A stretch of DNA of 40,654 bases, from the NCBI GenBank assembly GCA_016744905.1, contig JADGDM010000021.1:1-40654 (forward strand), written 5' to 3'. The translations under genes were made by a program, and so were the position numbers. Below are positions 1 through 40,654 of the stretch, one piece after another (positions within the stretch are counted from its first letter, which is position 1; the number at the start of each line of letters is the position of its first letter). Origin of the DNA: Sulfurimonadaceae bacterium. Its GTDB lineage: Bacteria > Campylobacterota > Campylobacteria > Campylobacterales > Sulfurimonadaceae. The notes beneath the pieces were generated by a model. That model worked only from the letters and a program-made list of their open reading frames with translations, was not told the origin of the DNA and ran no database searches.

Positions 1-1152
1 ATGTTAATGCTCTTTCTATTAGACAGTAGTTTTGAACTCAGCGCGCTAGAAACATTGGCTTGGATACACACCTTTTTACTTGGTTTTATAATGCTTATCA
101 TCTTTGCCGCCATGGCACAACTCTCTGCTGTTTTTAGTGAAACCAAACATCTCTTTGTTGACTTTTTACGTCTGGTCTGGATTTTTTTAATCAGTGGTCT
201 TGTTATTATGCTTGGTGGATTTCTTTTTAATATTAAGCTTTTAGCTCTTGGTGGACTATTGGTTTTGATTGCCTTTGTTATTTATGTTTATGACTTGGCT
301 TTGACTTTGAAAAACAGATCTCGCCGTACCTCTATTACTTTAAGTATGCTCACTTCAAATATCTTTTTACTTTTTGGTGTACTCAGTGGGATAATTATGG
401 CACTTAATTTTTCTGGAGTGCTCAGTGTTGATGGGGGATATTGGAAAAAGCTACATATCGCTTCACTACTTTTTGGGTATGTTCTTGTCACCATTATGGG
501 TGTGTCGACGGTGTTAATCCCTATGTTTGGCGTGACTAAAAGAGTCAGTGATAGAGAGTTTTCTCTTACTTTTTATAGTATGAGCAGTGGAGTTTTACTT
601 TATATCTTGGCCCTGAGTATTGATGCTCTTTTTTTAGTATATATCGCTTATTCACTTGTCTTTTTTTCACTCTCACTGTACCTTTTTCATGTTATAAAGA
701 TGTTAAAAAATAGACGTATTAAAGAGCATGACATTTGGTCACAAAATATATATATTGCCTTTGGTGCGCTTGGCTTATCTATGTTATCTCTGGCCTTCTA
801 TCTTTTTACTCAAGATGTTTTGTTCTTAAAATTAACAACATGGCTATTCCTTGGAGGATTTCTCTCTTTTTTAATGATAGGGCATCTGTATAAGATTGTT
901 CCCTTTCTTGCATTTTTTGAGTATTACTCAGAGTTTATTGGTGAACGTCAGGTGCCTATGTTGCATGAGTTGATTCCACAGCGCGCTGCGATGATGCAAT
1001 TAATCTTTACTATGCTGGGCTTTATCATTGTCTTACTGGCAATCATTTTAAACCTTAGTGTGATTTTTAAGGCAGGGATTTCATTTTTAATTGTAGGGGC
1101 ACTCTTTTTAGTCTCGAATGTCTTCAAAATATTATATAATCATGCAGAATAA
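1..1152 (+). CDS. Polytopic inner-membrane protein, possible heme- or metal-binding (NnrS/heme-copper-like)
   Basis: The 383-residue product is almost entirely hydrophobic, with about ten to twelve likely membrane helices. Three histidines lie in or next to helices: H23 in WIHTFLLGF, H152 in KKLHIASLLFGY and H295 in GHLYKIVPFL. This spacing recalls NnrS-like or heme-copper-oxidase-like proteins that hold heme or metal in the membrane, but I cannot name the family firmly. The frame is open at the first base of the window, so the true start may lie upstream and the gene could be 5'-truncated. It ends 21 bases before the aldehyde dehydrogenase gene on the same strand, which suggests co-transcription. 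No conserved soluble domain is present. Function is inferred only. Confidence 0.6.
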   Translation: MLMLFLLDSSFELSALETLAWIHTFLLGFIMLIIFAAMAQLSAVFSETKHLFVDFLRLVWIFLISGLVIMLGGFLFNIKLLALGGLLVLIAFVIYVYDLALTLKNRSRRTSITLSMLTSNIFLLFGVLSGIIMALNFSGVLSVDGGYWKKLHIASLLFGYVLVTIMGVSTVLIPMFGVTKRVSDREFSLTFYSMSSGVLLYILALSIDALFLVYIAYSLVFFSLSLYLFHVIKMLKNRRIKEHDIWSQNIYIAFGALGLSMLSLAFYLFTQDVLFLKLTTWLFLGGFLSFLMIGHLYKIVPFLAFFEYYSEFIGERQVPMLHELIPQRAAMMQLIFTMLGFIIVLLAIILNLSVIFKAGISFLIVGALFLVSNVFKILYNHAE

Positions 1153-1173
1153 AGTATATATGAGGAACTAATA

Positions 1174-2589
1174 ATGGACGCAAAAGTATTTTTTGGCTCA
1201 GATGAGTATGAAAATGGAAGTTGGAGTGATAGACACTCGCCTTTTAACAATAAAGTAGTTTCACGTGCAGTGATTTGTGGTGCGGATGATGCGGATAAAG
1301 CACTGAAAATTGCACAAAATGCAAAAAAAGATGCGGCTGCTTCTACTTTGTCACAACGCTGTTCGTGGTTACTTGATGTGGCTCAAAAACTGCGTGAGAA
1401 TAAAGAGGATATCGCTACAACTATCACCGATGAAGTAGGTAAACCAATCTCTTTTGCACGTGTTGAAGTTGAGCGTTGTATAGAGACTGTTACTTTAGCA
1501 GCTGAGACTATGAGAACGATGCATGGTGAGACTTTTTCAACAGATGCTATGCCCAGTGGCAAAAAAACATTGGCATATTTCTCGCGTGTTCCAGCAGGTG
1601 TTGTGGTAGCAATTACGCCTTTTAATTTTCCATTAAATTTGGTAGCACATAAATTGGCACCTGCTCTTGTTGCTGGAAATACAGTGGTTCTAAAACCAAC
1701 ACCAGAAGCGCCATTAACTTCATATAAATTTGCAAAACTTTTTATCGAGAGTGAATACGCAGTAAAAGATGCATTGAGTGTTGTTTACGGTGACGCTGAA
1801 GTAGGTGGCGCACTGATTAAAAGTGATATTCCCCGTGTGATTAGTTTTACTGGATCTGTTCCCGTTGGTAATATCATTACTAAGAGTGCGGGTATTAAAA
1901 AAGTAAGTTTAGAACTCGGTGGAAATGCAGCAACTTTTATTGATGAAAGCGCAGATCTAGATCTGGCTGCAGCGCGCTGTGCCTTAGGTGCTTTTGTGAA
2001 TTCTGGTCAGGTTTGTATCTCTCTTCAACGTATCTATGTGCACTCTAAGATTTATGATGAATTTGCTCAAAAAATGGCAGCTGAGAGTGCTAAACTTATT
2101 CTTGGTTCTCCTTATGAAGATGATACATTTATGGGACCTGTTATTGATGAAGAAGCGGCGCTTCGCGCTCAAGGTTGGGTACAAAGTGCTATCGATGAAG
2201 GTGCGCGTCTAATGGGTGAACTAAAGGTTGAGGGCACGATGTTCTCTCCTGTAGTGATGGCAGATGTGACTGATGATATGGCGATTGTTTGCGAAGAAGT
2301 TTTTGCACCTATTGTCTCGTTAGTAAAATGTGAAGACTTTAGTGAAGCGATTCCTAAAATGAATAATTCACCTTACGGTCTTCAGTTCTCTATCTTTACC
2401 AATGACCTTCAAAATACTCAGCGCGCTATCAATGAGCTTGATGCTGGTGGAATTGTCATCAACGATATGCCCACACTTCGTTTTGATATCCAGCCTTATG
2501 GTGGAGTAAAACTGAGTGGAGTAGGGCGTGAGGGTCCTAAGTTTGCTATTGAAGAGATGACAGAAATTAAATCAGTAGTTATCGCTTAA
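1174..2589 (+). CDS. NAD(P)-dependent aldehyde dehydrogenase
   Basis: A 471-residue aldehyde dehydrogenase superfamily enzyme that oxidises an aldehyde to the acid in the cytoplasm using NAD(P). The catalytic set is complete: N151 in PFNFP, general base E247 in LELGGN and nucleophile C281 in SGQVC. The cofactor-site motif FTGSVPVG precedes the glutamate and the C-terminal PYGGVKLSGVGREG is present. Length is normal for the family (about 470-500). Its style resembles the lactaldehyde/non-phosphorylating glyceraldehyde-3-phosphate type, but the substrate cannot be read from sequence. A GAGGA ribosome site sits a few bases before the ATG. The DUF523 gene follows with no gap, so the two are probably translated from one message. 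Confidence 0.9.
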   Translation: MDAKVFFGSDEYENGSWSDRHSPFNNKVVSRAVICGADDADKALKIAQNAKKDAAASTLSQRCSWLLDVAQKLRENKEDIATTITDEVGKPISFARVEVERCIETVTLAAETMRTMHGETFSTDAMPSGKKTLAYFSRVPAGVVVAITPFNFPLNLVAHKLAPALVAGNTVVLKPTPEAPLTSYKFAKLFIESEYAVKDALSVVYGDAEVGGALIKSDIPRVISFTGSVPVGNIITKSAGIKKVSLELGGNAATFIDESADLDLAAARCALGAFVNSGQVCISLQRIYVHSKIYDEFAQKMAAESAKLILGSPYEDDTFMGPVIDEEAALRAQGWVQSAIDEGARLMGELKVEGTMFSPVVMADVTDDMAIVCEEVFAPIVSLVKCEDFSEAIPKMNNSPYGLQFSIFTNDLQNTQRAINELDAGGIVINDMPTLRFDIQPYGGVKLSGVGREGPKFAIEEMTEIKSVVIA

Positions 2590-3045
2590 TTGTCTTTGAA
2601 AAAACAATCCATCATCGTTAGTAGCTGCCTTTTAGGTGAGCTCTGTCGCTATGATGGTACTGCTAAAAATACCCTAGAGCTCTCCAATGTTCTGGATAAT
2701 TATAATATCATCCCTTTCTGCCCTGAAGCCCCTTTGTTTGGAACGCCACGTGAACGTATTTCTGTTGTAATCGTTCATGGAAAAAACCGTATTTGGATAG
2801 ATAATACTAAAGTAGATGTAACAGATAAGTTAGTAGACTATATCGATGACTTCCTCTCACTGCATAAAGAGGTGACTCTTGCACTATTAAAATCTAAGTC
2901 TCCCTCATGTGGATATAAAACTACCCCAGTATTGGATGTGGATTTGAAAAAACTTTTTAATGGAAATGGAATAGCGGCGCAGATGTTTGAAGATAAAGGT
3001 TTAGAGGTTATAGATGAGATGAATTTTTTAGAAAAACTTATCTAA
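2590..3045 (+). CDS. DUF523 family protein (YbbK-like)
   Basis: A small 151-residue cytoplasmic protein of the DUF523 family, whose biochemical role is not established. The family signature is clear: SSCLLGELCRYDG with C13 and C19, FCPEAPLFGTPR with C44, and KSKSPSCGYK with C107. The four conserved cysteines suggest a metal or thiol site. Family members are often fused to DUF1722; this one is not. Translation appears to start at TTG directly after the aldehyde dehydrogenase stop codon, because no ATG allows the conserved SSCLLG motif to be included. This implies translational coupling. Its 3' end overlaps by 8 bases the end of the convergent gene at 3038-3949. Confidence 0.85.
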   Translation: MSLKKQSIIVSSCLLGELCRYDGTAKNTLELSNVLDNYNIIPFCPEAPLFGTPRERISVVIVHGKNRIWIDNTKVDVTDKLVDYIDDFLSLHKEVTLALLKSKSPSCGYKTTPVLDVDLKKLFNGNGIAAQMFEDKGLEVIDEMNFLEKLI

Positions 3046-3949
3046 CCCCTTTTGCGTAAAGACTCAAACCTTCTCTAATATTTTTCATACTATAGAGATC
3101 ATCTATCTTTACATAGGTACAACCCTTAGGAAGATTAAAAGTTACTTTCCAGGTTTTTTTATCTCTTTTGTACACTTTGACCAAATGCATTGTTTTATCA
3201 TAAAAAGCGATATTTGGAAACCAATTATTTTTTCCAAGACTGTGTATGGTTAATTTCTTGGTCTTTGACACATCAATCCAGTGTGCATTATGTGCACGAT
3301 TTAGTGTCATATTCTGTTTGTTTTTAATACTTTTTAGATCTAAGTGTGCTTGTGACATATCAATAATATAGTGCCAGTCGTCTTCACTACTTCTATTAAT
3401 GTCTAGAATTTCACAATGTTGTTTACGAAGTGCATCACGTAGTAAAATAGGATCCGTTACATACTCAGTTTTTAAACTGATTTGCCAATGAAATCCACTC
3501 TCGTCTATTTTTGAGTTTTTTGTAATATAGCGGTAGTAACCCATCGAACGTAATGATTCTGACATCAGTTTTATAAAGTAAAGAGAATTCCCATTGCTGG
3601 TAAAAGTGAGATTAAGATTTTGTGGTTTATCAAAAAATAGTTTTAAAAGACCATTCTCTTTTAAAGTATCTACAATTTTAACAACATCAAGTCTATCTTG
3701 TATGATAAACTCATCACTATCTTCAAAGAGAATATGAATAAAATTCTCATTTTTTAAATATTGGTCTTCTCCAAGTAGTGTTTGAATCTTCTCTTCTATA
3801 CGCTGCTTAAGAGTCAGTTCTATAATTTCTTGTGTATTAAAAGTATGGAGCTCAGATGTTTGATTGTACTCATGATGTTGATCAAGTAACTGAGGTTCCG
3901 CAAGGAGAGAGAGGGTTGTAATAAGAAGTAAAAAAAGAATTTTTACCAA
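3038..3949 (-). CDS. Conserved periplasmic protein of unknown function
   Basis: The 303-residue product opens with a cleavable signal peptide (hydrophobic ILFLLLITTLSLLA followed by EP), so it is probably exported to the periplasm. No catalytic motif or named domain is recognised; the rest is a mixed hydrophilic sequence with few cysteines. The start is TTG at 3949, preceded by AGAGG and lying inside the last bases of the RodZ-like gene, which implies coupled translation. It is the last gene of the rpmE-rsmI-rlmB-RodZ-like series. I recall a comparable pair of membrane and periplasmic proteins after the rRNA methyltransferases in Campylobacter and Helicobacter, which suggests a conserved joint envelope role, but that is inference. 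Confidence 0.7.
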   Translation of the reverse strand: MVKILFLLLITTLSLLAEPQLLDQHHEYNQTSELHTFNTQEIIELTLKQRIEEKIQTLLGEDQYLKNENFIHILFEDSDEFIIQDRLDVVKIVDTLKENGLLKLFFDKPQNLNLTFTSNGNSLYFIKLMSESLRSMGYYRYITKNSKIDESGFHWQISLKTEYVTDPILLRDALRKQHCEILDINRSSEDDWHYIIDMSQAHLDLKSIKNKQNMTLNRAHNAHWIDVSKTKKLTIHSLGKNNWFPNIAFYDKTMHLVKVYKRDKKTWKVTFNLPKGCTYVKIDDLYSMKNIREGLSLYAKGVR

Positions 3950-4716
3950 TTTTTACCTCTATTTCTATTTTTAAACTCACTTTTTGAGATTTTTTCTAAG
4001 GTACCATTTTCGTATATTAATCGCATCTTTTTTGTTTCTCTAAACTTGATGATTTCATCACCCAATTCAAAGTCTACATTTCCATGTCCAGATACAATTA
4101 ACCATGAATCTTCACCATTAAGTTCAATCTCTTTTTTAGTGATCTTTTGAGTTTTTTCATAAGTAGTCAAGTTTACCATTCCAATCCAAAGTTTTGTATT
4201 TGGCTTGATAATAAGTTTGGTAGGTAAAATAGGTTCTTGAACGGTATTATTATTGATATTTTGAAGTTCTTGGTCTGTGATAATAAGTTCATCAGTATCA
4301 ATAAGTGGCTCTTGTATTTTATCTTTGACTTGATCAATAGCGCTATTATTTATCTCCAAAGCACTCTCTTCTGTAGCACTTGTATTACTTTGTGTTAGTA
4401 CAAAAATAACTACTAAAACAATACTGATTAGGGCCATCGATACGTATTGAAGTGTTTTGCTTTTGGAAGGGGCATAGATAGCTTGTTCGACTTTTTTAAT
4501 AGGCTCATTGACTCTGCCTTCAAACTCGGCGCGCAGTGCACTAAGATCTACTGAGTACTCTCTCTCTAATATGGAGATAAATCCAGAAAATTGAACCTTG
4601 TTAAGGCTTTCAAAATCTTTATTTAAAATGTGTTCAATGGTAAGCTTCGCAATATGCGTGGTTTCGTAGATGCGTTGGGCACCTAGGGTCTTTAATGTTT
4701 CAAAGCTATTTTCCAT
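3943..4716 (-). CDS. RodZ-like protein: N-terminal HTH, one membrane helix, periplasmic domain
   Basis: The 257-residue protein has the RodZ layout. Residues about 1-70 form a helix-turn-helix fold of the RodZ type (TLGAQRIYETTHIAKLTIEHI followed by a DFESL-type turn). One membrane helix lies around residues 90-110 (MALISIVLVVIFVLT). A linker rich in Glu, Asp and Asn leads to a beta-rich periplasmic domain after TKLWIGMVNL. RodZ ties MreB filaments to the membrane and helps set cell shape; here that role is inferred from architecture. The ATG overlaps the rlmB stop codon by one base (TAATG), so translation is coupled to rlmB. The downstream periplasmic protein is encoded with a 7-base overlap and may be a partner. 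Confidence 0.65.
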   Translation of the reverse strand: MENSFETLKTLGAQRIYETTHIAKLTIEHILNKDFESLNKVQFSGFISILEREYSVDLSALRAEFEGRVNEPIKKVEQAIYAPSKSKTLQYVSMALISIVLVVIFVLTQSNTSATEESALEINNSAIDQVKDKIQEPLIDTDELIITDQELQNINNNTVQEPILPTKLIIKPNTKLWIGMVNLTTYEKTQKITKKEIELNGEDSWLIVSGHGNVDFELGDEIIKFRETKKMRLIYENGTLEKISKSEFKNRNRGKNW

Positions 4717-5393
4717 TATCTCATCCTATCCATTAAAATTGCGCCAGCTACACTGACATTTAGAGAATCAAAGTTGTTTTTCATTGAAATCGAGACTCTG
4801 TTTTCAATCTTTTTTAGAGTACGTGGTGAAATTCCTTCACCTTCTGCACCAAGAATTAAGGCACGTCTGCCTTTGAATGTCGCTTCACGTATATCTTGAC
4901 CATCCATATCTGCAGCATATAAAGAGTACTCTGCCATAGACAGTTCGTTTAATACATCATGAATATTGGTGTGTACAATAATTGGCATATCCAAAAGTGC
5001 GCCTGTACTTGTACGTACTATCGGTGCAAGCTGAATATTTTTTAGTCCAGTTATGACAATACCGTCAACACCAAGTGCGTAAGCTGAACGAACCAATGCT
5101 CCAATATTGCCTACATCACTGAGCGCACTGAGGACTAAGATAAAATTAGAGTTTGCATACAGAGAGCTGTCGCTAAGTTCTATCTCTTCCATCTCACATA
5201 AAAAACCTTGATGATTGGCATTTTTAGTCATTTTTTGAGCAGCTTCATGAGGGATGCGTTTAAGTTCAATCCCCAACTTGTGTAGTTCAGAGAACTCTTT
5301 TTGATCTAAGTCTTTAGAAATGAAGAGTGTCTTTATTTTATCTTTGTGATGATCAATGGCATAAGCCACTGGTTGTTTTCCATAAATTAACAT
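4716..5393 (-). CDS. rlmB: 23S rRNA (guanosine-2'-O)-methyltransferase, TrmH/SpoU family (RlmB)
   Basis: A 225-residue SPOUT-superfamily methyltransferase that in the RlmB subgroup methylates the 2'-O of a guanosine in 23S rRNA domain V, using S-adenosylmethionine. All three SpoU motifs are visible: SDVGNIGALVRSAYALG (motif 1), ILGAEGEGIS (motif 2) and SLNVSVAGAILMDRM (motif 3, forming the trefoil knot). The N-terminal part (YGKQPVAYAI) resembles the RNA-binding substrate domain of RlmB but is short. It lies between rsmI and the RodZ-like gene on the same strand. Other TrmH-type methyltransferases are possible, but the neighbourhood supports RlmB. Confidence 0.88.
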   Translation of the reverse strand: MLIYGKQPVAYAIDHHKDKIKTLFISKDLDQKEFSELHKLGIELKRIPHEAAQKMTKNANHQGFLCEMEEIELSDSSLYANSNFILVLSALSDVGNIGALVRSAYALGVDGIVITGLKNIQLAPIVRTSTGALLDMPIIVHTNIHDVLNELSMAEYSLYAADMDGQDIREATFKGRRALILGAEGEGISPRTLKKIENRVSISMKNNFDSLNVSVAGAILMDRMR

Positions 5394-5425
5394 AGAGTGA
5401 TTCTATCTAAATAATTCTTAAGGAA

Positions 5426-6241
5426 TTATTCAGTTTCTAAAAGCCTTGTGTAGCAGGCTTTTGGCGTCTCTCCTGTAATCCTTGCAATAAGTTTAGCAGC
5501 AACTTTTTTTGGTAAATCAAAAGATAAAATATCACGTTCGTTAAATGTGGTTTCATTCTGGGTTTTTGCTTCAATGACAACAACCCATTCGCCTTTAATA
5601 TTGCTACCAACACTCGCTTGAACGTCCAGTACGCTGCCACTGTAAAATGTTTGGTGCTTTTTAGTGATTTCCTTGGCTAAAAAGATTTGACGTGAACTAT
5701 CAAGTTCAGCTATTTCACTAAGTAATTTACTGAGTCTATGAGGAGATTCATACAATACAGTAGTGTAACCGTTATACAGGGCTTCATTCAGATCTTTGGC
5801 TCTATTGCTTCCCTTGTGTGCTAAAAATCCTAAAAATAGCATTTTAGTTGCTACAAACCCACTGGCAACAAAAGCAGTGAGTACAGCATTTGCACCGGGA
5901 AGAATATCATATTCAATGTTATTGGCAGCACAATACCTGACAAGTTCTTGACCTGGATCGCTGATACCGGGCATTCCTGCATCACTAACATAGATAATAT
6001 TTTGTTCAAAATATTCAGGGCTTAGTTTTTCAATGAAGTATGATTCATTATGTGAATGTAGAGAAGTGAAGTTCTGCTCTTTTTCAATAAGCAGACCGTG
6101 ACGTTCTTTTAAAATATGTATCAGTTTTTTAGTGACTCTGGTATCTTCGCAAAGTAAGATGTCAGCATTTTGAAATGATTCGATAGCGCGTAGTGAAATA
6201 TCAGAAATATTACCGATAGGTGTTGGAACAAGTGTTAGCAT
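5426..6241 (-). CDS. rsmI: 16S rRNA (cytidine-1402-2'-O)-methyltransferase RsmI
   Basis: A 271-residue tetrapyrrole-methylase-fold enzyme that methylates the 2'-O of C1402 in the decoding centre of 16S rRNA with S-adenosylmethionine. The N-terminal LVPTPIGNISDISLRAIE and ILLCEDTRVTKKL motifs are diagnostic of RsmI, followed by SDAGMPGISDPGQELVR and the PGANAVLTAFVASGF segment around the cofactor pocket. Length is normal for the family. The ATG at 6241 places the conserved LVPTPIGN right at the N-terminus. The gene is 32 bases upstream of rlmB on the same strand and 90 bases downstream of rpmE. Confidence 0.93.
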   Translation of the reverse strand: MLTLVPTPIGNISDISLRAIESFQNADILLCEDTRVTKKLIHILKERHGLLIEKEQNFTSLHSHNESYFIEKLSPEYFEQNIIYVSDAGMPGISDPGQELVRYCAANNIEYDILPGANAVLTAFVASGFVATKMLFLGFLAHKGSNRAKDLNEALYNGYTTVLYESPHRLSKLLSEIAELDSSRQIFLAKEITKKHQTFYSGSVLDVQASVGSNIKGEWVVVIEAKTQNETTFNERDILSFDLPKKVAAKLIARITGETPKACYTRLLETE

Positions 6242-6280
6242 GAATAAACTTTAAGTGAAGGTTTTTGAAGATGAAGGGTT

Positions 6281-6303
6281 TCAAATGAGAAAATCTCATT
6301 TGA
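6281..6303. other. Perfect 10-bp hairpin between rpmE and rsmI
   Basis: A 10-bp perfect stem (TCAAATGAGA / TCTCATTTGA) with a 3-base AAA loop sits in the 90-base gap between rpmE and rsmI. No strong T-run follows on the reverse strand, so it may be an attenuator or RNA processing/stability element rather than a full terminator. It lies about 40 bases before the rsmI start codon. Confidence 0.5.
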
Positions 6304-6308
6304 GGATT

Positions 6309-6333
6309 TAAAAAAGTAAAAAAATACTTTTTT
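6309..6333 (-). terminator. A/T-rich hairpin at the rpmE 3' end
   Basis: The stem AAAAAAGTA/TACTTTTTT with a short A-rich (U-rich on the transcript) loop overlaps the end of rpmE. The transcript would contain long U-runs, as in a weak intrinsic terminator. Together with the adjacent hairpin it may reduce read-through from the highly expressed ribosomal gene into rsmI. Confidence 0.4.
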
Positions 6334-6532
6334 AGTCCATTGCATAACGTTTTTTGAATTTCTCAATACGTCCAGCTGTATCAACAATTTTTTGTGAACC
6401 AGTATAAAACGGGTGACAATCATTACAGATATCGATACGCATTGTATCTTTAGTACTTTTAGTAGTAAACTCGTTACCACATGCACATGTTACTGCACAT
6501 TCAACTGATGTAGGGTGAATCTCTTTTTTCAT
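6332..6532 (-). CDS. rpmE: 50S ribosomal protein L31, zinc-binding (C+) form
   Basis: A 66-residue ribosomal protein L31 (bL31) of the large subunit. It keeps the four cysteines of the zinc-ribbon form: C16 and C18 in TCACGN, C36 and C39 in [10 protein letters not shown]. The [19 protein letters not shown] segment is typical. Possession of the C+ paralogue means it can also store zinc; many bacteria swap it for a cysteine-free form when zinc is scarce, which is known for the family but not shown here. An AGGAAA ribosome site precedes the ATG at 6532. It heads the reverse-strand cluster and is divergent from the peroxiredoxin gene across 155 bases. Confidence 0.97.
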
Positions 6533-6646
6533 TATATTTCCTGTTTTGATACACGCTTAATACGTATATCTATATATTTTAATCCGTATAGGTGCGGATA
6601 TTTGAAGACGAATTTTAGCGAAATATTCCTATATATGCAATTAAAG

Positions 6647-6659
6647 CACTAAATTAGTG
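6647..6659. promoter_or_regulatory. 13-base perfect palindrome upstream of the peroxiredoxin gene
   Basis: CACTAAATTAGTG is a perfect dyad with 6-base arms around one central base, placed 28 bases before the peroxiredoxin ATG and close to a possible -10 (TAGTAT). The position fits an operator for a dimeric repressor of an oxidative-stress gene. It does not match a Fur/PerR box that I recognise, so the regulator is unknown. Confidence 0.35.
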
Positions 6660-6687
6660 TAGTATTTTACAAATTAAAGGAGAACTT

Positions 6688-7155
6688 ATGTTAGAAGTTG
6701 GAATGAAAGCACCAGAATTTTGTCTGCCAAATCAAGATGATGTTGAAATTTGTATGAGAGATTTGAAGGGAAAATGGATTGTTTTATACTTTTATCCACG
6801 TGACAATACTCCTGGATGTACGACTGAAGCGTGTGAGTTTACAGAAGCAACGCCACAGTTTGATGATATGAGCGCAATTATTTTAGGCGTGAGTGCAGAC
6901 AGTACCAAAAAGCATCGTAATTTTATAGAGAAAAAAGAGTTGGGTATTACGCTTTTAAGTGATGAAGATACATCTATGATGCAAGAGTACGGTGTTTGGA
7001 AAATGAAAAAAAATTATGGTAAAGAGTATATGGGAATAGTAAGAACCACTTTAATTATTGATCCAAAAGGAAATATAGCAGAAGTTTGGAATAATGTTAG
7101 AGTAAAAGATCATGTAGAAAAAGTTAGAGTAAGATTAGAAGAGTTACAAGCCTAG
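6688..7155 (+). CDS. bcp: Thioredoxin-dependent thiol peroxidase (Bcp/PrxQ-type peroxiredoxin)
   Basis: A 155-residue peroxiredoxin that reduces hydrogen peroxide and organic peroxides in the cytoplasm and is recycled by thioredoxin. The peroxidatic cysteine is C44 in FYPRDNTPGCTTEACEF, with resolving C49 five residues later, the pattern of the Bcp/PrxQ class. Two further cysteines (C12, C22) lie near the N-terminus and are less usual. Length is normal. A strong AAAGGAG ribosome site precedes the ATG. It is a single-gene unit: divergent from rpmE, with a palindrome in its upstream region and ending in a hairpin that contains its own stop codon. Confidence 0.95.
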   Translation: MLEVGMKAPEFCLPNQDDVEICMRDLKGKWIVLYFYPRDNTPGCTTEACEFTEATPQFDDMSAIILGVSADSTKKHRNFIEKKELGITLLSDEDTSMMQEYGVWKMKKNYGKEYMGIVRTTLIIDPKGNIAEVWNNVRVKDHVEKVRVRLEELQA

Positions 7156-7165
7156 GCTTGTAACT
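7142..7165. terminator. Bidirectional terminator of bcp and the DUF3373 gene
   Basis: A perfect 24-base palindrome (arms AGTTACAAGCCT and its complement) spans the bcp stop codon. The convergent DUF3373 gene ends 15 bases further on, so one hairpin serves both transcripts. The following T/A tract is short. Confidence 0.7.
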
Positions 7166-7179
7166 TTAAAAGTTAAAGA

Positions 7180-8835
7180 TTAGTATCTATAACGTAGATA
7201 TACACGAACATCTTGAGCAGTGTCAACAACTGAACCTGCACCTTGTTGAGGTGTTAATGTCTCTATTAAGATAGGTGTTCCAGTCGCATTCCCAAAGAAT
7301 CCATTACTACCTGTGTATTTATAGTCTAGGTAGGTATAACGAATTTGTAAGCTAAAGTAATCATCTACTAAAGGCTCTGTGAAGTAAGCTTCATAAGCAT
7401 CACCACGTGTCGCAATTTTTGATCCTGCATAGGTATCTTCACCATAAGTGATTGATCTCCAATTTTGTGAACCTTTATTATACTCTAGCCCCCAACGTCC
7501 CTCTTCAGAGATAAGTGATGGAAACTGCGTTCCAATCCATGCTGAGTAACCAAGTAGTTTTTCTGTTGATCCTAACATTCCTCCACCCTCAAGACTCGGG
7601 TCAGTTTGAGAAAATGATGCAGATCCAAAGATAAGTGTTTCATCTAAAAAGTCACTCCACTCATCACCAATACCATCAATGGTTACACTAAGTGTGGCAC
7701 TTCCTATTCCACCAACGGTTTTAAAACCATTGATAACTGGGAATCCAGGTGCCTGTGGTGCTTGATAGGTGATATCTGCATCAATAAGGTTATTGGCATA
7801 GTAAAACTGTGTAGCAATAGAGTATTGACCATTGTCATAAGGAACAAAAATTAAACCACCAAGATCGATGTTTGGAATATCATTTTCATTGGTTGCATAT
7901 GGTGCTGCTTGAGAAACTACTGCTGTTTGAGGATTCACTGTCATAAAACGTGCGTTAGCATTGGTTCCACCACGACCAGCACAAAATTTCACATACATAC
8001 CTTCGATACCAGTTAACTCTTCAAACGAGAATTTAGAGCTTAGGCCATCAAATTCAACATTGATGGAGTGACCTTGAGGAGAAGCAGCCGAATCATCATC
8101 ACGATAGTTAATTAAGTGACCATTTAATGATGGGCGACGTCCAATACTAAATGTCCATGGAATATCTGCACCTACAAACGTATCATTTTTGTAGAAGAAA
8201 TAAGCAGAACGTACTCGAACTACATCATCATAAGGATTTTCATTACTAATCCAATCAAATGTTTCCATTGGTGCATATGAACCGCTTCCGCTACGCGCAC
8301 CATAAGCTTTATTGTAAGCTAATTGACCTGTAAAGCTCATATTTTCACTTGCGGCCCAATTCATATTTAACCAAAGTCTATTGGTTAAGAGAGCATCATT
8401 CTTCTGTGTAGTACCATCAGCCATTTTATAATTAAGGTTATCTAGACTTGTACGTAAATCTACACCCCACTTAATACGGTTACCTGAAGTCTGTTTATTA
8501 AGCTCTCCAATTTCTTCTTCTAAGTCAGCAATTTGCTCTTCTACACTAACTTCATCATCTTCATCTTCATCTTCATCTTCAGAGTCTTCGGTATCCTCAG
8601 AATCTTCGTCTTCCTCTTCAGAGTCTTCGTCCTCAGAAACGCCTTCATCATCTTCATCAACTTCATCTTCGTCTTCGATATCCGAAGATTTAGAGGCTTT
8701 TAACTCTTTCATTTCACTTTTCATTGTATCAAGCTCTAATTGCATCTGTTTAAATTGTTCAAACATCGTTGCAGCACTGGCGTCTGAACTTAAAATTACA
8801 GCAGCTGCAAGTGATATTAATAGTGGTTTTTTCAT
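7180..8835 (-). CDS. DUF3373 family outer-membrane beta-barrel protein
   Basis: The 551-residue protein has a signal peptide (LLISLAAAVILSSDASA), a short coiled-coil (FEQFKQMQLELDTMKSEMKEL), an almost purely Asp/Glu/Ser tract at about residues 52-100, a second short coil (QIADLEEEIGEL), and then a beta-rich domain of about 430 residues ending in the aromatic VYLRYRY, typical of outer-membrane barrels. The repeated WGVDLR, FSIGRRP and YTYLDYKY-style strands match the DUF3373 family that I know from Sulfurimonas-like and related bacteria. The probable role is a porin-like or surface-exposed barrel with a periplasmic coiled-coil. AGGAGAG precedes the ATG. The gene is monocistronic and divergent from the giant lipoprotein gene. 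Confidence 0.8.
   Translation of the reverse strand: MKKPLLISLAAAVILSSDASAATMFEQFKQMQLELDTMKSEMKELKASKSSDIEDEDEVDEDDEGVSEDEDSEEEDEDSEDTEDSEDEDEDEDDEVSVEEQIADLEEEIGELNKQTSGNRIKWGVDLRTSLDNLNYKMADGTTQKNDALLTNRLWLNMNWAASENMSFTGQLAYNKAYGARSGSGSYAPMETFDWISNENPYDDVVRVRSAYFFYKNDTFVGADIPWTFSIGRRPSLNGHLINYRDDDSAASPQGHSINVEFDGLSSKFSFEELTGIEGMYVKFCAGRGGTNANARFMTVNPQTAVVSQAAPYATNENDIPNIDLGGLIFVPYDNGQYSIATQFYYANNLIDADITYQAPQAPGFPVINGFKTVGGIGSATLSVTIDGIGDEWSDFLDETLIFGSASFSQTDPSLEGGGMLGSTEKLLGYSAWIGTQFPSLISEEGRWGLEYNKGSQNWRSITYGEDTYAGSKIATRGDAYEAYFTEPLVDDYFSLQIRYTYLDYKYTGSNGFFGNATGTPILIETLTPQQGAGSVVDTAQDVRVYLRYRY
8556..8579 (-). repeat. Hexanucleotide tandem repeat in the acidic tract
   Basis: Four perfect tandem copies of CATCTT (GAAGAT-type on the coding strand) encode part of the Asp/Glu tract of the DUF3373 protein; imperfect related units continue to about 8680. 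A six-base unit keeps the frame, so copy-number change would alter only linker length. Confidence 0.75.
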
Positions 8836-9097
8836 AAAACTCTCCTAGATTTTGTAGGTAACATTAGATTATGTTATCAAATTGTCTCCAATGGTAGCCA
8901 AAGAAATCTGAATTCTTTCTTTAAAATTAGATAACTTTGTGATGAAATTATTCCAATGAAGAGTTAGTAACTGAATATTTAATTTTATTATATGTGATGT
9001 TATATATCGTTTTTAGTAATTAGATGGATTGTATTAAGTTTGTTTAAGAAAAAGAAGACTATAGTTATTAGATAAATTTATATTATGGAGTTTAGAA

Positions 9098-12000
9098 ATG
9101 CAGTTAAAAAAATCAATAGTCTTAAGTATGGCCACGTCTGTCTTATTAGTAATGAGTGGATGTAGCAGTGATTCTAGAACAGATGAGAATGGAGATACAG
9201 GCTCAGGTACGGGCGACACTATCAAGCCAATTACAATAGGTGGTAAGGCTATTGATGGTTATTTACGCTTTTCAACAGTATGTCTTGATTTAGACAACAA
9301 TGGATATTGCCAAATAGGCGATGAGCCAGCAGCTTCTACAAAAAGTGATGGCTCTTATGAAATGACAGCCACTGCTGCACATCAAGCACATCCAAATTTT
9401 GCTACAGCAAATTTGATTGTATTTGGTGGTCAAGATAGTGACACGGGGAAAGATTTCAACAATAAACTGGTTGCTGCATTTGATAAAGATAATACAGGAG
9501 AGGTTTTTATTACACCTCTAACGACGATGGTTGCTGCAGTTAAAGATTCAACTCAAGGTGTAACAAAAGAAGAAGCCGAGACAAAAGTGGCTGCAATGTT
9601 AGGATTAAAACCTTCAGATATGAATGCAGATCCTGTTGCAAAAGCAAAGGCTGGAGATAGAACGATTCTTTCGGCTGCACTAGAACTGCAAAAATCTGTT
9701 GAGGTCTTAGCATCCGCTTCAGGTGGTGATGAGAAAAAAGCAACTGAAAATGTCTTTAAAGCTTTAGCTGAAGGTGTCAAAGACTTGGATGTTGCAACAC
9801 TGGATACAGCTACAGCAACGGTTAATACACTTTTAGGGAGTGTTGATAGAACACAACTTGGTGTTGATGCTACCAAAGCAGTAGATGCAGCGATTGTATT
9901 GGCTAAAAATGTAGCAGCGGCAGTAGATGCAATGGAGTCTGGTGTGGACGCTTCTTTAGCAGTTGCTGCAGTAGCGAATACTATTGATAATGTACAAAAG
10001 CAGATTGAAAAAGATGTACAAGATAATGATGGAGTCACTGCCGTTCCTGAAAATGCTGCGACTGACGTTAATTTGAATTTTAATGTCTCAACAACCAATG
10101 TAACCAATGTCATTGTATATAATGTTATTGTTAATGAGACAGGTGTTGAGTTAAGTGATGAACAGTTAGCAGCACTTGTTGCAGCAGGAGTTGGTTATGA
10201 TTCAGACTTAGATGATATTAGTAAAAAAATAGAAACTTCAGATGATGGTGAATTAGCATCTATTGGTGAAAAAGTTGAAGATGCAGTAGAACAACAAGAA
10301 GAGGAAAAGGCACTTTTAGCAGCGGTCGATACTGATACCACTCTACAAAGTATTTTAGCTTCAGAGGGCGTTTATTCTATACATTATGACTATTCACGTG
10401 GTGGATTAGAAATTCAAAAGCATATTTTAGAAGATGACCTTTTAAATGATTATCAATATGACTTTGAAACATCAACATTTGTATTAGATACAAATGAAGA
10501 AGACAGTAGTGAACAGTATTATCAAGAGATCGTGATGGGAGCTAGTGGTTGGGAAGTTGAAAGTGAATCAGAGAATAATAAAAACTTTGAATTTACAAAT
10601 GAAGGGGACTTAGTATTCTATGATAATTTTACTAGAAATGTTCTTTCTGTTAATGCATTTAATGCAACTGGATTAAAGATCGCAAATATATACCAAGGTT
10701 TTTTTGGTCTGAATATAGAAACATTATTTTCTACAGGCGCTAAATATTACTCATTACTAGAAACAAAAGAGACAATTTCTGGAGCAGCTGTATCGAGTGA
10801 CGAGTATAGAGTTTGGTATCAACCAAGTGGATCATGGAATGAGCAAACTCAAGTTTGGACACCTGATGAAAATCCAACAAATGATAATTATGAGAGAGAA
10901 CACACAGAAGTTGGTTATAGCACATTAGTTGATTTTATGACGGCAAAATCGACTACTGCTGAAGGTGATATCCACAATAAGAGTCTTAATTTACACTACT
11001 ATGATGATCAAGAAGAGAAACATTATAATTTACGAGCTTCACTTGCTGAAAACGGAGTACTTAATATTGTAAGAGAATATTGGGATGATGTTAATCAGGA
11101 AAGTATTGAAGAAGTAGGGACTTCAGGAACGTATGAATTAAAAACTTTAGGCAGCAAAGAAGTGTTGGTATTGACACCTCCTGATATATATAGAACACAA
11201 TGGGAAATGGATCAAAATCGTACACAAGCTTATTATGTACACAATGGAGAGGTTCTAGCTACGCAAGTATCAAACGATACGATTGATTATAATGGACATG
11301 TATTAGAAGTATTTGAGCAAAATGGAACAACAACAACCTTTGTAAGCTTATCTGAAATAATTGGAGCCAATAAGGTAATACCTTATCATTTAAATATCGA
11401 TAGCGGTGAATCGTACGAAGGGGTAGAGTTCAAAGCAGGATCTGAATTGACGCTTTACAAAAATATGGAAGTACAACAAGATGATGGAATGGGTGGGACA
11501 TATACAACATATGAATTAACTGCAGTCATGACGTCAGCATCATCATATATGTTAGAGACAATAGGTACTGAAGAAGTTCTTAGTATAACAATAGGTGGAG
11601 AGAAACTTCATCAAATATTATTAGAAGTAAATAATCAAGTTGTTCAAACTTATATGGATATGCATTCAAATACAATTCAATACTTTGGTAATCCAGAACG
11701 TTATTATGCAGAAGTTGCCTATACAAGCTTAAATGATTTTATAGCATCAAAAGCATTAATAGAGAATAATCATAATGGGCTTTGGATTAATGGAAATTGT
11801 GATGAAAATGGATGTCAAAACCTTGTTGGATTTTTAGCTGAAGACAGTGTTCTAGCCGTTTTTGATAGAAATGATGATAATGGTGAAATGACACCTGCGG
11901 ATCTTAATGGTACATATGAGCGTAAAACAGTTAATGGTGAAGATATTTTAATTATGAAACTTCCATCAGCATATCAAAATGAGTGGATGAAAGATCGTGC

Positions 12001-12556
12001 ACATGAAATGTTTACTGTTTATCAAGATAGAGTAAGTCGAGGAGAGTACGCTTATGCACCGTATATTTCAGATGGGAATAGTGACACTCAAGAACAAAAT
12101 CTTTATAACCTCGTTGCAGTCGAGGATATAATCGCAGCTTCAACAACTATTAATACATCAGGAAAAGCATGTATGGCTACGCACACTAATGATGATGAAA
12201 CAAGTATAAACTACTGTATGAATATTCCATCAGAAGAGATTTGTAAAGACATTGCTAATGGTTCAGATAAAGATGCTTTTGTTGCATTCTCGACAACTGG
12301 TACATGTCAAGAGTCTGGTTATGAAAATGAGTTTTCTCCAGAACCTGGACAAGTTATTTTTGTTGATGATTCAACATTAGCAATGATAAGTGGTGGTTCT
12401 ACAGGTGAAGAGATGAATGCAACTACTGCTTCAGCAGTGCCTGCTCTAAGAAGTTTGGAGTCAGCATCATTGAGAACTAATATGACAGAAGAGGAATATT
12501 TGCGTTTAGAACTACGTAAATTATCTATTCAAAATTCTTTAAAAATGCTTCATTAA
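9098..12556 (+). CDS. Giant surface lipoprotein with repeated C-terminal modules
   Basis: The 1152-residue product has a lipoprotein signal with lipobox VMSGC (C22). Residues about 45-150 form a module seen in several marine proteobacterial exported proteins (GKAIDGYLRFSTVCLDLDNN, then YCQIGDEPA), with a Ca-site-like DLDNNGYC loop. An Ala/Val/Asp-rich helical stretch (about 150-430) follows. The C-terminal half repeats a unit: STLVDFMTAKS / TSLNDFIASKA, then SLAENGVLNIV / FLAEDSVLAVF, then SGTYELKTLGSKEVLVL / NGTYERKTVNGEDILIM, then QWEMDQNR / EWMKDRAH. I do not recognise the family and assign no function. Being lipid-anchored and very large, it probably faces the cell surface. Four or more cysteines near the C-terminus could form disulfides. 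A hairpin follows 15 bases after the stop. Confidence 0.75.
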   Translation: MQLKKSIVLSMATSVLLVMSGCSSDSRTDENGDTGSGTGDTIKPITIGGKAIDGYLRFSTVCLDLDNNGYCQIGDEPAASTKSDGSYEMTATAAHQAHPNFATANLIVFGGQDSDTGKDFNNKLVAAFDKDNTGEVFITPLTTMVAAVKDSTQGVTKEEAETKVAAMLGLKPSDMNADPVAKAKAGDRTILSAALELQKSVEVLASASGGDEKKATENVFKALAEGVKDLDVATLDTATATVNTLLGSVDRTQLGVDATKAVDAAIVLAKNVAAAVDAMESGVDASLAVAAVANTIDNVQKQIEKDVQDNDGVTAVPENAATDVNLNFNVSTTNVTNVIVYNVIVNETGVELSDEQLAALVAAGVGYDSDLDDISKKIETSDDGELASIGEKVEDAVEQQEEEKALLAAVDTDTTLQSILASEGVYSIHYDYSRGGLEIQKHILEDDLLNDYQYDFETSTFVLDTNEEDSSEQYYQEIVMGASGWEVESESENNKNFEFTNEGDLVFYDNFTRNVLSVNAFNATGLKIANIYQGFFGLNIETLFSTGAKYYSLLETKETISGAAVSSDEYRVWYQPSGSWNEQTQVWTPDENPTNDNYEREHTEVGYSTLVDFMTAKSTTAEGDIHNKSLNLHYYDDQEEKHYNLRASLAENGVLNIVREYWDDVNQESIEEVGTSGTYELKTLGSKEVLVLTPPDIYRTQWEMDQNRTQAYYVHNGEVLATQVSNDTIDYNGHVLEVFEQNGTTTTFVSLSEIIGANKVIPYHLNIDSGESYEGVEFKAGSELTLYKNMEVQQDDGMGGTYTTYELTAVMTSASSYMLETIGTEEVLSITIGGEKLHQILLEVNNQVVQTYMDMHSNTIQYFGNPERYYAEVAYTSLNDFIASKALIENNHNGLWINGNCDENGCQNLVGFLAEDSVLAVFDRNDDNGEMTPADLNGTYERKTVNGEDILIMKLPSAYQNEWMKDRAHEMFTVYQDRVSRGEYAYAPYISDGNSDTQEQNLYNLVAVEDIIAASTTINTSGKACMATHTNDDETSINYCMNIPSEEICKDIANGSDKDAFVAFSTTGTCQESGYENEFSPEPGQVIFVDDSTLAMISGGSTGEEMNATTASAVPALRSLESASLRTNMTEEEYLRLELRKLSIQNSLKMLH

Positions 12557-12570
12557 CCCTAATGACCAAA

Positions 12571-12593
12571 AGATAGTGCCTAGCGCACTATCT
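12571..12593 (+). terminator. Hairpin downstream of the giant lipoprotein gene
   Basis: A perfect 9-bp stem (AGATAGTGC / GCACTATCT) with a 5-base loop lies 15 bases after the stop codon at 12556 and before the rpsB promoter. The T-tract is weak, so termination may be partial, but the location fits insulation of rpsB. Confidence 0.65.
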
Positions 12594-12623
12594 CTATAAA
12601 GCTTTCCTTAAACAAACTTCCAC

Positions 12624-12629
12624 TATAAT
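12624..12629 (+). promoter_or_regulatory. Probable -10 element of rpsB
   Basis: A perfect TATAAT lies 157 bases before the rpsB start, after the preceding hairpin. No clear -35 is present, as is common in Campylobacterota. It would give a 5' leader of about 150 nucleotides, long enough for control by a structured RNA. Confidence 0.5.
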
Positions 12630-12669
12630 TTCGTCGATTTTCTCTCTTTTATGTTAGAAAAACAAAACA

Positions 12670-12732
12670 GATATCTACACCAAAAACTGTTGCAACCTGT
12701 CTGAAATAATAGATAGAATTGTTGGTGATATC
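12670..12732 (+). promoter_or_regulatory. Structured rpsB leader, possible S2 autoregulatory site
   Basis: GATATC plus ACCAA (12670-12675 and 12679-12683, with a 3-base TAC bulge between them) pairs with TTGGTGATATC at 12722-12732, closing a 38-base loop that contains GTTGCAAC. The element ends about 45 bases before the ribosome site of rpsB. Ribosomal protein S2 represses its own operon through a leader in other bacteria; a similar role here is inferred from position and pairing. Confidence 0.4.
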
Positions 12733-12785
12733 GAAGTTAAGCAGTCAAATTTAGAGCGAAGAGCTCATTATAAAAGGACCTTATT

Positions 12786-13553
12786 ATGGTTACAATGAAA
12801 GACTTATTAGAATGTGGTGTACACTTTGGACACCAAACTCGTCGTTGGAATCCGAAAATGAAAAAATATATTTTTGGTGTTCGTAAAAATATCTATATTA
12901 TCGATTTACAAAAAACTTTACGTTTTTTCCGTGCTACTTACCAAATCGTTATGGACGCAGCAGCTGAAGGTCAAATGGTACTTTTCGTTGGTACGAAGAA
13001 ACAAGCACGTACAGCAGTAAAAGAAGCAGCTATCTCTTGTGGTATGCCTTACGTAGATAACAGATGGTTAGGTGGTATGCTTACTAATTACCCAACTATT
13101 CAAAAATCAATCCGTAAACTTGAAGTGATTCAAGAAATGCAAGAAAATGGTCAAATTGATCTTCTTACGAAAAAAGAAGCATTAATGCTTGGTCGTAAAA
13201 AAATTAAACTTGAGCAATATCTTGGTGGTATCAAAAATATGAAACGTCTTCCAGATATGATGTTCGTTGTTGATGCTGTTAAAGAGCATATTGCTGTTCT
13301 TGAAGCACGTAAACTAGGAATCCCTATCGTTGCGCCACTAGATACTAACTGTGACCCAGATCTTATCACTTACCCAATTCCTGGTAATGATGATGCTATC
13401 CGTTCAATTCAACTTTTCTGTAAAGAAATGGCTGAAGCAATTAACGAAGGGAAAGCTCAATTAGCTGCTGATGAAGAAGTAGTTGAAGAACAAACTGAAG
13501 AAGTAGCAGCAGAAGCTCCAGCAGCTGAAGAAGCTAAAACAGAGGAAGCGTAA
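12786..13553 (+). CDS. rpsB: 30S ribosomal protein S2
   Basis: A 255-residue S2 protein of the small ribosomal subunit, needed for the binding of S1 and for initiation. The N-terminal [20 protein letters not shown] and the [12 protein letters not shown] and [19 protein letters not shown] segments are diagnostic. The last 25 or so residues form an Ala/Glu-rich acidic tail beyond the usual core. AAAGGACC precedes the ATG. tsf follows after two bases, the standard rpsB-tsf arrangement, so the two are translated together. Codon use is strongly biased, in keeping with high expression. Confidence 0.98.
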
Positions 13554-13555
13554 TC

Positions 13556-14620
13556 ATGGCGGTTACTGCAGCTGACGTTAAAAAACTTCGTGGAGCAACT
13601 GACGCTCCAATGATGGACTGTAAAAAAGCACTTGTTGAAAATGACGGTGACTTTGATAAATCAGTAGCTTGGTTACGTGATCGTGGTATTGCTAAATCAG
13701 CTAAAAAAGCTGATCGTGTTGCAGCTGAAGGTTCAGTTGGACTTAAAATTGCTGATGATTTTTCTAAAGCAAGTATCGTTGAGATTAATTCTGAGACAGA
13801 TTTTGTTGCTAAAAATGATGCTTTCAAAAGCCTTGTTTCTACAACTGCTGCTCAAGTATTCGCTACAGAAGCTGCCGATACTGCTGCACTACGTTCAACA
13901 CAAATGGATGGTAAAGACTTTACAGATTATTTTGATGAGTCTGTTGCTAAAATTGGTGAAAAAATCGAAGCACGTCGTATGGCAACTTTAGTGGGTAATG
14001 AAACAACTGTTGTTAATGGTTATGTTCACTCAAATACACGTATTGGTGTTGTAGTAGCTATCACTTGTGATTCAGCTAAAACTGCAAGCACAATGAAAGA
14101 TATGGCTAAAAATGTTGCGATGCACGCATCTGCAATGAAGCCAACGACTCTTTCTTACGCTGACTTTGATGCTGCTTATGTAGCTGATGAAACTGCTGGT
14201 CGTATCGAAGCGATCAAAAAAGAGAATGAAGAGCGTGTTCGTCTTAAAAAACCACTTATTAATGTACCTGAGTATGTTTCTATGTGTCAATTGACTGCAG
14301 ACGTTTTAGCTAAAGCTGAAGAGAACATCAAAGCTGAGCTTAAAGCACAAAACAAACCAGAAAAAATTTGGGATAAAATTGTACCAGGACAGGTAGCGCG
14401 CTACATTGCTGACAATACAACTTTAGATAAAGAACAAGCACTTGTTGATCAAAACTATGTTTTAGATGAAAAACTTAGTGTTGCACAAGCTGTTGAAGCA
14501 GCAGGTAAAGCTGCTGGTGGAACTGCTTCTATCTCTGCATTTGTTCGCCTTGAAGTAGGTGAAGGTATCGAGAAAAAAGAAGACGATTTCGCTGCAGAAG
14601 TTGCTGCACAAATGGGATAA
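13556..14620 (+). CDS. tsf: Elongation factor Ts
   Basis: A 354-residue nucleotide-exchange factor that releases GDP from EF-Tu. The N-terminal UBA-like domain carries [16 protein letters not shown], and the EF-Tu-contacting core carries [15 protein letters not shown]. The protein is longer than the E. coli form (about 280 residues), with two copies of the core subdomain in the middle, as I recall for Campylobacterota EF-Ts. Its ribosome site lies inside the end of rpsB. A strong terminator begins immediately after the stop codon and closes the rpsB-tsf operon. Confidence 0.97.
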
Positions 14621-14657
14621 ATTTAAGTAAGCACTGCGCTTACTTAAATCCCTTTTT
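14621..14657 (+). terminator. Strong intrinsic terminator of rpsB-tsf
   Basis: A perfect 12-bp stem (ATTTAAGTAAGC / GCTTACTTAAAT) with a 5-base loop is followed by CCCTTTTT. It begins right after the tsf stop codon and separates the ribosomal operon from the ABC ATPase/fliR operon. Confidence 0.85.
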
Positions 14658-14685
14658 ATACTCCCTCTTTTAATTCACTTTCTAC

Positions 14686-14691
14686 TATAAT
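14686..14691 (+). promoter_or_regulatory. -10 element placed for a leaderless ABC ATPase transcript
   Basis: A perfect TATAAT ends six bases before the ATG at 14698, so transcription would start at or within one or two bases of the start codon. No Shine-Dalgarno sequence is present between them. Confidence 0.45.
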
Positions 14692-14697
14692 CCTTTT

Positions 14698-15342
14698 ATG
14701 AATCTTTTAAATGCAAAAAATCTATCACATAATTTCGAATACCCACTTTTTTCTAATATTAATTTAGAACTTAACTCTGGTGAATCGATAGCAATCATTG
14801 GTGAAAGTGGTAGTGGCAAATCTACACTACTTCATATACTTTCGAGTTTATTAAAGCCTGATGAGGGTGAAGTGAATATTCTTGAAAAAGATATCTATAG
14901 ACTTAACGTAGCTGACTTGGTTCAGATACGACGCGATGACCTTGGACTAATATTTCAATCACATTACCTTTTTAAAGGCTTTAGTGCACAAGAAAATTTA
15001 GAAATAGCAGCATTATTAAGTCATAAAACAATTGATAAAAAACTATTGAATCGTTTAGATGTTGGGCATGTTATAAGTCAAAAAGTGACAGAACTCTCTG
15101 GTGGTCAGCAACAACGAATATCTATTGCACGGATACTAACAAAAAAACCACGGATAATTTTTGCAGATGAGCCTACTGGTAATTTGGATAATAAAACTTC
15201 ATTAGAAGTTATGAATATATTTTCTGAATTTATTAAAGAGAACAATGCAGCTATGATTCTAGTGACACATAACGAAGAATTTGCCTTTTCATGTGATAAG
15301 GTGTTTAAGCTCCACAACCAAGAGTTAGAACAGATTAAATAG
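14698..15342 (+). CDS. ABC transporter ATP-binding protein, FtsE/LolD type
   Basis: A 214-residue ATPase subunit of the LolD/FtsE/MacB class, which powers release of lipoproteins or other substrates together with an FtsX-like membrane subunit. Walker A is GESGSGKSTLL, the Q-loop is in GLIFQSHYLF, the signature is LSGGQQQRISIARIL, Walker B is IIFADEPTGNLD and the H-loop is in VTHNEEF. No membrane subunit is adjacent in this window, so the partner must be elsewhere. The same gene sits between tsf and fliR in Campylobacter as I recall. No ribosome site is seen before the ATG; see the leaderless note. fliR starts 7 bases after its stop. Confidence 0.9.
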   Translation: MNLLNAKNLSHNFEYPLFSNINLELNSGESIAIIGESGSGKSTLLHILSSLLKPDEGEVNILEKDIYRLNVADLVQIRRDDLGLIFQSHYLFKGFSAQENLEIAALLSHKTIDKKLLNRLDVGHVISQKVTELSGGQQQRISIARILTKKPRIIFADEPTGNLDNKTSLEVMNIFSEFIKENNAAMILVTHNEEFAFSCDKVFKLHNQELEQIK

Positions 15343-15349
15343 GCAAAAT

Positions 15350-16114
15350 ATGGAATGGGCAGTTATATTTGCAGAATCTAACGTTGTTGGATTTATACTA
15401 CTCTTTTTTCGCTTCGGTGCACTATTTATGGCACTCCCCATCTTTTCACATCAAAATATCCCTTTGACTGTTAAAGTAAGTATGGCATTTTTCTTCACTG
15501 TGGTGTTTTATCCTATTATGCCAGCACTTCTTTTTGATGTGAATATTTATACAATTTTAGGGGCTGTTTTTAGTGAGCTACTCTTTGGACTTAGTATTGG
15601 ATTGGTGATCCAAATTACTTATAATATTATCACTTTTGCAGGGGGACAAATCTCTTATATGATGGGCTTTTCTATGGCTTCAGCTATCGACCCTCAAACA
15701 GGTGTATCTATGCCTATTATTTCTCAGTTTTTAGCTATGTTGGCCTTAATGTTGTTACTTAGTTTAGATATGCATCATTGGGTACTTCTTTTTGTTAATG
15801 AGTCTTTATCTGCTATACCTCTAGGTGGGTTTATTTTGGAGCAAAACCTTTTTGACTATCTCATTCGTGCCTCAACCAATATGTTTGTGGTTGGATTTAT
15901 GATTGCTTTTCCTATTATTGCCCTCTCATTTTTACAAGATATAATTTTTGGTATGTTGATGAAGACTATGCCTCAGTTTAATCTACTTGTTATTGGTTTT
16001 CCGATTAAAATAGGGGTGGCCTTGGTGGTTATTATCGCAACATTGGCTTCTACAATGCTCATCATGCAAAGAGAGATATTGGCGTCATTTAATTGGCTTG
16101 AAAATCTTTTTTAA
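15350..16114 (+). CDS. fliR: Flagellar biosynthetic protein FliR
   Basis: A 254-residue polytopic membrane protein that with FliP and FliQ forms the export gate of the flagellar type III secretion system. Features typical of FliR are the N-terminal FFRFGALFMALPIFSH, the TYNIITFAGGQISYMMGFSMA segment, SAIDPQTGVSMPIISQF, and the later MKTMPQFNLLVIGFPIKIGVAL. Length matches the family. It is probably co-transcribed with the preceding ABC ATPase. The 3' end overlaps by 26 bases the end of the convergent PLD-like gene. Confidence 0.95.
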   Translation: MEWAVIFAESNVVGFILLFFRFGALFMALPIFSHQNIPLTVKVSMAFFFTVVFYPIMPALLFDVNIYTILGAVFSELLFGLSIGLVIQITYNIITFAGGQISYMMGFSMASAIDPQTGVSMPIISQFLAMLALMLLLSLDMHHWVLLFVNESLSAIPLGGFILEQNLFDYLIRASTNMFVVGFMIAFPIIALSFLQDIIFGMLMKTMPQFNLLVIGFPIKIGVALVVIIATLASTMLIMQREILASFNWLENLF

Positions 16115-16556
16115 ATTTTTCTATATACTTGTTAATTATTCTTTGATTATCACTACAAATTATCTCAAATTCATTATCTAGATTGTCTTTTTTAAGTAAA
16201 GAATAGGGCGAATAACAGATATATTGTTCATCAAAAATAATATAACTGTCTTTTTCCTTTAAACTTACTGTTTTAATATTTGTATTTTTAAAAAGCCTAT
16301 AATACTCATAATCGTAAGTCTTCTTTTTATTATTATGAAGAATTTTTACGGAAACATTATTTTTTATAGCATAATTTAAAATCTTTTTTATATCATAATC
16401 TAAGTTTGTTGAAGAAATATAAATAGAATCTTTACTCTTACGAGAACTTTTACTAAGGATATGTTTCACTTCATAATAGCTTTCTGGTAAGCTATACCTC
16501 AGTGGCAGTGAAAATAGTAGTGATGAAAGACTAATGAGTAATAATATATGCTGCAT
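16089..16556 (-). CDS. Degenerate phospholipase-D-like secreted protein
   Basis: The 155-residue product has an N-terminal signal peptide (HILLLISLSSLLFSLPL) and then a single PLD-type half: the ESYYEVKHILSKSSRKSKDSIYISS opening region is broken by the pattern DIKKILNYAIKNNVSVKIL, as in NucT-like PLD nucleases. Where the catalytic H-x-K-x4-D motif should follow, the sequence reads DSYIIFDEQYICYSP, with neither the histidine nor the lysine. It is therefore probably not a nuclease or phospholipase, although the fold may survive. It is inserted on the opposite strand between fliR and chePep, which are adjacent in Campylobacter as I recall, so it is likely a lineage-specific insertion. Low GC is evident. 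It shares a short divergent promoter region with chePep. Confidence 0.6.
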   Translation of the reverse strand: MQHILLLISLSSLLFSLPLRYSLPESYYEVKHILSKSSRKSKDSIYISSTNLDYDIKKILNYAIKNNVSVKILHNNKKKTYDYEYYRLFKNTNIKTVSLKEKDSYIIFDEQYICYSPYSLLKKDNLDNEFEIICSDNQRIINKYIEKFKKDFQAN

Positions 16557-16569
16557 TTACACTTTTTTT

Positions 16570-16583
16570 GATACAATAGTATC
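16570..16583. promoter_or_regulatory. Symmetric divergent promoter dyad between the PLD-like gene and chePep
   Basis: GATACAATAGTATC is an inverted repeat with 5-base arms. Read forward it supplies TACAAT, 31 bases before chePep; read in reverse it supplies TACTAT, about 15 bases before the PLD-like start codon. Both are plausible -10 elements and would overlap. Confidence 0.4.
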
Positions 16584-16607
16584 ATTTTCAAAGAAAGTAG
16601 GTCTTAA

Positions 16608-18902
16608 ATGAAAATTTTACTTCTAAATGATAATCCAGTAGTACAAAAACTTGTTACTCTAAGTGCACAAAAACATGGTGACGAATTAGAAAATGTTTCT
16701 AACATAGAGGAGATTTCAAGTTCAAATTGTGATCTATTAATAGTAGATGATGCTGTGTATACTTCGACTATTTTAGAAGAGATTTCAGCTAAGATAAAAT
16801 ATAAACAGAGCCTTTTTATGCGTTCTCGTGGTATAGAAGACCATGAAGGATTTGACACCTACCAAAGTAAACCATTTTTACCAACTGATTTAGTAGAACT
16901 ATTTTCAAATATTTCACAAAGTCTCGAAGGGGATGAATTCGAAGATGATGATGCAGAAATTAATTTAGATGATGAAATCGCTGCCTTAGATGATTTAGAT
17001 TTTGATGAAGGTGAAGAAGTATTAAATTTAGATTCTGCCTTAGATGAATTGAGCTTAGATGATTTAGATGATGAAGTGAGTCTTTCTGTCTTAGATGAAG
17101 ATGAAGTTGAAGAGGTTAAAGAGTTACTAGAAGAAGAGCTTGAAGAGAGTGGTTTAGAAGAGGGTCCAACTTTAAATGAGTCTAGTATTGACGAAGTAAA
17201 CGCTGCATTGGAAGAGTTAGATGATGAGGAACTTAGTTTAGATGACCTTGATTTAGATGAAGAAGCAACTGAAGAATCTGAATTTAGTTTAGATGACTTA
17301 AATCTTGATGAAGTAGATTTGGGGACTGAAGACTCAGTAGTTGAAGAAGAGATTAGTGAAGATTCAGAAGAAGAGCTTTCTTTAGATGACTTAGACTTAG
17401 GTGAAGAAGAAGCGACAGAAGAAGAACCAGTGCTTGAAGAAGAGTCTGAACTTAGTTTAGATGATTTAGACCTTGGTGATGAAGAAGAACTGAGTTTGGA
17501 TGAACTGGATTTGGGTGTTGAAGACTCTGCAGTTGAAGAAGAGCTTTCTTTAGATGACTTAGACTTAGGTGAAGAAGAAGAGACAGAAGAAGAACCAGTG
17601 GTTGAAGAAGAGCTTTCTTTGGATGATTTAGACTTAGGTGATGAAGAAGTGGCAGAAGAGGAACTAAGTCTTGATGAACTGGATTTGGATGTTGAAGAAG
17701 TATCGAGTGCAGATGACTTAAGTGAAGAGAGTACTGAAGAGGAAGAAGAACTAAGTCTTGATGAACTGGATTTTGGTGTTGAAGACTCAGCAGTTGAAGA
17801 AGAGCTTTCTTTAGATGACTTAGACTTAGGAGAAGAAGCGACAGAAGAAGAACCAGTGGTTGAAGAAGAGCTTTCTTTGGATGTTGAAGAAGTATCGAGT
17901 GCAGATGACTTAAGTGAAGAGAGTACTGAAGAGGAAGAAGAACTAAGTCTTGATGAACTGGATTTGGGGGCTGAAGACTCAGCACTTGAAGAAGAGATTA
18001 GTGAAGACTCAGAAGAAGAGCTTTCTTTAGATGACTTAGACTTAGGTGAAGAAGAAGCGACAGAAGAAGAACCAGTGGTTGAAGAAGAGTCTGAACTTAG
18101 TTTAGATGATTTAGGTCTTGGTGATGAAGACGAACTGACTCTGGATGAAGTGAATTTGAGTACCGAAGACTCAGTGGTTGAAGAAGAGCTTTCTTTGGAT
18201 GACTTAGACTTAGGTGATGAAGAAGTGACAGAAGTAGAAGAAGAACTTAGTTTAGATGAAGTAAATTTAGATGTCGAAGAACCAGTGCTTGAAGAGGAAG
18301 AACTAAGTCTTGATGAACTTGAATTAGGTGATGAAAGTACTGAAGACTCAAATCTTGATGACGAAGTAGTAGATGAGACACCACTAAGCGAAGAAGCTTT
18401 AGATGAATCACTTGAGTCATTAGAAGCTGAGATAGAAGATGCAGTTGAGAGTCTTAGTGAAGAAGAACTTAATGCAGATGCGAATGAAGAGATGTTGGTT
18501 GAAATCGCTGAAAATGAGCTTGATACAGATGAAATGGAACTCCTTGGTGCTGGTAATGATTTAGATGTCTTAAATACGCGTGATCTGAAAATGGCTCTGG
18601 GTGAAGAAGTAGAAGATCTAAGTGTAGATGCTGCAGGAGAAGTAGATATTACTATCTCTGGTAATGAGTTGGCCTCTGAAGCACTAGATGAAGTCTTGGC
18701 CTTTGAAGAAGATGAAAGTGATGATCAATCTGTCGAAGATTTTGAACAAGCTTGTGCCGATATTTCATTAGAAAATGAAGAGAAGAATCAAGATACTTTA
18801 ACCCTTTTAACTGAGTTACTGGCGGCATTAAATAATCCAGAACAGGCAGAAAAATTTAGGGATTTAAATATTAATATTAATATTAACATCGAGGAGAAAT
18901 AG
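16608..18902 (+). CDS. chePep: ChePep-like polar chemotaxis/flagellar regulator with degenerate receiver and acidic repeats
   Basis: The 764-residue protein matches the ChePep family (poly-E-rich protein, HP0322 in Helicobacter pylori; highly acidic protein in Campylobacter). In H. pylori ChePep sits at the flagellated pole and controls the direction of flagellar rotation. Residues 1-105 form a receiver-like domain: NDNP replaces the usual acidic pair, CDLLIVDD gives the phospho-site region (D47/D48), and SKPF gives the conserved lysine. Residues about 105-600 are acidic repeats built on ELSLDDLDLG separated by EEE/EEPVVEE. A less repetitive C-terminal region (600-764) ends in a run of Asn-Ile dipeptides (NINININI). 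Gene order (fliR upstream, gmk downstream) supports orthology. Exact DNA repeats make its length prone to change. Confidence 0.88.
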   Translation: MKILLLNDNPVVQKLVTLSAQKHGDELENVSNIEEISSSNCDLLIVDDAVYTSTILEEISAKIKYKQSLFMRSRGIEDHEGFDTYQSKPFLPTDLVELFSNISQSLEGDEFEDDDAEINLDDEIAALDDLDFDEGEEVLNLDSALDELSLDDLDDEVSLSVLDEDEVEEVKELLEEELEESGLEEGPTLNESSIDEVNAALEELDDEELSLDDLDLDEEATEESEFSLDDLNLDEVDLGTEDSVVEEEISEDSEEELSLDDLDLGEEEATEEEPVLEEESELSLDDLDLGDEEELSLDELDLGVEDSAVEEELSLDDLDLGEEEETEEEPVVEEELSLDDLDLGDEEVAEEELSLDELDLDVEEVSSADDLSEESTEEEEELSLDELDFGVEDSAVEEELSLDDLDLGEEATEEEPVVEEELSLDVEEVSSADDLSEESTEEEEELSLDELDLGAEDSALEEEISEDSEEELSLDDLDLGEEEATEEEPVVEEESELSLDDLGLGDEDELTLDEVNLSTEDSVVEEELSLDDLDLGDEEVTEVEEELSLDEVNLDVEEPVLEEEELSLDELELGDESTEDSNLDDEVVDETPLSEEALDESLESLEAEIEDAVESLSEEELNADANEEMLVEIAENELDTDEMELLGAGNDLDVLNTRDLKMALGEEVEDLSVDAAGEVDITISGNELASEALDEVLAFEEDESDDQSVEDFEQACADISLENEEKNQDTLTLLTELLAALNNPEQAEKFRDLNINININIEEK
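17684..17965 (+). repeat. 90-bp exact direct repeat within chePep, offset 192 bases
   Basis: Bases 17684-17773 recur unchanged at 17876-17965. The offset is a multiple of three (64 codons), so recombination between the copies would remove or add whole repeat blocks in frame. Many shorter copies of the ELSLDDLDLG-coding unit fill 17230-18330. Confidence 0.9.
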
Positions 18903-19525
18903 TGAATTGTAATACAGGTGCGATTTTAGTTTTATCTGGCCCAAGTGGTGCTGGTAAAAGTTCATTAATAAAAAAAATAGAAGAAGATATTGGTGCATAC
19001 TATTTTTCCATTTCAACAACAACGAGAGCCATACGCAAAGGTGAAGTAGATGGAGTGGATTATCACTTTGTGGATAAAAAGAACTTTGAAGAAGATATAG
19101 ATGAAGAGAACTTCTTGGAGTATGCTTTGGTTCACGGAAACTATTATGGCACATCAATGAAGCCAGTTAAAAAAGCACTGAAAGAGAAAAAACTGGTTAT
19201 TTTTGATATCGATGTTCAGGGACATGATGAAGTGCAAAATCGCTTAGGTGATATTACAACATCTGTTTTTATTACGACACCTACTTTAAAAGAGTTAAAA
19301 GAACGTCTCCATTTACGTGGTACGGATGAAGATAAAATTATTCAAAATCGTATTTCTATGGCAACAAAAGAGGTTCAAAGAATTAGTGAATATGATTATC
19401 TCATAGTTAACGATGACTTAAATGAGGCCAGTCAAAAGTTGATTCAAATAGCAAAAGCTGCGCGTATGAAAATGACGAGTAAAACTATAAGTAATTTTGT
19501 ACGTGAGTGGGAAAGTGTTTCTTAA
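18902..19525 (+). CDS. gmk: Guanylate kinase
   Basis: A 207-residue enzyme that phosphorylates GMP to GDP with ATP. The P-loop is LVLSGPSGAGKSSL, followed by the GMP-binding segment STTTRAIRKGEVDGVDYHFV and the lid region (LHLRGTDEDKIIQNR). Length is normal. The start is GTG at 18902, sharing one base with the chePep stop (TAGTG), with GAGGAGAAA just upstream as ribosome site, so translation is coupled to chePep. The chePep-gmk adjacency is the same as I recall in Helicobacter and Campylobacter. Confidence 0.96.
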   Translation: MNCNTGAILVLSGPSGAGKSSLIKKIEEDIGAYYFSISTTTRAIRKGEVDGVDYHFVDKKNFEEDIDEENFLEYALVHGNYYGTSMKPVKKALKEKKLVIFDIDVQGHDEVQNRLGDITTSVFITTPTLKELKERLHLRGTDEDKIIQNRISMATKEVQRISEYDYLIVNDDLNEASQKLIQIAKAARMKMTSKTISNFVREWESVS

Positions 19526-19590
19526 TGACTCTATCAGCAAATGATAGTTATACTTCACGCAAATTATATATTAAATATTAAAGGATTGTT

Positions 19591-19827
19591 ATGCCACAGA
19601 TTCCTGGTGGGTTAGAGTTAGTTTTAATTTTAGCCGTTGTTCTACTTCTTTTCGGAGGTAAAAAAATTCCTGAGTTAGCTAAAGGCTTAGGTCAAGGTAT
19701 TAAAAACTTCAAAAAATCTGTTAAAGATGATGATGCTGTTGAAGAGACAGATGATCTCAAAAAAGTAGCTAAAGATGAGACTACTACCGAAGTTGAAACG
19801 CCTAAAACTACAGAAAAACAAGCATAA
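19591..19827 (+). CDS. tatA: Twin-arginine translocase subunit TatA
   Basis: A 78-residue TatA/E family protein that forms the pore-like oligomer exporting folded proteins. It has a single N-terminal membrane helix ([14 protein letters not shown]), the [20 protein letters not shown] amphipathic helix that marks the family, and an acidic/Lys-rich tail. AAAGGATTG precedes the ATG. It lies between gmk and argS, its usual place in this class. tatC is not in the window. Confidence 0.95.
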
Positions 19828-19829
19828 CA

Positions 19830-21413
19830 TTGAAACAACGAGTATCAGCGCTTCTGCGTGAAAAGTTTGATCGTGAAGTTGTTTTAGAAAAACCTCGTGA
19901 CCGTTCTCATGGTCACTTTGCAACTCCAGTTGCTTTTTCCCTTGCAAAAGAATTACGAAAATCACCCATTAAAATTGCTGAAGATTTAGCAGCTTTATTT
20001 GAAAATGATTATGAAGTGTTTGCTTCAGTAGAGGCGGTAAAAGGTTATCTGAATTTTCGCTTGTCTGAAAAATTTCTAAGTGAATATGCTACATGGGCTT
20101 TAGATAATTCTGATGCATTTGCTAAGGGTAATAAAACAGAAAAAATTCTACTTGAATTTGTTTCTGCCAACCCTACAGGTCCATTACATATTGGACATGC
20201 ACGTGGAGCTGTTTATGGAGATACCTTACTTCGTCTAGCGCGCCACATGGGTTATGATGTTACTGCTGAGTATTATGTTAATGATGCCGGCAATCAGATT
20301 GATTTATTGGGACTTTCCATCCAATTAGAAGGGCGTAGTGCACTTTTAGAAGAAGAAGTGGAATATCCTGAAAGTTACTATCGTGGTGATTATCTAAGTA
20401 CTTTCGCAGTAGAAGCCTTAGCAAAATTTGGGGAAGAGATTTTAACTGATGAGCGTCGTCAAAAAGAGTTGGCGCTTTGGGCTAAAGATAAGGTAATGAA
20501 AATTGTTACTGATTCTTTGGCTGATGTTAATATCTATTTTGATACCTTTGTGAGCGAATCATCTCTCTATTCTGACTGGGATAGAGTGATGAAAAAAATG
20601 GGCGATAACGTTTATGAAAACGAATCTAAAATGTGGATCAGATCTTCAGATAAAGAAGATGAGAAAGACAGAGTAGTTGTTCGTGAAGATGGTCGTCCTA
20701 CCTATCTTGCTGGTGATATCGTTTATCACAACCAAAAATTTGAACGAGGATATGCGCATTACATCAATATCTGGGGTGCAGATCACCATGGATATATTCC
20801 TCGTGTAAAAGCCGCAGTTGATTTTCTAGGGTATGACTCAAATAAACTTGAAGTTCAACTCTCTCAAATGGTAAGTCTTCTTAAAGATGGTGAACCATAT
20901 AAAATGTCTAAGCGCGCTGGAAATGTTATTTTGATGAGTGATATCGTTGAAGAGATCGGTTCTGATGCCCTGCGTTTTATTTTTGCAAGTAAGAAGAGTG
21001 ATACTCCATTGGAATTTGATGTTGAGTCTTTGAAGGCACAAGACAGTTCAAATCCAAGTTACTATATTAATTATGCGCATGCACGTATTAAAACACTTCT
21101 TTCTAAAAGTGAGTTAAGTGCAGAAAATATTAATAGTGCAAAAATTGAAGGCCTTCATGAAGATGCAAATACACTTCTTTTCGAAGCCTTACAGCTTTCT
21201 GCCGTTGTAGAAGATGCGTATACTTCTCGCCAAGTTCAAAAGTTGAGTGAGTTTTTACGCACATTAGCAAGTACGATGCATAAATTTTATTATGATCATA
21301 AAATAATTGGGGCTGAAAATGAAGCTGCTTATTTGAAAGTTCTAAATGTAGTTGCCTTGTCTATAAAAACTGGCCTCTCTATTTTGGGAATCACCGCTAA
21401 AGATAGAATGTAA
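19830..21413 (+). CDS. argS: Arginyl-tRNA synthetase
   Basis: A 527-residue class I synthetase that charges tRNA-Arg. The additional N-terminal domain (HGHFATPVAFSLAKELRKSP) is followed by the HIGH-type motif in ANPTGPLHIGHARGAVYGD, the central WGADHHGYIPRVKAAV, the KMSKS-type motif KMSKRAGN, and the anticodon-binding helical domain. The start is TTG at 19830, two bases after the tatA stop; no ATG is available that would keep the conserved N-terminal domain. The stop codon lies inside the terminator hairpin shared with the FlaC-like gene. Confidence 0.96.
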   Translation: MKQRVSALLREKFDREVVLEKPRDRSHGHFATPVAFSLAKELRKSPIKIAEDLAALFENDYEVFASVEAVKGYLNFRLSEKFLSEYATWALDNSDAFAKGNKTEKILLEFVSANPTGPLHIGHARGAVYGDTLLRLARHMGYDVTAEYYVNDAGNQIDLLGLSIQLEGRSALLEEEVEYPESYYRGDYLSTFAVEALAKFGEEILTDERRQKELALWAKDKVMKIVTDSLADVNIYFDTFVSESSLYSDWDRVMKKMGDNVYENESKMWIRSSDKEDEKDRVVVREDGRPTYLAGDIVYHNQKFERGYAHYINIWGADHHGYIPRVKAAVDFLGYDSNKLEVQLSQMVSLLKDGEPYKMSKRAGNVILMSDIVEEIGSDALRFIFASKKSDTPLEFDVESLKAQDSSNPSYYINYAHARIKTLLSKSELSAENINSAKIEGLHEDANTLLFEALQLSAVVEDAYTSRQVQKLSEFLRTLASTMHKFYYDHKIIGAENEAAYLKVLNVVALSIKTGLSILGITAKDRM

Positions 21414-21435
21414 TTATTACATCCTATCTTTTTAA
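21399..21435. terminator. Bidirectional terminator of argS and the flagellin-like gene
   Basis: An 8-bp outer stem (AAAGATAG / CTATCTTT) and a 7-bp inner stem (ATGTAAT / ATTACAT) are separated by one A-C mismatch and followed by T-rich sequence. The hairpin includes the end of argS and lies just before the stop of the convergent gene. Confidence 0.8.
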
Positions 21436-21436
21436 T

Positions 21437-22183
21437 CTAACCTAGTAGTCTATCCATAGAAGCTTGAAGACTTTGTGTCTGTTGTACTTGAGCAAATATC
21501 CCACTTTGTGTTAATAAATTATCTCTATTTAAATCATTAATTGCTTGTCCAACATCAACATCGCTTAATTGAGATGAGGCTGCACTAAGATTGGTAATGG
21601 CTTCAAGATTGGAGTTAATGGCACTTTTAAATCCATTCGTTGCACTTCCAACCTCAATAAGGTTGGCGCTGATTTGATCTTGTACTGCGGTGATACTTTC
21701 TGGATTATTAATATCTAAAGCACTTAAATCCATACTATTTAGACTGACTGAACTGTTAGAATTACCAAGAGAAAATTCATGACTGGCACCAAACAATCTT
21801 TGAGAGTTAAAAGTAGTACTTTCAATACTTTGTGACATACTTTTTACAGTCGCATTAAACTCACTCTCCAGCGCACTACGGCCATTGGCTCCGAGTGCGG
21901 CATTATTCATAGCAACACTCAGTTCATTTAGATGATCACTGTTTTTACTAAGACTTTGAAGTGTTCCATCGGCTATTTGCATCATTGATACAGCGTTATT
22001 CGCATTTGAAACGCCTTGCGTTAGTGTTCCAAATTGATTTTGTAGGGCATGATTAATAGTAGCACTCGCACTATCACTTAATGCGCTTTCATGCATACTT
22101 GCAATCTTAGAAATAGTGTTTTCTGCACTATTTTGGTTATTGGAAAGATTTAGAAGAGCAGTACTGTTTGAACCTATTTGCAT
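21437..22183 (-). CDS. flaC: Short flagellin-like protein, FlaC type
   Basis: The 248-residue protein has conserved flagellin N- and C-terminal helices (SNSTALLNLSNNQNSAENTI at the start; NLLTQSGIFAQVQQTQSLQA near the end) and almost no variable central domain. The segment MMQIADGTLQSLSKNSDHLN then ELSVAMNNAAL closely follows FlaC of Campylobacter, which is about 249 residues and is secreted through the flagellar apparatus rather than forming the bulk filament. A minor filament or secreted role is therefore likely. It has no cysteine. AAAGGA lies before the ATG at 22183, and TATAAT about 44 bases upstream is a possible promoter; no clear sigma-28 or sigma-54 site was seen. It is divergent from the chemoreceptor gene. 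Confidence 0.75.
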   Translation of the reverse strand: MQIGSNSTALLNLSNNQNSAENTISKIASMHESALSDSASATINHALQNQFGTLTQGVSNANNAVSMMQIADGTLQSLSKNSDHLNELSVAMNNAALGANGRSALESEFNATVKSMSQSIESTTFNSQRLFGASHEFSLGNSNSSVSLNSMDLSALDINNPESITAVQDQISANLIEVGSATNGFKSAINSNLEAITNLSAASSQLSDVDVGQAINDLNRDNLLTQSGIFAQVQQTQSLQASMDRLLG

Positions 22184-22226
22184 GATGAATCCTTTATCAC
22201 TTAACTGTACTTAGTATACTCTTGGT

Positions 22227-22232
22227 ATTATA
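22227..22232 (-). promoter_or_regulatory. Possible -10 (TATAAT) of the flaC-like gene
   Basis: Read on the reverse strand, a perfect TATAAT lies about 44 bases before the start codon. It suggests housekeeping-sigma transcription for a flagellin-type gene, which in this group is more often under sigma-28 or sigma-54. Confidence 0.35.
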
Positions 22233-22331
22233 AAATAAGGTTTAATTATCAAATGATAAAAGTATTTAAAGTAAGTATTGGTTAAAATAGTATTAAGTAT
22301 TAAGTTATATCTTAAGTGAACAGGGATCTAC

Positions 22332-24236
22332 ATGTTAAATTTTCTAGAGAAGAGTAGTATTAAAAAACAGATGCTATATCTTATATCAGTTGTGTTTGTA
22401 GCTATAAGTATGGCTGTTATTTTTGTTAATTATGCTTTAAGTAGTATTGAAAAAGAGTATGTGAATTTAGAAAAAAATTCATTTTCTGGCACCTTAAGTG
22501 TTCTGAGTATTGAAAAAGATCTAAACTACATTTCTAGAACTTCTAGAGATATTATCTTAGGTGGTGGCTACAGTAAAAATATTCAAAAGCTAGAAGATAA
22601 AATGAACACCATTCAAAATAATTTTTTGGCCTTAGAAAAAACAGTGGAAAGTTCAACTCAAAAAGCTTCTGTAGCTAAAGCGAAAGAAAATACTATGGTA
22701 TTTTTAACAAATTCTCTTGATATGATGAAACAACTCACTCCGGAGCAAATTAAAACGCAAAAGAAAGATATTTATAAAAAATATAAAGAAAATTTAACCC
22801 CTTATGCCAATGCTTCGAGAGAATCATTTAAAAAAGTAGTGCAGTTAAAAGAGAGTGAATTACAGTCTGCCAAAGACTCTATGCGTGAAAATATCTCATT
22901 TTATAAAGGGACGGTACTTGTTGCAGGTGTATTAACCACTATAATGTTGGTTTTAATGGCACTGCTGGTAAGTCGTTCTATTTCAACTGCACTACATCGC
23001 TTTACAAATTTAATGAAAGAGACTGCAAAGGGTGTTTTTGTTGAAGTCGATAATAAAGATGCCTCTTCTCAGACTGAATTGGGTGAGATGGCGATAGAGT
23101 TAAATGCATTGACACATCAGTTAAAAGTGTTCTTTTCTGAATTAGACAGATCCCTCTCTAATGCTACTAAAGGTGACTTTTCACGTGCACTGCAAGCAGA
23201 AGAGATGCAAGGTTCATTTAATGATGCCTGTACACAAGTAAGTCAAAGTATTGCTGTTTTACAAGATATTGATGAAAAGAAAAAACGAGAAGAGTTGAAT
23301 GCTAAACTTTCGCAAGCAAGTATCGGTGTTGTTAAAGGCTTAGGCGTTATTCAAGGTGACCTCACTAGAAATATTGAAAATTTAAAAGACATCACTTCTT
23401 CAACAAAATCTGCACAAAATCTATCAGATGAATCACGAGATAAAATTGTTGATATAACAAGTAGTCTAAACGAGCTAATAGAAAAAGTTGATCACAATGG
23501 CGAGACGATAGATTCTCTTAGTTCACAAGCGACAGAAATTACTTCTATTATTGAGTTGATTACTGACATTGCAGACCAGACCAATCTATTGGCCCTAAAT
23601 GCAGCTATTGAAGCTGCGCGTGCAGGTGAACATGGACGTGGATTTGCAGTTGTGGCAGATGAGGTAAGAAAACTTGCTGAACGTACACATAAGGCTACTG
23701 GTGAGATATCTGTATCTATTAAAACACTCCAGCAAGAGATGAATGATATTCAAGTAAGTGCGGAGCAGATGAGTGAAATTGCGCAGCGTTCAAGTACGGA
23801 AATCAATGGTTTTGAAGATGTTCTCGATCAGTTGGCAACATCCTCATCTGAAATTGTTCACTCTTCATACAATATGGAAAATAATGTCTTTTTAGTCCTT
23901 GCAAAAATTGATCACATTGTATATAAAGCAAATGCATATAACTCTATCATGCGTGTGGAAGAGCATTTAAAAGCAGTGGATCATCATAATTGTCGTTTAG
24001 GTAAATGGTATGATGGAGAGGGTAAAAAACGTTTTTCCAACCATCCTTCTTATTCAGCATTGGCTACCCCACATCAGACGGTCCATAATAATGCTAATGA
24101 AAATCTCTCATTTATCACCTCAGTAGATAATGTGATAGATCATCAAGATGTGATAGTTGAAAACTTTCACAAAATGGAAATTGCAAGTGACGAACTCTTT
24201 GTTATTTTAGATAGAATATCTGTTGAGCGGTCATAG
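22332..24236 (+). CDS. Methyl-accepting chemotaxis protein with C-terminal CZB zinc-binding domain
   Basis: A 634-residue transmembrane chemoreceptor. TM1 lies at about residues 14-34 and TM2 at 194-214, enclosing a helical ligand domain of the four-helix-bundle type. HAMP follows, then the signalling hairpin with the conserved tip [20 protein letters not shown]. The C-terminal CZB domain has [14 protein letters not shown] and PHQTVHNN: C554 with H545/H551, H581 and H585 are the likely zinc ligands. CZB domains sense zinc availability or hypochlorous acid through the zinc-thiolate. A cytoplasmic CZB on a transmembrane receptor may combine periplasmic and cytoplasmic cues. The stop overlaps the next gene's GTG by one base. 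Confidence 0.92.
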
Positions 24237-25081
24237 TGCCTCGCATTGCCACTATTCAGATGAGTATGAGTACTTCATCTGAGGCAAACATTACTAAGGC
24301 AACTGGCTTAGTAACACAAGCCGCCTCTTCAGGCGCACAAATTATCCTTCTTCCTGAACTTTTTGAAACACCGTACTTTTGTAAAGATAAAGATGATCAA
24401 TATTTTTCATTGGCACATACACAAGAAGAAAATCCCCTAATTCAGCATTTTAAAGTCTTAGCAAGCGCGTTAGAAGTTGTTCTCCCTATTAGTTACTTTG
24501 AAGTAGATGATGGAAAGTATTATAACTCCATAGTGGTGATTGACAGTGATGGAACAGTTTTAGATAACTATAGAAAAATACATATTCCAGACGGTCCAGG
24601 CTATGAAGAGAAATATTATTTTCAAAGTGGTGATTTAGGGTATAAAACATTTGATACACACTATGGAAAAATTGGCGTGGCAATATGTTGGGATCAGTGG
24701 TTTAGTGAGGTAGCGCGCTCATTAACTTTACTGGGAGCAGAAGTGATTTTATACCCTACTGCTATTGGCAGTGAACCTGAAATTAAGATTGATTCCAAAG
24801 ATCATTGGCAGCGGGTACAGTTGGGTCACGCTGCCTGTAATATGGTGCCCGTTGTTGCTGCAAATCGTTATGGTCATGAAAAAGGTGTCTCTTGTGACTT
24901 AGACTTTTATGGCTCCTCTTTTATGAGCGATCATACAGGTAAAATACTGTGTGAAGCGCCAAGAGATGAAGAGTCTATTCTTTATGCGGAGTATGACTTT
25001 CAAGTTATTTCAAAACAAAGAGACTATTGGGCACTCCTTAGTGATAGAAAGCCTCAAAGCTATACTGAAATAGTAAAATAA
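24236..25081 (+). CDS. aguB: N-carbamoylputrescine amidase
   Basis: A 281-residue nitrilase-superfamily hydrolase that converts N-carbamoylputrescine to putrescine, CO2 and ammonia in the agmatine route to polyamines. The catalytic triad is E41 (LLPELFET), K114 (YRKIHIPDGPGYEEKYYF) and C151 (ICWDQWFSEVARSL). The VILYPTAIGSEP segment after the cysteine is typical of AguB rather than of general omega-amidases. Length fits. The GTG start shares a base with the chemoreceptor stop (TAGTG). No agmatine deiminase gene (aguA) is in the window. Confidence 0.9.
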   Translation: MPRIATIQMSMSTSSEANITKATGLVTQAASSGAQIILLPELFETPYFCKDKDDQYFSLAHTQEENPLIQHFKVLASALEVVLPISYFEVDDGKYYNSIVVIDSDGTVLDNYRKIHIPDGPGYEEKYYFQSGDLGYKTFDTHYGKIGVAICWDQWFSEVARSLTLLGAEVILYPTAIGSEPEIKIDSKDHWQRVQLGHAACNMVPVVAANRYGHEKGVSCDLDFYGSSFMSDHTGKILCEAPRDEESILYAEYDFQVISKQRDYWALLSDRKPQSYTEIVK

Positions 25082-25105
25082 CTTTGGTACTCTTTTTGCT
25101 TTTAA

Positions 25106-25912
25106 ATGAGTATGAAAGTTGTATTACAAAATAATTTAATTAACATTCAGACTGGTTTTCAGACTTTGAAAACTCAGTGGATGAATGAATTTTTAAGTCT
25201 ACATGCTCAAGATATGCTTTTTTTACCTAAGGCTGTATTGGTCTTTTTTAATATCTCTTATTTTACGCAGAGAGAAAAGTTTTTATCAAGTCTGAGCACA
25301 TACTATTGTCAAAAATATGAGTTAAGTGGCAGTTTCTTTGAGCGATCACTTTTACGATCTTCAAATCAACCTATCAAAATAGAATTTGACAGTCTAGAAG
25401 ATGCTCAAAATGTTAGTGTGGAGCTTTATGCCAGGACGACTCATGAGGTAGAGATCTCTCTTTTCATACCTAACTCTTGGGTTATGGCCTACCTTACTTC
25501 ACAGTTAGATCCTTATATTGTTGATGCCTCTCCTTTACAATTACTTGTAGATGTGAGTGAAATGCGTGCTAAATCACGTTTGGAACGTGCCCTAAATAAG
25601 CGTCATATTCTTCACTACAGTATCCAATACACCTATGATGCAACATTTATGCAACGTCTCTATGCTGAATATGCTGGTTTTGAATTTGAAGCAGATGATC
25701 ACCAAAAAATAGAAGAGATGATGCACTACTATACCGTGCTTGAATGTCCGGTAGGCTCTTCTCAAGATGCCTTAAAAAAGAGTTATAGAAAATTGGTTAA
25801 AATCTATCATCCAGATAAGGTATATCAAGAAAATAATGATATTGTGCATCACTATACACAAAAATTTCAACTGCTACAAGAAGCCTATACAGCGCTTAGA
25901 ATAGTGAGTTAA
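25106..25912 (+). CDS. J-domain protein with unknown N-terminal region
   Basis: The 268-residue protein carries a C-terminal DnaJ domain at about residues 205-268: YYTVLECPVGSSQDALKKSY, then YRKLVKIYHPDK with the HPD triad at 235-237, and LLQEAYTALR at the end. This domain stimulates DnaK ATPase, so the protein is probably a specialised co-chaperone. The N-terminal 200 residues are not recognised and have no membrane helix. The arrangement (J-domain last) resembles DjlA-type proteins, but without the membrane anchor and without a clear TerB domain. It follows aguB by 24 bases. ATG at 25106 is chosen, with an in-frame ATG two codons later as an alternative. Confidence 0.8.
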   Translation: MSMKVVLQNNLINIQTGFQTLKTQWMNEFLSLHAQDMLFLPKAVLVFFNISYFTQREKFLSSLSTYYCQKYELSGSFFERSLLRSSNQPIKIEFDSLEDAQNVSVELYARTTHEVEISLFIPNSWVMAYLTSQLDPYIVDASPLQLLVDVSEMRAKSRLERALNKRHILHYSIQYTYDATFMQRLYAEYAGFEFEADDHQKIEEMMHYYTVLECPVGSSQDALKKSYRKLVKIYHPDKVYQENNDIVHHYTQKFQLLQEAYTALRIVS

Positions 25913-25924
25913 TGAAGAGTTTAT

Positions 25925-26851
25925 TCAAGGAAGCGAAAACCCCTTGATAATATCTTCTGCTGAGGTATTGTTTAAAAGTACACAATAGTCCTGTGCGCTA
26001 AAGAGCAATAACTCTTTACTTTGTAGACTGCTTAGTTCTTTAGAAAATCCTCTTTTTGAAAATAGCGCAATAACATTGGGTCTGAGATCAATCAAGGCAC
26101 ACTTGTCTTCTATTTTATGTAGCTCTTTTTTATTGACCTTATGATTGGTCCACTTACATTCTCCAACAATTATTTTCTCATCTTCAGTGCGCGCTAGAAT
26201 GTCTATCTCTACTTTGGAATCCCAATAACTGTGTGAATGAATAATTTTTTCTGGATAAACCTTTTGTAGTAATAGATTGGATAATTCTTCGTAAACTAAG
26301 CTACTGTATGAGTTGTGTCGTTCTCTAAATCGATTAAAAAACTTTTCATAATGTCTATGTTTGATATCATGCTCAAAGGGATAAACAAAGTAGAACCAAA
26401 AACGTAAAAAAGGGGTAGTGAAACGTACCTTGTCTGATATACGATGGCGCGCCAGTGAACGTTTAATCATCTGTCCCTTCTTTATTCGTTTTTGGGACTC
26501 TTGAGTATATTCAAAACTTAGTAGATTGTTGTTTTTAAACATATCTAACGCCTCTAAACCCTCTTTTTCATTGATGTTTGCTTTTGCAAAAGCTGAATAT
26601 ACACGTCGATCACCTTGAGCTATTTTTGATAAGAGCTTATGATAGTGTGAATCACCCATTGTCAGTAGTAAAACTTGAGCATAGAGTTGATCATAATTAT
26701 CTAGAATTTTTGTTTTAATAAGGGTTTCTACATCAAGGTCAACATCTAATGGAAAACCGAGTCCTCCAAAAATACTAAAATATTCAATCTGCTGTTCCAT
26801 ATCATTGGGAAAGTTTTGTGCATAAAATGAGCGAAATAATTTATCTAACAT
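25925..26851 (-). CDS. Stand-alone DUF234/PD-(D/E)XK nuclease-like protein
   Basis: The 308-residue protein corresponds to the C-terminal half of DUF234 archaeal/bacterial AAA-type ATPases, but has no P-loop. The N-terminal region is helical with a winged-helix-like part (RRVYSAFAKANINEKEGLEAL), followed by the family motif PFLRFWFYFVYP. The C-terminal nuclease-like core has VEIDILA and ECKW: D217, E231 and K233 give the complete PD-(D/E)XK signature, so it could cut or bind nucleic acid. The natural partner ATPase is not adjacent. The start is set at ATG 26851; an upstream TTG would add five residues. It is convergent with the J-domain gene and divergent from the giant lipoproteins. Confidence 0.75.
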   Translation of the reverse strand: MLDKLFRSFYAQNFPNDMEQQIEYFSIFGGLGFPLDVDLDVETLIKTKILDNYDQLYAQVLLLTMGDSHYHKLLSKIAQGDRRVYSAFAKANINEKEGLEALDMFKNNNLLSFEYTQESQKRIKKGQMIKRSLARHRISDKVRFTTPFLRFWFYFVYPFEHDIKHRHYEKFFNRFRERHNSYSSLVYEELSNLLLQKVYPEKIIHSHSYWDSKVEIDILARTEDEKIIVGECKWTNHKVNKKELHKIEDKCALIDLRPNVIALFSKRGFSKELSSLQSKELLLFSAQDYCVLLNNTSAEDIIKGFSLP

Positions 26852-26942
26852 AATGAGAGTATACAAAAAAATGTTTCAATTCAACTCGAATTTTTCTATT
26901 TAAGGTGTGATAAAAATATAATTATTACCTCTTGTATCTTCT

Positions 26943-26954
26943 TGTGATAAAATT
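26943..26954 (+). promoter_or_regulatory. Probable promoter of giant lipoprotein 1 (TGTGATAAAATT)
   Basis: The 12-base TGTGATAAAATT lies 46 bases before the ATG at 27001 and recurs exactly before the paralogous gene at 30045. It reads as an extended -10 (TGN with TAAAAT). The shared sequence suggests common transcription control of the two genes. Confidence 0.45.
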
Positions 26955-27000
26955 ACATATTAGATTTATTTATAAAATAAATCACGTAAGGAAACATTAT

Positions 27001-29889
27001 ATGACAAAAATTATTGGTTCATTATTAGCACTTTTATTGATATCAGGTTGTGGTGATAGCACTACGGAAGAGGCTACACCAAGTTCAAAGCCAAAAGTGG
27101 TTAAAGATCCTGTTGTTACAGATCCAGAAGATGAAGAGTGTTCCTGGTATAACCCTTTTTGTAGTGATGAGGCTGAGGCGATTGTAACAGAACAAGCACT
27201 AACTGCCCGTTTAACTGATGCTGCATTAGAAGCAGACTCTGCAGCTGACTTTGCAGTAGAAGGCTTAGATATGGCAGTCGGTTATGTTATTGACGAATAT
27301 TTCCCAAGTTTTATGTCTGGCATGATGCATGACTCTCGAACGGCAAGTGATGGATACTTAAATCCTGCTAATTTGGTAGAGAGCAGTACAACACTTTATG
27401 ATTATATGATCGACTTTTATGATGCAGCCGTTGCGTTAGTGAGTGCTCCACAATTAAGAGCAGTGCAATTACGTGCTGAAGAGATAAGTATTATTGAAAT
27501 GATTATTAATGAAATTTACAACATTATTATGGGTTGGTTTTGGCCAAGTGATGAGCCTGAAGTACCAGTATATATTGATCCTTCCGATATGATTGATCCA
27601 AGTATTGCTGTTGATTTTAATAGTGTTGGCCTTGATCTTAGATCACAAATCTTTTATGTGGCGTCATCAACGTATATGACCATTACTATGGATGCTGAGA
27701 TGCAAACAGGTCGTGGAGAGATTGGTTTCGGTATTGGTGCTGATTTTACATATTCAGTCAAATCTGATGGTAATGTTTCATTGTATATGGATGGAGATTA
27801 TACTATTGAGATGGATTATTATGATCCTGATTATTGTATCGCAGTACGAATGTTTGATCATGAAACAGGTATCTTACATGATGCGTATTGGTTTAGTGAT
27901 GAAGACGTGTATGATGACGCATCTAATGTTAAAAAAGCTGAAACTCTGTGTTTTATTCGTCGTTTAGGATACAGTGCCCCGGTTGTAGCAACAGATGGTG
28001 TCCTTGAGCCAATTAAAGACGAGCGCGCTGGACATGCACCAGTAGCTGGAAGTACAACTGCTGATATGGTTAATCAATTGATTAATGGTGTTGCTAGAAC
28101 AGCAGATGTAACAGATGCTAAATACTTTGCTCGTAAAATGCGTCATGGTATTTTCTCTATCTATACTACCAACGGTCAAACAGATACGCTTCAAGCGACT
28201 GAAACAGAAAAAGTGATGAGAGAGTTACTACCACTAGCCGCTTCAAGTGGAACAGGAATGGCAGACCTTATGACCGGGGCTTACGATTCAAGTATCGCTT
28301 TTCAAGAAGAGGTAAATATTGATTTAAATGATTCTATTACTGAAGTTAATGGCCGTTTAGATGCATTAATAGTAGCGACCTCACAAGCAATGGACAGAAC
28401 AACATCTGACACTGGATATCATGGAGTTTCAAATACAACATCATATGGAGACATTGTAGAGTTTAAGGCTGAAAATATAGATTTAAGTATTAGGGCCCTC
28501 TTTAGTAACAGTGTTGATGCTGATATTGTTATGACGGTAAGTAACCCAGCAGATAATGGACGTACAGCAGACATTCTTTTACAAACACATATTACAACCA
28601 ATGTAATAGGCGAGTCAGTTATAGAATTTAAACAAGTTGATTCTGCACAATCTGTTAATTATGTGAGTGCTGCTGAATATCGCTTAGATGTAACGAACTT
28701 TAAGTATGAAAGACAGCAAGGTTTAATGACTATCAATGGATTTGGATGGATGGGAAGTGACAGTACTTCTAAACTACTATTTGATAATTATGAAGTATTG
28801 GCTACATTTGAAGAAGAACCAGAGATAGCACTTTTAAAATTTAGTGCAACAGTTGATGGTAGTATTACTACACAAAGTGGTAGAAGCTTTGTAGGGGTCT
28901 TAGTTTTTGATGGAGATAATACAAGTAATTCTAAAATGGATGGTATTCTAAACGGAATTAACAGTGAGCCAAAGATTGAGGGTGTTATTAAAACATCTCT
29001 TAATTATGCAGAGATGGAATCATGGTACAACGATAATGGTAGTAATGGAGATCTTAATAATATTGGCGATCAGAGTTATTATATGAACGTTAATATTGAT
29101 AAATCTGATAAACATGTAGGTGTAGATATGCTGGTACTACGTGACGATACTCAAGATCTTTGGAATTACACTTTGAAAGATCTTAATGTTAGTGATCAGT
29201 ATGGAACGCTATCTGCACAAAGTGTTTACGTGGTTCAAAATGGAGTAAGTACTATTCTTGAAACCTTAGATAAAGTAGCATTAAGTGGTATGAATTTAGA
29301 TTCTGATATCAATGCATTAATCAACTTAGGTTGGGATGTAGCCAGTGATTTTAACAAAATTGGTATTGAAGGATTACAGGTTGTTATGCAACCAGAGTCT
29401 GGTGATGTTAATATTAATACTACGGTTCATGTTGAGAACCTTGGTGGAACAATGAGTGCAGATATGGTGGCCACTTATGATTACGCAGAAACTCACCTTA
29501 CTACAGAGGGTGACTTTACAACAGAAGTAGACACTTCAAGTGGTTCAAATACTTACTCAAATACTTTTACAACTAAAGGGGCAATACAAGTAGATAATGT
29601 CTTTAATTACCTTTATGAGCTAGAGTATACTGATGATGTTCAATATATTTTATTTACTCGTGAAGACAGTATTTATCAGATGGGATTTATTTTAAGAGAT
29701 AGTGAAATTACTGGTGGAGATTCATATGGGGTCTTGGCTGATTTTACGATGAATACTGAGTACGACATTTTAGAATCAATGCGTATTTATAATACTGAGG
29801 ACACTGAGTTAGGCCATTATCAGCGCGCAGATAATGCACTTCAAGTCATCTTTTCAGATGAAGTAAAAGAGTACCTTTATCTTTACTAA
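27001..29889 (+). CDS. Giant lipoprotein 1 of a tandem paralogous pair
   Basis: The 962-residue product has lipobox LISGC with lipidated C17. The start is ATG 27001, with AAGGAAA ahead of it; an earlier in-frame start at 26932 would put 23 residues before the signal peptide and is rejected. An acidic linker leads to a helical segment, then a long, beta-rich region. The family is not recognised. Shared with the next gene are DAKYFARKMRHGIFSIYTTN, a SIAFQEEV segment, a DNNIGDQ-type segment, YELEYTDD near the end and the final EYLYLY. The aromatic C-terminus and alternation suggest a beta structure at or across the outer membrane. Lipid-anchored surface location is inferred. A perfect 11-bp hairpin follows. 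Confidence 0.75.
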   Translation: MTKIIGSLLALLLISGCGDSTTEEATPSSKPKVVKDPVVTDPEDEECSWYNPFCSDEAEAIVTEQALTARLTDAALEADSAADFAVEGLDMAVGYVIDEYFPSFMSGMMHDSRTASDGYLNPANLVESSTTLYDYMIDFYDAAVALVSAPQLRAVQLRAEEISIIEMIINEIYNIIMGWFWPSDEPEVPVYIDPSDMIDPSIAVDFNSVGLDLRSQIFYVASSTYMTITMDAEMQTGRGEIGFGIGADFTYSVKSDGNVSLYMDGDYTIEMDYYDPDYCIAVRMFDHETGILHDAYWFSDEDVYDDASNVKKAETLCFIRRLGYSAPVVATDGVLEPIKDERAGHAPVAGSTTADMVNQLINGVARTADVTDAKYFARKMRHGIFSIYTTNGQTDTLQATETEKVMRELLPLAASSGTGMADLMTGAYDSSIAFQEEVNIDLNDSITEVNGRLDALIVATSQAMDRTTSDTGYHGVSNTTSYGDIVEFKAENIDLSIRALFSNSVDADIVMTVSNPADNGRTADILLQTHITTNVIGESVIEFKQVDSAQSVNYVSAAEYRLDVTNFKYERQQGLMTINGFGWMGSDSTSKLLFDNYEVLATFEEEPEIALLKFSATVDGSITTQSGRSFVGVLVFDGDNTSNSKMDGILNGINSEPKIEGVIKTSLNYAEMESWYNDNGSNGDLNNIGDQSYYMNVNIDKSDKHVGVDMLVLRDDTQDLWNYTLKDLNVSDQYGTLSAQSVYVVQNGVSTILETLDKVALSGMNLDSDINALINLGWDVASDFNKIGIEGLQVVMQPESGDVNINTTVHVENLGGTMSADMVATYDYAETHLTTEGDFTTEVDTSSGSNTYSNTFTTKGAIQVDNVFNYLYELEYTDDVQYILFTREDSIYQMGFILRDSEITGGDSYGVLADFTMNTEYDILESMRIYNTEDTELGHYQRADNALQVIFSDEVKEYLYLY

Positions 29890-29897
29890 TACTATTT

Positions 29898-29925
29898 ACA
29901 AGTAGTAGTTATATCTACTACTTGT
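29898..29925 (+). terminator. Hairpin between the two giant lipoprotein genes
   Basis: A perfect 11-bp stem (ACAAGTAGTAG / CTACTACTTGT) with a 6-base loop lies 9 bases after the stop. There is no T-run behind it, so it may act as a weak terminator or protect the 3' end of the message. Confidence 0.55.
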
Positions 29926-30005
29926 GATAAAAAACTGTTTCATTTCTCCTCATATTTTATTTCTTAATACATCAAAAAAACTTATAAAGCTCTCTCGTTT
30001 ACCTC

Positions 30006-30017
30006 TGTGATAAAATT
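30006..30017 (+). promoter_or_regulatory. Probable promoter of giant lipoprotein 2 (TGTGATAAAATT)
   Basis: This is an exact copy of the 12-base element found before giant lipoprotein 1, placed 28 bases before the ATG at 30045. It indicates that the second gene has its own promoter after the intervening hairpin. Confidence 0.45.
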
Positions 30018-30044
30018 GTAAGACGTTAACTACAAGGACATACT

Positions 30045-33000
30045 ATGATTTTAAAACTTTTTGCTTTAACCTTCTCTCTTTTTATTTTAAGTGGATGTGG
30101 TGAAAACTCTGATGAGACTGCTGTTCCACAAAACACTACTGCTAAAGAGATTCCTATTGTTATAGATAGTGAAGCTTCTTTAGCCGATCAGATGAGCCGT
30201 AATGTAGAGACTGCAGATAATTATGATGAGTTTGCATTAGAGTCGATGAACTCTATTCTGGGCTATGTAGTTGAAGAGTATGTCCCAAGTTTTTTAGAAT
30301 CTTATGTATTAGAAAGTGATTCGTTTACGGCAGAGGTCTTGGTTGAAAATGAAACTATTGCAGCTTCATTACAATCTTTTTATGAGGAAGAGACAAACTT
30401 TTTCTCTCCACTTCTTCGTGGGAGTGAAGACTCGACCTTAATGGATATTGTCTATGCCATTATAGATGAGTTACAAAATATGCTTACAACGTGGTTAAGT
30501 TCATTTTTCTATGGTGAAGAGAGTGAAGAAGTTCCAATCGATAGAAATGATACTTATGAGGTAGATCCAACACTTCCTGTAGGTTTCGCACTACCGATAA
30601 TCGCAGGTAAAACTTTTCATGTTATCTCTAACGTAGCTGACATGCGTGTTGATATGAGCACAGATGGTTTGAGTGGCGTAGGTGTTATGGGTATCTTAAG
30701 TATGAGCTTTACTGACAGCATTGATGCAAATGACGATTTAATTATCAAAACAAATTTGATGGGTGATTATAAAATTGTTATGACATATCGTGATAAAAGT
30801 TACTGTATTGCGGCAGATGCTATTGATGAATCAGGTACGGTTTATGAATCATATTGGTTTACTTATAAAAGTGATATGGAAAAAGCAACAAGTGTAAGCA
30901 GTGCACGTGATTTGTGTTATATTCACTCAGCAGAGTACAATGACTCTAAAGTAGAGATTGATGAAGGTGAATTAGAAACTATTGAAGATGTGCGCACTGG
31001 ACATGAAGTTCAAACAGGCAGTACAACCACAGAGATAGTTGAAGCACTTATCAGTGGTATTACTACTGTGGCTGATTATAGTGACGCAAAATACTTTGCA
31101 CGTCAACTGCGTCATGGTGTGTTTTCACTTTATACCACTAATGGAAAAGAAGAGACTGTTCAGACAAAAGAGACTGAAAATATCATGAGAGAGTTAATGC
31201 CTTTAGGTGCTTCAAGTGCTATAGGGATGCAAGACCTTTTAAGCGAAGCTTTTGATTTAAGTATCGCTTTTCAAGATGAGGTAACGGCGGATTTAAATAA
31301 TACATTTAATGCTATGAATCCACGCCTTAGCGCGCTGGCAAATGCAACTGATGCAGCAATGCAGCAAACTATGGATTCTGATAATTATTATGGAAGTGCG
31401 ACTTCAAGTTTTGGTGATAAGGTAGAGATGGGGATTACTGACATGGATACCAACATCTGTTTGGTTTTCTTTTTATGTGAATCAAGTGTTGATGCAACTG
31501 TAAATATGCGTATTAGTAATCCAGGAACCAATGGTAATTATGCTGATATTGAATTTAATTCACGTATCAATGCAACGTCTATGGATATTAACAGTATCAA
31601 TTTCTCAAGTGTTCAAGCATCTCAAGATCTTAATATTATAGGAGCAAATGGATATAGATTGGAGATTGATTATTTTAAATATCATCGTGGTAATGGAACA
31701 CTTGACCTACAAGGTAAAGGTTCTATTTCTGATGTTGATGGTGGATCAAATGCAACGACTGCGGTACTAGATAGCTATGATATCCGTGTATATCTTCAAG
31801 AGCAAGGCACACTAAATTTTGTTTTCAAAAGTATCAGTGCGGCACTTGATGGATCAATTACTACAGCGCTTGGAAAAGCATTTGATGGGACAATGTATTT
31901 TGATAAAACATCAACAGAAAATAATGAACTCAATGGTACCTTAAGTGACAGTAGTAGTGATATTGTTATTGATGGAACCATGAAGGCTTCTTTGACGTAC
32001 GCAGATATTGATCTTTGGATGAATGGACATGCAGATGTTGGTGTTGAAGAAGGACTTCCATATCTAATTGATGCCAATGGTAATAAAGAGTTGGTTGAAT
32101 CGTTGACAAATAATGGTCGCATAGAAGTAAGAACTTTTGAGACTTATGATAACTCTTATACGTGTGAAAAAGTAGAAGATGGCGTTTATAGCTGTAGCGA
32201 TTTTTCTAAGAGAGTAACTAAAACAATGAAGTTTACTACTCCAGATGAGTTACTACTGGTTAATACCAATGATGGTGATTATTACATTTTAAATATACAA
32301 AATGTTTTTTCTTACTCTCTTTCAGAACTTATTATGATGAGAGTCAGTGATAGACATATGGCGAATCTAAGTGAGTTTGATTATAGAGATGCAGATATTA
32401 ATAACGTCCGCTTAGCATCATCAGCAATCAATGAGCCGGTAGATATTAATAATATTGGCGATCAAAATTACCTTGTGAATGCAAAAATCACAAAAGAAAA
32501 TCAACTTTTTAGTGCAGATATGATGATGAGTCGTGATGAGACAGCGGATACTTGGACCTATACTATTTATGATTTAGTCATTAGTGATGATTATGGTCAA
32601 ATTAAAGCAGACGAAGCAAACTTGATTCAAAGTGGAAACAATGAGTTGGTGAATGTGGCTGAGGAGATGATTGTTAATGGTATGAATATGGACTTAGATC
32701 TTGATGCGCTGATGAATCTTGGTTTTGCAAGTGTAGAGGGCTTTGATTATATTAACCTTCATGGATTTGAGATGAGTATGATGGCCTCTTCAGGAGAAGC
32801 AAAAATCAAGACAAATTTCAATCTCATCAATCATGGTTCTCAGATAATTATGGATTCAAATGTGAGTTATGATTATGGAATGACACACTTTAATGCTCTT
32901 GCTGATTTTGATGTAGCGGTAACAACTGCTGGTGATGGTACTAAAACATATGACAGTGCATTTACATCAAAAGGTTTTATTCAAGCTGATGCTGTAGCTG

Positions 33001-33284
33001 ATTATGACTATGAGTTGGAGTATGCAACAGCAAAACAGACCCTATTGTTTACACGTAAAGATACAGGTTATCAAATGGGCTTTACGATGGATGAATCAGG
33101 TGTTCAAGGTGCAGACTCTTATGGTGTAAAAGCTGACTTTGTTATGAATGAAACTTTAGATGTCGTGGAAGCGATGACTATTAAAGACAGTGCGGGTACA
33201 ACACTGGGTTCATATAACAGAGCAACAGACGCACTGAAAGTATATTTTACAGATTCTACTACCGAGTATTTATATCTCTACTAA
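30045..33284 (+). CDS. Giant lipoprotein 2 of a tandem paralogous pair
   Basis: The 1079-residue product has lipobox ILSGC with C18. It follows giant lipoprotein 1 through most of its length: DAKYFARQLRHGVFSLYTTN, MRELMPLGASS, DLSIAFQDEV, DINNIGDQNYLVNAKI, YELEYATAKQTLLFTRKD and the terminal TEYLYLY. The main difference is an extra block of about 120 residues (near 665-790) containing CEKVEDGVYSCSDFSK, with a cysteine pair likely to form a disulfide. Function is unknown. The tandem arrangement shows gene duplication followed by divergence and one domain insertion or loss. AAGGA precedes the ATG, and a terminator follows. Confidence 0.75.
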   Translation: MILKLFALTFSLFILSGCGENSDETAVPQNTTAKEIPIVIDSEASLADQMSRNVETADNYDEFALESMNSILGYVVEEYVPSFLESYVLESDSFTAEVLVENETIAASLQSFYEEETNFFSPLLRGSEDSTLMDIVYAIIDELQNMLTTWLSSFFYGEESEEVPIDRNDTYEVDPTLPVGFALPIIAGKTFHVISNVADMRVDMSTDGLSGVGVMGILSMSFTDSIDANDDLIIKTNLMGDYKIVMTYRDKSYCIAADAIDESGTVYESYWFTYKSDMEKATSVSSARDLCYIHSAEYNDSKVEIDEGELETIEDVRTGHEVQTGSTTTEIVEALISGITTVADYSDAKYFARQLRHGVFSLYTTNGKEETVQTKETENIMRELMPLGASSAIGMQDLLSEAFDLSIAFQDEVTADLNNTFNAMNPRLSALANATDAAMQQTMDSDNYYGSATSSFGDKVEMGITDMDTNICLVFFLCESSVDATVNMRISNPGTNGNYADIEFNSRINATSMDINSINFSSVQASQDLNIIGANGYRLEIDYFKYHRGNGTLDLQGKGSISDVDGGSNATTAVLDSYDIRVYLQEQGTLNFVFKSISAALDGSITTALGKAFDGTMYFDKTSTENNELNGTLSDSSSDIVIDGTMKASLTYADIDLWMNGHADVGVEEGLPYLIDANGNKELVESLTNNGRIEVRTFETYDNSYTCEKVEDGVYSCSDFSKRVTKTMKFTTPDELLLVNTNDGDYYILNIQNVFSYSLSELIMMRVSDRHMANLSEFDYRDADINNVRLASSAINEPVDINNIGDQNYLVNAKITKENQLFSADMMMSRDETADTWTYTIYDLVISDDYGQIKADEANLIQSGNNELVNVAEEMIVNGMNMDLDLDALMNLGFASVEGFDYINLHGFEMSMMASSGEAKIKTNFNLINHGSQIIMDSNVSYDYGMTHFNALADFDVAVTTAGDGTKTYDSAFTSKGFIQADAVADYDYELEYATAKQTLLFTRKDTGYQMGFTMDESGVQGADSYGVKADFVMNETLDVVEAMTIKDSAGTTLGSYNRATDALKVYFTDSTTEYLYLY

Positions 33285-33291
33285 GGTGATA

Positions 33292-33317
33292 AGTGAGCGT
33301 TAGCGCGCTGACTTTTT
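33292..33317 (+). terminator. Intrinsic terminator after giant lipoprotein 2
   Basis: AGTGAGCG / CGCTGACT-type arms (one G-G mismatch) around TTAGCG form a stem at 33292-33313, followed by TTTTTA. It also overlaps the end of the polymerase gene remnant on the reverse strand. Confidence 0.7.
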
Positions 33318-33416
33318 ATCTTCACTTTTCTTCACCAACTCACTCCCAAACTTCAAACTATCCAAACCATACTTCTCTGCAATCCACTTTTTAATATTTT
33401 TAACTTCTTTAAGGTT
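33300..33416 (-). pseudogene. Remnant of the 3' end of a dinB-type polymerase gene
   Basis: Reading the reverse strand gives an open stretch of about 38 codons ending KYGLDSLKFGSELVKKSEDK...SAR and a stop. The polymerase at 35843-37126 ends KYGLDSLKFGSELVKKR. Upstream of KYGLDS the remnant reads NIKKWIAE where the intact gene reads HKVRE, so it comes from a diverged homologue rather than a recent copy. No start codon or polymerase body is present. It is a gene fragment left by recombination or insertion. Confidence 0.75.
33328..33378. repeat. Direct repeat copy A (dinB 3' end)
   Basis: This 51-base segment matches 35850-35900 with three mismatches by eye. The match ends abruptly on the 3' side. 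The two copies, 2522 bases apart in the same orientation, bracket the lipoprotein/hydrolase cassette. Confidence 0.85.
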
Positions 33417-33421
33417 TTATA

Positions 33422-33440
33422 GGGGGGGGTGTGCTAAAAT
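33422..33440 (+). promoter_or_regulatory. Promoter with G8 tract before the cassette
   Basis: A run of eight G (33422-33429) lies five bases upstream of TAAAAT (33435-33440), a good -10 for the gene starting at 33472. The tract sits in the -35/-10 spacer, so slippage during replication would change spacing and promoter strength. G-tracts of this length are known phase-variation sites in Campylobacterota. Confidence 0.5.
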
Positions 33441-33471
33441 ACAATCCAAATTTAAATGTTAGGAATTGTTA

Positions 33472-34347
33472 ATGAAAAAACTTTTTAAAATAGTATGGAT
33501 ACTGAGTTTAAGTTTAATCTTCGTCGCTTGTAATAAAGAGGATTTAAAAATAGAAGGTTTATCTCAAATCAATCTTGATGAGATACAGAGTTATAATGTA
33601 ATCTTTGATAGTGAAGATAATGTAACAATGAGTAGTTATGTGTGGAGCGTCACCCCAAAAGATGCAAACTATACATTAAGTGCAACACATACCCAAGATG
33701 TTTTATTTATAGCACACACACAAGGTGAGTACACTCTAAATGTTAGTGTAGAGATAAAAGGTAAAAAACTAAATACAGAACTTATCATCACCGCCATAAA
33801 ACCTGAAGTCGTCAACGGCTACACCCTCCCACCTGAACCCGATAAAACTCTAAATAACGCAACACTTCTAGGCGTGGATAGTAATGATAATGGTATTAGA
33901 GATGATGTAGAAATCTTTATTATTAAACGTTATGCGCAAGACCCAGATTATTCTAAAACTAAAACAGCACTCTCTTTACAGTATGCGTACTCTATGCAGA
34001 AAATATTAGAAAACCCTATTGCTGAGAGTAAAAAGTACTCTGATGACGCTATTGATTGTGAATCGTATTGGTTTGATAAAGTGCAGAAAGATATTTATCA
34101 AAAAATTATAGATTTAGATAAAAAAGACTTTAAGGAATCTATTCTATTATCTGTAGAAGCTACCAAATGGAGAACAAAGCATGAGGTGTTTAATGATACA
34201 ACAACTAAGGATAAAATCTTTAACACCCGTGAACGTATTAATCAGAAGTTCTCTTACAATGCCTCTTTGAGTGGCAGTATTTTTAATGGAAGAGGGGAAG
34301 CGACTATAGATAGTTGCCAAATAAATATAGATGGGCTGGGAGAGTAA
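33472..34347 (+). CDS. Lipoprotein with Ig/PKD-like domain and EF-hand-like calcium motif
   Basis: The 291-residue product has a lipoprotein signal ending FVAC (C20). Residues about 25-110 look like an Ig/PKD-type beta-sandwich (YVWSVTPKDANYTLSA, GEYTLNVSVEIKGK). The motif GYTLPPEPDKTLNNATLLG is followed by VDSNDNGIRDDVE, a DxNxNGxxD-type calcium loop. The C-terminal part is helical with a few cysteines. ATG 33472, six bases after AGGAA, is chosen; the in-frame TTG two codons earlier is rejected. It is 1 base upstream of the secreted hydrolase gene, so they form a two-gene operon. I do not know its function; a partner or inhibitor of the hydrolase is possible. Confidence 0.72.
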   Translation: MKKLFKIVWILSLSLIFVACNKEDLKIEGLSQINLDEIQSYNVIFDSEDNVTMSSYVWSVTPKDANYTLSATHTQDVLFIAHTQGEYTLNVSVEIKGKKLNTELIITAIKPEVVNGYTLPPEPDKTLNNATLLGVDSNDNGIRDDVEIFIIKRYAQDPDYSKTKTALSLQYAYSMQKILENPIAESKKYSDDAIDCESYWFDKVQKDIYQKIIDLDKKDFKESILLSVEATKWRTKHEVFNDTTTKDKIFNTRERINQKFSYNASLSGSIFNGRGEATIDSCQINIDGLGE

Positions 34348-34348
34348 G

Positions 34349-35818
34349 ATGAAAAAAATAATTTTATTTATAGGTGTATTGCTCGCTTTAAATAGTTCAC
34401 TAATGGGTTTAACAATTGATGAGTGTAAAACAGATATCTATTTCGGAAATGGAGTCTGGAATGCTCCTGAAGATGCAGAAAAAGGAAGACAGAAATTACA
34501 AAAAGAGATTGTTGTTTCCAAATTAATACAAGGTGATCCAAAACTCCAAGCCAAATATGGGGAAGTAAAACTCCAATATAACTGGGGGCAAGGTGGTATG
34601 TTAGACGTTTTAGAGACATATTACCAACTAAAAGAAGCTGGACAAGTGAATGATTATCAATTTTTTGCAGTTATATTGATATTAACAAAAGGAAATGCAC
34701 CTGTTACTTTAAGTGCTGTTACTACACAACAATTAATGGAGTCGTTCACCAGTGATTGGGAGCAGGGAAATGTAGATGAGATGTGGAATAAGTATTATGA
34801 GGAGAGTTTTAAACTCTCTCATAAGGTGCTACTGATATCACACTCACAAGGAAATCTCTTTGCAAATCGTATTCATGATAGTATAGTCCCAACACAGTAT
34901 CAAGATTATTTTGCAAATCTACAAATCGCTTCACCTGCTAGTGAAGTGAAAGCACTAAAAGGTGACTATGTTACCGGCTCAGTAGATCCTGTTATTAATC
35001 CTATTCCAGGGAGTATGGACGCCAATGCGGTATTAGACACTTCTGGGCATGCCTTGGTTGAAGCCTATCTAAGTTCTAGTGACACTTTAGAAAAGATAGT
35101 TAGTAAAACGAGACAACTTCTCAATACCCTTGATAGCGAATCATCCCAATGGCAAACCGATCAAGAGATAGCCAAAGATACAGTAGATTATCGTATTACA
35201 GTAAAACATCGATTTGATGAGAGTGTCATCATGAATGAAGAGGTTTATCCTTTTGAAGCATCAAAAAAGCTCTACCAAACAAAAGACATCCTTGACAATG
35301 ATGTGTGGGTAAAAGCGAGTTGCGGTGGAGAAAAAGTACTTACTACATGGGAAAATCAAAAAGAGAGTGAGTTCTATCTTCTTCAAGGAACTGATGAGAT
35401 GATTAGTATTGGAGGTGTATTTACATTTATAGTAGAGTATTACTACAAAATAGCTAACTACACTGAGTACAATCCAAAAGGGAGTATTGCTAATAAATTA
35501 ATTACACCAGATGGTAGTTGTGGTTATGAAAGTGGAAGTGGATATAGAAATATAAGTTCTTTATCATCTGATGAAGTATATCTTGGAGCGGGCTTAGATG
35601 GAGTTCGAAATGAATATGAAATATATTTTTATAACTCTTTTCCTAGTACCTTTAGTGGAGCAATAAGCAAACAGTTAAATTGCTATCTTGGTCAAAAAAA
35701 TGATTCAATAGAGTCTTATAATATTTTAAATAGAAGCAATGAGACGCGTAGAATTATTGAAGATGATAAGGGCATACGAAGATACATCTTAGAACAAGAG
35801 TATACTTTAAAAATATAA
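34349..35818 (+). CDS. Secreted alpha/beta-hydrolase-like protein
   Basis: The 489-residue product starts at ATG 34349 (the in-frame ATG at 34331 lies inside the preceding gene) and has a signal peptide (IILFIGVLLALNSSLMG). Residues 160-169 read VLLISHSQGN, a nucleophile elbow with S166, and H234 in SGHALVEAYL is a plausible catalytic histidine. An esterase or lipase activity in the periplasm or outside the cell is inferred. The C-terminal 250 residues are beta-rich and not recognised, with several cysteines. Strict linkage to the lipoprotein gene (one base apart) points to joint action. The pair lies between two copies of the dinB 3' end. Confidence 0.7.
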   Translation: MKKIILFIGVLLALNSSLMGLTIDECKTDIYFGNGVWNAPEDAEKGRQKLQKEIVVSKLIQGDPKLQAKYGEVKLQYNWGQGGMLDVLETYYQLKEAGQVNDYQFFAVILILTKGNAPVTLSAVTTQQLMESFTSDWEQGNVDEMWNKYYEESFKLSHKVLLISHSQGNLFANRIHDSIVPTQYQDYFANLQIASPASEVKALKGDYVTGSVDPVINPIPGSMDANAVLDTSGHALVEAYLSSSDTLEKIVSKTRQLLNTLDSESSQWQTDQEIAKDTVDYRITVKHRFDESVIMNEEVYPFEASKKLYQTKDILDNDVWVKASCGGEKVLTTWENQKESEFYLLQGTDEMISIGGVFTFIVEYYYKIANYTEYNPKGSIANKLITPDGSCGYESGSGYRNISSLSSDEVYLGAGLDGVRNEYEIYFYNSFPSTFSGAISKQLNCYLGQKNDSIESYNILNRSNETRRIIEDDKGIRRYILEQEYTLKI

Positions 35819-35820
35819 AG

Positions 35821-35839
35821 TGTGGCGCTATGCGCTACA
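35821..35839. terminator. Hairpin between the hydrolase gene and the dinB-type gene
   Basis: An 8-bp stem (TGTGGCGC / GCGCTACA, one G-T wobble) with a 3-base loop lies between the convergent stops at 35818 and 35843. Reverse-strand transcripts meet T-rich sequence after it; it probably serves both genes. Confidence 0.65.
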
Positions 35840-35842
35840 TAG

Positions 35843-37126
35843 TCATCTCTTCTTCACCAACTCGCTCCCAAACTTTAAACTGTCCAAACCATACTTCTCT
35901 CTAACCTTATGCACTTTTTTACTCAGTTCACTTTGCTCTATCTCATCCTCAAAACCGATGAGCGATAACTCACGACGTGAAATCTTTGTGAAGCTTCCAC
36001 AGCTCATGGAGAGGTGCATGATTTTAAGTGTTTTATAGGTGTCACTTTTATAAAAAAGGTCCAACATTAAATCTTTGAGTGCCTTTTCACTAAAAAGCGT
36101 ATTTCGACTTAGGTTGGCGTGGGTTTTATTACTTCTATCGTATTGAATCCCAAAGTGAAAGGTAGTAGGTACAACCTCATGTTTTAGTATGGCGTAGGCA
36201 AGATGGCGCGCTAAGATAATAACACGACGTTTCAGTTCAACTCTATCAAGAGAGGGTTTAAAAGTACGTGAGATTCCTATGGACTTTCTGGGTGATTTGG
36301 TGACGATTTCAGCACTCTCATATCCAGCGACCTTACGGTATAGCTCTCTGGAGTAGGGCGTATGGTTATAAAGTAGTTCCTTAGCGCGTAAGAGCTGTCC
36401 TAAGGTGTTTATATTGTACTTATGTAGAAAGTTTTGCATAGCGCGTCCGATGCCAGCAAAGGTCTCTATAGAGATATTTTCTACAAAGGTGGGAATCTCA
36501 TGTTCATGAATGAGTTTACAGCCAAAAGGTTTGGCCATGGTAGTGGCGAGTTTAGCAATATGTTTTGATTTTGCGACACCGATAGAGACAGGAAGGTTTA
36601 AATCACGCTGTATCTCATGACGTAGTGTGTCTACAAAAAAAAGTGCCTCATCATCATTAACCCATCCTGAGAGATCTCCATAAAATTCATCAATACTGGC
36701 TTGCTCGATGAGCGGTATACGTTTTTGAAGATATTCATGGAGTGTATGGGACAGTTCTTGATACAGACGCATATTGGGTGCTTTGATGCGAAGATTTGGA
36801 CAGAGTCTAAAGGCTTCACTCAGACTCATCGCTGTTCTCACACCACGTGCACGCGCTTCATATGAAGAAGTGGTGATGATACCTCGGATAATGCCCTCTT
36901 CATCTCTAAACTTATCAATATCATTAACACTTGGATCATAAGTTTGAAAAAAAGAGCTGACAAAGGAACCACTGTTTTCATTACTGAAGCTTTGATTTCC
37001 ACTGTTTGTTGCAAAGATGTTTGTATCGCCTCGTCCGCCAACAGCCAGTGGAATACCACAGAGGGTTTTATCCAAGGTACGTTCAGCAGAGACAAAATAG
37101 GAGTCAAGATCGATATGTATTTTCAT
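35843..37126 (-). CDS. dinB: Y-family DNA polymerase (DinB/Pol IV type)
   Basis: A 427-residue translesion polymerase. The palm carries the metal-binding aspartate in KIHIDLDSYFVSAER and the SIDEFYGDLSG motif with the catalytic Asp-Glu. The fingers region contains TTSSYEARARGVRTAMSLSE. The helix-hairpin-helix thumb (IETFAGIGRAMQNFL) and little-finger domain follow. Between VGGRGD and IRGIITT there is an extra block of about 40 residues rich in Ser, Asn and Phe, absent from standard Pol IV but, as I recall, present in relatives from this class. There is no obvious beta-clamp peptide at the short C-terminus (SELVKKR). The 3' end is duplicated at 33300-33416. Confidence 0.88.
   Translation of the reverse strand: MKIHIDLDSYFVSAERTLDKTLCGIPLAVGGRGDTNIFATNSGNQSFSNENSGSFVSSFFQTYDPSVNDIDKFRDEEGIIRGIITTSSYEARARGVRTAMSLSEAFRLCPNLRIKAPNMRLYQELSHTLHEYLQKRIPLIEQASIDEFYGDLSGWVNDDEALFFVDTLRHEIQRDLNLPVSIGVAKSKHIAKLATTMAKPFGCKLIHEHEIPTFVENISIETFAGIGRAMQNFLHKYNINTLGQLLRAKELLYNHTPYSRELYRKVAGYESAEIVTKSPRKSIGISRTFKPSLDRVELKRRVIILARHLAYAILKHEVVPTTFHFGIQYDRSNKTHANLSRNTLFSEKALKDLMLDLFYKSDTYKTLKIMHLSMSCGSFTKISRRELSLIGFEDEIEQSELSKKVHKVREKYGLDSLKFGSELVKKR
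35850..35900. repeat. Direct repeat copy B (dinB 3' end)
   Basis: This is the in-gene copy of the 51-base repeat, encoding KYGLDSLKFGSELVKK at the end of the polymerase. It forms the right boundary of the cassette bracketed by copy A. Confidence 0.85.
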
Positions 37127-37189
37127 GGAAGTATTGTAGCGCGCTGAAAGTAGCTGCGCATAAAGTATGACAAATTGTTAAGTCAACTG

Positions 37190-37624
37190 TTAAAAAGGGT
37201 AGGTACTTTTTGTTTTTTTCTCAAAAACAACTTCTTCTGGCATACTTTGTGTTTTGTAGCGGTCTTTTAAAAGTAAGATATGGTTCTCGATTCTATCAAG
37301 AAGGTAACATTCAGATTTCGGATAGTGTGCTTGCGCAGCGTGAATATACTCCAACAACATCTCAACGGCTTCTTCATCTGTATCAAATTTTATACTGCTC
37401 AGTAGTTCTCTTGTTTCATAAATTTTCTCTTCACATGCTTCAATAAAATCACTACCAATATCCATAACCAACATGGTTTTAACGGCGAGTTTAAATTGAA
37501 ATTGATTGTAAAGCATAACGGCTATAAAGTACTCGATGTCAGAGGGTTCATATTCAGAGTAATAATGGTCTTCATCATTAAACCATTCATGTAAGAGAGC
37601 AGATGCTTTTGTCGTTTGACTCAT
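37190..37624 (-). CDS. Small acidic helical protein of unknown function
   Basis: The 144-residue product is acidic and helical, with aromatic clusters (NDEDHYYSEYEPSDIEYFIA) and no signal peptide or membrane segment. No family is recognised. It starts at ATG 37624 and ends 64 bases before the start of the polymerase gene on the same strand, so it could be co-transcribed with it; whether the two act together is unknown. Coding status is supported by length, consistent amino-acid use and a clean divergent promoter region shared with the DUF3817 gene. Confidence 0.6.
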   Translation of the reverse strand: MSQTTKASALLHEWFNDEDHYYSEYEPSDIEYFIAVMLYNQFQFKLAVKTMLVMDIGSDFIEACEEKIYETRELLSSIKFDTDEEAVEMLLEYIHAAQAHYPKSECYLLDRIENHILLLKDRYKTQSMPEEVVFEKKTKSTYPF

Positions 37625-37744
37625 AATTGTTCCTAGTTTTTTTGACAGTATACCTTATAGTTTTTTGATAAAATTAAAATATAAAAATTATAAGTTTAAT
37701 CTCTATTCTTTCTGTGCTATGATTGCGTCAAAAAAAGGCTCGAA

Positions 37745-38068
37745 ATGTTACTTAAAAATGTACATAGTGATTTAATTGGTAAGTTTAGAATTATAGGATT
37801 TATTGAGGGAATATCATATTTGGTACTACTTTTTATCGCAATGCCGATGAAGTATATGATGGGCATTCCAATGGCAACAAAAATCGTTGGAATGTCTCAT
37901 GGTATTTTATTTATTATCTTTTTAATTCTTCTGATGCAAGCCGCACAAATTCATAAGTTCTCAGCAAAAGATAGCATTATATTTTTTGTCGCTTCTCTTA
38001 TCCCTTTTGGAACATTTTATACAGACAAACGTCTGAATGCGCTTGAAGATAAAATCAAAACTTCTTAG
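37745..38068 (+). CDS. DUF3817 family small membrane protein
   Basis: The 107-residue protein has three likely membrane helices and matches DUF3817: KFRIIGFIEGISYLVLLFIA at the N-terminus, the MPMKYMMGIPMATKIVGMSH segment with its histidine, and SLIPFGTFYTDKRL near the end. The function of the family is not known. AAAGGCT precedes the ATG. Its stop overlaps by four bases the stop of the convergent response regulator gene. Confidence 0.88.
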   Translation: MLLKNVHSDLIGKFRIIGFIEGISYLVLLFIAMPMKYMMGIPMATKIVGMSHGILFIIFLILLMQAAQIHKFSAKDSIIFFVASLIPFGTFYTDKRLNALEDKIKTS

Positions 38069-39324
38069 AGCGTATCAAACTCGTTAAATATTTCAACTTC
38101 CATTTGGTTGATAGACGAGCTGGTATCAACTTTGATAGCGCGTACACGTGTAGAGAGGTTAAAGTCAACATCTGAGTCCAGATGTTCTTTATTAAGGTTT
38201 GTAGCATTGACCTGTATGCTTTTTAAACTCTCTACCAACTCCTGAAAGTTCTCTTCAAAAGGTAAAATCAAAAATTTATTTTCTCCAATATGGCCTAAAA
38301 ATGAATTTTCCATTTTTAAAGTCTGAATGGCTTCAATAGTTTGTGCAAAATCTATTTCAGTGGCGACGGCGTCATCTTTTCCATACCATTGAGTAATATT
38401 ATTGTAGTTTTTAATTCTAATAATGATGATATCAAGCATCGCACTGTTTTGTTTTAATACATCAATCTTTTCAAAAGTAAATCTTTTATTATTGAGTTTA
38501 GTATTGGGATCGAGATTAAATTGATTATGCATAAGTGTGACATCGCTAAAACTTAAAATATAACTCTCTTCATCTTCAATTTTGGTAGAATTAATTTGAT
38601 ACTTTTTGGTTTTATTATCTTGTACTATTTTTATGATATGTTGGGATTTATCCAGCGTGTTAAGTTGTTCAATCAATGAAGCATTACTACTCGCACTTAT
38701 ATAGCCATTGGCCTCTTCAAATAAGACACCGATCTCAGGAAGTTCTAACTGTAGTGTTTCAAAAGAGTCAAATCCACAGAATTTTAAAAAGGCCTGGTTT
38801 GCCATAGAGATAACATTGTCAGTGAGCAAAACAATACCCACATCAATATGATCTACAATCATTTGCGCTTTTTTAGAGATAGTAACAACTTGATGTTGGA
38901 GTTTTTTATGTTCCATCTTTTGATTTAACTCTTCAACAATTTTATAAAGCATAATAATAAACTGCTTATTATTAAAAGGCTTTAAGACAAAACGCATCAC
39001 TTCAAGGTTAACCAATTCAATGAGATACTCACTGTCATTGTGCGCTGAAGTCACTAAAACAATTTGCTCGTCATTACGCTCTTTAATAGCGCGTATCATC
39101 TCAATACCATTCATATTTGGCATATTAATATCGGTGATGACAATATCAAAATCTCTACTTATATATTTATCTAAACCTTCTTTACCATCGACTGCGGTCA
39201 CAATATCGGTAAAAAATCGACCAATAAAATCTTTTGTTTGATCACGAATAATTTCATCATCTTCGACATAAAGAACTGAACAATGTTTACCATATTCTTT
39301 TAATTTAACAACATTAATTTCCAT
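38065..39324 (-). CDS. Response regulator: receiver, PAS-like and degenerate GGDEF domains
   Basis: The 419-residue protein has a complete receiver domain at residues 14-130: acidic E21/D22/D23, phospho-acceptor D65 in IVITDINMPNMNG, T92/S93 and K115 in KPF. A coiled linker precedes a PAS-like region (about 150-255; VGIVLLTDNVISMANQAFLK). The C-terminal part has the outline of a diguanylate cyclase (DPNTKLNNKRF opening), but the signature loop reads HIGENKF in place of GGDEF, so it is unlikely to make cyclic di-GMP; it may bind a nucleotide or a partner. It overlaps the sensor kinase gene by 11 bases and is surely its partner. Confidence 0.87.
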   Translation of the reverse strand: MEINVVKLKEYGKHCSVLYVEDDEIIRDQTKDFIGRFFTDIVTAVDGKEGLDKYISRDFDIVITDINMPNMNGIEMIRAIKERNDEQIVLVTSAHNDSEYLIELVNLEVMRFVLKPFNNKQFIIMLYKIVEELNQKMEHKKLQHQVVTISKKAQMIVDHIDVGIVLLTDNVISMANQAFLKFCGFDSFETLQLELPEIGVLFEEANGYISASSNASLIEQLNTLDKSQHIIKIVQDNKTKKYQINSTKIEDEESYILSFSDVTLMHNQFNLDPNTKLNNKRFTFEKIDVLKQNSAMLDIIIIRIKNYNNITQWYGKDDAVATEIDFAQTIEAIQTLKMENSFLGHIGENKFLILPFEENFQELVESLKSIQVNATNLNKEHLDSDVDFNLSTRVRAIKVDTSSSINQMEVEIFNEFDTL

Positions 39325-40654
39325 TTATTACTCCTGAGGATGCTTTTAATAAGACGATACTAAAGGTAGTTTCTCCATGAGCAGAGACAACCTCTAATTG
39401 ACCATTTAAATGATCTTCAATAATCATTTTCGACATATAAAGTCCTAGGCCTGTTCCATTTTTTTCATGCTTTGTACTAAAATAAGGATCAAATATTTTA
39501 TCTATGATCTCTTTTGGAATTCCTCCTGCTTTGTCATGAATATCAATTATAATCTCTTTTTTATTATCTACAATAGAGATATAAATTTCTTTGAGTTCAT
39601 GGCTGCTCTCTTTATAGGCATCCATAGAATTTTTTATAAGATTTAAAACAACTTGTAAAAGATCATTTCTTTGTGTGCTGAGTGTGATAGAATTTTTATA
39701 GTCTCTCTTGATAACAATTGAATTGCTTTTGAGACTACTTTCAATAATTTGAAGTGCTTCATCACAAAGTTTAGCAATATTAACACTTTCCTCTTTTTGG
39801 TTGGGTTTAAAAAAGTTTTTAAAGTCATCAATAGTATGAGATAGATAGGCTATTTGTGTATTAATCAGCTCAAGATTCTTCTTCCAGCGCTCTTCATCTA
39901 TATCTTCTAACTCGATATCCAATAAAAGATTATTCGTAGTCATCCCCATACCGGTTAGTGGTTGTCGCCATTGATGGGCAATCATACCAATCATTTCACC
40001 CATTGCAGCAAAACGTGATTGTTTGGTAATGAGTTGATCTTTTGTTGACATTTCATGAGCAAAATGACGTACCACGAAAAAGATGGATAGAAAAATAAAG
40101 GACATCATTAATTCTATTGAGAGATAAAAAATGATCATAGTATTATTGCTGTCTATTTCACTATATAGGGCATTAATAGCGCGTATATCTCCGATTTTTT
40201 CACCAAATCCATTTTTATCACCATAGATGTCTAGCATACCTTGCGGTGCATCTTTAGGATTACCATGACAGGTCAGACAAGCTTGTGTATTACGACGTGA
40301 TGGCATAGCAAAGAAAATATAGTTTTTATTTTCCAAAGTAATTCGTTCAGAAAAGCTAGTTTTATCACTGGTATTAAATATTGATACCACCTTAGATTCA
40401 TAAGTATTGGCTCTGTTCTCTAGATTGGTTGGATTGTCACTTGCGAATTTAAAACGTACTTTGGGAAGTTTATGTTCACTATCTCTATTTTTTTCTTGAA
40501 ATATTTTATTGATATGTGCGACAACGTAGGTTGATGAAAGCAAGGCGGGATTAAAGTACTCTTTAGAGAGCGTTTCTTCTCCTATGAGCTTATATATAGG
40601 AGGTTTTTGATGGTCTGAAATAAATTCTTGAATGGATTCAGAGAAGAGTATACT
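39314..40654 (-). CDS. Heme-binding (DUF3365) sensor histidine kinase, 5' end outside the window
   Basis: The reading frame stays open to the window edge, so the N-terminus is missing; 446 residues are visible. The sensor part matches DUF3365: SSTYVVAHINKIF, then the c-type heme motif CLTCH (codons at 40265-40279) followed by GNPKDAP. One membrane helix (MIIFYLSIELMMSFIFLSIF) follows. The kinase core has the H-box GMIAHQWRQPLTGM, the N-box VVLNLIKNSMDAY, the G1 box DKAGGIP and G2 GTGLGLYMSK. A periplasmic heme suggests sensing of redox state, oxygen or nitric oxide; which one cannot be told. It precedes and overlaps its response regulator. Confidence 0.9.
   Translation of the reverse strand, partial: SILFSESIQEFISDHQKPPIYKLIGEETLSKEYFNPALLSSTYVVAHINKIFQEKNRDSEHKLPKVRFKFASDNPTNLENRANTYESKVVSIFNTSDKTSFSERITLENKNYIFFAMPSRRNTQACLTCHGNPKDAPQGMLDIYGDKNGFGEKIGDIRAINALYSEIDSNNTMIIFYLSIELMMSFIFLSIFFVVRHFAHEMSTKDQLITKQSRFAAMGEMIGMIAHQWRQPLTGMGMTTNNLLLDIELEDIDEERWKKNLELINTQIAYLSHTIDDFKNFFKPNQKEESVNIAKLCDEALQIIESSLKSNSIVIKRDYKNSITLSTQRNDLLQVVLNLIKNSMDAYKESSHELKEIYISIVDNKKEIIIDIHDKAGGIPKEIIDKIFDPYFSTKHEKNGTGLGLYMSKMIIEDHLNGQLEVVSAHGETTFSIVLLKASSGVINGN

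Follow-up and report, generated by a model that had tools for sequence, protein, structure and literature searches.

A secreted hydrolase and lipoprotein gene pair bracketed by duplicated dinB 3' ends: probable acquisition of linear DNA at core genes of Campylobacterales

How does a two-gene unit that encodes no recombinase come to lie between two copies of the 3' end of a core gene? Here we address this question for a locus of a Sulfurimonadaceae bacterium, using a 40,654-nt stretch of DNA (the window) that is one entire contig (JADGDM010000021.1) of a 122-contig draft genome (GCA_016744905.1, G000). When the whole window was compared with itself, a direct repeat was found at 33325-33378 and 35847-35900, the two copies being identical at 50 of 54 bases and in the same orientation (E = 8.8e-16); an earlier note on this DNA had described it as a 51-base repeat with three mismatches, which is correct for those 51 bases. 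The near copy (35847-35900, minus strand) is the 3' end of intact dinB (35843-37126, minus strand), the target gene, which encodes a Y-family DNA polymerase and was assigned from its open reading frame, a PF00817 match (E = 2e-37) and syntenic orthologues in the family. The C-terminus of the polymerase in this copy reads EKYGLDSLKFGSELVKKR; the far copy (33325-33378, minus strand) translates as EKYGLDSLKFGSELVKKSEDKKSAR, and the aligned peptides are identical as far as the last residue. The base differences are almost all at synonymous third codon positions (5 of 5 in the codon-position count). No dinB-like sequence was found upstream of the far copy, in agreement with its description in the earlier note as a remnant whose upstream sequence departs from the intact gene. 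Past the repeat, the far copy is out of register with the dinB stop and then meets its own terminator-like hairpin (33296-33309), which also stands after the 30045-33284 gene; as the far copy differs after the repeat too, each copy has a separate downstream flank. The repeat match, the reading frame and the loss of homology upstream mark the far copy as a remnant of a dinB 3' end, putatively the native original end, and the near copy would be the donor-derived one. The 44-base core of the repeat, searched with its three variable sites as N and up to three mismatches, occurs at two sites in the 3.0 Mb genome, both at dinB, and the same search with the core reversed as a backward control gave no matches. 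The genome-wide search that the earlier note had proposed thus finds the core to be unique to the two dinB copies.

Between the copies lie two open reading frames and a promoter region, and neither gene is a recombinase, so that the earlier description of a two-gene interval without an integrase is upheld. The first gene (33472-34347, plus strand) encodes a protein with a signal peptide and lipobox, a PKD/Ig-like N-terminus and a C-terminal domain that is conserved and contains DSNDNGIRDDVE; the second (34349-35818, plus strand) encodes a secreted alpha/beta-hydrolase-like protein with an invariant HSQG (Ser166) and a variable C-terminus. Across the first family the Ig-like N-terminal domains vary and the C-terminal domain is conserved. 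The lipobox, read by eye, is apparently present in only some members, and the term lipoprotein is therefore valid for the gene of the window and not for the whole family. The second protein matched no Pfam or NCBIfam family, a PDB sequence search with it returned nothing, and its structure predicted from the single sequence was unusable (mean pLDDT 33.5); a PDB sequence search with the first protein gave weak CopC-like matches only. The two genes form a conserved unit, with their order kept, at unrelated loci in several Campylobacterales families. At four loci (L113, L201, L202 and L203) the first gene is duplicated alone or in tandem units, in the manner of orphan immunity genes.

The surroundings of the repeat can be read against the gene order of the family, which runs gmk, argS, a nitrilase-like gene, a dnaJ-like gene, a homologue of the gene at 25925-26866, and dinB, the last two being directly adjacent in most genomes by synteny. 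In the window, 9 kb separates the 25925-26866 gene (minus strand), the usual direct follower of dinB in relatives, from dinB itself, and this space holds two large lipoprotein genes, the remnant and the pair. Because dinB normally adjoins the 25925-26866 gene, the block at 26867-35842 is, on the evidence of gene order, acquired DNA, with that gene at its other edge. The two large lipoprotein genes (26995-29889 and 30045-33284, together 26995-33284, plus strand) are paralogous, were evidently acquired as well, lie outside the repeat bracket and have no Pfam match; they occur solely within the acquired block. The junction is filled differently in other genomes, one example being a lipase-like lipoprotein of 687 aa, so it tolerates acquisitions. 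Identity of the dinB protein to the closest relatives sampled is only about 58%, no empty dinB site was found at sequence level among the genomes searched, and the comparison at this site is one of synteny with distant relatives. Fixed presence of both genes and both repeats throughout the genus, one of the contrary outcomes held out in the earlier note, was not seen, the genus being represented by this genome alone. An apparent duplicate dinB 3' end in one relative (L082) was rejected as a scaffold-gap artefact in which overlapping contig ends are separated by a run of N. Elsewhere in the window, many degenerate tandem repeats (17211-18349) lie within an acidic 764-aa open reading frame (16608-18902).

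The arrangement at dinB recurs at other core genes. Comparing the two flanks of each pair locus with each other, we found six loci besides the window in which the pair is bracketed by a duplicated core-gene 3' end, the genes being named from a reading of their translations: ppa (L105, 6631-7118 and 10128-10614; 488 bp, 97.7% identical), tgt (L190; 63 bp, 95%), infA (L192 and L195, which have their junction in common and perhaps record a single event) and an rqcH-like gene (L197, 167 bp; L203, 207 bp, in the one-contig genome G024). A further locus, L106, records the event seen in L105 through its ppa remnant, its contig ending before the second copy. At each site the complete gene borders the pair on one side, and on the other stands a copy that lacks its 5' part and runs into native downstream sequence; the pair stands in either orientation relative to its target gene. 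Repeat lengths range from about 40 to 490 bp, the 54 bp at dinB being near the short end, and inspection by eye of the repeat edges at the dinB, ppa, tgt, infA and rqcH-like sites revealed no common sequence. In 964 kb of loci, a partly overlapping and non-random sample, direct repeats 1-8 kb apart nearly all surround these pairs. The same form of insertion is found in L192 around a histidine kinase gene, where the 3' end of rplQ is duplicated (13395-13603 and 15253-15462), and the mechanism is therefore not tied to the hydrolase-pair cargo. Where both flanks of a pair locus were available, roughly two thirds of the loci have no core-gene duplication, so the unit must also arrive or persist by other routes. 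Two contigs of one genome (G602; C39, locus L261, and C5, locus L262) each terminate in a tgt 3' end, the two copies being different, which is what a bracketed insertion left unassembled would produce. A repeat around the pair in L111 was set aside, being a RAYT (REP transposase-like) fragment, that is, a repeated transposase-type sequence and not a core gene.

Empty sites and, at tgt, a donor tract indicate how such insertions may arise. The tgt site is empty, with one copy, in G603 and G548, and the ppa site is likewise empty in G548, G569 and G603. In the intact tgt of G569, the stretch directly before the insert differs from that of G603 at 2 of 620 positions (99.7% identity), against 82 of 1000 (91.8%) in the preceding stretch, a step with P = 1e-15, which is indicative since the 620-nt boundary was picked after the identity profile had been viewed. 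The last ~620 nt show no rise in identity to the outgroups G548 and G398, so the stretch is not simply conserved. Over the 63 repeated sites, the far copy has three differences from G603 and the intact copy none, and the remnant and the region downstream of it show ordinary divergence from G603. To judge from these identities, a donor resembling G603 supplied the intact 3' part of tgt along with the insert, and the native copy is the stranded one; G603, the best match of the donor tract, is itself without the pair. The identity step and the native far copy imply homologous recombination inside the gene at one end of the incoming DNA and illegitimate joining at the other. Site-specific or Campbell insertion of a circle with 63 bp of tgt could not account for 620 nt of donor sequence and is disfavoured at this site.

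A donor tract is seen at the tgt site only. The corresponding test at ppa gave no identity step; there, the two copies within one genome (G398) are 97.9% alike, compared with 93.6% between the remnants of two genomes (L106 750-1295, reversed), which suggests that the ppa repeat copies have been homogenised by gene conversion. At the rqcH-like sites the relatives are too diverged to tell donor from native sequence. Over all sites, 74 of the 99 differences between copies fall at third codon positions; the expectation under decay of ~0.46 is a rough estimate, and L197 and L203 between them account for about half the total. Taken singly, rplQ, infA and tgt gave no significant result in this comparison. 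The mostly synonymous differences fit two orthologues that were both functional before the event better than decay after insertion.

We consider it probable that the pair was acquired by homologous recombination of linear DNA in dinB combined with illegitimate joining, without the enzyme of a mobile element. Incoming linear DNA from a related bacterium would have carried a dinB 3' end of its own with the hydrolase/lipoprotein pair behind it; a homologous crossover would have taken place within the recipient's dinB, and the other end of the DNA would have been joined illegitimately about 54 bp before the end of that gene. The product would be a dinB with a donor-derived last part, next to it the pair, and beyond the pair the native 3' end, stranded there and ending in a terminator of its own, and neither integrase nor transposase would be needed. 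That the copy in the window arose in the same way as the tgt-type insertions is argued by analogy, because the cargo family, the geometry and the kind of differences are alike. The DNA was delivered, we infer, by natural transformation: this genome and the other hosts tested all carry a ComEC-family competence gene, which permits and does not prove transformation. Members of the family are also found in species without a reputation for being transformable.

The earlier note had likened the locus to integration that restores its target gene, and as an account of the outcome this holds, in that a complete 3' end is kept, the old end lies on the far side and the comparable ppa and tgt sites are empty. 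The same outcome, a restored 3' end and a stranded remnant with flanks differing on both sides, would follow from a small non-autonomous integrative element, for which a recombinase acting in trans would insert a circle with a replacement 3' end, in the manner of e14 and phage 21 at icd. Such an element is nevertheless quite improbable, and the passively mobilised cassette that the earlier note had envisaged is, as a site-specific unit, not supported: the target genes are five, used in either orientation, with repeats of about 40-490 bp, no common core and no recombinase between the repeats, and the tgt donor tract, at about 620 nt, is ten times the repeat length, more than a repeat-only circle could give. 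Host RecA might instead have acted on a circle, the unit looping out with a dinB 3' end and entering elsewhere by a single Campbell crossover. Bracketing by direct repeats agrees with this, and the ppa copies within G398, more alike than allelic copies, indicate that repeats may recombine; repeats of 54-63 bp are, however, short for efficient homologous recombination and the tgt donor tract exceeds the repeat, which makes this route unlikely.

The far copy might be the last trace of another, full-length dinB gene that is in decay at this position, and a divergent, partial dinB-like match does exist elsewhere in the genome (C21, 40% identity). A full second dinB in decay, which the earlier note had held out as a contrary outcome, was not seen; the homology ends abruptly at 54 bp despite 93% identity of the copies, there is no dinB similarity upstream, and other loci have the same truncated form at sites that are empty in relatives, all of which renders this origin very improbable. 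The slimmest chance is that of an assembly artefact, a concern raised by the draft state of the genome, by the window being a whole contig and by the scaffold-gap duplication in L082, but countered by copies that differ at 4 of 54 sites, by their differing flanks and by the same arrangement in G024 (L203), a genome assembled as one contig. The other possibility offered in the earlier note, recombination with foreign dinB-linked DNA, is the better-supported reading, at dinB itself by analogy.

The region upstream of the pair offers a hint about its expression. A promoter-like site (33416-33445, plus strand) has an 18-nt spacer containing a G8 tract (33422-33429) and is a candidate phase-variable promoter, although the promoter scan overall performed no better than on shuffles. 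Homopolymers of 8-9 G/C lie in the promoter region of the pair in the window and in L110, L111, L152, L153, L156, L190, L193, L196, L198, L199, L200 and L205, and across all loci examined nearly all G/C runs of at least 8 are found just upstream of such pairs. This concentration suggests that expression of the pair is phase-variable through slipped-strand control.

Parts of this picture are familiar from other systems. The elements e14 and phage 21 in icd bear an integrase and use one fixed target; as here, the DNA that enters brings a substitute 3' end for the host gene, one that differs mostly at synonymous positions, whereas the present units use several target genes and have no integrase between the repeats. 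Effector-immunity modules of the Vibrio cholerae type VI secretion system (T6SS) are displaced by recombination and leave remnants. Like them, the units described here are two-gene units that are exchanged, with stranded remnants and duplicates of the partner gene (compare L113, L201 and L202); unlike them, they occupy unrelated loci, and any toxic activity of theirs is hypothetical.

The arrangement corresponds to insertion with long target duplication, which later accounts trace to two Helicobacter pylori genomes (Nobusato et al., 2000, Gene 259:99, via PMC1643837 and PMC3154945). There too, and in the same phylum, a short gene unit without mobility genes lies between long direct repeats of the target; the repeats found here measure 54 bp at dinB and up to 490 bp at ppa. 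The cargo in H. pylori is, as far as that account goes, frequently and not necessarily restriction-modification genes (PMC1643837), whereas here it is the pair with the secreted hydrolase and, in one case, a histidine kinase, and the present cases further differ in using the 3' ends of core genes, in their diverged copies and in a donor tract visible at one site. Homology-facilitated illegitimate recombination, recorded for three naturally competent species and for conjugation in E. coli (PMC3240628), likewise has one homologous and one illegitimate end and uses linear DNA; the one-sided donor tract at tgt has this form, although our cases are inferred from natural genomes and the target is duplicated. 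Among the papers searched, those that use the term long target duplication included none with a title on Sulfurimonas or Sulfurovum.

It is tempting to extend these observations to a recombinase-free, phase-variable mobile module of two genes with a secreted product that spreads by natural transformation among Campylobacterota, settles downstream of core genes with their conserved sequence as its homology anchor, and persists as an addictive effector-immunity pair, a proposal we regard as speculative and rather doubtful in its entirety. More directly, the locus and its counterparts give a readable mechanism for the movement of genes without mobility functions between bacteria, in which the homologous and the non-homologous side can be told apart from the combination of repeat, empty site and donor tract. 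Recurrent cases in other Campylobacterota thereby allow a test of a mechanism put forward in 2000 on the basis of two H. pylori genomes, and they add a so far unnamed, predicted family of secreted hydrolases with a probable phase-variable promoter.
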